Positions 1 through 64,000 of a DNA stretch of 64,000 nucleotides are shown here, piece by piece (positions within the stretch are counted from its first letter, which is position 1; the number at the start of each line of letters is the position of its first letter). Below the pieces are notes generated by a model. The model saw only the letters and a program-made list of their open reading frames with translations, was not told where the DNA came from and ran no database searches. Source of the DNA: Desulfomicrobium baculatum DSM 4028. Its GTDB lineage: Bacteria; Desulfobacterota; Desulfovibrionia; Desulfovibrionales; Desulfomicrobiaceae. Location of the stretch: NCBI RefSeq assembly GCF_000023225.1, contig NC_013173.1, forward strand, positions 124,001 through 188,000, given 5' to 3'. The position numbers were made by a program, and so were the translations under genes.

Positions 1-2260
1 AGGAGCTGCCCCAGGCCGTGGCGATGACGCCGGTCACGTCGGACACGGCCAGACCCAGGGCGCCGGCCTTGTCCCAGTCGATGTCGATGCGATACTGCGG
101 CGTGTTGTCCAGGCCGTTAGGGCGGACCATGGCCAGATCCGGATGCTGGCTGGCCATGCCGAGAAGCTGGTTGCGGGCGGCGGTGAGCTTTTCGTGGCCG
201 AGGCCTGCCATGTCTTGCAACTCGAAGTCGAAGCCGGCCGCGTTGCCCAGTTCCATCACCGCCGGCGGGGCAAAGGCGAAGACCTGCGCGTCGCGGTACT
301 GCGAGAAGGCGGCCATGGCACGTCCGGCAATGGCCTTGACGTGCGTGTCGGGACCCTTGCGCATGCTCCAGTCCTTCAGACGTACGAAGCACATGGCCGT
401 GTTCTGGCCGCTGCCGGCGAAACTGAAGCCCGCCACGGCCATGAGCGATTGCACGGAGTCCTTCTCGGCTTCCAGGAAGTGGGTTTCGATGCGTTCCAGC
501 ACATTCAGGGCGCGGTCCTGGGTCGCGCCGATGGGCAACTGGACCTGCACGAAGAGCATGCCCTGGTCCTCGTCCGGGAGAAAGCCCGTGGGCAGCCGCT
601 GGAACAGGAACATCATGGCGGCCAGGATGAGGGCGTAGAGGATCATCGATCGCCCCCAGCGCCGGGTCATGGACCCGACCAGCTTCTGATAGCCGTTCGC
701 GGTGCGGTCGAAGCCACGGTTGAACAGGCCGAAGAAGCCGCGCTTGCCTTGGCCGGGCTTGGCAGGCCTGAGCATGGTGGCGCACAGGGCCGGGGTCAGG
801 ATCAGGGCCACCAGGACGGAGAGGACCATGGCCGAGACCACGGTGATGGAGAACTGGCGGTAAATGACGCCCGTGGAGCCGCCGAAGAAGGCCATGGGTA
901 CGAAGACGGCGGACAGCACCAGGGCGATGCCGACCAGGGCCCCGGAGATCTGGGTCATGGACAGGTGGGTCGCGTCCCTGGCCGACAAGCCGTCTTCATG
1001 CATGATTCGTTCGACGTTTTCGACCACGACGATGGCGTCGTCCACCAGCAGGCCGATGGCCAGGACCATGGCGAACATGGTCAGGGTGTTGATGGAATAG
1101 CCGAAGGCCGCCAGCACCCCGAAGGTGCCGAGCAGAACCACGGGCACGGCGATGGTCGGGATGAGCGTGGCCCGGAAGTTCTGCAGAAAGAGGTACATGA
1201 CCAGAAAGACCAGGACCACGGCCTCCAGCAGGGTGCGGACCACCTCTTCGATGGAGATGCGCACGAAGGGCGTGGTGTCGAATGCTTCCACGACCTTCAA
1301 TCCGGCGGGGAAGGTCGAACTGATGCTGTCCGTGTATTCGGCGATGGCCTCGACGGTCTTCAGCGCATTGGCACCGGTGGCCAGCTTGATGGCCAGGGCC
1401 GCCGAGGGTTGACCGTTGTATCGGGAGACGACCTGCGAATTTTCCGCCCCCAGTTCCACCTTGGCGACGTCGCCCAAACGCACCGTGGATCCGTCGGTGT
1501 TGGTCTTTAAGAGGACGTTCCGGAATTGCTCGGGAGTCTGAAGACGGTCCTGGACGCTGACCGTGAAGTTGATGCGCTGTTCCGCAACCGAAGGCAGTCC
1601 GCCCAGTTGACCGGCGGAGATCTGGGCGTTCTGGGCCTTGATGGCGGCGGCGACGTCCGCCGGGGTGAGGCTGTAGGTATGCAACTGGTCAGGATTGAGC
1701 CATATGCGCATGGCGTGCTGCGAGCCGAACAGGGTGACCTCGCCGACTCCTTCCACGCGGCTCATGCCGTCAAGAACATTGGCGGCCACATAGTCGGCCA
1801 GCTGCGCCCTGGCCATGGACCCGTCTTCGGAAACGAAGCCGAGCACCTGTACGAAGTTCCTGACCGCCTTGGTGACCTGCACGCCCTGGGCCTGCACTTC
1901 CTGCGGCAGCAGCGCCATGGCCAGTTGCAGCTTGTTCTGGACCTGTACCTGGGCAATGTCCGGGTTGGTGCCGGCCTTGAAGGTCAGGGTGATTTCGGCC
2001 TGACCCGAGGATTGGCTGGTCGAGGACATGTAGTCCAGATTGTCGATGCCCTTCATCTTCTGTTCGATGACCTGGGTGACCGCATCTTCCAGGGTCTTGG
2101 CCGACGCGCCTGGATAGGTCGCGCTGATGGCCACCGATGGAGGAGCGATGGGCGGATACTGGGAGATGGGCAGGCCCGTTATGGCCAGCACGCCGCCAAG
2201 CATGGCGGCGATGGCCAGAACCCAGGCGAATACCGGGCGATTGATGAAAAAATGTGCCAT
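1..2260 (-). CDS. RND multidrug efflux permease, AcrB/MexB-like (HAE1 family), C-terminus cut by window edge
   Basis: Inner-membrane proton-driven pump subunit that would form a tripartite exporter with the adaptor encoded just upstream. The visible protein starts [14 protein letters not shown] and runs open for about 753 residues to the window edge; the family is about 1040 residues, so roughly the last quarter is missing. The N-terminal amphipathic helix and TM1, porter-domain sequence and the TM4 segment [18 protein letters not shown] with the paired proton-relay aspartates are all visible. The ATG at 2258-2260 follows an AAGGAA ribosome site and lies nine bases after the adaptor stop, so the two are co-transcribed. 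Substrates cannot be told from sequence. No outer-membrane channel gene is visible. Confidence 0.95.
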
Positions 2261-2269
2261 GATAGTTCC

Positions 2270-3418
2270 TTACATCGCGTCTTGGGCAACACGGACCTGC
2301 ACGCCGGGGCGCGCCTTCTGCAAACCTTCGATGACCACGCGATCTCCGGCGGCCAGCCCCTGACGAACAATCCAGTCACCGCCGACCGCACGGTCCAGTT
2401 CCAGGGGGCGGGCAGCCACCTTTTCCTCGCCGTCCACGACCATAGCCAGGGGCTGTCCCTCCGCATTGCGGACCACGGCCTGTTGCGGGATGAGCAGCGC
2501 GCTGGCCAGCACCCCTTCCTCGACGACGGCGCGGACATACATGCCCGGCAGAAGGTCTCGCTCGGGATTGGGGAAGACGGCGCGCAGCGTGACGGAGCCG
2601 GTGCTCTGATCGACACTGGCCTCGGCCAGCTGCAGGACGCCTTCATGGGCGTAGACGGCGCCGTCTTCGAGGATGAGGCTCACTTTCGTCGCGGCCTCGC
2701 CGGCGGACTGGACGGCCCCGCTTTTCAGGGCGTGCTTCATGCGCAAAAGTTCCGTGTTGGACTGGGTCAGGTCGACATAGATGGGGTCGAGCTGCTGCAC
2801 GGTGGCCATGGCCTGGGCCTGATTGGCCGTGACCAGCGCGCCGGGGGTGATGGTGGATCGGCCGATGCGGCCGCTTATGGGCGAGAGGACTTTGGTCCGC
2901 TCAAGATCGATGTGGGCGGCTCCAAGCTCGGCCTGAGCCGCAGCCACATTGGCCTCGGCCAGGGCCAGGCCCGCCTGCACTTCGTCGTGGTCCTGCTGGC
3001 TGACGGCCTTGGTACGGATCAGGTCGCGGTAGCGTATTGCCTTGAGACGAGCCGGTTCCAGTTCGGCCTTGGCCTTGGCCACGGCGGCCTTGGCGCGGGC
3101 CACGGCCACTTCATAGGTGGAGGGGTCGATCTGGTACAGGAGCTGGCCGGCCTTGATCTCAGCGCCTTCGGTAAAGGCCCGCTTCTGGATGATGCCGCCG
3201 ACCTGCGGCCGGATTTCAGCCATCTGGTACACGGCGGTGCGTCCCGGCAGTTCCGTGGTCAGCCGGACCTCCTCTTCCTGCATGGTCACCACGGCCACTT
3301 CCGGTGCCGGAGCAACCCGGACCGCAGCGGGCTGGTTGGCCTGAGAGGGGCTGTTCCAGACAAGATAGCCAAGGCCGACGGCGACCACTATGACAACGGG
3401 AATGAGTATTTTCTTCAT
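2270..3418 (-). CDS. RND efflux periplasmic adaptor (membrane fusion protein, AcrA/MexA-like)
   Basis: 382 residues, normal for the family. It links the RND permease to an outer-membrane channel. An N-terminal hydrophobic segment (residues about 4-21) is followed by the split lipoyl/barrel-sandwich hybrid (about 60-100 and 190-215), a helical hairpin rich in Ala, Lys and Glu (about 100-170) and a beta-barrel/membrane-proximal C-terminus. No lipobox cysteine follows the hydrophobic stretch, unlike AcrA and MexA, so the protein is probably held by an uncleaved anchor or is released after signal-peptide cleavage. It is the first gene of the pump operon; its promoter region carries a TetR-type palindrome at 3455-3470. 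Confidence 0.93.
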   Translation of the reverse strand: MKKILIPVVIVVAVGLGYLVWNSPSQANQPAAVRVAPAPEVAVVTMQEEEVRLTTELPGRTAVYQMAEIRPQVGGIIQKRAFTEGAEIKAGQLLYQIDPSTYEVAVARAKAAVAKAKAELEPARLKAIRYRDLIRTKAVSQQDHDEVQAGLALAEANVAAAQAELGAAHIDLERTKVLSPISGRIGRSTITPGALVTANQAQAMATVQQLDPIYVDLTQSNTELLRMKHALKSGAVQSAGEAATKVSLILEDGAVYAHEGVLQLAEASVDQSTGSVTLRAVFPNPERDLLPGMYVRAVVEEGVLASALLIPQQAVVRNAEGQPLAMVVDGEEKVAARPLELDRAVGGDWIVRQGLAAGDRVVIEGLQKARPGVQVRVAQDAM

Positions 3419-3447
3419 TTTGTCCTTCCTGGAGTACGGTTTTGAAA

Positions 3448-3470
3448 ATTGTATGTGAACAAGTGTTCAC
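3448..3470 (-). promoter_or_regulatory. Operator palindrome and probable -10 for the efflux operon
   Basis: At 3455-3470 the sequence GTGAAC-AAGT-GTTCAC is a perfect 6+6 dyad with a 4-base spacer. Reading the minus strand, a TACAAT -10-like hexamer lies at 3453-3448, and the dyad fills the 17 bases upstream of it, the usual place for a steric repressor. The -35 hexamer is poor. The same motif recurs, with one base changed, in front of the tetR gene at 4096-4111. Binding by the neighbouring TetR protein is inference. Confidence 0.7.
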
Positions 3471-3488
3471 TTTGATGGCAAAAAAAAA

Positions 3489-4085
3489 TCAGGGGGCCAC
3501 GCCTTGGGCAAACATTTTCCAGTTGGCCTCGGCCTGGGTTTTGGGGTCGATCATGTCGCCGCGTCTGCTGTACAGGATGGCGATGGTCAGGAACTGTCCC
3601 AGAAACTGCACGAATATCTGATCCGCATCGATATCGGCGCGAATTTCTCCGGCAGCCTGTCCCTGGCGGATGATTCCGGCCACCTCGGACTGGTGCCGCT
3701 GATGATTGGCAAGCAGCCTGTCCCGCAGATGGGTCTCGTCGCTCCACAGCGCGTCCGAGAGCACAAGATTGGGCAGCGCGCGGTAACGTTCGACCACGCT
3801 GATGTGCAGGTCGTAGCAGCGGCGCAGCTTGGTCAGGGCCGGGCCCGGTTCTTCGAGTGCTTGACGGATTCCTTCGGTCTTGACGTCGTCGAGCAGGTCC
3901 AGGACGCTGGCCAGGATGTCGGCCTTGCCGCCGGGAAAATGCTTGTACAGGGCCGGAGCGGTCACGCCCACGACGCGGGCCACGTTGCGCGCGGTCAGCG
4001 CCCCGACACCCTGGTCGGCAACCAGCGCCAGGGCCGCTTCGGCGATCTGCTCGCGGCGAATTATTGTGGTCAGTCGTTTTGCCAT
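3489..4085 (-). CDS. TetR-family transcriptional repressor of the efflux operon
   Basis: 198 residues. The N-terminal helix-turn-helix is clear (about residues 10-50: RREQIAEAALAL, then LTARNVARVVGV and ALYKHF). The ligand-binding C-terminal domain is divergent, as usual. The gene sits directly upstream of the RND adaptor on the same strand, about 70 bases apart, and near-identical palindromes lie before tetR and before the pump, so local repression of both is likely. The ATG at 4085 fits the family alignment, but no Shine-Dalgarno is visible and the predicted transcript start is almost at the ATG (see findings). Confidence 0.92.
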   Translation of the reverse strand: MAKRLTTIIRREQIAEAALALVADQGVGALTARNVARVVGVTAPALYKHFPGGKADILASVLDLLDDVKTEGIRQALEEPGPALTKLRRCYDLHISVVERYRALPNLVLSDALWSDETHLRDRLLANHQRHQSEVAGIIRQGQAAGEIRADIDADQIFVQFLGQFLTIAILYSRRGDMIDPKTQAEANWKMFAQGVAP

Positions 4086-4093
4086 GGAGGGCT

Positions 4094-4122
4094 TAGTTAA
4101 CGATCGTTCACTTTGTCGTCAA
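4094..4122 (-). promoter_or_regulatory. tetR promoter with operator embedded in the spacer
   Basis: On the minus strand TTGACG (4122-4117) and TAACTA (4099-4094) are separated by exactly 17 bases. The palindrome GTTAACGATCGTTCAC occupies 4096-4111, with ten central bases perfectly self-complementary. It shares half-sites GT(T/G)AAC and GTTCAC with the site at 3455-3470, supporting autoregulation by TetR. Confidence 0.72.
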
Positions 4123-4220
4123 GGATAAATTGAGAGAGAAAATGAAGAAATTTCGTTGTGAGAAATGGTCCGTCAGACAACGCTCGAAGTGAGCTATCTT
4201 CACTTTAGCGGACACACCAA

Positions 4221-4260
4221 CTCCCCACCTGCCAAGGAGGGGTGCCCGAAGGGCGGGGTG
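4221..4260. repeat. Hairpin-rich intergenic repeat-like element
   Basis: Within the 478-base gap 4112-4589 this segment holds two adjacent small hairpins: CCCC (4223-4226) with GGGG (4239-4242), and GCCC-GAA-GGGC (4244-4254). The translated string PPAKEGCPKGGVV resembles a peptide often seen in spurious ORFs made by dispersed intergenic repeats; that comparison is from memory. Apart from this element and the tetR promoter I see nothing coding in the gap. The next gene probably has its promoter in 4480-4580. Confidence 0.4.
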
Positions 4261-4589
4261 GTTGCCTCTTGCGCATGGAGAGAGAAGAGCATCTGTTGCG
4301 AAAAGCCGACAACAGTCCTTGAGGTGCTGGCGGGGCGTATTATTGTTGTGGTTGTCTCGGGGAAGACAGGTCACTCTGACGGGTATACATTTACCTTTAT
4401 GGGGATGATGGCTTCTGTGAGCAAGGGGGAAGCCTTTGTTTTGAAGGGGGACGAATCGGGGCGCAAAATTGTTGGCTTTTAAGGCCTTATGTCACGATTC
4501 TGTGTTAGGAAGTTTCCTGCTTCAAGTCCTGAAAAAATGGTGCTAGGCAAGTTTCAAGAGAATTGGCATAAGAAAGATACGAGGATGCC

Positions 4590-5054
4590 ATGCACAAAAT
4601 TCGGACATTTACCATCGCCTGTTCACAGTGCGGCTCCACGGTGGCGCAGAGAAATCCCTTTCCAACGGTGGATATTGTGCTTCACCGCGCCGGAGAGGGG
4701 ATATTGCTCATCGAGCGCCGCAACCCGCCGCATGGATGGGCGCTACCCGGCGGGTTCATCGATTACGGGGAAAGCGCCGAGCAGGCTGCCGTTCGCGAGG
4801 CGCTGGAAGAGACAGGCCTTGACGTGCGTCTGACCGGGCTGCTTGGTGTCTATTCCGATCCGGATCGTGACCCGCGTTTTCATACCCTGAGCGTGGCGTA
4901 CATGGCGCAGTGCGAAGACAATGAGATCCCTTGCGCAGGAGACGACGCCAAAAATGCCCGGTTTTTCCCTCTTGACGCATTGCCGACTGACATGGCCTTT
5001 GATCACCGCAGAATCATTGCTGATTTTGCCAAGAAAATAAGCAGGAGCGCATGA
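4590..5054 (+). CDS. NUDIX hydrolase
   Basis: 154 residues. The Nudix box is complete: G55-x5-E61-x7-REALEETG, with the metal-binding glutamates E73 and E74. A CxxC pair at residues 11-14 hints at a small N-terminal metal knuckle but has no second pair. The family cleaves nucleoside diphosphates linked to another group. The gene overlaps glgA by four bases (ATGA at 5051), so a role around ADP-glucose or another nucleotide sugar is tempting, but the substrate is not readable. It is the first gene of the glycogen operon. Confidence 0.9.
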
Positions 5055-6532
5055 TCACACCGCCCCACGATATTGTTTTCCTGACTTCCGAAATCTATCC
5101 TTTCTCCAAGTCCGGAGGATTGGCTGACGTCATGGGGATTTTGCCCCTGACCCTATCCCGCATGGGGGTACGGGTGGCCGTGATCACGCCCTTCTACGGC
5201 AGGCTGTCCACGGGACATTACCCTGTCCACCTGGTGCAGGAGAATTGCCCGGTGGGCTACCCTTGGGCCGACACCACGGCCGACATCTACCTGGCCGATT
5301 ATCACGGCCTGCCCGTCTATTTCATAGAGCGCGGCGAGTATTTTGATCGCCGTCAGTACTATTGCACGCACAAAGGCGATTATTTCGACAACTGCGAGCG
5401 GTTCATCTTTTTCTGCCGTGCAGCCCTTGCCGCCATCCGGCACATGGACATGGGCGCGCGCATTGTTCATGCCCAGGACTGGCACGCAGGCCTGGCCATG
5501 GCCTATCTGGCTTTCTGGCGGCGTATCGATCCTTTCTGGGCGGGTGTGCGCACGGTCATGTCCATCCACAATCTGGCGTATCAGGGGCGTTTTTCCTACC
5601 GGCTCTTCGAGCAATCAGGGCTGCCCCTCGATGCCTGGAACATGGAAGGCGTGGAGTTCTACAACAGCTTCAACCTGCTCAAGGCCGGCATCGCCTATGC
5701 CGACAAGATCACCACGGTCAGCCCCAGCTATGCCGCCGAGATCATGACCCCGGAGTTCGGGTGCGGCCTGGAGGGCATCCTGACCCGCCGTAAGGCCGAC
5801 CTGATCGGGATTTTGAACGGCGCGGACTATTCCATCTGGAGCCCGGAAAACGACGAGGTCCTGGAGTGCACCTATTCGGCGGACAAGCCTGAAGGCAAGG
5901 AGAATTGCAAGAAGCATCTCATGGGCATGCTCGGGTTGTCGCCGGATTTGGCCGAGCGCCCGCTTTTGGGCTTCATCGGACGCCTGCGTGGCCAGAAGGG
6001 CATCGACATTGTGCTTGAGATCATCCCCGAACTCATGAAGCTCGATGTGGGGCTGGTGGTTCTGGGCGAGGGCCGCGCCGAGTTCGAGGCCATGCTCATG
6101 AGCATCATGGAAGACTATCCGGGCAGGATCGTGGGGATCATCGGCTATACGGAGGAGATGTCGCATCTCATTCAGGCCGGGGCGGATATTTTTCTCATGC
6201 CGTCACGTTACGAGCCGTGCGGCCTGACGCAGATGTACAGCCTGAGCTACGGCACTCCGCCCGTGGCCACCGCGGTGGGCGGCCTGCGGGACACCATCAC
6301 CCCCTATCCCGGTTCCGGCGCCAATGGTTTCATTTTCGCCGACCCCACGCCGGAGGCGCTTTTGGCCACGGTGCGCAAGGCGGTGCAGGTCTGGGAAGAT
6401 CGCAATGCCTGGAGAGAAGTTCAGGTCAGCGCCATGCAAACACGTTTTTCTTGGGAAAACTCCGCGCGCAAGTATATGGATGTCTACACATCCCTGCACG
6501 GAGATCTTTTAGACACATGGAGGATACTATGA
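5051..6532 (+). CDS. glgA: Glycogen synthase, ADP-glucose type (GT5)
   Basis: 493 residues, close to the family's usual 475-490. It transfers glucose from ADP-glucose to the non-reducing end of glycogen in the cytoplasm. The N-terminal K20-SGGLADV loop that binds ADP-glucose is intact, as are the HAQDWHAGL and SIHNLAYQG segments and the C-terminal donor-site [15 protein letters not shown] motif with its catalytic glutamate. Start and stop both overlap neighbours by ATGA, giving a translationally coupled three-gene unit. No glgB, glgC or glgP is in the window. Confidence 0.96.
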
Positions 6533-6837
6533 GTATTGAAAAAAAATATCTGAAGACAAAGAACATTTGCAAGGTCACCTTTCATCTGCCGGCCGGCGCT
6601 GCAAGTGGGGCCGAAACGGCGTTTCTGGTGGGGGAATTCAACGACTGGGCCATGCACACGCTGCCCATGAAGAGGCTCAAAGACGGCTCCTTCAAGCTGA
6701 CAATCGACCTGCCCAGCGGCACTACATACCAGTTTCGCTATCTGCTCGACGATGATCGCTGGGAGAACGACTGGAGCGCGGATTCCTACTGCTACAGCGA
6801 GTATGGAAACTGCGAAAACTCCGTTGTCGAAGTCTAG
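6529..6837 (+). CDS. Stand-alone glycogen-binding (CBM48 / AMPK-beta type) protein
   Basis: 102 residues, beginning at the ATG inside the glgA stop (ATGA, 6529-6532). The core [22 protein letters not shown] followed by [19 protein letters not shown] is typical of the E-set glycogen-binding domain found in AMPK beta subunits and at the N-terminus of branching enzymes; the Trp and Lys/Arg carbohydrate contacts are present. There is no catalytic domain. Coupling to glgA suggests that it tethers the synthase or another enzyme to glycogen; that role is inference. Confidence 0.85.
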
Positions 6838-6946
6838 GCGGCGAGCATAAACCCGTACTCGATTATCGCTTACGCATTGCTTTTTGAACGCGAAGTCCGT
6901 AATTTCTGCCCCTGTTTTCATACATTTTCAGTACAAGGAGCAGACT

Positions 6947-7507
6947 ATGGATGCGCAACAACCCGCCTATAAGGATATTGCGCCCCGTTTGCGGGGGCTC
7001 CGGGATGCCATGGACTTGAGCGAGGAGGATATGGCCGCGCAACTGGGCGTGACGGCCGCCGATGTCCTCGGTTACGAGTCCGGAGAGCATGAGATCCCGG
7101 TCAGTTATCTTTTCAACGTGGCCCAGGCGTTTCAGGTCGACCTGACCGTGCTCATGTCCGGCAAGGAAGCGCACCTGCACACCGCATCCCTGGTCAAGAA
7201 GGGCAAGGGCATGAGCGTGGAGCGGCGCAAGGACTATGATTACAAAAGCCTGGCCTACCGCTTCGTCGGCCGCAAGATGGAGCCCTTCGTCGTCAAAGTT
7301 CCCCCCAAGGACACGAATTCCCTGACCTTCAACGAGCACCCCGGCCAGGAATTCATCTATGTCCTCTCCGGCAAGCTCGAAATCACCCTCGGCTCCACGG
7401 TTCATGTCATGGAGCCCGGCGACAGTCTGTATTTCACCTCGCGTACTCCTCACGCCCTGCGTGGTCTGGACGGCCAACCGGCCGAATTTCTGGACGTGAT
7501 TATCTAG
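6947..7507 (+). CDS. XRE-family regulator with C-terminal cupin domain
   Basis: 186 residues from the ATG at 6947, chosen because AAGGAG lies six bases upstream; an in-frame start further upstream has no ribosome site. Residues about 8-65 form an XRE helix-turn-helix (LRDAMDLSEEDMAAQLGVTAADVLGYESGEHEIP), and about 110-186 a small cupin barrel (HPGQEFIYVLSGKLEITLG, MEPGDSLYFTSRTPHALRG) likely to sense a ligand. The gene lies 72 bases before the acyl-CoA synthetase on the same strand. Pairs of this kind recur in anaerobes, so it probably controls that enzyme. Confidence 0.9.
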   Translation: MDAQQPAYKDIAPRLRGLRDAMDLSEEDMAAQLGVTAADVLGYESGEHEIPVSYLFNVAQAFQVDLTVLMSGKEAHLHTASLVKKGKGMSVERRKDYDYKSLAYRFVGRKMEPFVVKVPPKDTNSLTFNEHPGQEFIYVLSGKLEITLGSTVHVMEPGDSLYFTSRTPHALRGLDGQPAEFLDVII

Positions 7508-7579
7508 GGGGCGGGCCGCAAGCTCCACCCCCGCAAGTCACTCCCCCAGAAAAATCAATCCAACACCAGCGGAGCACCC

Positions 7580-9220
7580 ATGCATACAAAACTGCGCCCT
7601 TCGTCTTATGAAGAGTTTCAGGCCTCTTTTTCTCTGGATATCCCGGATAAGTACAATTTCGCCTTTGATATGGTCGATGTAGCCGCCTTGGCGGATCCGG
7701 CCCGCTTGGCCATGGTCCACGTGGATGACGCTGATGTGCGCCGCGAATACACGTTCGGCTATTTTTCCGAACAGTCGAGCCGTCTGGCGGAAGCGTTGCA
7801 GAACCTCGGCATCGGGCGCGGCGACAAGGTCATGATCATCCTGCACCGCCGGGTGGAGTTCTGGACCGTCATGCTCGCCCTGCACAAGCTCGGCGCGCTG
7901 GGCGTGCCGTCGCCTGCGCTCCTGACGGCCAAGGATATCACCTACCGGGTCAATTTCGCCTCCATCAAGGGAGCCATCGTCGACACGTCCGTGCGTGCCA
8001 CCGTGGAAGCGGCCAAGCTCGACTGCCCGACCCTGACCGTGCAGGTGCTGGCGGGTCTTGAGCAGGCGGAAGGCGATTGGCACAGCTTCTCGCAGATCGT
8101 GGCAGGCGCCTCCCCGTCCTACCCCCGCCCGGCCGACGCGGCCTGCGGCGAGGATCCGGCGACCATTTTCTTTTCTTCCGGCACGACCGGACACCCCAAG
8201 ATGGTGCTGCACAATTTCAACTACCCCTTTGGGCACGTCATGACAGGTTCCTACTGGCACGACATAGAGCCCGGGAATCTGCATCTGACCCTGGCCGACA
8301 CGGGCTGGGCCAAGTCCACATGGGGCAAGTTCTACGGACAGTGGCTGGCCGGGGGCGTGGTTTTCGTCTGGGATTTCCGGGGCAAGTTCGAGCCGGCCAG
8401 GCTGCTTAAAGTCATCGCCGAGAACAAGGTCACCAATTTCTGCGCGCCGCCCACGGTCTATCGGTTCCTGATCCGCGAAGATCTTTCGGCCTACGACCTC
8501 TCAGCGTTGCGTCATTGCACCACCGCCGGCGAGCTTTTGAATGACAGCGTGTTCGAGACCTGGGTGGAGAAGATGGGCATGCCCATATACGAAGGTTACG
8601 GCCAGACCGAAACCACCCTGCAGATCGCGACCTTCCCCTTCATGAAACCTAAAGCGGGGTCCATCGGCAAACCCTGCCCCGGCTGGGACATCCGGCTCCT
8701 GGACGAAAACGACGAGCCCTGTCCTCCCGGCGTGGAAGGGGAGATTTGCATCGGCATAGAGCCCACCCGTCCGATGGGCCTCTTCAGTTGCTACCTGCAG
8801 GACGAGGCCAAGACCGCAAGCGTCATGCACGGCGGCTTCTACCGCACCGGCGACAAGGCCTGGATGGACGAGGACGGCTACTTCTGGTTCCTGGGCCGCA
8901 TCGATGACCTGATCAAGAGCTCCGGCTACCGCATCGGACCCTTCGAGGTCGAGAGCGCTCTCATCACCCACCCCGCCGTGGTCGAAGCGGCCGTGACCGG
9001 CGTGCCCGATCCCGACCGGGGTCAGGCCGTCAAAGCCACCGTCACCCTGGCCGCAGGCTTTGATCCTTCACCGGAACTGACCAAGGAACTGCAGGACCAC
9101 GTCAAGAAAGTGACTGCGCCCTACAAATACCCGCGCATCATCGACTACGTGAAGGAGCTGCCCAAGACCATCAGCGGCAAGATCAAGCGCGCCGAGATCC
9201 GGGCCAAGGACGAGGCGTAG
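7580..9220 (+). CDS. AMP-binding acyl-CoA synthetase (medium-chain / benzoate-CoA ligase-like)
   Basis: 546 residues. It would activate a carboxylic acid to its CoA thioester through an acyl-adenylate. The P-loop-like FFSSGTTGHPKMV, the GYGQTET adenine-binding motif, YRTGDKAWMDEDGYFWFLGRIDD and the C-terminal lysine segment LPKTISGKIKRAEIR are all intact. The region ADTGWAKSTWGKFYGQW resembles medium-chain acyl-CoA synthetases more than acetyl-CoA synthetases. The substrate is not determined. It follows the XRE-cupin regulator and is closed by the terminator at 9313-9340. Confidence 0.93.
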   Translation: MHTKLRPSSYEEFQASFSLDIPDKYNFAFDMVDVAALADPARLAMVHVDDADVRREYTFGYFSEQSSRLAEALQNLGIGRGDKVMIILHRRVEFWTVMLALHKLGALGVPSPALLTAKDITYRVNFASIKGAIVDTSVRATVEAAKLDCPTLTVQVLAGLEQAEGDWHSFSQIVAGASPSYPRPADAACGEDPATIFFSSGTTGHPKMVLHNFNYPFGHVMTGSYWHDIEPGNLHLTLADTGWAKSTWGKFYGQWLAGGVVFVWDFRGKFEPARLLKVIAENKVTNFCAPPTVYRFLIREDLSAYDLSALRHCTTAGELLNDSVFETWVEKMGMPIYEGYGQTETTLQIATFPFMKPKAGSIGKPCPGWDIRLLDENDEPCPPGVEGEICIGIEPTRPMGLFSCYLQDEAKTASVMHGGFYRTGDKAWMDEDGYFWFLGRIDDLIKSSGYRIGPFEVESALITHPAVVEAAVTGVPDPDRGQAVKATVTLAAGFDPSPELTKELQDHVKKVTAPYKYPRIIDYVKELPKTISGKIKRAEIRAKDEA

Positions 9221-9270
9221 GAAGGGGAAGAGGGGGCGAGGGAAGAGCGGGGCGCTGCCCCGCACCCCGC

Positions 9271-9286
9271 AAGGGGCGCGCCCCTT
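9271..9286. repeat. Perfect 16-base palindrome in a GC-rich repeat-like tract
   Basis: AAGGGGCG-CGCCCCTT is fully self-complementary. It sits in a G/C-rich stretch (9245-9290) between the acyl-CoA synthetase stop and its terminator. It resembles the short GC-rich intergenic repeats scattered in many proteobacterial genomes. Its copy number cannot be judged here. Confidence 0.45.
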
Positions 9287-9312
9287 GACCTGGGTAAGGG
9301 GATTCATTTTGA

Positions 9313-9340
9313 GGCCATGCGTGTTGCGTGGCCTTTTTAT
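9313..9340 (+). terminator. Intrinsic terminator after acyl-CoA synthetase
   Basis: GGCCATGC (9313-9320) pairs with GCGTGGCC (9326-9333), with one G-T wobble and a five-base loop, followed by TTTTTATT. It lies 93 bases after the synthetase stop and separates that unit from the glycan island. Confidence 0.8.
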
Positions 9341-9414
9341 TGCTGATCTGCGGGCATGGTGTCATTATTTCTTTGCGGCATGACCCTCATCAGGACTGAC
9401 TCGGGGCCCAGCTC

Positions 9415-10392
9415 ATGAAAACATGGATTTTCTATCCGCCTCTCAAGGCCATGTCCGGTGGGTGCATGGTGCTTTTGCAGATTGCCCGCCAGTTGCAGGA
9501 CCTGGGCTCGCTTGGGGGCATCCTGTATTGGGAAAGTCCTCCCGCCGCCAAATGCCAGGGCCTGCCGTGGGTCCGGGCGGGCGAGGCTGCCATGAAGGCT
9601 GGGGACACCTACGTTGTTCCTGAGGGTTGGCCCAACGCCCTGGTGCTGGGCCTTAAGAGAGGCTGCCGGACCATCGTCTACTGCCAGAACTGGTCCTATC
9701 TCTTTCACGGCCTGGAACCGGGGATACACTGGCGGGACCTGCCCGTGGAATTCCTGGCCGTGTCCGATCCCGTGGCCTGGCATATGGAGCAGGTCCTGGG
9801 CAAACAACCGCCGATCATCCGCCCGGCTCTGGACACGCGGCTTTTCCATCCCCCTGCGTCCAAGCCCGGCGGAACGCTTCGCATCGGCTTCATGCCGCGC
9901 AAGAACAAGGCCCTGGCCGAGCAGATCCGACGCATCTTCGAGGAGCGCAACCCGCGAGCCGGAGTGGAGTGGATTCCGATCCACGGCTTGGACCGGCCTG
10001 GTGTGGCCGAGGCGCTGCGCTCCTGTCATGTTTTCCTGGTCACGGGATTCCCCGAGGGCTGTCCGCTCCCGCCCCTTGAAGCCATGGCCTGCGGCTGTCT
10101 GTGCGTGGGCTTCACCGGCTTTGGCGGCTGGGATTACATGCGCCAAGTCGAGCCGCACGGATATGCGCCGCATGGCTATGCGCTGCGCGATGTGCCCTGG
10201 GGCGGCAACGGCTGGTGGTCGGCGGACGGGGATGTGCTGGGGGTTGTGGTGGGGTTGGAGCGTGCCGTGCAAGCACTGCCTCAGGGTTCGGCTATTCTTG
10301 CTCAAATGGCCCAGACTGTCGCTACGTATGGTACTGACGACCAGTTGGGCGAAATCGTGGCTGCGTTGCCGCAGGGCAAAACGGTCCGATGA
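9415..10392 (+). CDS. Glycosyltransferase, GT-B fold (GT4-like)
   Basis: 325 residues. A GT-B transferase by its C-terminal donor site: FLVTGFPEGCPLPPLEAMACGCLCVGF (about 210-240) is the EGxxxPxLEAMACG nucleotide-sugar motif. The N-terminal acceptor domain is short and divergent (starts MKTWIFYPPLKAMSGGCMVL, with a GG loop). No membrane segment is seen. It opens the glycan island and overlaps the next gene by ATGA. A strong Shine-Dalgarno is not visible at 9415. Donor and acceptor sugars are unknown. Confidence 0.82.
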   Translation: MKTWIFYPPLKAMSGGCMVLLQIARQLQDLGSLGGILYWESPPAAKCQGLPWVRAGEAAMKAGDTYVVPEGWPNALVLGLKRGCRTIVYCQNWSYLFHGLEPGIHWRDLPVEFLAVSDPVAWHMEQVLGKQPPIIRPALDTRLFHPPASKPGGTLRIGFMPRKNKALAEQIRRIFEERNPRAGVEWIPIHGLDRPGVAEALRSCHVFLVTGFPEGCPLPPLEAMACGCLCVGFTGFGGWDYMRQVEPHGYAPHGYALRDVPWGGNGWWSADGDVLGVVVGLERAVQALPQGSAILAQMAQTVATYGTDDQLGEIVAALPQGKTVR

Positions 10393-11573
10393 CTCGCGCA
10401 ACGCCCAACCGCCCAAGAATCCTGCTCATTTCGGCGAAGCACTATCTCATGGCCGAACTCATCGCCGGATGCCAGGCCCTGGGCTTGGAGCATGCCTATC
10501 TGTTTCTGGGCGGGATTTCATCGTCGACAGAGCTTGAGGAGACGTTGCGCGGCGAGGTGGACAGATTTTTCCCTGATTTTCTTTTGACCATGAATCATCT
10601 CGGGCTGGACCGCGAAGGGCTGGTCAGCGAGTTCTGCCGTCAGCGGGAGCTGCCCGTGCTGAGCTGGTTCGTGGATCGTCCTGATCTTTTTCTTCCGCAG
10701 TACCGCAATATGGATAATCCTTACCTTGCCTACGCCGTATGGGACGCCGACGCAGTCAAACCTCTTGAGGACGCGGGGCATGGGCAGATCTTTCATCTTC
10801 CCCTGGCCGCCGATCTGGGCCGCTTGGAATTTGTTCCGGACGCGCCCGCCTTGCGGGGTGTGGCCTTTGTGGGCAACTCCATGCAGGCCGCAACGGACAA
10901 ATGCTGGAGACTTTCTGGACAACCGGACACCCTGAGGGGGCTGTGGGAGGATGTTGCCGGAAAGTTCGCGACCAGCGCGGTGCGTGATCTGCCCGAATTT
11001 GTTGCCAGAGAGAATCGTAATGTCAAAGCGCTGCGCGAAAGCTGCGATCCAGCGTCACGGGCCGCCCTGGACAGCTTCGTGTATTGGAGGGCGACCCAGC
11101 TTTACAGGCGTGATTGCCTGGAAGCGCTCCTGCCGTTTGGGCCGGTTGTGGCCGGTGACGAACATTGGCGGACGCTGCTCGGCAACGCATCGTGGACGTA
11201 CACCGGGCCGCTGCATTATTACTCCGATCTGCCTGATTTCTATCGCTCGACCAGGATCAATTTCAACACCACCAGCATGCAGATGAAAGGAGCCCTCAAC
11301 CAACGCGTCTTTGACGTCCCGGCCAGCGGCGGGTTTCTGCTCACGGACTACCGCGCGCAGCTGGACGGCGCCTTCGAGGTGGGCCGGGAGGTCGTTTGCT
11401 ATCAAGGAGTTGAAGAGATCAGCGACCTTGTCCGCCACTATCTGGCCAACCCTTTCGCTCGTCGGGAAATATCCCTGCGGGCGCGAGCACGTATCGAGCA
11501 GGAGCACACCTACGCCCACCGCATCGAAACGATCTGTGTGAACATGAAGCGGATGTACGGAACCCCCGCATGA
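10389..11573 (+). CDS. CgeB-family glycosyltransferase-like protein
   Basis: 394 residues. The N-terminal half (DFLLTMNHLGLDREGL, LPVLSWFVDRPDLFLPQY) and the C-terminal half (YRSTRINFNTTSMQMKGALNQRVFDVPASGGFLLTDYRAQL, then a long terminal helix) match the CgeB / DUF3880 plus Glyco_trans_1_2 arrangement. These proteins are common in Desulfovibrio glycan and maturation islands, but their reaction is poorly defined; a GT-B transferase is likely. The gene is four-base coupled to both neighbours. Confidence 0.8.
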   Translation: MTRATPNRPRILLISAKHYLMAELIAGCQALGLEHAYLFLGGISSSTELEETLRGEVDRFFPDFLLTMNHLGLDREGLVSEFCRQRELPVLSWFVDRPDLFLPQYRNMDNPYLAYAVWDADAVKPLEDAGHGQIFHLPLAADLGRLEFVPDAPALRGVAFVGNSMQAATDKCWRLSGQPDTLRGLWEDVAGKFATSAVRDLPEFVARENRNVKALRESCDPASRAALDSFVYWRATQLYRRDCLEALLPFGPVVAGDEHWRTLLGNASWTYTGPLHYYSDLPDFYRSTRINFNTTSMQMKGALNQRVFDVPASGGFLLTDYRAQLDGAFEVGREVVCYQGVEEISDLVRHYLANPFARREISLRARARIEQEHTYAHRIETICVNMKRMYGTPA

Positions 11574-12295
11574 ACCTGTTCACCCTGATCCTGCATTACG
11601 GCCCCGTGGAGAGGACCAGGCGTCTGCATGAGCAGTTGCTCGCGGCCGATCCCGCGCAGCGGGAGAAGATCCTGGTCTTCGACAACGCAAGCCCCGAACC
11701 TTACGACGGCGCGTGGCTGCGTGCGGAACGGAATCTTTACTGGGCCGGGGCGTTTGAACATGTCATGGGAATTTTGGCGGGGCAGGGCGCGTCTCATGTC
11801 TGGTTTTTGAACAACGACGCACTCTTCGTCTCGAAACCGCCCCTGATCGACCGCGTACGCCAGCGGCTCGCGCGGGCTGAGCGTTTGGCAGGCCCGGTGG
11901 GCGTGTATTCCCCTGCGGTGACGGCCAACCCCTATCATCCGCAGATGGTGGAGCGGCCCAGTGGGCAGTACAGGCAGGTGCGCTATGTGGACGGGATCGC
12001 GCCGTTGGTCAGCGTCGATTATTGGCGCCGGGCCGGGGGTATCGATTTTGCGGGAAATCCGTATGGCTACGGGGTGGATGTCTGGTTTTCGAGCAGGGCG
12101 GAGGAGCTTGGGTTTGCCTGCGTGGTCGATCATCAGGTGGTCATCCGGCACAGCTATCATTCCACTGCGCGTGAAGTGGACGGGTTTTTGGCCAGGGCGG
12201 CAGAGGCGGAATCCGCATATCTTTCGGAGCGCTTCGGGAAGGACTTCAGGAGCGTTCTGGCGCAAATGGCCGCAGAAGGAACAGATTTCGGTTGA
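11570..12295 (+). CDS. GT2-family glycosyltransferase (rhamnosyltransferase-like)
   Basis: 241 residues, GT-A fold. VFDNASPEPYDGAWL and a DXD-like WFLNNDALF are the GT2 signatures; VDGIAPLVSVDYWRRAGGID and YGVDVWFSSRAEELGF resemble the acceptor side of rhamnosyltransferase-like GT2 proteins. The start overlaps the preceding stop (ATGA), so all three plus-strand island genes form one coupled unit. The stop lies ten bases from the stop of a converging gene, with no clear terminator between them. Confidence 0.82.
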   Translation: MNLFTLILHYGPVERTRRLHEQLLAADPAQREKILVFDNASPEPYDGAWLRAERNLYWAGAFEHVMGILAGQGASHVWFLNNDALFVSKPPLIDRVRQRLARAERLAGPVGVYSPAVTANPYHPQMVERPSGQYRQVRYVDGIAPLVSVDYWRRAGGIDFAGNPYGYGVDVWFSSRAEELGFACVVDHQVVIRHSYHSTAREVDGFLARAAEAESAYLSERFGKDFRSVLAQMAAEGTDFG

Positions 12296-12305
12296 TCGTC
12301 TCTGC

Positions 12306-14090
12306 TCAATCCAGAGAGGCTGCCAAATTCGTGGCTTCCCGGTTCTGGCCCAGTTGCCGCAGGGTTTTGATCTGTTCGAGTATTCTGGCTTTGGTGTCGG
12401 CCTGATACATGTAGCAGTCTATGGACAGACGCGTCTGCATTTCATGGCTTTGAGCCAAAAGGCCCAGGGCTGTGATGAATTCGGTCGGGCTGGATGCGGG
12501 GAACGTGCCGGAGATGTGTGGGTACAGGTCTGAGTGGATCATGGCGCAATCCGATGGCAGACGCAGGCCCGCTATGGATTGGCCGATGCCGGTGACCAGA
12601 AGCCCGAAGAGCAGAACGTCGGGGTTGGTTATTGGCCTTGGCGAGTTGCTGAGTTGTTGCATGCATTGCGTCGCCAGAACGGGCTCGGTCATGGCCTTCA
12701 CGACTCCGGTTTTGGGATTCCACCGGAAATGATTTTCCAGCCATTTTGGCCAGTCGAAAGGCACCACGAGCCCGCCCCGCAGGATCGCCGTCAGAGGGGA
12801 TTGGCTGCCGCGCAGGCAGGCGTAGAGTTCATTGCAATGGAAAGATCCTGGCCTGTGCGTCGCATCCAGGATTCCCCCACTTTCTTGTCCCCCAAAAACG
12901 CTGATGCGCAATCGATGTCCGGGCGCATTGGTCCGCAGGCGCTCAATATCCTGGCGGATGATCTCGGGTTTCGCGTCGTCGTCTTCCAGGAGGATGACGT
13001 CCATGTCTTTTTTTTCCGGAAGATTGCGGCCATGGACCCAGTCCAGGATGGCCTCGGCGGCTCGCTGGACGCTCCGGCCGTCGCGTCCGTGGTCCAGGGC
13101 CATGGCGTAACGTTTCCGGATCGCGGAGCGCCGCTGTGGCTGCGCCAGTTCAGTGCGCACAGCCTGGAGCAGCTCCTCCAGGGAATTGACCAGCACGGCG
13201 GCGTCTCTGGTCATGTACTCGATATCCTCGGCCCGGTAGAGAGGGAACTCTTTGAGCCGCGGGTTGTTGAAGAGAATGACCGGCTTGTCCAGCAGCAAAA
13301 ATTCGATGAAGATCGAGGACACATCGCTGATCATGAGGTCCGCCGCGTGCATCATTCCGGAGTAGTCGGCGTCTTCAAGGTAGAAGATGCTGTGGTTGGA
13401 CGCGGCGATGTTTGCGTACAACTCTTTGAATCTGTCCTCTGTCATGTTGTGCAGCTTGATCAGCAGCACCGTGTCCTTGTCCGCGACCTTGCGGATTCCT
13501 TCCTGCAGGCAGTGGATGGCGGAGAGTTCCGGATTGTAGGTCGGGGCGAAGAGCACGATCCGTTTGGAAGGGTCGATGCCCAGGCGCTCACAGAATTGTT
13601 CCCTGGTCTGGACCTGCTGCCCGAAAAGCTGATCCGATTTGATGAAACCCGTTAAACGGATGGGGATGAAGACATTGTCCAGGAGCCTGCGGCGGTGCAG
13701 CGGGCCAGGCACGAGAAGCAGCTGCGAGAGGTTCTCGCGCCGTGTTATCTCGGAATCCGTGTAAAAGGCGCCTTTGCAGATCATGCCGTGTCCGACATTG
13801 ATCACATTTCTGATCTGGGGGATGCGAAAATGGCAGGCATCGGCCACAATGGTCACGTCCGGTTCGAAATCTTCCAGATTGGCGTAAAAGGGGGCTTTTT
13901 GTTCGAGCCTTCGAATCTGCGCTTCGGGCAGGCCCCATTGTGGAATTTCCGGGGTTCCCGGGAAGAAATCGGGCGCGGAAAAAGCGGTGACCGCCAATCC
14001 GTTCCGACTCAGATACTCCTCGATGGGCTCAAGGAATGGCAGGTGCAGGCTGCGTTCGACGTAAAAAAGAATTTTTTTCAGATCGCTCAT
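12306..14090 (-). CDS. TagB/TarF-like CDP-glycerol glycerophosphotransferase family protein with unknown C-terminal domain
   Basis: 594 residues from the ATG at 14090, chosen because GCAAGGAA precedes it and upstream in-frame sequence is unconserved. Residues about 1-370 match the Glyphos_transf fold: INVGHGMICKGAFY, VLFAPTYNPEL, KLHNMTEDRFKELY and DLMISDVSSIFIEFLLLDKPVILFNNP. Such enzymes in Gram-positives move a polyol phosphate from a CDP-polyol. The last 200 residues (from KKDMDVILLEDDD) are a domain I do not recognise, possibly a second transferase-like fold, ending in helices. The polyol or sugar phosphate moved here is unknown. Confidence 0.78.
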   Translation of the reverse strand: MSDLKKILFYVERSLHLPFLEPIEEYLSRNGLAVTAFSAPDFFPGTPEIPQWGLPEAQIRRLEQKAPFYANLEDFEPDVTIVADACHFRIPQIRNVINVGHGMICKGAFYTDSEITRRENLSQLLLVPGPLHRRRLLDNVFIPIRLTGFIKSDQLFGQQVQTREQFCERLGIDPSKRIVLFAPTYNPELSAIHCLQEGIRKVADKDTVLLIKLHNMTEDRFKELYANIAASNHSIFYLEDADYSGMMHAADLMISDVSSIFIEFLLLDKPVILFNNPRLKEFPLYRAEDIEYMTRDAAVLVNSLEELLQAVRTELAQPQRRSAIRKRYAMALDHGRDGRSVQRAAEAILDWVHGRNLPEKKDMDVILLEDDDAKPEIIRQDIERLRTNAPGHRLRISVFGGQESGGILDATHRPGSFHCNELYACLRGSQSPLTAILRGGLVVPFDWPKWLENHFRWNPKTGVVKAMTEPVLATQCMQQLSNSPRPITNPDVLLFGLLVTGIGQSIAGLRLPSDCAMIHSDLYPHISGTFPASSPTEFITALGLLAQSHEMQTRLSIDCYMYQADTKARILEQIKTLRQLGQNREATNLAASLD

Positions 14091-14113
14091 ATTTCCTTGC
14101 CGTCCGCGAGCTT

Positions 14114-15346
14114 TCAGCGCTCGTGGCGTGAAAGCCAGCCCATGTAGAGTTTTTCCCAAAACGGTTCGCCCGAAGATTTCGCCCATTGCACGCGACGAAT
14201 AGCCTTGCGGTGCAGGTCCTTGGATTCCGTGGCGATCTTTTCAAGCTTTTCCAGCGCATGCTGCGCCAGTTCTGGTTTGCCTGCTTTCTGGGCCGCTTTG
14301 AGCATCTGGATGTAGCGCATCTTGCTCGGATGGAAATGTGCCGCCAGGGTTCGGATATGCAGGGCTTCCTGAAATGATTGGCGTGCATCGAGCCATCCGG
14401 CCAGAAGGTCATAGCCTTCTTCCCAGAGGGGTTCCTGGTCAAGCATGTCGAGGCAGAGACGGGGATTGCCGCCATCTGCCAGGGCGACAAGCTCTGCCGA
14501 GCGCGTCGCGGAGAGGCACACAGAGGCCAGGAGCCATTCATTGAGCCGGATGTCGTACCCGTCTTGCACGACATGGCGGTGGAGGTCCGGAGTGAGGCTG
14601 CGCTCATGCCTGGACAACAGCAGCGCGGAATTCGGCTGGTCGTTGTCGAACCGGCCTACAGTCTGACTGGTGTGATGGTAGACAACGCTCTCGGGAACAC
14701 AGCGAAAACGATATCCCTGCGCGCCAAGGGTAAGGCACAAATCGATATCTTCGCAGCCGTTCTGGTACCCTTCGAAAAAACCGCCGGCGTCCATGAAGAC
14801 TTTTTTGGACATGCACAGGGCCGCGGCGGTGATTGCTTTTGGATGTCTGTGCTCAAAGATCACCGGGTGCTTTGCTGGAAAGTACTCGTAGAGATGCTCG
14901 GCCTGCGCTCCTGGAAGAAAGGCAATCCCCAGATGCTGGACCAGATTGCTTCCCGGATACAGAAGCAACGGGCCGACGCCGCCCAGGCTTGCGTCTTCGC
15001 TTTGGGCTTGAAGGAGTGGCGGGAGCCAGTTCGGGGTCAACTCGGTGTCGTTGTTCAGGAAAAAGAGCGTTGGGGAGGACGCAATCTTTGCGCCGAGGTT
15101 GCAGGCATGGGCAAAGCCATGATTGCGATCGCAATGGATCGCCCGGAAAGAATCGCCCCAAAGTGATGCCCCCAAAGCATCAAGCTCTTCGCGGGTTTGA
15201 TCCGTCGAGGCATTGTCGACAACGACCACCTCGATGATCTCTGAAGTATGTCTGTGAAGCGAACACAGGCACTTTGAGGTGAATTCCCATTGGTTGAAGA
15301 CCGGGATTATGATGGATACTCTGTAAGGTTGCGTGGGCATTATCAT
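14114..15346 (-). CDS. GT2 glycosyltransferase with helical C-terminal extension
   Basis: About 410 residues. The GT-A domain covers about 1-260: VSIIIPVFNQWEFTSKCLCSL, VVVDNASTDQT, DRNHGFAHACNLGA, FFLNNDTEL (DXD) and FEGYQNGCEDIDLCLTLGAQGY. The final 130 residues look like TPR-type helix pairs, a layout repeated in several island proteins. The start is uncertain among a TTG (15349), an ATG (15346) and an ATG (15340); 15346 is chosen as the longest ATG start. It begins six bases after the stop of the upstream gene. Confidence 0.85.
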   Translation of the reverse strand: MIMPTQPYRVSIIIPVFNQWEFTSKCLCSLHRHTSEIIEVVVVDNASTDQTREELDALGASLWGDSFRAIHCDRNHGFAHACNLGAKIASSPTLFFLNNDTELTPNWLPPLLQAQSEDASLGGVGPLLLYPGSNLVQHLGIAFLPGAQAEHLYEYFPAKHPVIFEHRHPKAITAAALCMSKKVFMDAGGFFEGYQNGCEDIDLCLTLGAQGYRFRCVPESVVYHHTSQTVGRFDNDQPNSALLLSRHERSLTPDLHRHVVQDGYDIRLNEWLLASVCLSATRSAELVALADGGNPRLCLDMLDQEPLWEEGYDLLAGWLDARQSFQEALHIRTLAAHFHPSKMRYIQMLKAAQKAGKPELAQHALEKLEKIATESKDLHRKAIRRVQWAKSSGEPFWEKLYMGWLSRHER

Positions 15347-15351
15347 CAATT

Positions 15352-16557
15352 TTAGGGAGTTCCTGTTTCGGCAGCAAGATTTTTGATGTATTCCGATTTG
15401 TCTTTGTCATTCTTTAAAATGTCATGAAATTTTGATTGAATGTACTTTATCATATTTTTTGCGTCATCAGTTTGCTTCATTGATATTTTAAATTCAGCAT
15501 AATCAATGCACGAGCTGTAATCAGTTTGTCTTTGAAATAGTCTATGCAAATATTTTAAAGCTTCCTTATCATTTTTATTCTTTTTGCAAATTTCAAAATT
15601 TATGTAGTCTATGATTTCTTTTTTATGTTCGTTTATACATATTTTTTTGACAAGATGTTTTGCGAGGTCTGTTTTTCCTAGATAAATATTTTTTAAAACC
15701 ATGTCGTAATATGCTTTCGTCTGACTCTTTTCGTCATTTCTGTCTTTGATCAGGCGTTTCACGAATTCAAAATCATCCAGAAATTGTTCTGATTTATTTG
15801 CAAATTTTTGTGCGAAGTCGTCATGAACAGTCGCCTTGTCCAGTTGCTGGAAGAATGCGTCGTGCTTTCTTTTTCCGGCTTCGTCGGAACGATCGGCTCT
15901 GCCTCGTTCTATTTTTTTGCAATAATCTTCGTGTGATCTGTAATAGTAGTGGTTGAGCTGGATGCTCTTTGCCGTGAAAGGGCCTTGGGATTCCGCCAGT
16001 GGAAAGCAGTTTTCGTCAACGCAGAACCAGGGTTCGTTATAGATGAATCTGTGCGGGTCGCAGGAACCTTTCACTCTCCCGGGCTGCACGATGGATTTGA
16101 TGTGCATATTTTTCGGATAGTCCAAGGGGAAACGCTGTACGTAACTTTGCAGCTGCATCTGCGGTGGCCTGGTCAGGTATCCTGAAGATCCGAATTCGAC
16201 CCAGTGCACTCCGAGTCCGCCGAAATCTTCATAGTCGGTCAGAATCAATCGAACGTCTTCGGATTGTTTCGGGACGATGAACTCATCGACATCGATGAAG
16301 GCAATCCATTTCGATTTTTTTTCATATTCACGCAGGCAGCGGTCGTAGGCTGCCATCTGCTGCTCTTTGCCCGTGATCTCAAAGAAATCCACGATTCCGT
16401 GATCGATATACTCTTGGACTGAGTTTTTCAGGCTGGGAGAACTGTCATTATCGAAAATGATGATTTTCTCGGCGCCCACCAGCAGATGATGGTTGATCCA
16501 TTCTTTGATGAACGGATGCTCGTTCTTGGCGATGCAGCAGACACTCAGATAATTCAT
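15352..16557 (-). CDS. GT92/GT2-like glycosyltransferase with AT-rich helical tail
   Basis: 401 residues. The catalytic half (1-270) has the family 92-like pattern CCIAKNEHPFIKEWINHHLLVGAEKIIIFDNDS, KWIAFIDVDEFIVP (DXD) and IQLNHYYYRSHEDYCKKIERGRAD. The rest is lysine-rich helical sequence resembling TPR-like repeats. Base composition changes within the gene: the 5' two thirds match the genome, whereas about 15360-15760 is clearly AT-rich. That suggests a transferred or recombined tail. Confidence 0.8.
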   Translation of the reverse strand: MNYLSVCCIAKNEHPFIKEWINHHLLVGAEKIIIFDNDSSPSLKNSVQEYIDHGIVDFFEITGKEQQMAAYDRCLREYEKKSKWIAFIDVDEFIVPKQSEDVRLILTDYEDFGGLGVHWVEFGSSGYLTRPPQMQLQSYVQRFPLDYPKNMHIKSIVQPGRVKGSCDPHRFIYNEPWFCVDENCFPLAESQGPFTAKSIQLNHYYYRSHEDYCKKIERGRADRSDEAGKRKHDAFFQQLDKATVHDDFAQKFANKSEQFLDDFEFVKRLIKDRNDEKSQTKAYYDMVLKNIYLGKTDLAKHLVKKICINEHKKEIIDYINFEICKKNKNDKEALKYLHRLFQRQTDYSSCIDYAEFKISMKQTDDAKNMIKYIQSKFHDILKNDKDKSEYIKNLAAETGTP

Positions 16558-16635
16558 GCGTTTTCAAGTTATGGGATTGAGATTGTCGCCCAGGCCCTGT
16601 GCGGCGGCTTGGCGCATTTCGGGGGCAGGCAGGGT

Positions 16636-17307
16636 CTACTCGGCGAACATGCTCAGCGCCTGCTTCAAGTCTTCCTCGAAATCGACCTCGATGCAGCGGT
16701 AGGCGGAGATATCCACGGCGGAAAAATCGACGCCCTGCTTGATGAGCATTTCCACGCCCATTTCGAAATAATCCTGTTCCTTGCACCGGGCCAAAGCCTG
16801 CAGGAAGACCGGGATGTCATTTTTTTGAATGCGGTTCACGCCCACGGCTTCACCCTCGGGCGCGGCGACCTTTTTTGAAATTTCAAGGATCAGTCCGTTC
16901 TGGTCTGCCCGGTACTTGACCTCTTCCTCGCCGCATTTCTTGCGGTCCACGGCCACGGCATTGCCCGCATGAGCCGCCATCTCCCGGATCACGCCCTCGT
17001 CGAAGACCACGTCTCCATTGCACCAGATGACGTCGTCATCCAGAAATTCCAGTGCGCAGCACAGGCTCTTGGAGGTGTTGGTGATGTAGTAGATGGGGTT
17101 GTAGCGGTAATAGACGTCGGGAAACTCCTCCATGATCAGGTTCTTCTTGAACCCCACGACCACGAAGATCTCGTTGATCCCGAACTGGCGAAAAATCCGG
17201 ATCTGCCGCCCGAGAATGCGCTCTCCAGTGGGAAGCATGGACAGGCATTTGGGAAACGGCCTGCCGAGCCGACTGCCGACGCCCGCGGCGAGGATGACTG
17301 CTTTCAT
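16636..17307 (-). CDS. Nucleotidyltransferase, LicC-like (CTP:phosphocholine cytidylyltransferase type)
   Basis: 223 residues from the ATG at 17307, with GAGGTC five bases upstream; an in-frame ATG four codons earlier lacks a ribosome site. The N-terminal MKAVILAAGVGSRLGRPFPKCL is the NTP-transferase signature loop with its catalytic Arg and Lys. IWCNGDVVFDEGV supplies the metal-binding Asp and VDFEEDLKQAL the second. The overall pattern (SKSLCCALEFL, EEEVKYR, EISKKV) resembles LicC and related sugar- or choline-phosphate activators. Beside two TagB-like genes, it may make their CDP-linked donor; the exact substrate is unknown. Confidence 0.82.
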   Translation of the reverse strand: MKAVILAAGVGSRLGRPFPKCLSMLPTGERILGRQIRIFRQFGINEIFVVVGFKKNLIMEEFPDVYYRYNPIYYITNTSKSLCCALEFLDDDVIWCNGDVVFDEGVIREMAAHAGNAVAVDRKKCGEEEVKYRADQNGLILEISKKVAAPEGEAVGVNRIQKNDIPVFLQALARCKEQDYFEMGVEMLIKQGVDFSAVDISAYRCIEVDFEEDLKQALSMFAE

Positions 17308-17392
17308 GAAGGACCTCATTTGTTGGGAATCTTAAGCAAGATTGGTACCCATATGAGCGCGCGTAGAATTTAGCTCTGGGCTTAGTGGACAG

Positions 17393-19726
17393 TTATTTTG
17401 CTTTGAGTGCAGCTTCTCTGTACCGTTCTGCTTTTTTGAGGTCCCCTTTTTCGGCATAATGCGCGGCAAGACGCAGCAATGATGTTGCTTTGGAATTGAC
17501 TACGGGTTGGGGAGCGAGGCTGTTTTGAGCCATCCAACAATCTTTGATCTGCTTAAAAAGACGCTTTCGAATGGGTCTGTTTTTTGGGAGATCGGTCATC
17601 TTTTGGACATTGGGCGCGTTCAGAATCTCAGGCGTGAAATTGCATGTTGAGAACTGACCGCACAGTGAGAGTAACTGTTCACGAGACATGCTCTTAAACC
17701 ACCAAGGATGCCTTTGGATGATTTCCAGTTTTGAATTGATGTTTACGTCGGACCGTTCACCGAAACGTTTCTCTTGGATTCGGTACATGAATTGCGGAGT
17801 CTCTGTATGGAGACTGGACCAGCCGGATTCTGCCGCCTTTATCCAAAACTCCCAATCCTCTCGGTCAGTCATGGTCTCATCAAAACCTTCAACTTCGTCC
17901 CAAAGCTCGCGCCGGAAAATCGAAGTGATAGGAGAAGGGCAGACAGTGAGCATCTCCTTCAGGTCAAAATCGAAATGATAAAAAATATGATGAACTCTTC
18001 CAAACTGTAGTGTAATTGGAGTGATCCATCCTGCCTCGGGATTCTGTTCAAGGCAGGAGACTGCTTCTTCTAAATATGTTGATCCCAGCATATCATCTGC
18101 ATCCAGAATACAGACATATCTTCCAATCGATTCAGAGACCCCTCTATTTCTCGTACAACCTTTGCCTTTATTGGTTTGGTCTAAAATAGTTATGGGTTGA
18201 TCCGAGTATCTTTGAGCCAGGTTTTGAGCAGTTTCAAGAGAATCGTCAGTTGATCCGTCGTTAACAATAATCAGCTCCCAGTTTGAATAGGATTGGTTGA
18301 CAACGCTCATAACGGATTCTTTTAAAAACAGACCTTGGTTGTACAACGGGATAACGACGCTGACGATTGGAGCTCTGGTGTCATTTGGTTTACTCTGAGA
18401 CGGAGCTAGCAGCACCTGTCTGAACACCGTGCTCAGTATTTCAGACCCGCCAAAAGAAAGGTAAAAATCCGTGCAAATTTTCTTGGCCTCGGCGTTTTTG
18501 CCGAGTTTACAAAGAAAAAGGGCCAGCGCCCAAAAGTGAAATTCAATATCGGCGATATGAAGAGGATTGGACTCATTGATTAAAGAGATCGCTTTTAGAA
18601 TTTCTTTCTTGTGAAACTCGCACTTGAAAGCCAGTGTCTCCGGCAAGATACGCGAATGAGATAAAAATGTACGGATCCCTTTTTCGGTTGTGCCTGGATA
18701 AAGGAATCCTGGATTTGATTCCCAGGAAGAAGCGAACTCCACAATTGCATTGGCTGCTCTTTGAGAAGCACTGCCGTCAGTATACTCATAGACGGCCTTT
18801 ACGGCTTTGTTACGCTTTGCTTGTTGTTCCGGCAGATCAGCTAGGGCTAATTCAATCGCATCAAGCAGGTCGTCGGGATGATCACAATTGACGCCGACAT
18901 CCGCGTGTTCCCAGAAGCGTAGGCCGTGTTCTATGTCTCGCCTGTACCAGGGGGCATTGAGGACTACCACCGGTCGATCCGTGGACGCGAATTCAAAAAG
19001 TGTCGACGAATTGTCGCAAATATAGATGTCAGCCCTGTTCATAATATTATCGAAATTACGAACAATTTCAATTTTGTATTCGGCGTATATCGGAGATAAT
19101 TGGTCGATGATTCGAGGGTGTCCGTGTCCTAATATCTTCCAACGATTTTGCAGTCCAAGTGCTTTGATTGCTGATTTAAAATAAAGGTATGCTGATCTGG
19201 TTTCAGGCAGTGTCTTTCTATCAAAATGAAAAGATAAGGCTATATTTGGAGTAGGATTAGAAAGAAAAATTGGTTCTGCGTGCCATTTATCCAAAGCGGG
19301 GCATCCAACGGCGCGTTTAACAGAATAGGGATAGCGTAATTGAAATATTTCAAGAAGCCTCTTGCTTGGAAGGATATCAAGTAAAATATTTTTTCTTTCA
19401 AAATAATATAGCGGCGAATCAATATATGTTTGCCCTGCACCGTGCTCAACATAAACCATTGGCCTGTTAATACCTAACAAAAAATCAACTTTATAAAAAG
19501 TAGCCAAAACAAGTGGATTCTGAGATGAAAGTATTGTATCCTCAATTTCTATAAATGATTTAGCGATATGTTTGTTTTTTATCCTGTTGAGATCAGTAAA
19601 ATCACGAGAATTGTCATGCTGAGTAATAATGAAAAAAGTTCCCTTCAAATTGTCAGGAATTGATTGCCATATAGGCTTTAAGTGATCAAAATGATGTCTT
19701 TCCCAAACAATAAAATCGATGCTCAT
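17393..19726 (-). CDS. Bifunctional TagB-like phosphotransferase / GT2 glycosyltransferase fusion
   Basis: 777 residues with three parts. Residues about 1-335 are a CDP-glycerol glycerophosphotransferase-like domain (VEHGAGQTYID, LSFHFDRKTLPETRS, GHGHPRIID, IYICDNSSTLFEFASTDRPVVVLNAP). About 335-450 are helical linker. About 455-690 are a GT2 domain (VSVVIPLYNQGLFLKESVMSVVNQSY, VNDGSTDDSLETA, CILDADDMLGSTYLEEA, FDETMTDREDWEFWIKAAESGW). The C-terminus ends in a TPR-like helix pair. Composition is more AT-rich than the flanking genes. No clear ribosome site precedes the ATG at 19726. One protein may add both a sugar and a phosphate-linked unit. Confidence 0.82.
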   Translation of the reverse strand: MSIDFIVWERHHFDHLKPIWQSIPDNLKGTFFIITQHDNSRDFTDLNRIKNKHIAKSFIEIEDTILSSQNPLVLATFYKVDFLLGINRPMVYVEHGAGQTYIDSPLYYFERKNILLDILPSKRLLEIFQLRYPYSVKRAVGCPALDKWHAEPIFLSNPTPNIALSFHFDRKTLPETRSAYLYFKSAIKALGLQNRWKILGHGHPRIIDQLSPIYAEYKIEIVRNFDNIMNRADIYICDNSSTLFEFASTDRPVVVLNAPWYRRDIEHGLRFWEHADVGVNCDHPDDLLDAIELALADLPEQQAKRNKAVKAVYEYTDGSASQRAANAIVEFASSWESNPGFLYPGTTEKGIRTFLSHSRILPETLAFKCEFHKKEILKAISLINESNPLHIADIEFHFWALALFLCKLGKNAEAKKICTDFYLSFGGSEILSTVFRQVLLAPSQSKPNDTRAPIVSVVIPLYNQGLFLKESVMSVVNQSYSNWELIIVNDGSTDDSLETAQNLAQRYSDQPITILDQTNKGKGCTRNRGVSESIGRYVCILDADDMLGSTYLEEAVSCLEQNPEAGWITPITLQFGRVHHIFYHFDFDLKEMLTVCPSPITSIFRRELWDEVEGFDETMTDREDWEFWIKAAESGWSSLHTETPQFMYRIQEKRFGERSDVNINSKLEIIQRHPWWFKSMSREQLLSLCGQFSTCNFTPEILNAPNVQKMTDLPKNRPIRKRLFKQIKDCWMAQNSLAPQPVVNSKATSLLRLAAHYAEKGDLKKAERYREAALKAK

Positions 19727-19765
19727 AGATTAATCCAGATTGAATATAGCATAATGTATAAATGT

Positions 19766-22700
19766 TTATGGTATGGCTACTTTGCTTCTTAAAGTAATGC
19801 ATTTTTTTGTCTGAAAAAGCAGGTCTGCAATCTCTTTATCTGAAGGGGAAAGAGTGCTGGCTTGAGAGATATAATGCATTGCATTTATAGGATCACCAAG
19901 CATCAAGTAGTGCATTGAAATAATTTTGAGCAGGTTTGAATTTACTGGGTCAAAATGTGATAAAGCTAAATATAGATATAAAGATATGTTATAATTTTTA
20001 AGGGCAAAATATTTTTTGGCATGTTTTGTTAATAAGGTAATTATGTCAGAGTCATTCAATTCAAAATTATGATTTTTTTCTGTACCTTGAATATTCATTG
20101 ATTTAACAAAATTAAAATATTCGTCTATGTACCGGGTTTGGGTTTTTTTCATGATTTGCGAAAATATAGCGTGATGACTTTGAAAGTCATTCATTAGTTC
20201 GAGAATATATTTTTTCTTTTTTAATAGAGAGCTGTTGCTATGATCGTTTATTAAGTATTTCTCACATGTTAATAAGGCATCATTGAGTGCGTAAATTTCA
20301 ATAAATCGATCAATAATTTTTAAATAAGCAGTTTGAAAAGCGATGAGTTTTTCGTTTTTCCAATTTAAATTGTTAAATAAATTTTCTATTTTTGTTTTTT
20401 CTAAAATATTATTTGTAATTTTAGCTTCATAACTAAAATCAGTTTTGATTGGATTTTTAATCCCTGTAATGTTGTTATTGTGAAATCTAATATAATTAAG
20501 GTATTTATCAACATGTTTGCAAGTAAATTTTCCTGCAAGAGCAACTCTACTCCAAAATTCCATATCGTGTGCTCGAAGAAAATTGATGTCGTATTCGCCT
20601 ATTTCTGAATATATACTTTTACGTACGAGTGTTCCAAGGTTAGGGAGTGGATTTTTGGTCATAAATCTTCGAAGCATTTCATCATTTTTATTATGCCAAT
20701 CTATATGTGAGTATTGCTTTAAGACATAACCTTTTTCATCGATACAAAAATGATTTGAATAAAATATATCTACATCACTAAATGAATCCATTAAATTGAC
20801 ATACTCTTCGATAATTTTGGAAGATATAAAATCGTCGCTATCAAGCCATAAAATAAAATCACCACTTGATTCGAAAATGCATCTGTTACGAGTGTCCGGT
20901 GCGCTTGTATGTTCTTTTTGAATGTACTTTAAGTTTTTTATTCCATAACTAAGAACGATATCTCTTGTGTTGTCTGTAGATCCATCATCTACAACAATAA
21001 TTTCACAATTTTTATATGACTGATTTGCAGCTGATTTTATAGCTGATGAAATAAAATTTTCTCTATTATAGGTTGGTATACAAATAGAAATTAATGGATT
21101 TTCAATTACTTTGCTAGATTTTATTTTGCGATAGTTTGCGTTTGGAGTTCTAACGAAACTTGCCCCAGATTTTAGGAGGAGGACTTCTTCATTGTTGCGA
21201 AAATGTTTCCAGCTTTCAATGAATTCGTTATAATCAGGATGTTTCTTTTTAAGACGTGCTCTTGATTGCCGTTGCTTTTCTCGCTTCATTTCAAGATGGC
21301 TTTGATCCGATGCAAAGTCATGGAATATAATCGGATCAGGGCTGTAAATCTGCTTTCGCATATCAGGCTCAATTTCGAGAAGGCGTCGTGATAAATCGAC
21401 TCCTCCTCCTCCAAATCTGATTGCATCATCCCAGCCGTCAGCCTTGAAAAATGCTGAGGCAAGATACGATGTGTTTCCTTCAATATCAGCATAAATTGGG
21501 AAGGGCTTTGGTCCTAGGTAGTAATGTTTCGCTTGTTGGTTAAGGGGGTTGTTTGTTTTTGGCTTGCAAACTCCGCGTACAGCGATAACATCGAACTTTG
21601 TATAGCAGCTTAAATGGCTATCGATAATATTGTCTGCAGGAATTGCATCATCGTCTAGAAAAAAAAGTATTGGAGATTTAGCGAAAATGCTTCCTATATT
21701 ACGTGCTAAATAGGCTCCAGAATTGCTGTTAAGACGTACGTAAGTATCGATATTGGGTTTCAAAGCATCAAATATCCCAAGATCGGAGCCGTTATCGACA
21801 AAAATAATCTCAAAGGGTTGGGTACGTTGTTTTTTCAGGATTTGTAGGCAGTTTGTGGTATCAGGATGAAGGCGCCATGAGATGATGATAACAGAAACTG
21901 CTGGTATTTTATTATCATTAATAATTTCTGCGTAGTCAAAATGTGAAGAGTAGTCGAAAAGCTTATGTAGCCAGTTAATGCTTGAAAGATAGCTTTCAAT
22001 TTTATGGACAGTTGTGAAGCTATTGCTTGTTAAAATGTTCTTATTGGGAGGTTTGTTTTCAAAATCTTTCCCCGCCTGTTCGTGGGTCAATAAGATGCTT
22101 GCTGGCTTAAATGAAAATATTAATTCTCGGAGTAGTTTTGCAACCGGTTCATAGGAGAAATTTTGTTGAATTAAATTTCTGCAGTTAGTGCTGAAATTAT
22201 TCCATAGGATTTCATTTTCATAAAGTTGGATTGTTTTTTGTGCAAACTCTTCTGGAAAATCCGCGATAAAGCAATTTTCTCCATCAATTAGATCAAATCC
22301 CTCTGCCCCAATGGTTGTTGCCACAATAGGGAGGCCGTTAGCCATAGCCTCCCCGAGTTTGCCCTTCATTCCGGCTCCGTAGGTCATGGGGCAGATGAAA
22401 ACACGAAATTGCGCCAGAGCCTTTTCTAAGTCATGGACAAACCCATGAACGCATATAGTTGGGCCAGCTAATTGACTAAGTTTAGTGTCAGCCTCTCGGC
22501 CTAGAATATGTAACCGAAGTTTAGGATACTTTTTGGAGACGTATGGAAAGATTACTTTCACGAAGTGTAAAACAGCATCAATGTTATGGTTGATGTTAAA
22601 ATTGCCGAGATATACTAGATCGCCGCGTTGATCATAAGAAGTATTCACAGTTGATATTTGGTGAATATTCGGAATTACATAAATAGAAGGGGAGTCCAAT

Positions 22701-23248
22701 TTTAACCCCAAAATGTCATTTTTTTCATCTTCGGTCACTACAACTACCGCATCAGCATTCGGATAATTTGTTTTTTCTAAATCAAGAAATTTTTTTGCTG
22801 TAAATAAATCGTCAGGTGATCGGGTGATTGCGTATCGGCGGTGATATTTTTTTGCATGCAAATCCATAGTATCAAGAATGATTTTAACTTCAGGTCGTCG
22901 ATTGCGCACGTTGTTCATCAACTGCGACATGGATTCGAAAAAAATAGGAGTCCAAAGGTTCGTTAACCAAAGGATGTCCGGTTTCGAGGCGAGAATATTT
23001 TGAACGTGTTCATGGGGACTGCCGTTTAGTCGTATAGTGTTTACTTCTGGTATCGATTTAATGTATCGTGTATCATCGAGAGACGTATAAAAATAAATGT
23101 AAGTAATATATATTCCCATATTTGAAAGTAATTTTACTATATGATAAATACGAGTATTCGATGATCCAACGTCAAATCGTGGTAAGTAATTGCTAACGAT
23201 GGTCAGATTGATATTTTTTAAATAATCTTTTTGCATTTTATTTTCCAT
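19766..23248 (-). CDS. Giant three-domain glycosyltransferase (GT4 + GT2 + GT2) with helical tail
   Basis: 1160 residues, markedly AT-rich. Residues 1-385: GT-B domain (DVGSSNTRIYHIVKLLSNMGI, GFVHDLEKALAQFRVFICPMTYGAGMKGKLGEAMANGLPIVATTIGAEGF). About 445-690: GT-A domain (VSVIIISWRLHPDTTNCLQIL, FVDNGSDLG, LFFLDDDAIPADNI). About 725-960: second GT-A domain (ISICIPTYNRENFISSAIKSA, VVDDGSTDNTRDIV, FILWLDSDDF, FLRAHDMEFWSRVALAG). The last 180 residues look like TPR helices. Three active sites suggest processive assembly of a short oligosaccharide. An ATG at 23236 has a better upstream GGAA and may be the true start. Confidence 0.85.
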   Translation of the reverse strand: MENKMQKDYLKNINLTIVSNYLPRFDVGSSNTRIYHIVKLLSNMGIYITYIYFYTSLDDTRYIKSIPEVNTIRLNGSPHEHVQNILASKPDILWLTNLWTPIFFESMSQLMNNVRNRRPEVKIILDTMDLHAKKYHRRYAITRSPDDLFTAKKFLDLEKTNYPNADAVVVVTEDEKNDILGLKLDSPSIYVIPNIHQISTVNTSYDQRGDLVYLGNFNINHNIDAVLHFVKVIFPYVSKKYPKLRLHILGREADTKLSQLAGPTICVHGFVHDLEKALAQFRVFICPMTYGAGMKGKLGEAMANGLPIVATTIGAEGFDLIDGENCFIADFPEEFAQKTIQLYENEILWNNFSTNCRNLIQQNFSYEPVAKLLRELIFSFKPASILLTHEQAGKDFENKPPNKNILTSNSFTTVHKIESYLSSINWLHKLFDYSSHFDYAEIINDNKIPAVSVIIISWRLHPDTTNCLQILKKQRTQPFEIIFVDNGSDLGIFDALKPNIDTYVRLNSNSGAYLARNIGSIFAKSPILFFLDDDAIPADNIIDSHLSCYTKFDVIAVRGVCKPKTNNPLNQQAKHYYLGPKPFPIYADIEGNTSYLASAFFKADGWDDAIRFGGGGVDLSRRLLEIEPDMRKQIYSPDPIIFHDFASDQSHLEMKREKQRQSRARLKKKHPDYNEFIESWKHFRNNEEVLLLKSGASFVRTPNANYRKIKSSKVIENPLISICIPTYNRENFISSAIKSAANQSYKNCEIIVVDDGSTDNTRDIVLSYGIKNLKYIQKEHTSAPDTRNRCIFESSGDFILWLDSDDFISSKIIEEYVNLMDSFSDVDIFYSNHFCIDEKGYVLKQYSHIDWHNKNDEMLRRFMTKNPLPNLGTLVRKSIYSEIGEYDINFLRAHDMEFWSRVALAGKFTCKHVDKYLNYIRFHNNNITGIKNPIKTDFSYEAKITNNILEKTKIENLFNNLNWKNEKLIAFQTAYLKIIDRFIEIYALNDALLTCEKYLINDHSNSSLLKKKKYILELMNDFQSHHAIFSQIMKKTQTRYIDEYFNFVKSMNIQGTEKNHNFELNDSDIITLLTKHAKKYFALKNYNISLYLYLALSHFDPVNSNLLKIISMHYLMLGDPINAMHYISQASTLSPSDKEIADLLFQTKKCITLRSKVAIP

Positions 23249-23599
23249 TTAACGATTTTAATGTCATTGCGCATTTCAATATGCGGTGTTAATATTTTAT
23301 TAAAACATGTGTATGTAAATATTTTGCCTGTATAATATGAAATGATTTGTGTCCACAGGAAGTCAGAGGGGTTTGCAATGCTCATCACTGATATCAAACG
23401 AATACCAAGGAGGCAACATTGGTCATGTCGCTCAGATTTAATAGGCGATCAGTGATCGACACGGCAAAATCAACCCGATAACCATCCAGGCAGACAGAAA
23501 ATGATGTTGCTATTTTTTTTGCGAGAAGTGTGCCAATTGTCAATTTTGCTACCCGTGGATAGTTTCATTCGGTTGTTCAATTCTGGGTAGGGGGTAACC
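23249..23599. promoter_or_regulatory. Divergent intergenic region at a composition break
   Basis: Between the AT-rich giant transferase (leftward) and the GC-richer WcbI-like gene (rightward). It should hold promoters for both. A TATAAT is present at 23331-23336 on the plus strand without a good -35. CGATCA-G-TGATCG (23446-23458) is a small dyad that could be an operator. A Shine-Dalgarno-like AAGGAGG (23407-23413) precedes a TTG/ATG that opens only an 18-20 codon frame; I take this as a relic or leader, not a gene. Nothing else is recognised. Confidence 0.4.
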
Positions 23600-24475
23600 A
23601 TGGAGCCACGCATTATCATTTACGCTACTTGCCAAGGTGAGTACCTTGCCAAATTTTTGCGCGCATCCCCCGGCTTGCGTGGCTATGCTGTCGATGTTTA
23701 TCGTAATTATGGACAACCGGGTGTCTTTCAGCCACCAAATATACCAGATGAAGCGTTGGATAGGTGTGATTTGCTTATCTACCACGCTGTGAGTAACGAG
23801 GCGGGGCGGGCTGCAGTGGCGCAGTTGCTGAGCAAGCTGCAGCGGGGTGCGCTCCGTGTCGAACTACCGTATGTTACGTCCAATCTCTATTGGCTGTTGC
23901 ATTACCGCACATGGACCCCTTTGGGCGTGTCTCACGCTAGACGGTATGGGCTAATTCCTTACCGTAGCGAAGCACTGGATATGCTGGTGGACTGCGGCTT
24001 GGACGAGGACGAGGTGGTGCGGTTATACAGTTCTCTGCATATAGATCAAGTGTTGAACGTGGATGCCGCCGTGGCCGAAACCTTCTCTTACTGGGACGAC
24101 CTGGATCGGCGGGCGGATGGCATATCCGTGGCACCTTTTTTGCGCGAACGTTACCGCAACGAAATGCTGTTCTATATGTTTAATCATCCTTCCAAAGCAG
24201 TGTTTCGTTATATGGCTGATCAGCTACTGGCCCGGCTGGGACTTCCCGGTTTGCCAGACGAAGCGTTGCGGGGGCAGGACTGTGGGCAGAAGGAAATGGT
24301 GCCTATACATCCGGGGCTAGCCCACCGTCTGGGGCTGCGTTTCGTGCGTGCTGCCTCTCGATATTTGGTTAACGGACGGATGATGGGCTTCGAGAATTAT
24401 GTGCGCATGTACTACCGGTTACGACGGCAGGAAATTGCCCAGGTCGCGACTGTGGTAAAGAGAGGAGTGGTATGA
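23600..24475 (+). CDS. WcbI-like polysaccharide biosynthesis protein (putative acyltransferase)
   Basis: 291 residues. The opening IIIYATCQGEYLAKFLRASPGL, with a Gly/Thr-Cys-Gln motif, and the later segments ELPYVTSNLYWLLHYRTW, FLRERYRNEMLFYMFNHPSKAVFRYMADQLL match the WcbI family, named from a Burkholderia capsule locus and proposed to acetylate polysaccharide. GGGGGT lies just upstream of the ATG. The stop overlaps the start of the broken methyltransferase by ATGA, so the two were once a coupled pair. Confidence 0.75.
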   Translation: MEPRIIIYATCQGEYLAKFLRASPGLRGYAVDVYRNYGQPGVFQPPNIPDEALDRCDLLIYHAVSNEAGRAAVAQLLSKLQRGALRVELPYVTSNLYWLLHYRTWTPLGVSHARRYGLIPYRSEALDMLVDCGLDEDEVVRLYSSLHIDQVLNVDAAVAETFSYWDDLDRRADGISVAPFLRERYRNEMLFYMFNHPSKAVFRYMADQLLARLGLPGLPDEALRGQDCGQKEMVPIHPGLAHRLGLRFVRAASRYLVNGRMMGFENYVRMYYRLRRQEIAQVATVVKRGVV

Positions 24476-25170
24476 ACGATCTTATGTACTTGGATGGCGA
24501 ACGGTTGACACGTATGCTGGGACTATCGAGAGGGTGGCGGATATCACCCCTGAGAGCGAGATACCGCACCTGTTCCGGTCGCTACCGCTGGACGTGTTCG
24601 GTCAGTTACCCATCAATCGCCCTCCCTCCTGTTTTCCAAAAGTCGATCGGCTATTGCCCGTTATGCCGCCCGATGACATTCAGCAACTCTGGCAGGCGTT
24701 TGTGGTCATACACTCATGGCGCAGAGCTGCGCCTTCGTGAAGAGTATGCAGCGTACGTAGTTGCTATATCGCGGCACGCCTTGGAGCACGCAGCAGGTGC
24801 TGGATTACGGCTGTGGTTGGGGGCGCCTGATGCGCTTAATGTATAAGTTTTTTCCGGCGTCGCAGCTACATTGAGTGGATGCTTGGTCCGGTTCCTTGAG
24901 TCTGTGCACAGATTTTGGCCTGCCCGGCAGCTTTTCACTGTGCGAAGAGGTGCCCTCAGGGCCGCCCGTGCTTGGCCAAAAGTTCGATCTCATCTATTCT
25001 TTTTCGGTCCTGACGCGCTTGTCGGAAGACTGTCATTTGGCAGTGTTGGGTTCGTTGCGGCAAGCAATCAGCAATGAGGGGATGCTTTTTGTCACCATCC
25101 GTCCGGAAACCTTCTGTGATGCCGCCCGCGACCTTAGTACCGCTACGGTCCTTAAGCGTCGCCACATGCA
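24472..25170 (+). pseudogene. Degraded class I SAM-dependent methyltransferase
   Basis: A methyltransferase can be read only by joining three frames. It starts in one frame at 24472 (MNDLMYLDGERLTRML), moves to a second by about 24520-24535 (VADITPESEIPHLFRSLPLDVF), then to a third by about 24695 (TLMAQSCAFVKSMQRT). The third frame is cut by TAG at 24758 and TGA at 24872. That frame contains the SAM-binding core VLDYGCGWGRLMRLMYKFFP (24797-24856), the post-I acidic VDAW and the later FDLIYSFSVLTRLSE. The C-terminus is lost where the converging radical SAM gene ends. Two frameshifts and two stops rule out a single sequencing error. Confidence 0.85.
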
Positions 25171-25179
25171 AAGCGGGTG

Positions 25180-26325
25180 TCAAGGTGTCGTGAGGATCGG
25201 ATTCGATGCGCGTTGCAAGGCTACTCCTCCGGGGCACGACCAGCAGAACCGGTCGGGCTGCTCGCCGGACAGGATCTTACGACGGATGGCCACAAGGACG
25301 TCGTTGTTCCAAAAGTCCATCACGGTTGGGAAGTCGGAGGCATATCCTAGGGTGTTGATGTCACCGAGCACCACCGCGTTGCAGGCGTGCGGAATTAGGT
25401 TTTCGTCGTATCGGGCCGGGTCTATGCCTTTAACCGGCCAAATCTGGATTTTTTCCCAGAAGACGGTGCACTTGCCGCCCGGATCGTCGAAGGGCGTTGG
25501 TAGCTGCACGGTGATTCCGCATTTCTCACCCATGCGGCGCATATGTTCAAGACTCTTCGTGATCTCCACGTCGGCTTTGTGATAAACATTGTCGATTGCT
25601 GTGAAATTGTTGAACATATGTGGGAATAGACCCACCACGTTCAATTGCATTTTGATGCGGTGGGTTGATAGCACGTCGATAATCTTGGGGATGGCCTTGT
25701 AGTTGCCTCGTGACAGGATGCACGAGCCGATGATGCGTATGCCGTGGTTCGAGAAGATCCGCAGCGTGGCCAGCAGATCCTTGAGTGAACTCCCTTTCTT
25801 GATGCTGTCGAACACTCCTTCGTCTCCGGCGTGCAAATCGGTGACGATGTAGGAGATCACATCCTTTCGTTCTAGAATCTTGCGCAGATAGTTGCCGCGT
25901 TCCATGACCGAGGAGTTGAAGTTCGACTGGAACGAGGCTTTGCCGTAGCGTTCGGCAACGTAGTCGATCATGTCCATGATGCCGTCATGAAGAAACGGTT
26001 CACCTGTTGCGCAGATGTGCACATGCGGCACCCGCCCGGCGTGGAAGAAGTCTACATGCTGGCGGAACCGTTCCACGCTCATCTTGTACTTCAGGTTGTA
26101 CACATTGGATTTTCCATTTCGTGCGTCGTGCGAATGGTACGAGCAGAACGTGCAGCGGTTGGTGCATGCACTACCGATGGCCACAGTGGCCCAGCGGGGA
26201 GGATAACTGACGATGGCTGTTCTCAGGCTCTCCTGTCGGTATCGCTCGGCGTCCTGCCGCATCAATTCCTCGCGGTTGGACTGCCAACTGTCTTTCTGCG
26301 AAGTAGCTTGCTGCTGCGGTATCAT
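25180..26325 (-). CDS. Radical SAM protein
   Basis: 381 residues from the ATG at 26325, which shares one base with the upstream stop (TGATG) and has GGGAGG six bases before it. The [4Fe-4S] motif C54-TNR-C58-TF-C61 is followed by a GE-type SAM-binding motif (CATGEPFLHDG) and an (alpha/beta)6 core. Two C-terminal cysteines (FCWSCPGG) may bind an auxiliary cluster, less than a full SPASM domain. It is last in an island operon with an amidotransferase and methyltransferases, so it could modify a sugar or a peptide; the substrate is unknown. Its 3' end abuts the truncated pseudogene. Confidence 0.88.
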   Translation of the reverse strand: MIPQQQATSQKDSWQSNREELMRQDAERYRQESLRTAIVSYPPRWATVAIGSACTNRCTFCSYHSHDARNGKSNVYNLKYKMSVERFRQHVDFFHAGRVPHVHICATGEPFLHDGIMDMIDYVAERYGKASFQSNFNSSVMERGNYLRKILERKDVISYIVTDLHAGDEGVFDSIKKGSSLKDLLATLRIFSNHGIRIIGSCILSRGNYKAIPKIIDVLSTHRIKMQLNVVGLFPHMFNNFTAIDNVYHKADVEITKSLEHMRRMGEKCGITVQLPTPFDDPGGKCTVFWEKIQIWPVKGIDPARYDENLIPHACNAVVLGDINTLGYASDFPTVMDFWNNDVLVAIRRKILSGEQPDRFCWSCPGGVALQRASNPILTTP

Positions 26326-27416
26326 CACTGACCTCCCGAGGTGCTCATGCGCTTGCGGCCAACGATAGATATGGCGCTGAATGCGCGGTCCTGGGGGGAA
26401 CTGCCGTCGTCGATGTCGCGGATGGGCAGCATCCCGGTTTTGGCAAAGACGTCGCGAAGTTCATCATAGGTGAGCTTCGCTGCTACAGGCGCGGAGTACC
26501 AGTCGAAAATATCGTATCGTTTGGGAAAAAGGCAAATGTGCCGGGCCACGTCAGCGTACAGACCCTTGCGTACCAGAAAGCCGGTGAGTTGGGCGAGGAT
26601 GTCGGAGAATTCGTGCAGTTCCGCCAAGCTGAAGGTAGTGGTAACTCGGCGGATGGCTGCGTCATTCTCTTCCATACGGTCATTTCCGCGCTGGTAGGCC
26701 CGCACTGAGAACAGGCCACCTGGCTTCACCAGTCGGGCCAAGTTGGCCGCCGCGTCGAGCGGTGCGCCGGTGTGCTGGATGACTCCGATGGTGAACACCA
26801 CGTCGAAGTATCCCTGTTGGAAGGGTGGGTGCAGAATGTCGCCTTGTACCACTTGCGCCACCTTGCCGTATTCACGCAAGTTGGCGAAGGCCACGTCGGA
26901 GGCGCGGGTGAGGTCCATGGAGACCACTATGGCGTCTGCGTCGAACGCCGCGCGCGAGAAACGTCCATTGCCACAACCCGCGTCCAGAGTCAGTTTGTCG
27001 GCCACATCGTCCCGGCCGAGCAGTGATTTTTCGTGGAACCAGCGCAACGACTCGGCGACGTGACTCGCATCGCTACCCGTTTCTTCCGTCCATCCAAGGC
27101 GCGAGTAGTATTCCCATTCGTGTCCGAAGTTGTCCTGGGTGTGTTTCTGGATATCTGAAATTTCGCGTATCTCACCTGGCCAGCAGTGGAGTAGCTTCTC
27201 CGGTGCGATCGAGTGCCTGCGGCAGAAGTCCGAGGCGTCGAACAGGTAGGTGGGAACCATGCGTGGAATATGCTGGGCGATGGGGTAAACGGTGCCGCAG
27301 GCGCCGCAGGTGAGCAACCCTTCGCGAATGCCGGCGGTGGTTTTGTCGAAAATGTCCAGTGCCAGCGCGCCATAACAGGCCGGGCAGCGCAGGTAACGGT
27401 GCATGGAAGTGAGCAT
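26325..27416 (-). CDS. Class I SAM methyltransferase with Trm112-like zinc-ribbon N-terminus
   Basis: 363 residues. The N-terminus carries a Trm112-like zinc ribbon (LRCPACYGAL, then LLTCGACGTVYPIAQHIPRMVP). The methyltransferase core is at about 130-260: LTLDAGCGNGRFSRAAF (motif I), VVSMDLTRASDVAF, VVQGDILHPPFQQGYFDVVFTIGVIQHTG, LVKPGGLFSVRAYQRG. AGGAGA is well placed before the ATG. It is coupled by a one-base overlap to the radical SAM gene. The acceptor is probably a sugar or its nucleotide-linked precursor, by context only. Confidence 0.88.
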   Translation of the reverse strand: MLTSMHRYLRCPACYGALALDIFDKTTAGIREGLLTCGACGTVYPIAQHIPRMVPTYLFDASDFCRRHSIAPEKLLHCWPGEIREISDIQKHTQDNFGHEWEYYSRLGWTEETGSDASHVAESLRWFHEKSLLGRDDVADKLTLDAGCGNGRFSRAAFDADAIVVSMDLTRASDVAFANLREYGKVAQVVQGDILHPPFQQGYFDVVFTIGVIQHTGAPLDAAANLARLVKPGGLFSVRAYQRGNDRMEENDAAIRRVTTTFSLAELHEFSDILAQLTGFLVRKGLYADVARHICLFPKRYDIFDWYSAPVAAKLTYDELRDVFAKTGMLPIRDIDDGSSPQDRAFSAISIVGRKRMSTSGGQ

Positions 27417-27441
27417 TGTTTCTCCTGTCTAGGGCGGGGTG

Positions 27442-28566
27442 TTACGCAGGCGTCGCGTACAGCACCGTTTCCCATTCGTTGACGTAATGGTGGCTCAGGT
27501 GCAACCGGTAGCCTAGGCCAAGCCCCTGAATATAGTCGGGAATATCGTGGAAGTCTTGCGGGCTGTGGTACAGGCAGATGGCCAGCTTCGGCCGGAAGCG
27601 GCGCAGGGTCCGCTCGGCCCCCCTCAGGGCGTTCAGTTCCGCCCCTTCGATGTCCATCTTGACGAAGTCCACGCGGGGCAGCTTGGCGGCCTCGCACGTC
27701 TCGTCAATGGTGGTAGTGTGTATTTTTAGCGGAGCATGGTTGGACTGGTCAATGCGCGAACCGCCTCCCCCGGCGATGAATGAAAGTGTTTCGTTCGGCT
27801 GGTGCCACACGCCGCGCCGTACCAAGGTGGTGCGATTGGCAAGGTGAGGGTTCATGCACATGTTTTTGTTGAAGACCTGCAGAAAGAGCGGGTACGGTTC
27901 GAAGCAGATAACGAGCCCTTCCGGCCCGACGGCACGCGCGAATTGTAGCGACACGTCACCAAAAGCCGCACCGCAGTCCAGCACTACGTCACCGGGTCGC
28001 GCGCATACGCTCTGCTCACCATCCGTCCAGTAGTACGAGGGGGCATGCACCATCCGGTAGAGCTCCTCGCCGATAGTGTATATCCGCAAGGGACCTTCCT
28101 CTGTTCTGAGCTCGAACAGCGAGAAGATGTCAGTCGTCCATTTTTCCTGGATGGCCGCCACTAGATCGGTATCGGCCTGGGCTGAACGGTCCGCAGCGCG
28201 AAGGAGTTCGCCGCGCATCTTGGTGTTGCGGGGGCCATGGTATGGCAGACGCACCCTGAGGTGCCCCAGCACTGCGAAAGCAGCCAACTTCACCAATAGG
28301 TCTCTTGAACCGGAATCCGCCAGCAGTGAATAGAGCAACGATTTGGTGGCCACCTCGCGTTCGAATATCTCGCGGCGGGAAATAAACATCTCTTCCGCTG
28401 AGAGTCGCGGAGTGTTTTCCAGGGTGAGCAGGTCTTCTAACTGCGCGTCGCGGTCGCCGAGCTGGTAAAATCGCTGGTGATTGTCGGTGTGCACGGCACG
28501 TAGCGAGTCGAGGATGGTCGCGATCAGCGCGGCCGCAAAGCTTGCGGCGTGGGTGGGTTGGTTCAT
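27442..28566 (-). CDS. FkbM-family methyltransferase
   Basis: 374 residues from the ATG at 28566 (GGAGA six bases upstream); a longer in-frame extension overlaps the preceding gene and is unlikely. An N-terminal helical region of about 170 residues precedes the FkbM domain: PGDVVLDCGAAFGDVSLQFARAVGPEGLVICFEPYP, TTTIDETCEAAKLPRVDFVKMDIEGAELNALRGAERTLRRFRPKLAICLYHSPQDF. FkbM proteins O-methylate hydroxyls on natural products and glycans. It lies 17 bases after the upstream methyltransferase gene, in the same operon. Confidence 0.9.
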   Translation of the reverse strand: MNQPTHAASFAAALIATILDSLRAVHTDNHQRFYQLGDRDAQLEDLLTLENTPRLSAEEMFISRREIFEREVATKSLLYSLLADSGSRDLLVKLAAFAVLGHLRVRLPYHGPRNTKMRGELLRAADRSAQADTDLVAAIQEKWTTDIFSLFELRTEEGPLRIYTIGEELYRMVHAPSYYWTDGEQSVCARPGDVVLDCGAAFGDVSLQFARAVGPEGLVICFEPYPLFLQVFNKNMCMNPHLANRTTLVRRGVWHQPNETLSFIAGGGGSRIDQSNHAPLKIHTTTIDETCEAAKLPRVDFVKMDIEGAELNALRGAERTLRRFRPKLAICLYHSPQDFHDIPDYIQGLGLGYRLHLSHHYVNEWETVLYATPA

Positions 28567-28583
28567 TGGATTCTCCGGGCGGA

Positions 28584-29429
28584 TCATCTGGCGCGGGCGG
28601 CCAGTATTTCCTGTTGTTCCATGCCGTGCAAGAAGGCAAGACATGCATTTTTTCCCCAATACTGTTCGAGGAAGCGCGCTAGACGGTTCAGCGTGGTGCC
28701 GTCGATGGCGGGCCACGCCTTTGCTTCCCACGGGAAATGGAACAGCAGCCCCAGTAGGTGTCCCAGCGCCGCCGAGGGGGAGTTCACGAGGCGTAGCGAA
28801 CCGATGTTGGGATAGGGAAATTCACCGATGACGGTCTTCTGTCCGGCGGGTAGGTGGTAGAACAAGTTGTGCGGTCCCTTGTCGTGCCGTTTGGCCGCGC
28901 CGCCCCGGTGGTGTAGATTTATGTCGTGATAGACGATTGTGGCGTTATCGCTGAGGAATGGTAACGCCAGGATGGTGTCCATGGTGGCCCAAGGGTGGGT
29001 ATGATTACCATCAACAAAAAGGAAGTCGATCTTCTGGTCGCCCACCACATCGCCGATTTCGAAGCTGCTCTTACCAAGGTGTAGGCTATAGCCCCTTGGA
29101 GGAGTGTCAAAGACTTCGCGCACCAGAAACCCGGGGGTGCGGCTGGAATCGAAATAGCAGTGGTCCAGGTACTCCACTGCGGCAAGGCGGAAATCATTGC
29201 CCAGCAGTTGCAGTGCCGTGAGCATGTGAACAGTGGACGCTCCCGCAGCGGTGCCGATCTCCAGGACGAAGCGCGGACGCTCGTCCAGAATGCGGTTGAT
29301 CAGAAACTCGGCCTCCGTTTTGCTTATCTGTCCATAGTTGGCCCCAGCGGGGATGATGTGGTCATGCACCCTATCGAGGTGCCCCATGATGTGGCTGTAA
29401 TGCTTCGACCTGTCGAATGGTTTCGTCAT
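28584..29429 (-). CDS. Class I SAM methyltransferase (Methyltransf_24 / cephalosporin hydroxylase-like fold)
   Basis: 281 residues. Motif I is FVLEIGTAAGASTVHMLTAL, followed by AAVEYLDHCYFD, and KIDFLFVDGNHTHPWATMDTILALPFLSDNATIVYHDINLHH, the VDGNHTY-type metal-binding pattern of this family, so a divalent-metal O-methyltransferase is likely. GAGAGG precedes the ATG. A 100-base gap separates it from the asparagine synthetase-like gene upstream; no terminator is visible in that gap. Confidence 0.84.
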   Translation of the reverse strand: MTKPFDRSKHYSHIMGHLDRVHDHIIPAGANYGQISKTEAEFLINRILDERPRFVLEIGTAAGASTVHMLTALQLLGNDFRLAAVEYLDHCYFDSSRTPGFLVREVFDTPPRGYSLHLGKSSFEIGDVVGDQKIDFLFVDGNHTHPWATMDTILALPFLSDNATIVYHDINLHHRGGAAKRHDKGPHNLFYHLPAGQKTVIGEFPYPNIGSLRLVNSPSAALGHLLGLLFHFPWEAKAWPAIDGTTLNRLARFLEQYWGKNACLAFLHGMEQQEILAARAR

Positions 29430-29529
29430 GCCTCTCTCGTCCCGTGATGAAATGCTAAGTGGGCGCTGTTATGAAGCGTGTCTAGTACTCGGTTGATTTT
29501 TTGAATGCAATTCACATGCCTTGTCTGTG

Positions 29530-31245
29530 TTATCCAAGTTCCCATGGTGAGTGCTCCAGCCATGCGGCGAGCACCAACATGTGCCAGCCTTTGTGCGCGG
29601 TGTTGGTGGCATGGCGGTCCACCTGTTCGCCGGGCAGCAGGCTGCGAATGCGCCGCTTCCGTCCCAATAGATAATAGGCGCGCAACGGCTGCATGTCAGG
29701 GTGCAGCAGCCAGTCACGCACGCTGGTGCCGAAGCCTTGCTTGCCTCGTCGCCGGATGCTTTCCGGCCATATTTCGGCGAAGGCTTGGCGCATGATAATT
29801 TTGTGTCGCGTGCCGTCGGTCTTGAACTGCCATGGCAGCGAAATGAGGAACGACGCCAACTCGTTGTCCAGGAAAGGAGCGCGCAGTTCCAGCCCGTGGG
29901 CCATGGCGGCGCGATCGATCTTCTTCAGGATATCCGCTGGCAAGAAAGTGGCGATGTCTAAGCGCATGGCGTCGTCCACGCTTCCCGAAGCGTGCACGAT
30001 GCGCGGACGCTGGACTCGTGGTAGCTGCATATCGGCGATTTCCGCCTCCGAAAAGTGGGTTACATCGGCCCAGTGCCGCTCTGCTGATCGGCTCCAGCCG
30101 ACGCGTCCACCCTGTGGATCTGTCGCACCCGCCAGTGGCCCGTACCAGTAGTCGTACCCTGCCAGCAGTTCATCACCGCCGTCGCCAGTCAGGGCAACCT
30201 TCACGTGTTCACGCACTCGTCTGCACAACATGTAGGTGGGTAGGGCCGAGGAGTCAGCGAAGGGTTCGTCGTAGACTCGGCACAGGGTCATCAGCATGGC
30301 CGGCAGGTCCAAGACATCGTCGGCCAGTTCCACGTGGTCTAAGCCATAGGCAATTGCGACCTCACGTGCGAAGGGGCGTTCGTCGCGCGGTCCCGCGAAG
30401 CCGAAGGCAAACGAGCGCAGCGGCATCTCACGCACGGCATGCGCGGCGATGGTGGTTGAGTCGAGACCACCCGAAAGCAGCAGTCCCACCTCCACGTCTG
30501 CCACCAGACAGCCTCGCACAGCACGCGTCATCAGAGTGCGGAATTCTTCGGCCGCCTCCTCGGGGGAGGGCGGATGTTCCATGGGTGCGGGGGGCTGCCA
30601 GTAAGGGAATACGGTGGTGTTGTCGTTTTCGTGCACCAGGGCATGGCCTGGAGGAAGACTGTGTACGTCTCGATAGATAGTCATGCCTTCCGGTACGTAG
30701 CGCAGCGTCAGAAAGTTGGCGACGGCTGTACGATTAATGACCGGGCGCACCAACCCACTTCGGATGATGGCTTTGATTTCCGAGGCGAAGACCAGGGAGC
30801 CGTCGTCAGTGTGGGCGTAATATAGGGGTTTTTCGCCGAAGCGGTCTCGCGCGCAGAGCAGGCGCTGTTCGCGGTCATCCCACAGGGCGAAGGCGAACAT
30901 ACCCGGCAGACGGGGTACGCAGGCCACGCCGTAAAGAGTGTATAGTGCGGGGATCAGTTCCGTGTCAGAGGTAGAGCGCAGGGGCACGGATAGCCTGGCC
31001 CGCAATTCTTTGTAGCCGTATAGTTCGCCGTTGAAGACCACTGAGATGTTTTTGCCATAGGCGAAGGGCTGGTCGCCGGTGGATAGGTCGATGATGCTGA
31101 GGCGCGTATGGCCTAGGGCACAGTTCTCGAAGAACTGTTCGCCCTGCGCGTCGGGCCCGCGATGCGCGATGGCCTCTCGCATGGCTACAAGCGCGGGGCT
31201 GAAACGTCGGGCGTGCTTACCCGCTATACCTGCTATGCCGCACAT
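29530..31245 (-). CDS. asnB: Glutamine-hydrolysing asparagine synthetase-like amidotransferase (AsnB family)
   Basis: 571 residues. The class II glutaminase domain begins at catalytic Cys2 (MCGIAGIAG) with IAHRGPDAQGEQ and FNGELYGYKELR. The synthetase domain has the PP-loop VGLLLSGGLDSTTIAAHA and the later KVALTGDGGDELLAGYDYW and KIDRAAMAHGLELRAPFLD. AAAGGAG is ideally spaced before the ATG. In glycan loci such proteins amidate sugar carboxylates (for example WbpS-like enzymes) rather than make free asparagine. With UDP-glucuronate chemistry next door, a uronamide is a reasonable guess. Confidence 0.92.
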   Translation of the reverse strand: MCGIAGIAGKHARRFSPALVAMREAIAHRGPDAQGEQFFENCALGHTRLSIIDLSTGDQPFAYGKNISVVFNGELYGYKELRARLSVPLRSTSDTELIPALYTLYGVACVPRLPGMFAFALWDDREQRLLCARDRFGEKPLYYAHTDDGSLVFASEIKAIIRSGLVRPVINRTAVANFLTLRYVPEGMTIYRDVHSLPPGHALVHENDNTTVFPYWQPPAPMEHPPSPEEAAEEFRTLMTRAVRGCLVADVEVGLLLSGGLDSTTIAAHAVREMPLRSFAFGFAGPRDERPFAREVAIAYGLDHVELADDVLDLPAMLMTLCRVYDEPFADSSALPTYMLCRRVREHVKVALTGDGGDELLAGYDYWYGPLAGATDPQGGRVGWSRSAERHWADVTHFSEAEIADMQLPRVQRPRIVHASGSVDDAMRLDIATFLPADILKKIDRAAMAHGLELRAPFLDNELASFLISLPWQFKTDGTRHKIIMRQAFAEIWPESIRRRGKQGFGTSVRDWLLHPDMQPLRAYYLLGRKRRIRSLLPGEQVDRHATNTAHKGWHMLVLAAWLEHSPWELG

Positions 31246-31263
31246 GGATTTGCTCCTTTAATC

Positions 31264-33363
31264 TCAGCGCTCCGAGCCATTACCGTAGATATGGTTCCAG
31301 CGTTGCGGTGGAAACATGATGGTCTGCATGTGGTCAGCGTCGGGCGCATCTAAGGCGTTGCGCAGGGCGTTCACCACGCCGTTGTCGTCATAGGCGGTGG
31401 CCTCCAGCGGTTCCTTGTGGCCCAAGGTTGCTCCTGATCTGTCCGCTAGGATGCGCGCCTCAAGGAAGACGTTGTCGATGTACACGGTTTCACGGTGCTG
31501 CCGACCGGCCTTCGCGCCGATTATGGCCGCGCGAAAATCCGGATCCCGTTCCGCCCAGGCCTGCCATCGCGGCAAGGCATTATTCACAAACCGTTCGTGT
31601 TTGTGGGACTGCACGAAGCACTTCTTGGCGATGTCCACGTAATGCTGCCCGTAATCGTGCAGCCCCACCACAAAGTCCTTCTGAAAGAAGAGAAAGCCCC
31701 GCTCCACCATGTGGTCGATGGTGGTGGCCTCGGGCCTCAGGGTATTGCCTTCTTCGGGGATTAGGGCAAGGGCAAGCGGCAGGTGTTTGGTCCGGTACAG
31801 ATGGTTGCCGGCTGGACGCAGCAGGTTGAATAATTTGTCGTGCACTAGCCCCTGTACCACGAAGGTGTTGGCCTGCTGGCGGTCGGCGAACAGCAAAACC
31901 TCGGCCACAAAAGCCGCCCGCACCAGCACGTCGGCGTCGATGACCAGTGTCCACTTGCGACTCTGCTCAATGCCGATTTCGAAGCACCGCCGCACCGCGC
32001 GACTGAACGGCACCTCGCGGATAACGTGCACGTGTTCTTCGGGTAGAATCTGGCGTAGCAGGTGTAGGCAGGCATCGGTGGTGCGTTCGCCCACGGTGCG
32101 CACCACGGCCGTGGTGTCAGCCAGCAGTTCGCTGACGGTGCGAGTAGCGCGCGGTACATGGATTGTGGGCACCGTTATGCAGGAGGACGCAATGTTCCCG
32201 GCGCGGGGAGGGGCCTGCGCGGCCATTCGATCAAACAGTCGAGCGAAGCGCGGTCCGGCTTGAGCCATGGTGTGGTGTTGCAGCACCGTGGCGCGGGCTC
32301 TCTTGCCCGCCTCCACCCGCGCGGTGCGGTCGGCCAGCAGCGGGGCCAAGCAGCGAGTCATGGCCTGCGCGGTGACCTGCTGGGCTACCATGCCCCCACC
32401 CCTCGCCGCGAAATCGGGTATGCCGCCTGTACCTGGAAAGCAGACCGTGGGTACACCGCGTTCCGCAGCTTCGAGGCTGACGAGAGGAAAGGGATCTTCG
32501 CGTGAAGTCATCAGGAAGATATCTCCGGGAGCCATTAGCTGGGCGGGTGCATCCAACTTGCCAAGGTAGGTGACGTGGTTGCGTGCTGGGCTGCGTTCTT
32601 TGTCCAGAAATAGACCACGCACGAGATCGTCTTCGGGATGGCCAGCCCAGAACGCCCGAAAACCGGTGATGCCCTGTGCCAGCAGAGCTTCGGCCACGTG
32701 CAGAAACAGGTCGGCTCCTTTGCGGTGGCTGATGGAACCGCAGCCCCAAAGTATAGGCCAGTTGGCAAGAGATGCGGCGTTTTTCGGCCCGTCAGCGCAG
32801 TCTGGATTGGCGGACGGCATTGGTAGTGCGGCCCTCCGCGAGATGTCCAGTGTGGTTTCGGTGTCCTCAATGGCACCATTGATGACGGTGATCCGGTCGT
32901 CCGGCACGCCGAAGCGGTTGCGCAACATGTCCGCCACGGGGGCGGACACGGCCACAAAGCCGGTGGAATGGCGCAGCAAGGCGGCCTGTACTTCCGGTGT
33001 GGCGTAGCGATCAACACTAGAACCCAGTTCTGCGATGCGTGTGATCATGGGCTTGCCGAAACCGGAAAGCAGCTCATAGGCCTTGGCAGAAACTACAGTG
33101 TTGCCGAAGATGACGTCCGGCATGCCACCGGTCAGGGCGGCAACACGAGCCAGGGCCGCCTCCGACTGCGTTGCGGTGTCCGGCAGGTCGCGCCAAAGCA
33201 TGAAGGGGGCCAGCCGGGCGAATTCCGCCGCAAGCGGGCCATCGCCCAGCGCTAGTACGCCAATGCGCCACGCTGTGTGCGCGCGGAACCAGCGTAGGAT
33301 GCGCAGAAAGGAGTGCTGTGCTCCGGCGATACAGCAGTCGTGTGTGATGAAAAGAGCGTTCAT
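31264..33363 (-). CDS. Two-domain glycosyltransferase (GT4 plus C-terminal GT-A-like domain)
   Basis: 699 residues from the ATG at 33363, which directly follows the upstream stop. Residues 1-390 are GT4: ITHDCCIAGAQHSFLRILRWF, ILWGCGSISHRKGADLFLHVAEAL, FLMTSREDPFPLVSLEAAERGVPTVCFPGTGG. From about 430 a second domain of another type begins, with VIREVPFSRAVRRCFEIGIEQSRKWTLVIDADVLVRAAFV (DXD-like) and a C-terminus rich in His and aromatic residues. Two transfers by one polypeptide are likely. No membrane segments are seen. Confidence 0.82.
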   Translation of the reverse strand: MNALFITHDCCIAGAQHSFLRILRWFRAHTAWRIGVLALGDGPLAAEFARLAPFMLWRDLPDTATQSEAALARVAALTGGMPDVIFGNTVVSAKAYELLSGFGKPMITRIAELGSSVDRYATPEVQAALLRHSTGFVAVSAPVADMLRNRFGVPDDRITVINGAIEDTETTLDISRRAALPMPSANPDCADGPKNAASLANWPILWGCGSISHRKGADLFLHVAEALLAQGITGFRAFWAGHPEDDLVRGLFLDKERSPARNHVTYLGKLDAPAQLMAPGDIFLMTSREDPFPLVSLEAAERGVPTVCFPGTGGIPDFAARGGGMVAQQVTAQAMTRCLAPLLADRTARVEAGKRARATVLQHHTMAQAGPRFARLFDRMAAQAPPRAGNIASSCITVPTIHVPRATRTVSELLADTTAVVRTVGERTTDACLHLLRQILPEEHVHVIREVPFSRAVRRCFEIGIEQSRKWTLVIDADVLVRAAFVAEVLLFADRQQANTFVVQGLVHDKLFNLLRPAGNHLYRTKHLPLALALIPEEGNTLRPEATTIDHMVERGFLFFQKDFVVGLHDYGQHYVDIAKKCFVQSHKHERFVNNALPRWQAWAERDPDFRAAIIGAKAGRQHRETVYIDNVFLEARILADRSGATLGHKEPLEATAYDDNGVVNALRNALDAPDADHMQTIMFPPQRWNHIYGNGSER

Positions 33364-33364
33364 C

Positions 33365-34105
33365 CTATTCAGCCTCCTGCGGCGTTGTTGGCTTCCGGCT
33401 AACGAAGACTTCCAGGAATTCACCGTCAATGCCGTAGTGGCGGTCGCGCTCTAGGCTGACCACGGTGGTCATACCCGTCAGGCGGTGAATGATCTCGGGC
33501 ATGTCGATGCCCCAGTCGATGGTCACCAGTGAACCGCCTCTGTCAACAGGGTTGCCATGGTACTGCGGCGGGGCGAGATGGCGGACCAGTCCATCCACCA
33601 GTTCTGCACGTCTGCGGGTGCACGTCTCGTCAGCATACCAGGGCACCGTGAACACGTGGAAGCCGCCTGGTTTCAGCACCCGGGCAATCTCGCGCAATGC
33701 AGTGGCGGAATCCATCAGGTGTTCCATAACGTCCTGCGATACAACCATGTCGAATGAGGCATCGGCGTATGTTAGCGCCTCCATGTTCTGCGACACGCAT
33801 CCATGCCGGCGAGAGAAACTGCCGAAGGACACGTCCGGCAGGTAATGCGATGCGCTGTACCGTCTGCACTGTGAGCGCAGATAGTTTGATGAAGCTCCGC
33901 CGGGCGCGAATTCGTGCAGAGTCAGTGTGCGCCAGTGGGGCACAAAGCGATCCAGAGCCCGAATCAGCGCTCTGAAGCGGGGAATGGAGCCGCAACGCAG
34001 GCAACGGTAGTGGTCGCGCAGCCACGTCTCTGCGCTGACGAAGATGGTCTCCTTTTCGCAGATCGGACACCAGCCAGGGTTCTTGCAATGCAGGGCGGAA
34101 CTCAT
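33365..34105 (-). CDS. Class I SAM methyltransferase with N-terminal zinc knuckle
   Basis: 246 residues. Two CxxC pairs at the start (WCPICEKE and RCLRCGSIPRFRAL) form a zinc knuckle. The core has SFDMVVSQDVMEHLMDSATALREIARVLKPGGFHVFTVPWY, typical of Methyltransf_11 enzymes, and a weak motif I (LTLHEFAPGGAS). GGAGG is well placed before the ATG, which overlaps the upstream stop by ATGA. It is the third of four intact methyltransferases in this operon, so the glycan is probably heavily O-methylated. Confidence 0.86.
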   Translation of the reverse strand: MSSALHCKNPGWCPICEKETIFVSAETWLRDHYRCLRCGSIPRFRALIRALDRFVPHWRTLTLHEFAPGGASSNYLRSQCRRYSASHYLPDVSFGSFSRRHGCVSQNMEALTYADASFDMVVSQDVMEHLMDSATALREIARVLKPGGFHVFTVPWYADETCTRRRAELVDGLVRHLAPPQYHGNPVDRGGSLVTIDWGIDMPEIIHRLTGMTTVVSLERDRHYGIDGEFLEVFVSRKPTTPQEAE

Positions 34106-37100
34106 GCTTGTCCTCCATTCACGAAACGGGCCAGCACCCGCACCGAGCGGGCGGCCCGTTCCTGTGAAAACCCCACCTCCACGGGAACGAACTCGCGGTC
34201 GGCTGTGAGAGCAATTCTGAACGGCGGTTGGCCGGGCTCAATGTCGAAGGTGGCTTGTCCGGTGGATCCGTACTTTATGGTATCGGAAGTGGTGCTTTGC
34301 TCCTCGTTGTGCGGATTATCGCGTAACGGGAATGGCAGTTTGGTGTCGCCGATGGACAGGTTCACGACCGGCGTCGTGCCCCCATATAACATAGGGCGTT
34401 CGGCGGTAACACTCAGAAGCAGCCTCCCCCCACCAGGAGGAGGTGTGATGTCCATTCGTGCTTCCCGACCCATCCAGCGGCCGGTATCCTCTGTCCCGCC
34501 CACGAAGCCTTGCGTGTAGGAGACTGGCGAGGGAGGATACGTGTCGTTGCTGGCCCGTATTCGTTCCAGGTCATTCAGGCGGAGTTCCAATTGCAGGTCC
34601 AGCGTGCGCACCCCAGCGTCCAGTGCGGCGGCGGTTGCCTTTAGATAGGCGTCGCCGCGCAGCAGGTCCGGTTCCAACGCGCAGCCCTCGCCCCATTCGT
34701 TCCATGCGTTGATGAATACTAGGCGTTCGTCGGCAGGCAGTTTGGTCACTGATTCTACGGCGTGTGAGAGCCAGCGGCGGTATCTGTCGGGAGATGGGTC
34801 CAACAGCACCACGGAATCCTTGGGTCTGCGCGGAGTGTTGTCCCAGCGTGGGGTGACGCACGGGTATCTGCGATAGGATGCGGCGGGTTTGGTCAGTTGT
34901 CTGGCCACAAATTCGTCGTAATCGTACACGCGGTGTTCGCCGAACGCGAGGTCACGCCGGGGATCACCCAGGTTTGCCCAGTCGGGCTGGAATTCCACGG
35001 CTGCGTCGAAGCCGATGCCGTCGGGGGCGTCGCGTTCGGCGCTCATGCCTTCCACTTTGCACAGATATAAACCTGGCAGACCGGCGCGTTCGGCCATTAC
35101 ACGCCAGCGCGAAACGGTGGTTGCGGGGTCGGGTAGCAGACGGGTGCGGTACACCAGTAAGAGCGGCTTGCCGTTAACGCGGATATATCGTGAGTCTTGC
35201 ATGAAGCGCAGCAGCAGACGAAAATGGGCAGCGTCGTCCTCTGGCGAATGGCGCTGTTTTAGCAACAGTTCACGATTGCCGCCGTCCCAGTTGCGCGACC
35301 AGTTCTCGTTGGCCCAGCATAAGCAGAAGGGTAAGGAGATGTCGGAGGATAGGTAGTTTTCGATGGGCGTTTCAAGAATGCGTCGCCCGTGGAACCAGTA
35401 ATGGTAGAAGCAGAAACCATGCAACCCGTGCCGCCGGGCAAGATCGGTCTGATTGCGCATGACGTTGATGTCAGTCAGGTCGTACCAGCCCAATTCTCCA
35501 GGAATCAGCGGTTGATCGTGTCCAGGGAAGGCTGGTACGGTGCGCTGTACGTTGGTCCAATCTGTGAAACCTTCACCCCACCAATTGTCGTTTTCCGGCA
35601 CACGGTGGAACTGGGGCAAGTAAAAGGCCAGCAGGCGGGCGTCCGCCTGATCCTGCATCACGTCGATGGGGATATTGGCGGTGCAGGGGGAATCGGCGGA
35701 CTTAGAGTGAGGAGCACTCTGTAGGCTGGATGCGTTTGCCGGACCGATGCGTCTGCCCAGAAGGGCTCGGTCATTGCTCACAACACGCTGGCCAGGATTC
35801 AGTGGAGGTTCGTGCGCTATTAGTCGATGCGTCCACTTGCGCAGGAATATTTCCCGGTTGATGATCAGATGACGACGAATACCTTTACTGGGGTCTAGCC
35901 CAGCAGTGGTGGAGCCGAAATGAATTACAACAGACGAGGGTTCGTACACTACGGCCTTGCCAATTTCCCGCATGGCGAAGCACAGGTCAGTTTCTTCGTA
36001 GTAGGCAGGCGAATAACGCATGTCGAAGCCGCCCAATTCTCGAAACAAGTCGGCTCGCACGAGTAGGCAGGCTCCGCTGCAGTAGTCCACTTCGCACGGA
36101 CGGTTGAATTTGGGGAGCGCTGGATGGTCGTGTCTACCGAAGTTGGAGGCTGTACCGTCGCTGTGTACCACAGCGGCCGCTTCTTGCAAGGTGCCATTAG
36201 GGTAGATGAGACGTGAGCCAGCAGCTCCAGCCCATTCGGCCTCGTCTAAATGACGTGCCAGTGGTTCCAGCCAGCCCTTAAGCGGAATGGTGTCGTTGTT
36301 CAGGAATAGCAGGTAGTCGCCAGTGGCAGCTTTTGCGCCCTGGTTGCAGGCTTCGGTGAAACCCTTGTTTTCCGTGTTGTGAATTGCCGTGATGTCTTTT
36401 CGCGCTTCCAGCATGAGCCGTGTCTCGTCCGACGAGCCGTTGTTCACGACAATGACTTCGTAGTCGGAGTAAGACGTGTTGGCTTTGAGGGCCGCAAGGC
36501 ACTGCCGAGTGTATTCGGCATGGTTAAAAACCGGAATGATGATGGACACCTTTCGGGGTTTTGCAGGTGCGAACGGAGGGGTGAATGTTAATGATCCTTG
36601 GTGAATGTCTTTAGCTGCTTCTGTTAAGGTTACCGTTTCCCTCGCGGCGAGGGTGAGTAGGGTTAGCAGTGCCGTAGAACTGTCTTTGCAGATGGGATAG
36701 CCACATCGTGCATGCACCCAATTGCGCCACGCTGTGCGTGAAACGTCGGTGCAGGCTGTTTCTTGTGTAAGTACTTGAGAGGCGGTGGCTGCCGAGGCTT
36801 CGGGATGGGCTTCCAGTGCGGCGAGCAACCGTACGAGAACCTCGGGTTTCGGGTTTACGGCCACAGTGAGGCCACGTGCCATGCGCAGAGCTACGGCAAG
36901 GGCAGCTCCAGCGGCTTCGTCGCCTACTTCGGAGCGAGACGTCTCCGCATTCCAAGTAACGAGTCGGACTTGGGGAAATACCGTCGCCAGGCTGGTTATA
37001 GGCGCGTGTTCGATGTCTTGGTCTGCTGCATCGATACGACGCTGTGAGATCACGATAATTTCAAGGTCGTCGCGTAGAGGTGTCAATGTTTGAACAATTT

Positions 37101-37335
37101 CATTCAGTATCTCAGTCGACACTGGGGCACGTATGACTATGGTGAAGGCGGGTTGAGAATTATCGCTGGAGACGAAAAGGTCCTTGAACAAACCATCGAT
37201 GGATGCGGCTTGTCGGGTTGTCCAATACGTGCGTTCACGAAGATTTGCCGCCATAGCGATGCGTTCGGCGCAAGTGTTGATTCGCTGAATAGCAGCAGCC
37301 GGTATTGTGATATTTACAGTCGATAATAATGGCAT
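34102..37335 (-). CDS. GT2-WbsX fusion glycosyltransferase (GH99-like domain)
   Basis: About 1077 residues from the ATG at 37335, two bases after the upstream stop; an in-frame ATG at 37359 would overlap the upstream gene by 23 bases. Residues about 265-525 are GT2 ([62 protein letters not shown]). About 580-930 are a WbsX/GH99-like domain ([63 protein letters not shown]). A C-terminal beta-rich domain follows. The first 260 residues are unrecognised. It is the second gene of the operon after the UDP-xylose/glucuronate enzyme. Confidence 0.85.
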   Translation of the reverse strand: [1077 protein letters not shown]

Positions 37336-37336
37336 G

Positions 37337-38305
37337 TCAAAATTCGTCTGGAATTCCATTAGGATGGAGGAGATTTTGAAAGTACGCGATTGTCTGCACC
37401 AGTCCTTCGCGTAAGCCAACCTGCGGTTCCCACCCATAACGTTCCCTAGCCAGCGTAATGTCGGGCTTTCTTTGTTTCGGGTCGTCCGTGGGCAGCGGTT
37501 CGAGTGAAATCTTTGATGAGCTTCCCGTCATCTCAATCACCTGCTGGGCCAACTCGAGAATCGTGAATTCCCCAGGGTTCCCCATATTCAGCGGGCCGCA
37601 GAACTCATGATCATTGCGCATGAACCGCAGCATCAGCTCCACCAGATCATCCACGTAGCAGAAGGACCGTGTCTGCGAGCCATCCCCGTAGATGGTGATG
37701 GGCTTGCCTTGCAGGGCCTGCATGATGAAATTTGAGACAACCCTACCGTCGTTGGGGTGCATTCGCGGGCCGTAGGTGTTGAACAATCTTCCGACCTTGA
37801 TGGGCAGGCCGTGCTGGCGGTGGTAGGCGAAGAAGAGGGATTCCGCACAGCGTTTGCCTTCGTCGTAGCAGGAGCGGTGGCCGATGGGGTTGACGTTGCC
37901 CCAGTAGGATTCCGGCTGCGGGTGGACGTCGGGGTCGCCGTAGACTTCGGAGGTCGAGGCCTGGAAGATCGGGATGCGCAGACGCTTGGCCAGGCCCAGC
38001 ATGTTGATGGCCCCGTGCACGCAGGTCTTGATGGTTTGCACCGGGTCGTGCTGGTAATGGATGGGCGAGGCCGGGCAGGCCAGATTGTAGATCTCGTCCA
38101 CTTCCAGGTAGAGCGGGAAGGTCACGTCGTGGCGGATCAGCTCGAAACGCGGGTTCGGGAGCAGATGCTCGATGTTCTGGCGCGAGCTGGTGAAAAAATT
38201 GTCCACGCAGATGACTTCGCAGCCTTCATCCAGCAGACGTTCGCAGAGGTGTGATCCCAGAAATCCGGAACCGCCCGTGATAAGAACTCGTTTTCGTAAG
38301 TGCAT
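37337..38305 (-). CDS. UDP-glucuronate decarboxylase (UDP-xylose synthase, SDR family)
   Basis: 322 residues. It converts UDP-glucuronate to UDP-xylose or the 4-keto intermediate, feeding the glycan operon that follows. The NAD loop is G11-GSGFLGSH; the catalytic residues are in [10 protein letters not shown] (about 116-125) and Y147-DEG-K151; [10 protein letters not shown]-type sequence and [11 protein letters not shown] separate UXS from other extended SDR enzymes. GGGAAA lies before the ATG. The family normally has this single-domain length in bacteria. It heads the minus-strand run down to 25180; a promoter is expected in 38306-38459. Confidence 0.92.
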
Positions 38306-38459
38306 GTGTTTCCCGCCATCCTGGCAGAGGTGTCAAATTACTTTCAGCCTGGGGCCGCCTGACAATGTTTAGCACTTGGCGTGCCAAGGGGTGACGGCAC
38401 AAAAGAAAGGTTTAGATTTGCTAAAGAATCGGCGGTGGACTGTGACGAAGTGGAGGATT

Positions 38460-38885
38460 TTACTCTTTTCCGAAATATTTATCACGCATGATTGCAGCGA
38501 AATGTTTTGCGAGCTTTTCGTATTCAGGAAGTCTGCTCCAGATGGATTCTGCCATCTCCTGGCGGTAGATATGACTGAGTTGATTTCTGTCATTGATTGC
38601 CTGGATGAAAAGTTCGTACATCGGATAATCACAGTAACCAGCTTCCACGAATTCTTTTGCGACAGATTTTGGAGTTACGGCATCAACGCCATCCACCTCG
38701 TAAAGAAACGCCTGGATTGTTTTCCACAGTAGTTCTATTGTAAATTCAAACTTTTGTATTTGTCCTGATTTGATATTGTCTGCAACGAGTTCTTGAAATG
38801 ATGTTGGTTCGAGGGTCAGTGCATCGCTGAAATTTGAGAGCGCATCACCCAGGTTGTTCAATTTGCGCGCGAGCTTTGTTTCCAT
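38460..38885 (-). CDS. HEPN-domain toxin, HepT / HI0074 type
   Basis: 141 residues, all helical. The motif R100-NQLS-H105-I-Y107 is an exact RX4HXY, the RNase centre and target tyrosine of HepT toxins. The start lies inside the partner nucleotidyltransferase gene (28-base overlap). Known HepT/MntA pairs form type VII toxin-antitoxin modules in which MntA AMPylates the HepT tyrosine. The older family name is nucleotidyltransferase substrate-binding protein. The pair sits at the boundary between the glycan island and housekeeping genes. Confidence 0.85.
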   Translation of the reverse strand: METKLARKLNNLGDALSNFSDALTLEPTSFQELVADNIKSGQIQKFEFTIELLWKTIQAFLYEVDGVDAVTPKSVAKEFVEAGYCDYPMYELFIQAINDRNQLSHIYRQEMAESIWSRLPEYEKLAKHFAAIMRDKYFGKE

Positions 38886-39196
38886 ACGACAACCTCTTGC
38901 GTGGCAGTGTTCTTGAATTCTGGAGGTGCGGTGTCCATGTTCACGAGATCCACCCGGTGGGGAATGATGCTGTCTTCCAGTTCAGTCAGAAGGCGGTCAC
39001 GAGTTTTGAGAAAGGTTTTCTCATCCAGCCCGCTGAAACCAATGTCGATGTCGGAACTGCGCCGCTCGGTCCCACGTGCCCGCGAGCCAAACAAGAAAAT
39101 GGTGCAATCGAGGTCCTTGGTGACCTTGAGTGCCAGCATTCGCATTTGGTTCAGGTAGTTATCCTGATGTGAATGGGATGGATGCGTGGCCTTCAT
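38858..39196 (-). CDS. MNT-domain minimal nucleotidyltransferase, MntA-type antitoxin
   Basis: 112 residues. G37-S38 followed ten residues later by D49-I-D51 is the GSX10DXD signature of minimal nucleotidyltransferases; HRVDLVNMD supplies the third acidic position. Antitoxin partners of HepT use this site to put AMP on the toxin. It overlaps the HepT reading frame by 28 bases and is translated first. The region ahead of the ATG is only ten bases from the stop of the upstream TPR gene, so it may be read from that transcript. Confidence 0.85.
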   Translation of the reverse strand: MKATHPSHSHQDNYLNQMRMLALKVTKDLDCTIFLFGSRARGTERRSSDIDIGFSGLDEKTFLKTRDRLLTELEDSIIPHRVDLVNMDTAPPEFKNTATQEVVVWKQSSRAN

Positions 39197-39206
39197 TGCT
39201 TCCCCC

Positions 39207-40010
39207 TCATCCCCCCATCTGCTTGGTCGCGTACATCTTCATTTTTCGCGCTTCGGCGAATTCGGCGTTGACGGCCAGGGCGCGGTCGGCGGCGGCGATG
39301 GCGTTTTTCCAGCGCTTCATGTCCAGATAGACCCGCCCCAGGTTGAAGTAGATGACCTCGTCGTGGGACTGGCGTTCCAGGGCCTGAATGTAGAATTTTT
39401 CGGCTTCTTCGAGCCTGCCGGATTTGCGCAGGGCCATGCCCAGCTTGTTGAAGATGTGGGCCGAGTCCGGGTTGTCCGCGTAGGCCGATTTCAGGTATTC
39501 CAGCGCTTCGTCGTATTTCCCGAATTCCAGGAAGATGTCGGCCACGGCGATTTTCAGTTCCGTGTCGGTTTTGGCCGCGTCGATGAGTCGACCGCAGACC
39601 TGCTGGGCCTTGGAGGTTTCGTCGCTCTCAAGCAGCTTTTTGGCCAGTTCCAACTGCTTGCGCCGGTATTCCGCCAGCGCTGCCAGGTGCGAGTTGGCCT
39701 CGTCGGCAAGATTTTCCTGCAGAAAGGTCAAGAGGCCATAGAGGCTGGCAAGAAGTTCCCGTTCTTCGCCGGGCTTGTAGCTGATCTGGAGAGGGTAGAT
39801 TTTCTTGAGTTCGCGGTCGTTGGCGAGGTGGTAGGCAGCCTTGTCCAGGGATTCGGTGAAGGACTGCATCTCATGCTTCATGAGCTCGGCCTTGAGGATG
39901 AATCCGACCGCTTCATGCAGATTGGCCACGGCGGCAAGGAGCTTTCCCTGTTTGAGCAGCATATTGACTTCTCCAAGCTGTTTTTTGGCCTTGAGAATCT
40001 CTGCTGACAT
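39207..40010 (-). CDS. Tetratricopeptide-repeat protein
   Basis: 267 residues. The first 150 residues are helical with no repeat signature. From about 155 to 255 there are three TPR units (IFLEFGKYDEALEYLKSAYADNPDSA, KLGMALRKSGRLEEAEKFYIQALE, NLGRVYLDMKRWKNAIAAADRALAVN). No signal peptide or membrane segment is seen, so it is a cytoplasmic scaffold of unknown partner. GGAG precedes the ATG. It lies downstream of carA on the same strand, 35 bases away, and could be co-transcribed. Confidence 0.82.
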   Translation of the reverse strand: MSAEILKAKKQLGEVNMLLKQGKLLAAVANLHEAVGFILKAELMKHEMQSFTESLDKAAYHLANDRELKKIYPLQISYKPGEERELLASLYGLLTFLQENLADEANSHLAALAEYRRKQLELAKKLLESDETSKAQQVCGRLIDAAKTDTELKIAVADIFLEFGKYDEALEYLKSAYADNPDSAHIFNKLGMALRKSGRLEEAEKFYIQALERQSHDEVIYFNLGRVYLDMKRWKNAIAAADRALAVNAEFAEARKMKMYATKQMGG

Positions 40011-40045
40011 GGGCGCTCCTTGCGCGACGTGCGCTATTTAGGTGT

Positions 40046-41182
40046 TTATTGGACCTGGCCGGTTTCGACCATGCGTCTGAAACGCGCAAAAAAGTACTGG
40101 CTGTCGTGTGGTCCTGGTCCGGCCTCGGGATGGTGCTGCACTCCGAAAATGGGCCTCGTCTTGTGCCGGAAACCTTCCAAAGTCTGATCGTTCAGATTGA
40201 GGTGGGTCTGCTCCAGGAAGTCCAAGTTGGAAATCTCTACGCAAAAACCGTGGTTTTGTGAAGAAATTTCAATCTTTCGGGTAATATCGTCGCGTACGGG
40301 ATGATTGATGCCGTGATGTCCGAATTTGAGCTTGAAACTGGTACCGCCCAGAGCAATTCCGAGAAGCTGATGCCCGAGGCAGATGCCGCCCACAGGATAG
40401 AGTTCACACAGCTCTTTAATGATGCCGATCTCTGTTTTCAGGGTGGCCGGGTCGCCGGGGCCGTTGGACAGGAAGACGCCGCTGGGCGCCAATTTTTTGA
40501 CCAGCTCCACCGGAAAGGTCGGGGGCACGGCCAGGATGGTCAGGTTCTGGGCCGCGAGCAAGCGCAGGATGTTCCACTTGATGCCGTAGTCATACACGAC
40601 AACGCGCAGGCTGCCCTCGGATTTCTCGGGCCATAGGGGCAGATCGCCATCCATTTTCGCGGGCACCGGGCCTGTCCCGTTCCAGTAATAGGGCTCCTTG
40701 GGAGCCACGAACTCGACCAGGTTGGCGCCTTCCATGGAGGGCAGGGCTTTTGCCTTGGCGACAAGCTCTTCCGGAGTCAGGTCGGCCGTGGAGATGATCC
40801 CGCGCATGGCGCCCTGAATGCGCAGGTGGCGGGTCAGCGCGCGGGTGTCTATCCCTTCCAGGCCCATGATGCCGTGGCGCTTCAGGTAGTCCGGAAGGCT
40901 CTCCTTGGATCGCCAGTTCGAGGGCTTCTTGCAGCATTCCTTGACGATCATGGCCGGGCAGTGGATGCGAGAGGATTCCACGTCCTCCAGGTTGACGCCG
41001 TAGTTGCCGATGAGCGGGTAGGTCATGCAGACCATCTGTCCGTAATAGGACGGATCGGTCAGGATTTCCTGATATCCGGACATGCCGGTGTTGAAGATGA
41101 CTTCGCCGCCGGCTTCGCCGGGGCCGGTGAAGGACTGACCCGCAAAGCAGGTGCCGTCCTCAAGGGCCAGAATAGCTTTCAT
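40046..41182 (-). CDS. carA: Carbamoyl-phosphate synthase small subunit
   Basis: 378 residues, the normal length. It supplies ammonia from glutamine to the large subunit for pyrimidine and arginine synthesis. The N-terminal domain starts [15 protein letters not shown], and [20 protein letters not shown] is a family signature. The glutaminase triad is visible as [11 protein letters not shown] (Cys) and [15 protein letters not shown] (His, Glu). The ATG at 41182 overlaps the kdsB stop by four bases; AGGAGAA lies upstream. carB is not in the window. Confidence 0.97.
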
Positions 41183-41916
41183 ATATGATGTTCTCCTCGC
41201 ATGAGTGCTGTGACTGTGGGCAGATCTTCTGGGCGGTCCACGCCGTGGCTCTTGTGCCGCGTGAGGGCCACATGGATGGGGATGCCGGCTTCGAGCAGCC
41301 GCAGCTGTTCCAGTTTTTCCAGTTTCTCCAAGGGACTCTCGCCCAAAGCGCTGAATTTTTCAAGGACGTGCATGCGCAGTCCATAAAGGCCGATATGTCC
41401 TATATATTCCGGTGAGTTGTCGCGTCCGAAGGGGACCTTGGCGCGGGAGAAATAGAGCGCCCGGCCATCTGCCGCGCGTACGATCTTGACCCGGTCCGCT
41501 GACTCGGCCTCTTTGGCGCTGATGATGTGCCCCAAAGTGGTGACGTGTACGTGCGGATCATCGAAGGGCTGGATCAGTTCGGTCAGCATTTCGGGGTTCA
41601 AGGCCGGCTCGTCGCCCTGGACATTGACGATGACGCTGTCCGGGGCCGCGCCCAGGAGCCGGGCGGCCTCAAGCACCCGGTCCGTGCCGCTGGCGTGACC
41701 TGGGCTGGTCATGAGCGCGGTGAGCCCGAAGTCCCGGGCGGCGCTGAAGATGCGCTCGTCGTCCGTGGCCAGGGCCACGGCGCCCACCTGCGGGCACAGG
41801 CCTGCGCGCCGCATGACGTGCCAGAACATGGGCTTGCCGTGGATGAGGGCCAAGGGCTTACCCGGAAAACGGGAGCTTTCGTATCTGGCCGGGATGATGG
41901 CGATGACCTCAGGCAT
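41179..41916 (-). CDS. kdsB: CMP-Kdo synthetase (3-deoxy-manno-octulosonate cytidylyltransferase)
   Basis: 245 residues from the ATG at 41916 (GGAG upstream); a longer in-frame start would run into waaA. It activates Kdo with CTP for lipopolysaccharide core assembly. The signature [48 protein letters not shown] and [14 protein letters not shown] are intact. Coupled genes waaA upstream and carA downstream. Confidence 0.96.
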
Positions 41917-43171
41917 GGGGACTCCGGTGAAGGTAAGGGCGGATGAGTGCAATGGATGCGGCCGTGGCTCCCTGCCGTGCGTGCACGTACGTCAGGGCCG
42001 CTGCGCGCACCTCGCTGCGTGGCGGCGCAGGGGAGAGCAGGAAGCGGGCGAGTTCCGGGATGGAAGCGGATTTGAAAACCAGGCTGCCGAATATTTCCCC
42101 GCCCACCCAGTCGAAATTTCGGGTGTGCGGGCCCACGCAGGGCAGCGCGCCCTGTGCCAGGGGTTCAAGAAAGTTCTGTCCCCCCAGCCGCGCCAGGCTG
42201 CCGCCCACAAAGGCCCGACTCGCCAGGGCGTAGGCCGGGTTCATTTCGCCGAATGCATCCCAGAGCACGACGCTCCCCGGCTGCGCCTGGCCGTGCAGTG
42301 AGCTGCGCAGCGCGAAAGGTATCCCGCTGCGGGCAAGCAGCCCTTCCCAGGCGGGGATGCGGTGCATGTGCCGGGGAAAAAGGCCGATGACGCAATGCGA
42401 ATTGCCCTCGCGCAGTTGCCGGATCAGTTCCAGCACCAGCGGTTCTTCCTGCTCGCGCACGGAGCCGAGCACCACAAAAGGGTGATCCCGGAGGACGAGC
42501 CCGGCCAGAGGGTTTTCATCGAGGGGCAGAAGCGGGGTGTTCATGGCGCGGTCGAACTTGATGTTGCCGGTGACCGTCGTCCTTTGGGCTCCGAAGATCA
42601 GCCCGAAGCGCAGCGCGTCGGCCGGGGCCATGGCCCCGATGCGTTGCGGCGCCCAGAGGCGCAGCAGCGGCCCAAGGAACAGGTAGCCGGCCAGGGATTT
42701 GGCCGTCATGCGCGCGTTGACGACAATCACCGGCACGCCCCTGGCCGCGCAGGCCATGAGCAGGCCCGGCCAGATCTCGGTTTCAAGGAGCACCACCGCC
42801 TTTGGGCTGGCCGTATCCAGCATCCGGCCCATGAGCAGCGGCAGGTCAAAAGGCAGCATGCGGGACTGCAGGTTCGGCGAATCTATCCTACTCAGTACAT
42901 CAAGCCCTTGGCTGGTACAGGTCGTGACCAGGACCGGCACGTTCGGCAGGTGTTCAAGAAGGCCTGCCACCAGGGCGCATTCCCCGGCGGAGGCTCCCTG
43001 GATCCAGATTTCGCAAGGAGCGGGTTTACCCAGCCCCAGCCGCTCTTTCCAGCCTTGACGCATTCTGGCCGAGAAAAAGGCGAGCGGCCCGGCCAGGCAC
43101 CAGAGCAGGGTGTAGGCCAATCCAAAGAGCTGGCCAAAGAACTGGCCAAACGCCGGGGCACGACGCGGCAT
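41909..43171 (-). CDS. waaA: Kdo transferase (3-deoxy-D-manno-octulosonic acid transferase)
   Basis: About 420 residues. It transfers Kdo from CMP-Kdo to lipid A at the inner membrane. An N-terminal hydrophobic anchor (about 10-35: FFGQLFGLAYTLLWCLAGPLAFF) is followed by the GT-B core: IWIQGASAGECALV, LLETEIWPGLL, FVVLGSVREQEEPL, FVGGSLARLGGQNFLEPLAQGALPCVGPH. The ATG at 43171 shares one base with the ddl stop (TGATG); a GTG three bases earlier is an alternative. It overlaps kdsB by eight bases. Confidence 0.95.
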   Translation of the reverse strand: MPRRAPAFGQFFGQLFGLAYTLLWCLAGPLAFFSARMRQGWKERLGLGKPAPCEIWIQGASAGECALVAGLLEHLPNVPVLVTTCTSQGLDVLSRIDSPNLQSRMLPFDLPLLMGRMLDTASPKAVVLLETEIWPGLLMACAARGVPVIVVNARMTAKSLAGYLFLGPLLRLWAPQRIGAMAPADALRFGLIFGAQRTTVTGNIKFDRAMNTPLLPLDENPLAGLVLRDHPFVVLGSVREQEEPLVLELIRQLREGNSHCVIGLFPRHMHRIPAWEGLLARSGIPFALRSSLHGQAQPGSVVLWDAFGEMNPAYALASRAFVGGSLARLGGQNFLEPLAQGALPCVGPHTRNFDWVGGEIFGSLVFKSASIPELARFLLSPAPPRSEVRAAALTYVHARQGATAASIALIRPYLHRSPHA

Positions 43172-44079
43172 CACGGTCTTTTGCGTAGCCCGAGCTCGAT
43201 GAGCCGGGTCAGGAGTTGCTCGAAAGACAGGCCCACGGCCTGGGCCTCCTGCGGCAGGAGGCTGGTGGCGGTCATGCCGGGCAGGGTGTTGACTTCCAGC
43301 AGGTACGGCATGCCGTCCGCCGTGACCATGAAATCCGCGCGGCTGTAATCGGACAGACCAAGCGCGTCGTGGGCGGCGCGGGCCATGACCTGCAATCGTT
43401 CGGTCAACTCTGCCGGAATCGGGGCCGGGCAGATCTCTTCCGTGGCTCCGGCCACGTACTTGCTTTCGTAGTCAAAGAATTCTCCGCTCTTGGGGCGGAT
43501 CAGGATGGGCGGCAGGACGCAGCCTTCGAGCACCCCGCAGGTCAGCTCCTGGCCGCGGATCAGCGCCTCGGCCAAAAGATCCTGCCCGGCGATTTCAGGC
43601 TGGGCCAGATAGGCTTCGAGTTCGTCCTCGGACGCGACGATGCCGACGCCAAGGCTGGAGCCGCCGGTATTCGGCTTGACCACCAGAGGAAATGGCAAGA
43701 GGGGTCGCCACTCGGCGACATGGCTCGCGGGCACGAATTCCCAGGCCGGAGTGGGCAGGCCGGCGGCCTCGAAAATCTGCTTGGAAACGGCCTTGTTCAG
43801 GGCCAGGAGCGAAGCGCGGGAGTCCGAACCCTGGTACGGCATACCGATGCGTTCCAGCAGGCACTGGACGAGGCCGTCTTCGCCGGGTGAGCCGTGCAGG
43901 TTGATGAAAGCGAATTCATGGCCCGCTGCCGCCTCGTACAGGCCGCGCAGGTCGCGGGCGGGATCGAAGTGGGTGACCTGGTGGCCCAGGGTGAGCAGGC
44001 CTTTTTCGATCTGTCTGGCGCCGCTTAAAGCGACTTCGCGTTCACCGGACCAGCCCCCGGCGATCAAAAGGATATTCAT
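43171..44079 (-). CDS. ddl: D-alanine--D-alanine ligase
   Basis: 302 residues, typical of DdlB-type enzymes. It makes the D-Ala-D-Ala dipeptide for peptidoglycan. The ATP-grasp fold is seen through FAFINLHGSPGEDGLVQCLLERIGMPYQGSDSRASLLALNKAVSKQIF, LVVKPNTGGSSLGVGIV and the metal/ATP segment FMVTADGMPYLLEVNTLPGMTATSLLPQ. The start lies within the HD-domain gene (38-base overlap) and the end is coupled to waaA, making an envelope operon. Confidence 0.96.
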   Translation of the reverse strand: MNILLIAGGWSGEREVALSGARQIEKGLLTLGHQVTHFDPARDLRGLYEAAAGHEFAFINLHGSPGEDGLVQCLLERIGMPYQGSDSRASLLALNKAVSKQIFEAAGLPTPAWEFVPASHVAEWRPLLPFPLVVKPNTGGSSLGVGIVASEDELEAYLAQPEIAGQDLLAEALIRGQELTCGVLEGCVLPPILIRPKSGEFFDYESKYVAGATEEICPAPIPAELTERLQVMARAAHDALGLSDYSRADFMVTADGMPYLLEVNTLPGMTATSLLPQEAQAVGLSFEQLLTRLIELGLRKRP

Positions 44080-44671
44080 GTATATTTTCTCCCAAAAAAG
44101 TACTTAAGAGCTGTTCGAGCTCGCGGCCCTGATTGAAGGCGCGGGTTATCCATTCCCGGCTGCGCTCGGTGTGTCCGTAACGGTCGAAGAGGTCCGCGAA
44201 GCGTTCCTCCATGCCGACGATGGTGTCGTGTTTGACCCGTTTGTCCGCGTAAATGATGGTTAGGGGCAGGAAATGCCTGTCCAGGTCCAGGGCGCCCGGC
44301 CAATAGACATGATGCACGACCCCTTGGGCGATGCGCGGGTTTCGGATCAGGTCCATGACCCATGCCGCGCCGATCTGGCTGTGATTTCCTCCGTGTTCAA
44401 TGGAGTAGGTCTTGCCCAGATCGTGCAGGAGTCCCGCTGCGCGGACCGATTGCACGAAGTCGTCTTGACTGAGTCCGCCCGGATTGCCAAGCCCCTTCCG
44501 TGCCGCGAGCGCGGCCAGGGTCGTGGCCACCCCCGCCACCAGTTCGCTGTGGGTTTTTATATGCTCCAGCATCCCGTACGCATCCCACCATTCCCGGCAT
44601 TCGAGGTCGCTCGGGATGCGGCCCCACGATTCTGAGGGGATGAGGGTCAAGGGGACATCGTGGTGGTACAT
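44042..44671 (-). CDS. HD-domain phosphohydrolase-like protein
   Basis: 209 residues from the ATG at 44671, with AAAGGT upstream; longer in-frame starts (ATG 44725, TTG 44752) lack ribosome sites. The HD motif is clear: H-ELVAGVA, AAGLLHDLGKTYSIEHGGNHSQIGAAWVMDL, then VVHHVYWPG and IIYADKRVKHDTIVGMEER, giving the H...HD...D metal pattern. Possible roles are nucleotide hydrolysis or tRNA processing; the substrate is unknown. The 38-base overlap with ddl implies coupled translation. It diverges from hypC across about 105 bases. Confidence 0.82.
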   Translation of the reverse strand: MYHHDVPLTLIPSESWGRIPSDLECREWWDAYGMLEHIKTHSELVAGVATTLAALAARKGLGNPGGLSQDDFVQSVRAAGLLHDLGKTYSIEHGGNHSQIGAAWVMDLIRNPRIAQGVVHHVYWPGALDLDRHFLPLTIIYADKRVKHDTIVGMEERFADLFDRYGHTERSREWITRAFNQGRELEQLLSTFLGENIHEYPFDRRGLVR

Positions 44672-44776
44672 GTGTTGACCTTTAAGGACGTGCTGACGCG
44701 GGAAGAGTTCATTGACACAAGACATCCAGGGATTTAGCAACAGCGTTGACAAAAAGCAAAGCGGGAGATGCGCTCT

Positions 44777-45004
44777 ATGTGCCTAGCGATTCCAATGGAA
44801 GTGCTCAAGATCGAGGGACAAAATGCCGAGGTGCAGGTTGGCGGGACACGGCATGTTGTTCGGCTGGATGTGATTTCCGAATTCCCGGAAGTGGGCGACT
44901 ACGTCATCGTCCATGCCGGCTTCGCCCTGACCCGCCTGGACCGGGAGGAAGCCATCGCCACCCTGAAACTTTTCGAGGAAGGGCTGAACATTGAACTTGT
45001 TTGA
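44777..45004 (+). CDS. hypC: Hydrogenase maturation chaperone HypC
   Basis: 75 residues from the ATG at 44777, chosen because HypC must begin Met-Cys (MCLAIPMEVLKIEG) with Cys2 carrying the iron-ligand intermediate. GGGAG lies nine bases upstream. VGDYVIVHAGFALTRLDREEA is the second conserved segment. HypC works with HypD to build the Fe(CN)2CO group of [NiFe] hydrogenases in the cytoplasm. It overlaps hypD by 14 bases. No hydrogenase structural genes or hypA/B/F are in the window. Confidence 0.96.
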   Translation: MCLAIPMEVLKIEGQNAEVQVGGTRHVVRLDVISEFPEVGDYVIVHAGFALTRLDREEAIATLKLFEEGLNIELV

Positions 45005-46073
45005 CAATTTCAAGGATCCCCAGCTGTGCAAGACCCTGCTGGCCCGCATCCACGCCGAACTGGACGGGGAACTCAGGTTCATGGAAGTGTGCGGAACGCA
45101 TACGGTTTCCATTTTCCGCAGCGGAGTGCGCTCCCTGCTCTCCGACAAGGTCGTGCATCTCTCCGGCCCCGGTTGCCCGGTCTGCGTGACCCATGACAGC
45201 GAAGTCGCGGCCTTCCTCGAACTGGCCGGCAAGAACGCCATCATCACCACCTTCGGCGATCTGATGCGCGTGCCTGGTCCGGAAAAGAAAACTTTGAAGA
45301 GCGCCCAGGCCGAAGGCGCCCGCGTCAAGGTTGTCTACTCCCCCTTTGACGCCCTGAAGATCGCCCAGGACAACCCGCATGACAAGGTCGTTTTCCTGGG
45401 CGTTGGCTTCGAGACCACGGCTCCGGCCATCGCCGCCACGGTCAAGGTGGCCCGCGAGCAGGGCATCGGCAATTTTTCCGTTCTCTGCTTTCACAAGCTC
45501 GTTCCTCCGGCCCTGGACGCCCTGGTCGGCGACCCCGAGCTTCAGGTGCAGGCATTCTTGCTGCCCGGTCACGTCTCCGCCATAATCGGCGTGGAGCCGT
45601 ACCGTTTCCTGGCTTCCAAACATGGCTTGCCGGCCGTGGTGGCGGGGTTCGAGCCCGTGGACATCCTGCAGGCCCTGTACATGTTCGTGACCATGCGTAA
45701 CGAGGGCAAGGTCGAGGTCGTCAACGCCTATACCCGCGTCGTGTCCGACGAGGGCAACCCCAAGGCCGTGTCGATCATGAACGAGGTTTTTTCGTCCTGC
45801 GACGCCCTGTGGAGGGGCATCGGCCTTATTCCCGGCAGCGGGCTCACCATTCGCGACGAGTACGCTGATTATGACGCCATGCGCGTTTTCGACATGAAGC
45901 TGCACGATGTCCCGGAAATCAAGGGGTGCCGCTGCGGCGACGTGCTCAAGGGCAAGATGTCGCCGGAAAAATGCCCGCTTTTCGGCAAGGCCTGCACCCC
46001 TGCCTCCCCGGTGGGGCCGTGCATGGTCTCCACCGAAGGGTCGTGTGCGGCCTACTACAAATACAGGATTTAG
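44991..46073 (+). CDS. hypD: Hydrogenase maturation Fe-S protein HypD
   Basis: 360 residues. It is the scaffold on which Fe(CN)2CO is assembled. Conserved cysteine motifs are present: FMEVCGTHTVSIFRSGV, LSGPGCPVCVTHD, GVGFETTAPAIA and the C-terminal cluster site CRCGDVLKGKMSPEKCPLFGKACTPASPVGPCMVSTEGSCAAYY. The start is a TTG (44991, another TTG at 44997) read from inside hypC; AGGAAGGG lies upstream. No ATG is available near the conserved N-terminus, so the rare start codon is likely real. Confidence 0.96.
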   Translation: MNLFDNFKDPQLCKTLLARIHAELDGELRFMEVCGTHTVSIFRSGVRSLLSDKVVHLSGPGCPVCVTHDSEVAAFLELAGKNAIITTFGDLMRVPGPEKKTLKSAQAEGARVKVVYSPFDALKIAQDNPHDKVVFLGVGFETTAPAIAATVKVAREQGIGNFSVLCFHKLVPPALDALVGDPELQVQAFLLPGHVSAIIGVEPYRFLASKHGLPAVVAGFEPVDILQALYMFVTMRNEGKVEVVNAYTRVVSDEGNPKAVSIMNEVFSSCDALWRGIGLIPGSGLTIRDEYADYDAMRVFDMKLHDVPEIKGCRCGDVLKGKMSPEKCPLFGKACTPASPVGPCMVSTEGSCAAYYKYRI

Positions 46074-46086
46074 CAGAGGCCGCCGC

Positions 46087-46187
46087 AAATTGATTCTGGA
46101 CTGCGTTGCTCCCCGTTTTTGGAGGGCTCATGTAGTCGGCTACACATCGCCCTCCAAAAACGGCTCGCGCCTTGCCAGAATCAATTT
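46087..46187. repeat. 101-base inverted repeat between hypD and hypE
   Basis: The ends AAATTGATTCTGG (46087-46099) and CCAGAATCAATTT (46175-46187) are perfect complements. An inner 15-base arm CCGTTTTTGGAGGGC (46113-46127) pairs perfectly with 46149-46163, and the tip GTAG-TCGG-CTAC (46132-46143) closes a four-base loop. Only short interior mismatches break the stem. There is no U-rich tail, so it is not a standard terminator. It may be a dispersed palindromic element or an mRNA-processing structure inside the hyp operon. Confidence 0.85.
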
Positions 46188-46252
46188 TCGACGGTCTCCG
46201 GGATTTTTCATTTTAGACCAGTTTGCAATGGTGTCACGCAAGGGGGAAGCGA

Positions 46253-47254
46253 GTGGAAAGAGTTCTTCTTGATTACGGCAGTGGCGGCAAGGCTTCGCAT
46301 CGGCTCATCGGCGAGCTTTTTCTCAAATATCTGGGCAACGAGGTTCTCGACCGTCTCGACGACGCGGCCCTCCTGCATGTCAGCAGCCCCATTTCCATGA
46401 GCACCGACACCTTCACCGTGGACCCCATCTTTTTTCCCGGCGGCGATATCGGATCCCTGGCCGTGCACGGAACGGTCAATGACGTGGCCATGCTTGGCGC
46501 GCGTCCGAAATACATGACCTGCGGATTCATCATCGAAGAAGGCCTGCCCATGGCCGATCTGGAGCGTATTGTTCAGTCCATGGGAGAGGCCGCCCGCGAA
46601 GCCGGCGTGCTGGTGGTCTCGGGCGATACCAAGGTCGTGCCCAAGGGCACTGTGGACAAGATTTTCATCAACACCACCGGCATCGGCGAAATTTTTGTGG
46701 CCGAGGCCCCAAGCGGGCATCGCGCCGCCCCCGGGGACGCGATCCTGATCAGCGGCTTCATGGGCGACCATGGCCTCGCCATCCTGTCCAAGCGCGAAGG
46801 CCTGACCTTCGAGGCCCCCGTGCTTTCGGACTGCGCGTCCCTCAATCATCTTATCGTGCGTTTGCTTGAGGCCATCCCTTCCGTGCATGTGCTGCGCGAT
46901 CCCACTCGGGGCGGCCTGGCCACGACCTTGAACGAAATCGCCGGACAGTCGGGTGTGGAATGCCGGATTTTTGAATCCAAAATCCCGGTTCGTCCCGAAG
47001 TCAGCGGCGGCTGTTCCTTTCTGGGCCTCGATCCCCTGTATCTGGCCAACGAGGGCAAGTTCATCTGCATCCTGCCCCAGGAGCACGCCGAGGCGGCCCT
47101 GGCCATCATGCGCTCGGACCCGCTTGGCGCGGACGCGGCGCAGATCGGCGACGTGCGCGCAGAGCACCCCGGCAAGGTCGTGCTGGAAACGCCTCTGGGC
47201 GGCACCCGGCTCATGGACATGCTCGAAGGCGAACAGTTGCCGCGCATCTGCTGA
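46253..47254 (+). CDS. hypE: Hydrogenase maturation protein HypE (cyanide-forming dehydratase)
   Basis: 333 residues from the GTG at 46253 (MERVLLDYGSGG by family pattern), with AGGGGGAAG just upstream; an earlier in-frame TTG at 46223 has no ribosome site. HypE dehydrates the carbamoyl group placed by HypF on its C-terminal cysteine to give thiocyanate. The ATP-binding STDTFTVDPIFFPGGDIG and VHGTVNDVAMLGA and the essential C-terminus LPRIC are intact. It is separated from hypD by the 101-base inverted repeat. Confidence 0.96.
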   Translation: MERVLLDYGSGGKASHRLIGELFLKYLGNEVLDRLDDAALLHVSSPISMSTDTFTVDPIFFPGGDIGSLAVHGTVNDVAMLGARPKYMTCGFIIEEGLPMADLERIVQSMGEAAREAGVLVVSGDTKVVPKGTVDKIFINTTGIGEIFVAEAPSGHRAAPGDAILISGFMGDHGLAILSKREGLTFEAPVLSDCASLNHLIVRLLEAIPSVHVLRDPTRGGLATTLNEIAGQSGVECRIFESKIPVRPEVSGGCSFLGLDPLYLANEGKFICILPQEHAEAALAIMRSDPLGADAAQIGDVRAEHPGKVVLETPLGGTRLMDMLEGEQLPRIC

Positions 47255-47255
47255 C

Positions 47256-47789
47256 ATGACGTGCTCCCGTGCCTATGTGGCCATCGATTTTGAAACGGCT
47301 GATTCGTGCCGCGACAGCGCCTGCGCCGTGGGCCTGACCAAGGTCCAGGGCGGCGAGATCGTGGACCGGCTATATGGCCTGATCCGTCCGCCGCGCTCGC
47401 GCTTTTCGCCATTCTGCGTGAACGTGCACGGCATCCATTGGTCCGACGTCAAGGACGCTCCGGCTTTCCGGGAGTTCTGGATCGAGAATGCGGGCTTTCT
47501 GGAAGGAGCTGATTTTCTGGCCGCGCACAACGCCAGCTTCGACCGCTCGGTACTTGGCGCGTGCTGCACCATGGCCGGGCTGCCCGCGCCATCCCTGCCT
47601 TTTGTCTGCACCGTGGAACTGGCCCGCAACCAGTGGAATCTGCGGCCCACCAAATTGCCGGACGTATGCCGTCACCTGGGCCTTGACCTCAATCATCACC
47701 ACGCCGGGTCGGATGCCGAGGCCTGCGCCCGCATCGTCATGGCCGCCGTAGATGAAAACCCCCGCTGTCTGACTCCTTTCGGAATATAG
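47256..47789 (+). CDS. DnaQ-like 3'-5' exonuclease (DEDDh)
   Basis: 177 residues, starting one base after the hypE stop. The exonuclease motifs are complete: VAIDFETAD (Exo I, Asp and Glu), FLAAHNASFDRSVLGAC (Exo II) and HHHAGSDAEACARIVMAA (Exo III, H-x4-D). It resembles stand-alone DNA polymerase III epsilon-like exonucleases. Its link to hydrogenase genes is positional only. The in-frame sequence upstream of 47256 lies over hypE and is not coding. Confidence 0.9.
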   Translation: MTCSRAYVAIDFETADSCRDSACAVGLTKVQGGEIVDRLYGLIRPPRSRFSPFCVNVHGIHWSDVKDAPAFREFWIENAGFLEGADFLAAHNASFDRSVLGACCTMAGLPAPSLPFVCTVELARNQWNLRPTKLPDVCRHLGLDLNHHHAGSDAEACARIVMAAVDENPRCLTPFGI

Positions 47790-47797
47790 GAGCATAT

Positions 47798-48265
47798 ATG
47801 TCTTTGTCTTTGGCCCAACTGCGGGCCCATATCTTTCTTGTCATTCTGGATAGATTCTCCGGCAGTGCCGAGCGCCGCCAGGAGGCGCTGGCCGAGTATT
47901 TTCTGGTGACCATGCCCAATGTCCCGGAGGACGCGGCCAAACGGCTCGCTGAACTCATCCCGGACCTCATGCCTGACCTGTATTCCAAATGGATCGGCGA
48001 ATTCGCCGACAGGCTCTTTGAAACAGTGCCGGACGAACAATTGCAGCACCTGTGCGATGGCACTGTGGAAAACAACGCCGCCCTGGGGCTGGTTTTCCTG
48101 ATGTTCATGGAATCCGAGCGCATGGAAAAGCAGACCGAGGACGATTTGCGGGAATACGCACGCAAGCATTCCGGTGCGGAGGACATGGGCGACCTGGTGG
48201 CGGAATATTTGCGCGGCAAGGTCGCGGCCCTGCGGGCGGACGTGGGCGGCGCGAAAGTGCAGTAG
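47798..48265 (+). CDS. Hypothetical protein
   Basis: 155 residues, unrecognised. It is predicted all-helical and acidic, with an IPDLMPDLYSKWIGEFADRLFETV amphipathic stretch, a hydrophobic LGLVFLMFMES segment too short to be a confident membrane helix, and no signal peptide or cysteines. AGGAG is well placed before the ATG, and the gene lies eight bases after the exonuclease stop, so it is expressed with it. A small cytoplasmic accessory protein is the most that can be said. Confidence 0.7.
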   Translation: MSLSLAQLRAHIFLVILDRFSGSAERRQEALAEYFLVTMPNVPEDAAKRLAELIPDLMPDLYSKWIGEFADRLFETVPDEQLQHLCDGTVENNAALGLVFLMFMESERMEKQTEDDLREYARKHSGAEDMGDLVAEYLRGKVAALRADVGGAKVQ

Positions 48266-48311
48266 CGGGCGGAGCGGAAGAGGCTGTTGAGGGGCGCGGG
48301 GGGCGGGGCGC

Positions 48312-48477
48312 GGCGGTTGGCCCGGACAGGGACCGCCGAAACTCCTTCGCGGGCCTCGTAGAGTTGAATCATCGCCCCTGTCGGACATGGACCGGCGCTT
48401 CAAGCGGCAGGCGATGATTCAACAAACGATGCCAGGCTCAGTCAGACAGTCGACGGCCCCTGTCCGGGCCAACCGCC
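48312..48477. repeat. Nested double inverted repeat, 166 bases
   Basis: The outer arms (48312-48331 and 48458-48477) are 20-base perfect complements beginning GGCGGTTGGCC. Inside them, GTTGAATCATCGCC (48363-48376) and GGCGATGATTCAAC (48410-48423) form a second perfect 14-base stem. The gap 48266-48706 contains no gene; it holds this element, the small dyad at 48533-48558 and the ppaC terminator. It could be a small non-autonomous mobile element or a structured RNA. Confidence 0.8.
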
Positions 48478-48532
48478 ACATCCCGCAGTGACTTGACCTG
48501 TCTTCGCAATAGAGGACACGTTCATTTCCCTA

Positions 48533-48558
48533 AACGGCTATCTTGATGGATAGCCGTT
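48533..48558. repeat. 10-base stem inverted repeat
   Basis: AACGGCTATC (48533-48542) and GATAGCCGTT (48549-48558) are perfect complements around a six-base loop. Neither side carries a T run, so it is not a clear terminator. It may be an operator or the stem of a small RNA. Confidence 0.6.
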
Positions 48559-48650
48559 CATATTTCTCAGGCGGTTGATACCCAATCGACGAATGCCTTA
48601 CGGCCGCGCTTCCCCGCGCAGCAATGCGGAAGAAACACAAGTTCAAAATG

Positions 48651-48686
48651 AAAAAGCCCGCCCAGGCAAACCTGGACGGGCTTTTT
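48651..48686 (-). terminator. Intrinsic terminator downstream of ppaC (bidirectional form)
   Basis: AAAAAGCCCGCCCAGG (48651-48666) pairs with CCTGGACGGGCTTTTT (48671-48686) around a CAAA loop, with one mismatch. T runs are present on both strands. It lies about 20 bases after the ppaC stop and closes the long minus-strand operon. Confidence 0.9.
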
Positions 48687-48706
48687 GTAATTCAAAGAGC
48701 CAAGGC

Positions 48707-49627
48707 TTAGGCGAAAGCCTTTTCGAACTTGGGCACAACGTCCTTTTTGCGGGACATGACCTTGGGCAGCCATGCCTTTCCGTCCACGGGCTTGACGCCG
48801 AAGGCCTTCTCGACCACGGCGGCGTCGTCGGAGGCGATCAGGATCTCGGAGCCTTCCTTCATGATGTCGGTCAGCAGCAGGAACACGGAGTGGTTGCCCT
48901 TCTCGGCCTTCAGGGCCTTGATGTCGGCAGCCAGGTCGCCCTTGACGGCGTCGAGGATGGACAGGTCGACGACTTCCAGCTGGCCGATGCCGACCTTGGT
49001 GCCGTTCATGTTGAAGTCCTTGTAGTCGCGCAGAACCAGCTCGCGGGCCGGGGTGCCTTCAACGGCGGACTTGACCTTGAACATTTCCATGCCCAGGGCG
49101 GCCAGGTCGGAGATACCGGCGATCTTGCCCAGTTCGGCAGCGGCTTCCTTGTCGGCCGGGGTGCAGGTCGGGGACTTGAAGATGACGGTGTCGCTCAGGA
49201 TGGCGCAGAGCATGATGCCGGCGATGTTCTTGGGAACTTCAACGCCGTGGAACTTGTACATGGCGGTCAGAACGGTGGCGGTGCAGCCAACGGGCCAGAT
49301 CCAGCATTCCAGGGGGCTGGAGGTGGTCAGGTCGCCCAGCTTGTGGTGGTCGACGATGCCGAGCACTTCAGCCTGCTTGATGTCGTCGGGCAGCTGAGCC
49401 AGGTCGGAGGTGTCGACCAGGAAAACTTTCTCACCGGCAAATTCGGTCTTCACGGCGGGAGCGGCGACGCCGAACTTCTCGAGGATGAACTTGGTCTCGG
49501 GGGCCAGTTCGCCCTGGGCGGTGGGGGTGCAGGCTACGCCGAGCTTGCTCTTCAGGTCGGCCAGCGCGATGGCGCTGCAAACGGTATCGGAATCGGGATT
49601 CTTGTGACCAAAAACATAAACGGACAT
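48707..49627 (-). CDS. ppaC: Manganese-dependent inorganic pyrophosphatase (family II, DHH)
   Basis: 306 residues from the ATG at 49627, which has a textbook TAGGAGGAATACC leader. It hydrolyses pyrophosphate, which in sulfate reducers is produced in bulk by sulfate activation. Metal-binding motifs are GHKNPDSDT at the start, LVDTSDLAQLP, and GIVDHHKLGDL (the DHH signature); the C-terminal DHHA2 domain ends SRKKDVVPKFEKAF, with the RKK substrate motif. No CBS or DRTGG regulatory insert is present. Family II enzymes are typical of Desulfovibrionales. Confidence 0.96.
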   Translation of the reverse strand: MSVYVFGHKNPDSDTVCSAIALADLKSKLGVACTPTAQGELAPETKFILEKFGVAAPAVKTEFAGEKVFLVDTSDLAQLPDDIKQAEVLGIVDHHKLGDLTTSSPLECWIWPVGCTATVLTAMYKFHGVEVPKNIAGIMLCAILSDTVIFKSPTCTPADKEAAAELGKIAGISDLAALGMEMFKVKSAVEGTPARELVLRDYKDFNMNGTKVGIGQLEVVDLSILDAVKGDLAADIKALKAEKGNHSVFLLLTDIMKEGSEILIASDDAAVVEKAFGVKPVDGKAWLPKVMSRKKDVVPKFEKAFA

Positions 49628-49717
49628 GGTATTCCTCCTACAAGGGTTTATTGGCAAACAAAGACATTGTGCTAAATATCACAATTATTCGCGGCTGCCA
49701 AGAGAGAACATTGGAGG

Positions 49718-50397
49718 TCAGAGACTGGAGAGGACGCCGAGAAGCAGGCTGACCGCGGCCAAAGCGTAGGCCTTGCGTACACGCAGAGCGAGAATGGCCC
49801 CGGCGCAGGCTGCGATCCAGAGCATGGTCCACGTCGGCTGCGGACCTCCGGCAACCCAAGGCCGGACGGTTTTCAGGCCGATGAGGAGAGGCAGCAGGCA
49901 GAGCCAAAAGAGGGAGAAATTGAGCAGGAAAAATTCTACCAAAGCTTTTGCGGTGAGCCGGTGCGGCGCGAAGATGGCTGTGTTGCCCTGGCGGTTCCAG
50001 GTCAAAAGCTGGTTATAGCCGGCGTTTTGCCGTTTGCGGTAGAGTTGTTCGACCCACGCGCCAAGGTAGGCCAGAGGCAGGGTCGCGATGACGACCAGCA
50101 CGGTGGTGCGCATGTCGGCATCCGGTAGGCAGGCCAGAATGGTCAGCGTGGCGGCCAGGGAAAAGAGCGCCTGGGGCGGGATGTAGGTTCCGGCCGGGAA
50201 CAGATCAAGCCAGAGCAGTTCGAAGAAAATGCCCGCGCTTAAAGCCGGCTGGAGGTTGAAGGACAGTCCCGCCCAGAGCAGGGCGGCGAAAAGCGGACGA
50301 TGGATGAAGCCGAGGTCGATGGCGACCCGGGTCAGGGACAGGAGGGCAAAAAAAAACTTCCTCCGGCCAGCAGGATGAGGTCGTGAGTGCTTACCAT
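49718..50397 (-). pseudogene. PTS mannose-family EIIC, frameshifted in a poly-T tract
   Basis: The membrane channel component of a mannose-type PTS. The 3' part (DMRTTVLVVIATLPLAYLGAWVEQLYRK to the end) and the 5' part (MVSTHDLILLAGGS) are in different frames. They join through an uninterrupted open stretch reading ALLSLTRVAIDLGFIHRPLFAALLWAGLSF if the nine T residues at 50356-50348 (minus strand) were ten or seven. As sequenced, the 5' frame stops about seven codons later. Six or so membrane helices are visible. It may be a true mutation, a phase-variable tract, transcriptional slippage or a sequencing error. No EIID gene follows. Confidence 0.75.
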
Positions 50398-50422
50398 GCC
50401 GATTTGGGTTGAGACGTTTTCA

Positions 50423-50887
50423 TCATAAAGTAATCTTGGCCGTTGCCGACGGCACGCAGCGGAAGTCGATTTCCACACCGTGATCGGCGAAATACTTCAG
50501 GCAGGAACGGTCTTCCGCTCCCAGGGCAATGTGTTCGCAAATCTGCTCTTTGCCCGGTCCGTAATGCAGATTGCCGATGTTGACCAGGGAAAAGGACAGC
50601 CCGGTCATGTGCGCGGATTTGGCATCGGCGCAGTCGGAAAAAAGAATTAGCACATGATGGTCCGGGTTTTTCGTGCGAATGCTTTTCAACATCGAAGCAG
50701 CTTCGGACACCGGACAGCATTGAAAGGAGATGCCGCTCGGAACGGCCAGACTCATGATTTCCTGCCGCAATTCATCGGCGGCGAGGTCGTCGTTGGCCAC
50801 CAGCAGGGTTTTGGCCCTGATGTGCGGTAGCCAGGCCTCAATGATCTGGCCGTGGACGAGTCGGTTGTCGATACGGAACCAGAGCAC
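50423..50887 (-). CDS. PTS mannose/fructose/sorbose-family EIIB
   Basis: 154 residues from the GTG at 50887, three bases after the EIIA stop with GAGG seven bases upstream. Longer in-frame extensions overlap EIIA and are spurious. The phospho-acceptor histidine is in WFRIDNRLVHGQIIEAWLP, the EIIB-Man signature. SLVNIGNLHYGPG and the C-terminal sheet fit the family. It would accept phosphate from EIIA-Man and, in classical systems, pass it to sugar entering through EIIC/EIID. Confidence 0.92.
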   Translation of the reverse strand: MLWFRIDNRLVHGQIIEAWLPHIRAKTLLVANDDLAADELRQEIMSLAVPSGISFQCCPVSEAASMLKSIRTKNPDHHVLILFSDCADAKSAHMTGLSFSLVNIGNLHYGPGKEQICEHIALGAEDRSCLKYFADHGVEIDFRCVPSATAKITL

Positions 50888-50889
50888 TC

Positions 50890-51300
50890 TTACGCCTCGG
50901 TGATTTTGCGGGTCAATACTTCGCCGGCGACAACGATGCCCTGAATGGCCGCGTTTTTGGCGTCCGTGGCCAATTGGGACAGGTCCTGGGTGCGCATTCC
51001 CAGAATCCTGAGCAGCATGGGCAGGTTGGCGCCGGTCAGGACGTCGACTTTGCCCGGTTGCAGGAGAGACAGGCTGATATTGGATGGAGTGCCCCCGAAC
51101 ATGTCGGTCAGGATGATCACGCCGTCGCCTGTTTCCATCTGTTTGACGGTTTGCTTGAGATCCGAGAGCAACGCGCTCATTTCCACGGTTCCTTCCACAG
51201 CTATATGGGCGCACTGCTCCTGCGGTCCCAAAATTGTCTGGGCCGCTTCAAGCAGATATTTTCCAAACTGGCCATGGGTTACCACGATCACTCCAACCAT
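50890..51300 (-). CDS. PTS mannose-family EIIA
   Basis: 136 residues. The phosphorylated histidine is in VIVVTHGQFGKYLLEAA near the N-terminus; ILTDMFGGTPSNISLSLL and VDVLTGANLPMLLRIL complete the EIIA-Man signature. AGGAGTA precedes the ATG. It lies 12 bases after rapZ. HPr and EI genes are not in the window. Linkage to ptsN and rapZ suggests that it serves regulation as much as transport. Confidence 0.94.
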   Translation of the reverse strand: MVGVIVVTHGQFGKYLLEAAQTILGPQEQCAHIAVEGTVEMSALLSDLKQTVKQMETGDGVIILTDMFGGTPSNISLSLLQPGKVDVLTGANLPMLLRILGMRTQDLSQLATDAKNAAIQGIVVAGEVLTRKITEA

Positions 51301-51312
51301 TACTCCTCCAGA

Positions 51313-52200
51313 TTATCCAAGACTGAAATGCCGATGTTCGACAGATACATTGAAGCCCTGACCGCGCAGATGTGCCAGCACTGCCTCGGTCACGGCCACG
51401 GAACGATGTCGGCCACCCGTACAGCCGAAGGCCATGGTCAAACGGTAGCGCCCTTCCGTCGCGTAGAGCGGCAGGGCAAAATCCAGAAATTCAAGAAGTC
51501 TGCGCAGATACTCGCGGCCAGGGTTGCTGCCCAGCACGTAGCGGGCGATGGCCTCATCCTTTCCGGACATGGGTCGCAGCGCTTCGTCGAAATAGGGGTT
51601 CGGCAGAAAGCGCAGGTCCGTGACGTCGTCCGCCTCGGTCGGGGCGCCGTACTTGAAGCCGAACGAAATCAGGTGCACCCGCATGCCTTGGCTGCGGGAG
51701 GAGAGGCTCTCCCATTTGTCCTGAATGACTCGACGCAGATCGTGCACCGAATAATGCGACGTGTCGATGACCAGATCCGCCTGGGTGCGGATGGGCTCGA
51801 GTATTTCCCGCTCCCTCTCCAGTGCCCCTTCCAGACCGAGGTTGCCCGAGGTCAGGGGATGCGGGCGGCGGGTGGTAGCGTATCTGCGCAGCAGGATCTG
51901 GTTGGAAGAATCCGTGAAGATGACTGTCGGCCGCACGGAAAACTTCTGGATATCAAGCAGCACTTCCTTCCACTGTCCCACGAAATCGGGTTGGCGCAGG
52001 TCCATGCCCATGGCCAGCCCTGGGTATTCCTTGGCCGAGGAATTGAAGAACAGCTCGATGAGGGCCGGGGCCATGCGCGCCGGAAGCCCGTCGACACAGA
52101 AAAAGCCCATGTCCTCGAAGACCTTGAGCGCCGTGCTTTTGCCTGAACCGGACATGCCGGAGACAATGACCACGTTTTTCTGTTCAGATTCCAGCTGCAT
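51313..52200 (-). CDS. rapZ: RNase adaptor / nucleotide-binding protein RapZ
   Basis: 295 residues, full length. The Walker A motif is at residues 15-22 (GMSGSGKS), with GFFCVDGLP and MGMDLR following, and the C-terminal RNA-binding domain shows ISFGFKYGAP, DLRFLPNPYFDEALRPMSG and AFGCTGGRHRSVAVTE. In E. coli RapZ directs RNase E to the GlmZ small RNA and senses glucosamine-6-phosphate; whether that circuit exists here is unknown. GGAGAAC precedes the ATG. Co-location with ptsN, hpf and rpoN is conserved across proteobacteria. Confidence 0.95.
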   Translation of the reverse strand: MQLESEQKNVVIVSGMSGSGKSTALKVFEDMGFFCVDGLPARMAPALIELFFNSSAKEYPGLAMGMDLRQPDFVGQWKEVLLDIQKFSVRPTVIFTDSSNQILLRRYATTRRPHPLTSGNLGLEGALEREREILEPIRTQADLVIDTSHYSVHDLRRVIQDKWESLSSRSQGMRVHLISFGFKYGAPTEADDVTDLRFLPNPYFDEALRPMSGKDEAIARYVLGSNPGREYLRRLLEFLDFALPLYATEGRYRLTMAFGCTGGRHRSVAVTEAVLAHLRGQGFNVSVEHRHFSLG

Positions 52201-52227
52201 GGAGTTCTCCGGACATGTTCGGTCGGC

Positions 52228-52677
52228 CTAGACGGTCTGCAGCAGTTGCCACAGCCCTTCCTGGCCGGGAGAGTTGGTAAAGGCCTGACGGAACGAGCTG
52301 TCTTTTAGCAGGCGGGAGACCGTGGCCAGAAGCTTCAAATGCAGGCCGACCACGCTTGAAGGGGCCAGCACCGTGAAAAAGATGCTGGCCGGTTTGTGGT
52401 CCAGACTGGCAAAATCCACTCCTTCGTGGCTGCGGCCGACAATGACCAGAACCTGATCGATACTGTCCAGCTTGCCATGGGGTATGGCGATCCCATCCCC
52501 GATGCCCGTGGTTCCGAGCAGTTCCCGATCCATGAGGACCTGGGTCACGCGCTTGGGGTCAAGATCGGGGTATTTGGCCGACAGCCGCGAAACGAGTTCG
52601 GCCAGGACCTCGGGTTTGGTCCTGGCCGAGAGGTCGGAGATGATCAAATCCTTGTCCAGGTATTCAGCAAGCTTCAT
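52228..52677 (-). CDS. ptsN: PTS nitrogen regulatory EIIA (EIIA-Ntr)
   Basis: 149 residues. The active histidine lies in TTGIGDGIAIPHGKLDSIDQVLVIVGRS; FFTVLAPSSVVGLHLKLLATVSRLLKD is the other EIIA-fructose-type signature. It is a regulatory phosphocarrier rather than a transporter part. A GGGGTATAGGGA ribosome site inside the end of hpf sets the ATG at 52677. Confidence 0.94.
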   Translation of the reverse strand: MKLAEYLDKDLIISDLSARTKPEVLAELVSRLSAKYPDLDPKRVTQVLMDRELLGTTGIGDGIAIPHGKLDSIDQVLVIVGRSHEGVDFASLDHKPASIFFTVLAPSSVVGLHLKLLATVSRLLKDSSFRQAFTNSPGQEGLWQLLQTV

Positions 52678-52680
52678 TCC

Positions 52681-53226
52681 CTATACCCCGGGGTCGATCA
52701 AACCGAAATCTCCGGTTTTGCGACGATAGATGACATTGATCCTTTCACTTTCCGCGTTGAGGAAAACAAGGAATTCATTGTCCGTGCTTTCGAGCTGCAG
52801 GGCGGCTTCTTCAACGATCATGGGCTTGGGCGAGAAGTCGTCTTCGGTCTTTTGGATAACGGGCTTGCGCTTGGCGTCCGCGTCGTCGTCAAAACCGCCG
52901 GCGTCCATGAGAGGGCTGTCGCTGCCGCTTTTGCGACGGCTCTTGTCCTTGTCGCGGGTCTTACGCATCTGGGCTTCAAGCTTGTCCCAGACCATGTCGA
53001 CGGTGGAGTACATGTCCTCGCTGTCTTCGCGGGCGGAGATATGCACATTCTTGCCCGTCAGCACTATATCGGCAATATGCCGGAATTTCTCCACTTCGAG
53101 GTTGACCTGCAGGTCGGCGTCGGGCGTGCCGGACATGTATTTGGCGAGCTTGCCGAAGCGGTCCTTGGCGTATTTGCGCAAATGGTCGGAAGGATCGAAG
53201 TTTTTGAAATTGAAGGTAATCCTCAT
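52681..53226 (-). CDS. hpf: Long-form ribosome hibernation promoting factor
   Basis: 181 residues, the long form that dimerises ribosomes on its own. The N-terminal ribosome-binding domain (MRITFNFKNFDPSDHLRKYAKDRFGKLAKYM, then DIVLTGKNVHISAREDSEDMYSTVDMVWDKLEAQMRK) is joined by a charged linker to the C-terminal dimerisation domain (KPMIVEEAALQLESTDNEFLVFLNAESERINVIYRRKTGDFGLIDP). It lies 68 bases downstream of rpoN and four before ptsN. Confidence 0.95.
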   Translation of the reverse strand: MRITFNFKNFDPSDHLRKYAKDRFGKLAKYMSGTPDADLQVNLEVEKFRHIADIVLTGKNVHISAREDSEDMYSTVDMVWDKLEAQMRKTRDKDKSRRKSGSDSPLMDAGGFDDDADAKRKPVIQKTEDDFSPKPMIVEEAALQLESTDNEFLVFLNAESERINVIYRRKTGDFGLIDPGV

Positions 53227-53294
53227 GGAAGCCTCCTCGATTGTTGAGGGTCAGCCCGTGGTCCGTCCAAGAGGAGCGGCCCGAGGGCGGGGTG

Positions 53295-54722
53295 TCAAAA
53301 AACTTGTTTTCGCTTGGATGAAGAATCTATCCCCAGCACCGCGCGATACTTGGCCACGGTGCGCCGGGCGATGTTCACATCCAGTGTTTCCTTCAGCACC
53401 GCCGCGATCTTTTCATCGCTGAAGGGGTGCTTGGGGTCCTCCTCGCTGACCATTTTCTTGATGATGGCCTTGACCGACTCGGAGCCGACCTGGGTGCCGT
53501 CATCCATTTCCAGCGCGGAGTTGAAGAAAAATTTCAGTTCCATGATGCCATGCGGGGTGGCCACGTACTTGTTCGTGGTGATCCGGCTGACCGTGGATTC
53601 GTGCATTTCAATGTCGTCGGCCACATCTTTTAAAATCAGCGGTTTCAGCTTGGTCACCCCGTGCTCGAAAAAGCCCCGCTGGAATCTGACAATGCTTTCA
53701 ACCACTTTATATAATGTTCTTTGCCTTTGGTGCAAGCTCTTCATGAGCCACATGGCGGATCGCATCTTGTCGTGCAGGTATTCCCGGTCCGGGCCTTTGA
53801 CCGCAAGGTGCATGTCGTCCATGTAATAGGGGCTCAGCTGCAGCTTGGGTAGGCCGTCGTCGTTCATGACGATGACGAAATCCCCCTCGTATTCGTATAC
53901 GAAAACATCCGGGCTGACATAGATGGTGCTCTCGCTCCCGTAGCTGGCTCCGGGCATGGGGTCCAGGGACTGAATGATGTCCAGATAGGCTTTCAGGTCT
54001 TCCATCTGGATTTTGAACTTGCGCAGGAGCGGTTTGTAGCGGCGCTTTTCGATGTCTTCGAGATGGTCGGCCACCAGGGAAACGAGAATCGGATCGTCCT
54101 GGCCGAGCATCTCCAGCTGAATGAGCAGGCATTCCTTGGGCGAGCGCGCGGCCACGCCCACGGGGTCGAAGCGCTGCAGGCGATGCAGCATGGACTCGAC
54201 CAAGGCCAGGGGAGAGAGCGTTTCGGAGGCGATATCCTCGGCCGAGCTCATCAGATAGCCTTGGGAATCGAGGTTGCCGATGATGGCTTCGCCGATCATC
54301 TCCTCTTCTTCGGTGATGTTGGACAGGCAGAGCTGCCACAAGAGATGCCCATCCAGGGATGGCTTGCCCGAGAGCCTGGCCTCGTAGGACATCATCTCTT
54401 CCAGGGCTTCGGTCTCCTTGAACTGTACCTGCTTGGCGGTGCTTGAAAAATCGCCGAGGTAGTTTTCCCAGTCCGCGTTGCGCATCAGTTCCGCGTCTTC
54501 GTGCGAAACTTCGGGACGTGATTCCATCGGAGCCTGGATATCGTGCTCTTCGGAAATTTCCTTGACCCCTTCTTCAAGCATGGGGTTCTCCAAGAGCTCT
54601 TGCTGAACGGCTTCAAGGAGCTCGAATCGGGAGAGCTGGAGCAGCTTGATAGCCTGCTGCAGCTGTGGGGTCATGACCAGCTGCTGCGTCAGCTTGAGGT
54701 TTTGTCGGAGTTCAAGGCCCAT
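53295..54722 (-). CDS. rpoN: RNA polymerase sigma-54 factor
   Basis: 475 residues. Region I is Gln/Leu-rich (LRQNLKLTQQLVMTPQLQQAIKLLQLSRFELLEAVQQELLENPMLEE), an acidic region II follows, and region III carries the core-binding segment, the helix-turn-helix (DVADDIEMHESTVSRITTNKYVATPHGIMELKFFF) and the RpoN box IARRTVAKYRAVLGI. It directs enhancer-dependent promoters. The adjacent lptB and hpf match the common rpoN neighbourhood. The ribosome site is weak. Confidence 0.97.
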   Translation of the reverse strand: MGLELRQNLKLTQQLVMTPQLQQAIKLLQLSRFELLEAVQQELLENPMLEEGVKEISEEHDIQAPMESRPEVSHEDAELMRNADWENYLGDFSSTAKQVQFKETEALEEMMSYEARLSGKPSLDGHLLWQLCLSNITEEEEMIGEAIIGNLDSQGYLMSSAEDIASETLSPLALVESMLHRLQRFDPVGVAARSPKECLLIQLEMLGQDDPILVSLVADHLEDIEKRRYKPLLRKFKIQMEDLKAYLDIIQSLDPMPGASYGSESTIYVSPDVFVYEYEGDFVIVMNDDGLPKLQLSPYYMDDMHLAVKGPDREYLHDKMRSAMWLMKSLHQRQRTLYKVVESIVRFQRGFFEHGVTKLKPLILKDVADDIEMHESTVSRITTNKYVATPHGIMELKFFFNSALEMDDGTQVGSESVKAIIKKMVSEEDPKHPFSDEKIAAVLKETLDVNIARRTVAKYRAVLGIDSSSKRKQVF

Positions 54723-54828
54723 AATGGATTTAATCTCACCGTGTCAGAGGATTGCAGACAAGAAAACTACCTAGTACCGAATCTGCCATAAAGGTTAGGC
54801 CCTGGCAATCCTTGGAAAATCGTGTCCG

Positions 54829-55551
54829 CTAGAGGCTGAATCCCTCGCCGAGATACACCTTGCGCGCGCCCGGGTCGGCGACGATCTCTTCGGGGCTGCC
54901 GTTCAAGATGATCTGACCGTCGTAGACCAGGTACGCCCGGTCGCAGATCTGAAGCGTCTCACGGACATTATGGTCGGAGATAAGCACGCCGATGCCTTTG
55001 CCGCGAAGGTCCTGGATGATGGTCTGGATGTCGTCCACGGCCAGGGGGTCGATGCCGGCGAAGGGTTCGTCCAGAAGAATGAATTTGGGATTCTGGATCA
55101 GGGCGCGGGCAATTTCCAGCCTGCGGCGTTCTCCACCGGACAGAAAGGCCGCCAGTTGACCCTCGAGTCGGGTGATGCCCAGCTCGTCCAGAAGCCTGTC
55201 CGCCGTGCGCTGCTGCTCGTCCTTGGAAAAACCGGAGTATTCCAGGATCAGTTGCAGGTTCTGGCGCACGGTGAGTTTTCGAAAGATCGAGCTCTCCTGC
55301 GGCAGATAGCTCATGCCTGCGCGGGCCCTTTTGTGCAAAGGCCAGCGGGTGATGTCCATGCCGTCCAGAAGAACCTGGCCCCGCGTCGGCGGCACGATGC
55401 CCGCCAGCATGTAAAAGGTCGTCGTTTTGCCGGCCCCGTTGGGTCCCAGGACGCCAACCACCTCGCCCTGGCGCACATCAAGATCGATGTCGCGTACGAC
55501 ATCCCTGAGCCCGTAGCGCTTGGCCAGCTTCTGGCCGGTCAGCGTGGTCAC
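54829..55551 (-). CDS. lptB: LPS export ABC transporter ATPase LptB
   Basis: 240 residues. Powers lipopolysaccharide extraction from the inner membrane with LptFG (not in the window). Walker A GPNGAGKTTTFYMLAG, the Q-loop YLPQESSIFRKLTV, signature LSGGERRRLEIARAL, Walker B FILLDEPFAGIDP and switch His ISDHNVRET are intact. The start is GTG, overlapping the lptA stop by four bases (GTGA). Confidence 0.97.
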   Translation of the reverse strand: MTTLTGQKLAKRYGLRDVVRDIDLDVRQGEVVGVLGPNGAGKTTTFYMLAGIVPPTRGQVLLDGMDITRWPLHKRARAGMSYLPQESSIFRKLTVRQNLQLILEYSGFSKDEQQRTADRLLDELGITRLEGQLAAFLSGGERRRLEIARALIQNPKFILLDEPFAGIDPLAVDDIQTIIQDLRGKGIGVLISDHNVRETLQICDRAYLVYDGQIILNGSPEEIVADPGARKVYLGEGFSL

Positions 55552-56075
55552 TGCCCGGCCCCCGGCTTGCTTGCGGGGGTGTTGAAAATGGCTTCGACCC
55601 GCCCTTTGCCGCCCAGAACTTCGCTGCGGCTTTCCTTGATGAAGAGCTTTATGACCTCGCCCTGGATCTTGTTGGCGCCTTCCATGAGCATGGGATTGTC
55701 TTCCATGGTCAAGAGGTCCTTGTCGGCTTCGTAGGTCGCCTTGCCGCAGGTGCCGGTGCGGCCCTGGTCGGCCTTGATGCGCACGTTGCCCTTGGCGATG
55801 ATCTTTTTGATGGACCCCTGCTCGTCAGCCACGCTCTGGGTGGCATTGCCGGAGCCTTCCTTTTTTTCCAGGAGCACGGTCAGCGTGTCGGACCACAGCT
55901 GGATGTCCTGGCGGATGACGTACACGGAGCCGGTGAAGACCACCTGATCCCCTTTCTGGGTGTAGGTCATGGTGTCGGAAGTGATCTTGACCGGGACGTC
56001 TTTGGCTGGGGCGGTTTGTGCGGCCCAGAGTGGAGTCGCGCAGGCAAGGAAGAGAAAAAGTATGAGTGAGCGCAT
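55548..56075 (-). CDS. lptA: LPS transport periplasmic protein LptA (OstA-like)
   Basis: 175 residues with a cleavable signal peptide (MRSLILFLFLACATPLWA). The remainder is the beta-jellyroll of the OstA/LptA family: VKITSDTMTYTQKGDQVVFTGSVYVIRQDIQLWSDTLTVLL and IIAKGNVRIKADQGRTGTCGKATYEADKDLLTMEDNPMLMEGANKIQGEVIKLF. It bridges the periplasm for LPS. It lies between lptC and lptB, coupled to lptB. Confidence 0.93.
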   Translation of the reverse strand: MRSLILFLFLACATPLWAAQTAPAKDVPVKITSDTMTYTQKGDQVVFTGSVYVIRQDIQLWSDTLTVLLEKKEGSGNATQSVADEQGSIKKIIAKGNVRIKADQGRTGTCGKATYEADKDLLTMEDNPMLMEGANKIQGEVIKLFIKESRSEVLGGKGRVEAIFNTPASKPGAGQ

Positions 56076-56089
56076 TGGTAACCCGCTTG

Positions 56090-56626
56090 TCAGTTCATGA
56101 TAACCTGGACGTTGCCTTGGGCCAGGAAGTCCCCTGTGTCCAGAAAATATGTCAGAGTGTCTGAGCGACCCCGCATGGATTCGCCAGTCAGTTCAACCGT
56201 GCCGCCGAGGAGAAGAGTGCTGTTTTGGCCGGTGTAGTCAAGGGTTTCGGAGCGCATCACGTATTGGCCCTGGGTGCCGTGAACCCCGCCCCACATCCTG
56301 GCCCGGTCTTCTTTCTGCCAGACCTGGCCCTCGGGAGCCCGGACTTCAATGGGTGCTCCGCCTTCCTCGCCCCAGTATACTATGATCGGGTCGGTGAGTG
56401 TCAATTCGTCACCGTTTTCGGCATAGTCGGCGCCCGTGGCGTTCAGGTTCCACAGTTTTTTGCCGTCCTTGCCCTGGCTTAGGTTCACGCCCTTGAGGCT
56501 GAGGTCCACGTCCAGATTCTCGATGGAGAGGTTCTCCAGCCGTTCGGGCCAGAGCAGCCGTTTTCCCAGCATGGCGATTCCGGCCAGGACGGCAAGGGCC
56601 AAAAGGCCGATCACCACGCGTTTCAT
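56090..56626 (-). CDS. lptC: LPS export protein LptC
   Basis: 178 residues from the ATG at 56626, which overlaps the kdsC stop by ATGA. One N-terminal membrane helix (VVIGLLALAVLAGIAMLG) anchors a periplasmic jellyroll (LNATGADYAENGDELTLTDPIIVYW, VRAPEGQVWQKEDRARMWGGVHGTQGQYVMRSETLDYTGQNSTLLLGGTVELTGESMRG). It receives LPS from LptBFG and passes it to LptA. Confidence 0.9.
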   Translation of the reverse strand: MKRVVIGLLALAVLAGIAMLGKRLLWPERLENLSIENLDVDLSLKGVNLSQGKDGKKLWNLNATGADYAENGDELTLTDPIIVYWGEEGGAPIEVRAPEGQVWQKEDRARMWGGVHGTQGQYVMRSETLDYTGQNSTLLLGGTVELTGESMRGRSDTLTYFLDTGDFLAQGNVQVIMN

Positions 56627-57147
56627 TCCCGGACCCAGCCCTGCCACATGTCTTCGAGTTTGCCCTGGGCGCGCAGCACGAAATCGATGGCTTCGCGCAC
56701 TGCGCCCTGGCCGCCCATGGCCCTGGTGGTCCAGACGGCGAGTTTGAGTATTTCGGGCCGGGCATTGGGCACGGCGATGGGCAGTCCGACCAGGGACATG
56801 GGTGCGGCGTCGACCCAGTCGTCCCCGACATAGGCCATGTTCGAGAGGGGGATGCCGGTCTGTTCGGAAATTCCGCGCAGGACCGGGGCCTTGCGGTGAT
56901 GGCCGGGATGGTAGTGGGTGATGCCAAGCTCCGTTACCCGGCGGCGTACGGCCGGAGAGTCCAGGCCGGTGATGACCGCGAATTCCAGCCCCGCCTGGGG
57001 GGCCATCTTGATGGCCAGTCCGTCCTGGACGTTGAAGCGCTTCAGCACGCAGCCCGATTCGTCATAATAGAGGCCGCCGTCGGTCAGCACCCCGTCCACG
57101 TCCAGAACCATGAGACGCACGTCCCGGGCGAGGCGCTCAGCATTCAT
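56623..57147 (-). CDS. kdsC: Kdo-8-phosphate phosphatase KdsC
   Basis: 174 residues, HAD superfamily type without a cap. The nucleophile loop is [42 protein letters not shown] and [18 protein letters not shown] give the remaining HAD motifs. It removes phosphate from Kdo-8-phosphate between KdsA and KdsB. It overlaps kdsA by 11 bases and lptC by four. Confidence 0.95.
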
Positions 57148-57943
57148 TGGGGATGCTCCAGATGGCAGCCAGTTCGGAGAGCAGCGTGCGGGCCTTGGCC
57201 AGAGGCCAGGAATTGGGACCGTCGCACAGGGCCTTGTCCGGGTCCGGGTGGATCTCCATGAACAGACCCTGGCAGCCGCAGGCCACGGCGGCCCGGGCCA
57301 GGGGCGGCACGAATTCGCGCTGGCCGCCGGAGGACATGCCCCGCCCGCCGGGCAGCTGCACCGAATGGGTGGCGTCGAAGACCACGGGGCAGCCGAACTG
57401 CTTCATGATGATCAGGGAACGGAAATCCACGACCAGATTGTTGTAGCCGAACATGGAGCCGCGCTCGGTCAGCCAGATGCGGTCGAAGCCTTCGGAGCGG
57501 ATCTTTTCCACCGGCCCCTGCATGTCCCAGGGCGCCATGAACTGGCCTTTCTTGATGTTCACGATGCGCTCGGTGCGGGCGGCGGCCAGCAAGAGGTCGG
57601 TCTGGCGGCAGAGGAAGGCCGGGATCTGCAGCACGTCGGCCACTTCGGCCACCAGGGAGGCCTGGCGCGGCTCATGGATGTCCGTGATCACGGGCAGCCC
57701 GGTGCGGCTCTTGATCTGGGCCAGCCAATCAAGGCCCATGTCCAGCCCTGGGCCTCGAAAGCTCGCTCCGGCCGTGCGGTTGGCCTTGTCGTAGGAACTC
57801 TTGAAGATGAGCGGCAGGTTCAGGTCGCGGGCGATGGCCTGCAGCTCCACGGCCACGGTCATGGCCAGGTCCAGGCTTTCGAGTACGCAGGGACCGGCGA
57901 TGAGGAACGGGCGTCCGGCGACCAGGGTGGAACAATCAATCAT
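57137..57943 (-). CDS. kdsA: Kdo-8-phosphate synthase KdsA
   Basis: 268 residues. It condenses phosphoenolpyruvate with arabinose-5-phosphate. The sequence [82 protein letters not shown] and [21 protein letters not shown] spans the whole active site. CGPNSW-type C-terminal residues point to the metal-dependent subgroup question, but the asparagine or cysteine metal ligand cannot be assigned with certainty by eye. It follows pyrG by six bases. Confidence 0.96.
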
Positions 57944-57949
57944 GGTATT

Positions 57950-59909
<1,960 letters not shown>

Positions 59910-60719
59910 ATGGCTCAGGTCAAAACATTGGTAATTACCGGCTACGGTACTAATTGCGAGCGGGAATGCGCCTTTGCGGCGGATCAGGCTGGTTCGGACC
60001 AGACCACTATCGCCTATTTTTCCGACCTGACGGCGGACAAGGTTGCGCTGGCCGACTACAATTTTCTGATCCTGCCCGGCGGTTTTCTCGATGGCGACGA
60101 TCTTGGCTCGGCCCAGGCGGCGGCCCTGCGCTGGCGGCACATGAAGACCGCGAGCGGCAAGTCGCTGATGGAAGAACTCAAAAGCTTTCTCGACGCCGGG
60201 GGCCTCATTCTGGGTATCTGCAACGGCTTTCAACTGCTGGTCAAACTCGGCCTGCTGCCCGCTCTGGACGGGGCCTATTTCACCCGCCAAGTTTCGCTCA
60301 GCCACAATGATTCGGCCAAGTACGAGGACCGCTGGGTGACACTCAAAATCAATGCGGATTCCCCCTGCGTGTTCACCAAGGGCCTCGACTATCTCTATGT
60401 TCCCGTGCGTCACGGCGAGGGCAAGCTCGTGCCCGGCGACGAGTCGACCTTGCCGCGCCTGCAGGCGCAGAACCTCATCGCCCTGCAGTACGTGGACCCA
60501 GAGACGAAGGAAGTGACCCAGGAGTACCCGGCCAACCCCAACGGCTCGCCTCTGGGCATCGCCGGGCTGACCGATCCTTCCGGTCGGATTCTGGGACTGA
60601 TGCCGCATCCCGAGGCCTACAACCACCCGACCAACCATCCGCGCTGGACCAGGGGCGAGACGTCCACTCTGGGCACGGATCTGCTCAAGGGCGGGATCGA
60701 GTATCTGAAGGCCAAATAG
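59910..60719 (+). CDS. purQ: Phosphoribosylformylglycinamidine synthase glutaminase subunit (PurQ-type)
   Basis: 269 residues from the ATG at 59910 (a GTG at 59907 is also possible). Triad class I glutaminase for purine synthesis: VITGYGTNCERECAFAADQAG, FLILPGGFLDGDDLGSAQAAALRW, LILGICNGFQLLVKLGLLP (nucleophile Cys) and LGLMPHPEAYNHPTNHPRW (His, Glu). It is longer than the 225-residue Bacillus PurQ, with extra sequence around 110-190 that often marks the domain form found in large PurL. purL and purS are not in the window. Confidence 0.88.
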   Translation: MAQVKTLVITGYGTNCERECAFAADQAGSDQTTIAYFSDLTADKVALADYNFLILPGGFLDGDDLGSAQAAALRWRHMKTASGKSLMEELKSFLDAGGLILGICNGFQLLVKLGLLPALDGAYFTRQVSLSHNDSAKYEDRWVTLKINADSPCVFTKGLDYLYVPVRHGEGKLVPGDESTLPRLQAQNLIALQYVDPETKEVTQEYPANPNGSPLGIAGLTDPSGRILGLMPHPEAYNHPTNHPRWTRGETSTLGTDLLKGGIEYLKAK

Positions 60720-60732
60720 GCGGTCATAAAAC

Positions 60733-61305
60733 GTGTCCAAAGAGGATGCAAAGATCATTGACAGCGCCCCCGTGACTTTCTACTGTGCGCCTTCCCCGAC
60801 GCCGGGCCTGGATGACCTGCTGATCTGGGAGCCCTTCATGTGCGAAGCCCTGCAGCTTGCAGGTCTGGCAGAAGGGCGGGGAGACGTCCCGGTGGGCGCG
60901 GTGGTGGTCGACGGGAATGGCCGTATCCTGGGCCGGGGCGAAAACAGGACCATATTTGAAAACGACCCCACGGCCCACGCCGAAATTCTGGCCCTGCGTC
61001 AGGCTGGCGCGAAAGTCGGAAATCACCGCCTGACCGATGCGGTCCTGGTGGTCACCCTGGAGCCCTGCATCATGTGCCTGGGCGCGGTCATTCAGGCCAG
61101 ATTGGCCGGGGTAGTCTACGCGGCCAAAGACCCCAAGGCCGGATGCCTGGTCAGCCGCATGAGCGGCACCGAGCTGCCCTGGAGCAACCATCATTTCTGG
61201 TCTTTGGGCGGGGTGCTTGAGCAGGAATGCAGCGCGAAACTGAGCGGCTTTTTCCAGAAACGCCGCCAGGAAAAGAAAATTTCAAAAAACCTCGCGGAGA
61301 GGTAG
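60733..61305 (+). CDS. tadA: tRNA-specific adenosine deaminase TadA
   Basis: 190 residues if started at GTG 60733. An ATG at 60838 with GGGAG six bases before it gives 155 residues and a near-normal N-terminus (MCEALQLAGLAEGRGDVPVGAVVVD), so the shorter form is a real alternative. Deaminase motifs are present: NDPTAHAEILALRQAG (His-Ala-Glu) and VTLEPCIMCLGAVIQARLAGVVYAA (PCxxC zinc ligands). It converts the wobble A of tRNA-Arg to inosine. Its stop TAG (61303-61305) lies within the following tRNA gene. Confidence 0.93.
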   Translation: MSKEDAKIIDSAPVTFYCAPSPTPGLDDLLIWEPFMCEALQLAGLAEGRGDVPVGAVVVDGNGRILGRGENRTIFENDPTAHAEILALRQAGAKVGNHRLTDAVLVVTLEPCIMCLGAVIQARLAGVVYAAKDPKAGCLVSRMSGTELPWSNHHFWSLGGVLEQECSAKLSGFFQKRRQEKKISKNLAER

Positions 61306-61391
61306 CGAAGTCCGGCCGTAACGCGCTCGACTCGAAATCGAGTTACCGGCTAATCCCCGGTACGTGGGTTCGAATCCCACCCTCTCCGCCA
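61296..61391 (+). tRNA. tRNA-Ser (anticodon CGA)
   Basis: The acceptor stem GGAGAGG (61296-61302) pairs with CCTCTCC (61381-61387), followed by G and an encoded CCA. The anticodon stem-loop CTCGA-CTCGAAA-TCGAG gives anticodon CGA. A long variable arm (CCGGCTAATCCCCGG) and a T arm with GTTCGAATC confirm a class II serine tRNA. The first ten bases overlap the end of tadA, whose TAG is formed by the conserved T8-A9-G10. Confidence 0.95.
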
Positions 61392-61403
61392 TTTAAATAA
61401 TTC

Positions 61404-61445
61404 AAGGGCCTGGATGTAAAAATCCAGGCCCTTATTCTTTATTCA
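61404..61445 (+). terminator. Intrinsic terminator after tRNA-Ser
   Basis: AAGGGCCTGGAT (61404-61415) pairs perfectly with ATCCAGGCCCTT (61422-61433) around a six-base loop, followed by a T-rich tail. It ends the purQ-tadA-tRNA unit. The remaining bases to 61585 show nothing recognisable. Confidence 0.88.
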
Positions 61446-61585
61446 ATGGTCCACTGCGGCCATCGATTCCGGTTGACTGGTTATGTTATCAGGGTTGAGT
61501 AGTTCAAGATTCGGGATCTGCCCTCGTCCCCCCCTAGAAGTCTCTCACAACTCGGCAATGAAGGCTTCCATCTGAGCAGCCAGTT

Positions 61586-62728
61586 CTATTTTTTCGCCTT
61601 CGCCAAAGCCTCATCCACCTGCTGGATCATTTCACGCACTGTCCGTGCGTCAACATCAATGGTGGCGGCTGCGGCCTGCAGATCCTTTTCGGTAATGTTC
61701 AGCCCTTTGTTGTTCACCATGCAGGTCTGTTCCCCGTTGATACCTTCGGAAGGGTTCAGGTCATAAACCGGGGCCATGCGCCACTGATTATCCTTGTCCA
61801 GCAGGAAGGAAAAGTTTTTAGAATGATCGTCCTTGTTGCCGGAACGCACGTTGAACACCATGAGGCGGACCATCTTTTGTACTTCGCGCATGTCCTTGGT
61901 GAGCAGCAGTGTCAGGCGCAACAGACTTTCATAGGTTAGCGACGGTTCGCGATGCGAGGCGTGCAGCAGGCCGCAGGCGGTGTGCACATGCACTTTCATG
62001 CCCTGTATTCTGTCAAAGCGTTTGACGCCAAAGTAGCCTGGTGTGGTCTCGGACGGGAAGAGATGTGTCTCAGGCATATCGAGCCCGGCTTCTCTGGCGG
62101 CGATGGAGTAAGTATATTCCATCAGCCCGGTATCTGGTGACTCGTGCGTGGAGCGAAATTTGATAATCCAGGGCTCTCCATCCGCGCCTTGAGGCGCAAT
62201 GCAATAATCATCGGCAACGTTCACCAGAATTTTGGGCCTGGCCCCGGCGGATGAGCCATTAAGCTGGATGAGTCTGTCCAACTGGTTTGCATCCACTGGG
62301 GCGTCACGCAAGACCTTGAGGGATTCTTCGGCCAACGCATCCAATTCCGTCACAGAAACAACCTCGTCGGCCCGATCACTTGCGGGGGTGTACTCGAGTG
62401 CCCCCATTCCATGCGTGCCCACCATGGCAAGACGTTGAAGAGGCAAGCAGGCATGCAGAGACGTGCCTTTCTTGCGCAAGGCCCTGTCCAGCAGGAGCAG
62501 CCCCCATCCGTCCGGCAAACTGTCGTTAAAGACACCGAACAGACCGTCAAAGGTGCGCTTGGGGTCTTCCTTGACCTCCGGGCTTAGGGGGAGTTTAAAC
62601 GGCGAGATGTTGATGCCAGAATCGAGAAACTCCGGTGCATACTGGAACAGTATAGTGCCGCCCTGTTCGGCAAGCTTGCCCATATAGCGGCGTTCGCCAT
62701 GGGCGTGTAGATGGACATCAAGATTCAT
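61586..62728 (-). CDS. hipA: HipA-family serine/threonine kinase toxin
   Basis: 380 residues from the ATG at 62728, with GGAG eight bases upstream. The couple-HipA N-terminal domain (about 1-100) is followed by the kinase core: LNGSSAGARPKILV (around 156-169, the HipA phosphoserine/ATP-lid loop), GNKDDHSKNFSFLL (catalytic Asp/Asn, about 298-310) and MAPVYDLNPSEG (metal Asp about 323). Known HipA toxins phosphorylate glutamyl-tRNA synthetase or related targets. It is shorter than E. coli HipA (440) but the core is complete. It overlaps hipB by 11 bases. Confidence 0.9.
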   Translation of the reverse strand: MNLDVHLHAHGERRYMGKLAEQGGTILFQYAPEFLDSGINISPFKLPLSPEVKEDPKRTFDGLFGVFNDSLPDGWGLLLLDRALRKKGTSLHACLPLQRLAMVGTHGMGALEYTPASDRADEVVSVTELDALAEESLKVLRDAPVDANQLDRLIQLNGSSAGARPKILVNVADDYCIAPQGADGEPWIIKFRSTHESPDTGLMEYTYSIAAREAGLDMPETHLFPSETTPGYFGVKRFDRIQGMKVHVHTACGLLHASHREPSLTYESLLRLTLLLTKDMREVQKMVRLMVFNVRSGNKDDHSKNFSFLLDKDNQWRMAPVYDLNPSEGINGEQTCMVNNKGLNITEKDLQAAAATIDVDARTVREMIQQVDEALAKAKK

Positions 62729-63029
62729 GGCGTTTTCTCCCGGCTCTTTTACGGGGTGTGGGCTCTTCCAGTGTGAACAGGTTCTCTGGGCGTGGAGGGA
62801 TGAACAATTCCGCAAAGGCCCCAAGGTCGTTAAGGACCATTGCAATGGACAAGAGAGAAGACAGAGAGATTTCTCCCGTTGTCTCAAAGCGCTTCACTGA
62901 ACCAAGAGAAACACCGCTACGCGCTGCCAGTTCCTTCTGGCTCATATTGAGCGCGAGACGCCGAGCCTGAGCCCTGGCGGCAATATCACAGCGGACTTCT
63001 TGAGGAGTTTTGAGGATTGAGTCTAGCAT
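62718..63029 (-). CDS. hipB: HipB-like XRE antitoxin
   Basis: 103 residues. The helix-turn-helix covers about 18-70 (RAQARRLALNMSQKELAARSGVSLGSVKRFETTGEISLSSLLSIAMVL), followed by a basic C-terminal tail (EEPTPRKRAGRKRHES) that may hold the unstructured degron. HipB binds and neutralises HipA and represses the operon. AT-rich promoter sequence lies upstream in 63030-63100. Confidence 0.9.
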   Translation of the reverse strand: MLDSILKTPQEVRCDIAARAQARRLALNMSQKELAARSGVSLGSVKRFETTGEISLSSLLSIAMVLNDLGAFAELFIPPRPENLFTLEEPTPRKRAGRKRHES

Positions 63030-63715
63030 TTTATCCCTTAGTTTGGATTTTGCAAATAGTAGCTAAAATACGAGACGAAGACAATATTATAAACTATGGC
63101 CGGCTGCCGTGATTTGTGGGGGCCCATTCTCGGTCGCCAGCTGCTTGAGCCTACCCGTCATGCCGTGGAAGAATTTACATAACGTGACGCACACAACTTG
63201 AGTCGTTTTGAAGCCCAGCCTTCTGCCTCCGTCAATTCTGCTTCTTTCGGCAACCCGAACGGGAAGCCTTTCCGCACAATCCGTTCCCGTCTTTAGCTCT
63301 CCATCTCCTGGCCATTGGGAGTTTCAGAGGTGGCTTTTTTGGGAGCCGTTGCTTTTCCGGGCCACCTTTCGGCAGGCCGATCCTCTCCGAGCGACCCGTC
63401 ATATATCCCAGTTGCGGTATATGCGGCGGATTCAGGCATAAGCCTCTTTTCGAACGTTTAAATAATGTTGCTATTGTTTTACAAAATCAGACTGTTACGG
63501 ACTACTGTCCGCAGGATCGTCTTGGCGTAATCGTTGCTTGATCAAGGTGTTGCCGAGCAGGAACGTTCTTCCTCGTATGAGTTAAATGGGGAGAGTGTCT
63601 TGGGATAAATTCCTTCTTTTTGCCGGCATGCAAACATGCTGACCGAGGGGGGGCGCTCGAACGAACCGGATTTGCCATTTAAAGCCAGTTTGACACCGTA
63701 TCAGGAGAGTCGCTC
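63030..63715. other. 686-base region without a supported gene
   Basis: The first 70 bases are AT-rich and likely hold the leftward hipBA promoter. The rest has several short frames on both strands, none with a good ribosome site plus a recognisable family. The final 60 bases contain the leader and AGGAGAG site of the next gene. No rRNA, tRNA or CRISPR pattern is visible; small RNA or decayed sequence is possible. Confidence 0.5.
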
Positions 63716-64000
63716 GTGAAGAAGTTTCAACCAATGAACCTGTTCGTCGTCTGCCTGCTTTTGCTCCTGCCCTTTTCAGTTCATGCGGAGGACCTTCAGC
63801 CTGCCGCCGATTCTGCGCCCATTGCGGTGGACGCTTCACCTTCCGGGTCCACTGATATCTGGGCGGGAGCGGTGGGCCACGGTTTTCGCGCCGGGACGCA
63901 GACGTTTCGTCTCGGTGTCGGGATGGGGTACGGAATCAAGATTTTCGGGGCCCGGGAGCGGCACGACCTCCTTCCGATGACGGTTTCTTACGGCCGCATG
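63716..64000 (+). CDS. Probable outer-membrane lipid A deacylase / acyloxyacyl hydrolase (PagL-like), C-terminus cut
   Basis: Visible for 95 codons to the window edge. GTG start at 63716 with AGGAGAG six to eight bases upstream. A signal peptide (MKKFQPMNLFVVCLLLLLPFSVHA) is followed by a low-complexity linker and then WAGAVGHGFRAGTQTFRLGVGMGYGIKIFGARERHDLLPMTVSYGRM, the beginning of a beta-barrel with the pattern of the acyloxyacyl hydrolase/PagL family. The catalytic His-Ser pair lies beyond the edge, so activity cannot be checked. Confidence 0.65.
   Translation, partial: MKKFQPMNLFVVCLLLLLPFSVHAEDLQPAADSAPIAVDASPSGSTDIWAGAVGHGFRAGTQTFRLGVGMGYGIKIFGARERHDLLPMTVSYGRM

Follow-up and report, generated by a model that had tools for sequence, protein, structure and literature searches.

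Conserved Run of Nine T at a Frame Break in a Mannose/Sorbose-Family PTS EIIC Gene of the Desulfovibrionales, Probably Bridged by Transcriptional Slippage

How is the membrane channel subunit of a phosphotransferase system (PTS) made when the start codon and the body of its gene lie in different reading frames? The question is raised by the EIIC gene in a stretch of 64,000 nucleotides from Desulfomicrobium baculatum DSM 4028, which was analyzed as a whole, is called the window here, and sits inside one contig of 3,942,657 bases. The gene proved to be broken at the same spot in nearly all relatives across the order Desulfovibrionales, which very likely means that the protein is made by way of a deliberate slip, probably during transcription.

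FRAME BREAK IN THE EIIC GENE

The coding (minus) strand at positions 50361 to 50341 reads GGAAG, nine T, and GCCCTCC, just as the original prediction had it; this string has a single match in the window and none in 100 shuffles. The putative slippage tract, recognized from the sequence and from its order-wide conservation, is the run itself (50348 to 50356, minus strand), which is read AGT TTT TTT TTG in the frame of the start codon (the 0 frame). Translation from the ATG at 50397 yields only 21 amino acids, comprising the EIIC N terminus as far as the tract and then a short tail that ends at a TGA (50332 to 50397, minus strand). The EIIC body, 209 amino acids plus a stop codon (49718 to 50347, minus strand), lies in the -1 frame, so that the frame break claimed for this gene is present. 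This body frame stays open between 50419 and its stop codon at 49718, and it contains no ATG, GTG, or TTG ahead of the tract. The predicted arithmetic of repair is also correct: ten T (+1) or seven T (-2) would join the ATG at 50397 to the body frame.

Runs of nine T (T9) are common enough that the run alone carries little meaning. Two occur in the window, versus 0.72 expected by shuffling, and the 3.94-Mb genome contains 102 match positions, some of them overlapping. T9 by itself is therefore not rare; what is beyond chance is its order-wide conservation at EIIC in one codon phase. No terminator-like site was found at the EIIC tract. The other T9 of the window (3480 to 3488) is intergenic and starts immediately past a minus-strand TGA stop codon.

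IDENTITY OF EIIC AND ITS GENE NEIGHBORHOOD

The EIIC body scores 20.6 bits against the Pfam family EII-Sor (PF03609), below the cut-off of 26.3, and is for this reason regarded as a divergent family member; 11 of 15 aligned EIIC relatives match PF03609 at an E value of ≤0.01. The fold predicted for the protein has a pLDDT of 82.9, and the five best Foldseek matches of the model are Man-PTS complexes, with probabilities of 0.92 to 0.99, although the E values are only 0.1 to 0.2. A sequence search of solved structures returned a Man-PTS EIIC at an E value of 0.3, ranked under two unrelated complex I matches (E value, 0.03). Taken together, the predicted fold and the partner genes identify the product as a probable EIIC of the mannose/sorbose PTS family.

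Those partners lie upstream on the same strand, and all exceed their Pfam cut-offs: EIIB directly upstream (PTSIIB_sorb, PF03830, 150.6 bits; 50423 to 50887, minus strand), EIIA (EIIA-man, PF03610, 77.1 bits; 50890 to 51300, minus strand), a RapZ-like gene (PF03668 and PF22740; 51313 to 52200, minus strand), and a fructose/Ntr-type EIIA (PF00359, 103.5 bits; 52228 to 52677, minus strand). Downstream is a DHH/DHHA2 phosphoesterase, probably a manganese-dependent inorganic pyrophosphatase (PF01368 and PF02833; 48707 to 49627, minus strand). An EIIB-like sequence precedes EIIC in all 246 surveyed loci with enough flank. EIID lies apart from EIIABC, at position 3746165 of the same genome (region G000:C1:3746109-3748964; L175, 3109 to 5964), and the PTS is thus split over two loci. 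The reading frames adjoining EIID resemble HPr and EI by eye. With EIIA, EIIB, EIIC, and EIID in the genome along with these HPr- and EI-like frames, a complete mannose-type PTS seems to be present.

SURVEY OF THE ORDER

Among the initial relatives, 26 loci were compared in addition to that of the window, a count in which some genomes appear twice, and T9 stood directly before the EIIC body in 24 of them; the two exceptions were loci of one genome (G009) that carry A followed by eight T. A profile built from 15 EIIC bodies then detected EIIC in 252 of the 348 genomes of the order, which represent 49 of its 59 genera. The 96 genomes with no match include many of genus g32. We read 251 loci from 250 of the 252 genomes (G341 and G343 were left out, and G049 gave two), and after four partial loci were dropped (G235, G050, G154, and G141), 247 were usable. 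The survey covers one genome per species, so its length counts compare species.

T9 lies directly before the EIIC body in 230 of the 247 usable loci, spread over 43 genera, and at 228 of these a start codon is found at most 26 codons away in the frame that requires a shift. The remaining two are a contig edge (G049) and a T9 that is in frame (G062). Log-probabilities calculated from these counts assume independent genera and are approximate. In one further locus, G180, additional to the 230, T9 occupies a different codon phase and still needs a -1 shift. Beyond the tract, the 0-frame tail varies in length from 3 to 78 codons and is thus not a conserved product. The comparison with relatives that the original prediction had proposed bears out the tract and the frame break, and resequencing is very unlikely to reveal ten T in the window, because T9 is found in genomes of 43 genera.

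LOCI WITHOUT THE TRACT

An exact T9 is missing from 16 usable loci, 14 of which encode EIIC in an uninterrupted single frame. Three of these have ten T (G281, G135, and G168), four have eight (G009, G295, G315, and G345), and seven have no run of at least eight T (G051, G075, G174, G175, G228, G316, and G344). All of the last seven are in frame, and they are fair natural controls, since their frame does not follow mechanically from the length of a run. The homologous N terminus of the in-frame orthologues continues straight into the EIIC body. The other two loci are less regular. G314 (L178), a complete genome, has ten T in frame, bringing the in-frame T10 loci to 4 of 247, yet shows a second frame break downstream near a G run, which may reflect decay, homopolymer errors, or another cause. 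G111 (L270) has eight T and is out of frame, and its near-identical sister genome G112 has T9; the T8 may be a mistake in assembly or genuine length variation.

A sample of the phylum (395 genomes) gave 114 genomes with a match, 16 of them from the order. Of the 98 matches outside the order, 14 were read, and all 14 had no tract, an intact frame, and an in-frame ATG, GTG, or TTG 33 to 42 nucleotides upstream. Judged from these sequences, the frameshift appears to be derived within the order, with several later losses. On the tree, frame and tract each changed 14 times; of 11 independent pairs with support, 10 were concordant and 1 did not differ, a count that is weak alone because a changed run length shifts the frame mechanically. 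A scan of viral contigs gave no match.

SELECTION ON THE BODY AND THE TRACT

The out-of-frame body is under purifying selection, with a median dN/dS of 0.20 (range, 0.04 to 0.52) over 62 within-genus pairs, limited to four per genus and excluding pairs whose dS exceeded 1.5 or whose pS fell below 0.05. For the 12 codons 5' of the tract, read in the 0 frame, the pooled pN/pS was 0.53, which is a weaker signal than that of the body.

All nine T positions are fixed across the T9 loci. The first T occupies the third position of a GCT, GGT, AGT, or TGT codon, although Ala, Gly, and AGY codons in the EIIC genes end in T only 14.7% of the time; comparisons of the same residue at this codon differed in 0 of 126 cases, versus 0.32 to 0.54 in other codon bins. 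The ninth T is likewise fixed, although TTC accounts for roughly half of the Phe codons in the EIIC genes. According to PMC3711429, seven nucleotides take part in a -1 ribosomal slip, and conservation of nine thus appears to exceed what either the codons or a slippery heptamer would need.

TRANSLATIONAL SIGNALS AND ALTERNATIVE EXPLANATIONS

The main rival of transcriptional slippage is programmed -1 ribosomal frameshifting, in which tandem Phe-tRNAs would slip on U UUU UUU, on U UUU UUG, or on both within the U9 run, and which we regard as a lesser but real possibility. At 228 loci both heptamers are in register with the 0 frame (NNT TTT TTT TTG/A), and the direction is a constant -1, even at G180 with its other codon phase. 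A single shift direction is taken by Antonov et al. (PMC3711429) as a sign of ribosomal frameshifting, a rule that predicts this mechanism here; that the direction never varies among the loci accordingly counts against slippage by RNA polymerase. The conserved length is open to a similar argument, in that overlapping heptamers (T1 to T7 and T4 to T9 plus G) could jointly demand nine T. Ribosomal frameshifting is disfavored, in turn, by the conservation of all nine bases, the free third position included, and by the lack of enrichment of the expected stimulators, namely, an upstream Shine-Dalgarno (SD) sequence or a downstream structure, which are usual at efficient -1 sites and not strictly required. 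SD-like motifs precede the tract in 17 of 230 loci, no enrichment over a control rate of 7.2%. RNA structure showed no excess over shuffles or over the rest of the gene (mean downstream z, -0.13) in the 71 of 230 loci examined, at most two per genus, with shuffles that preserved composition only. Synonymous change 3' of the tract is not suppressed, apart from a small decrease (to 0.32) over the first three codons.

The other alternatives fare worse. Homopolymers of such length are mutable, and the original prediction had suggested that EIIC may be phase-variable through replication slippage, which would toggle the gene between T9 (off) and T10 (on); the four in-frame T10 loci are what such phase variation would produce. 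We consider it very unlikely all the same: if the tract switched freely, the other state should be seen in many genomes, whereas 230 of 247 loci across 43 genera share the same "off" length, and the body evolves under purifying selection. An internal start past the 0-frame stop, by reinitiation or coupling, would translate the body alone, and the stop does lie near the point where the body begins. Such a start is highly improbable, given that the first ATG in the body frame of this genome is 79 codons into the body, that an ATG preceded by an SD-like motif occurs within the first 50 body codons at only 1 of 229 loci (6 of 229 when GTG is allowed), and that the in-frame orthologues retain the matching N terminus. 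A sequencing error or a gene decayed in one genome would also break the frame; homopolymers are error prone, and one or the other fault may account for G314 and G111. For the gene in the window this explanation is of negligible probability and is refuted by the comparison, barring identical errors in all assemblies: the same tract and break recur at 228 loci of separate genomes, with a dN/dS of 0.20.

PROPOSED MECHANISM

Programmed transcriptional slippage at U9 is, in our judgment, probably needed for full-length EIIC, and the suggestion of transcriptional slippage in the original prediction holds up. RNA polymerase copying the T run would form a weak rU:dA hybrid that realigns in a fraction of transcripts and alters the length of the U run. 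The start codon would be joined to the EIIC body only where the U run exceeds that of the template by one base (or falls two bases short of it), and the other transcripts would give a short peptide terminating soon past the tract. EIIC would then be produced in fixed proportion to transcription and, since most transcripts would end after the short peptide, would be less abundant than its soluble partners EIIA and EIIB.

Support for slippage comes from the conserved relation of tract and frame, the selected out-of-frame body, and the frame restored in nearly all loci without the tract. Selection against A/T runs in many bacterial genomes appears at nine nucleotides, according to PMC1088944, and a fixed nine-T run at which translational stimulators are not enriched fits slippage by RNA polymerase. 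Against it stand, besides the constant direction, the out-of-frame T8 of G111 and the recent-looking T10 (G281, G135, and G168) and T8 (G295) loci; the latter four show that a nonslipping version is viable.

That the polymerase rather than the ribosome slips, the rate at which it does so, and dosage as the purpose are what we infer from these patterns; the simplest purpose would be a constant restraint on the synthesis of a membrane subunit. A regulated valve, in which UTP level or RNA polymerase speed sets slippage at U9 with no regulator protein, seems unlikely. If it did operate, the amount of PTS channel would track the nucleotide and energy state of the cell across an order of mostly sulfate-reducing bacteria.

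RELATION TO KNOWN SYSTEMS

The -1 ribosomal frameshift of Escherichia coli dnaX resembles EIIC in its direction and its homopolymeric heptamer. The dnaX site carries an SD-like stimulator and a hairpin; EIIC differs in that neither SD-like motifs nor structure is enriched. Other likenesses are found among slippage systems described in PMC1088944, PMC5009743, and PMC3711429. In mxiE of Shigella flexneri, as proposed for EIIC, a nontemplated U in a U run joins two open reading frames for the longer product (PMC1088944 and PMC5009743); mxiE encodes a regulator and is carried on a plasmid in a single lineage, whereas EIIC is a chromosomal PTS channel gene of 43 genera whose site lies about 14 to 25 codons past the start. 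Thermus thermophilus dnaX shares with EIIC a nine-base homopolymer (A9) in a chromosomal housekeeping gene (PMC1088944), but its full-length product comes from the unslipped transcript, whereas that of EIIC would come from the slipped one. Transposases of insertion sequences also have frames fused at runs of 9A or 9T, presumably limiting expression (PMC1088944). Unlike EIIC, they are mobile two-ORF systems, and those of IS630-type families shift in both directions (PMC3711429).

The type of mechanism is thus known, and what looks new is the EIIC family and the order-wide conservation. Our literature search found no paper on this EIIC gene; an earlier listing is possible in Penno et al. (2015) or in Sharma et al. 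(2011), the likeliest survey to include it. The recoding candidates of PMC3711429 were chosen by seven A-rich heptamers, a selection that a poly-T site probably escaped.

If the proposed slippage is correct, a chromosomal, nonmobile gene in 43 genera depends on a slip for its full-length product, and natural controls exist in which tract and frame break vanish together. Why a costly slip is kept in a transporter becomes testable, as does the choice between RNA polymerase and ribosomal slippage by comparison alone. Annotation pipelines may call EIIC a pseudogene or shorten it, and the PTS of the Desulfovibrionales may therefore be misread as channel-less.

Elsewhere in the window, the GC content of the region from 12300 to 26300 falls to 0.37 at 20 to 24 kb; this region, whose long open reading frames resemble by eye glycosyltransferases and other surface-polysaccharide genes, was possibly acquired.
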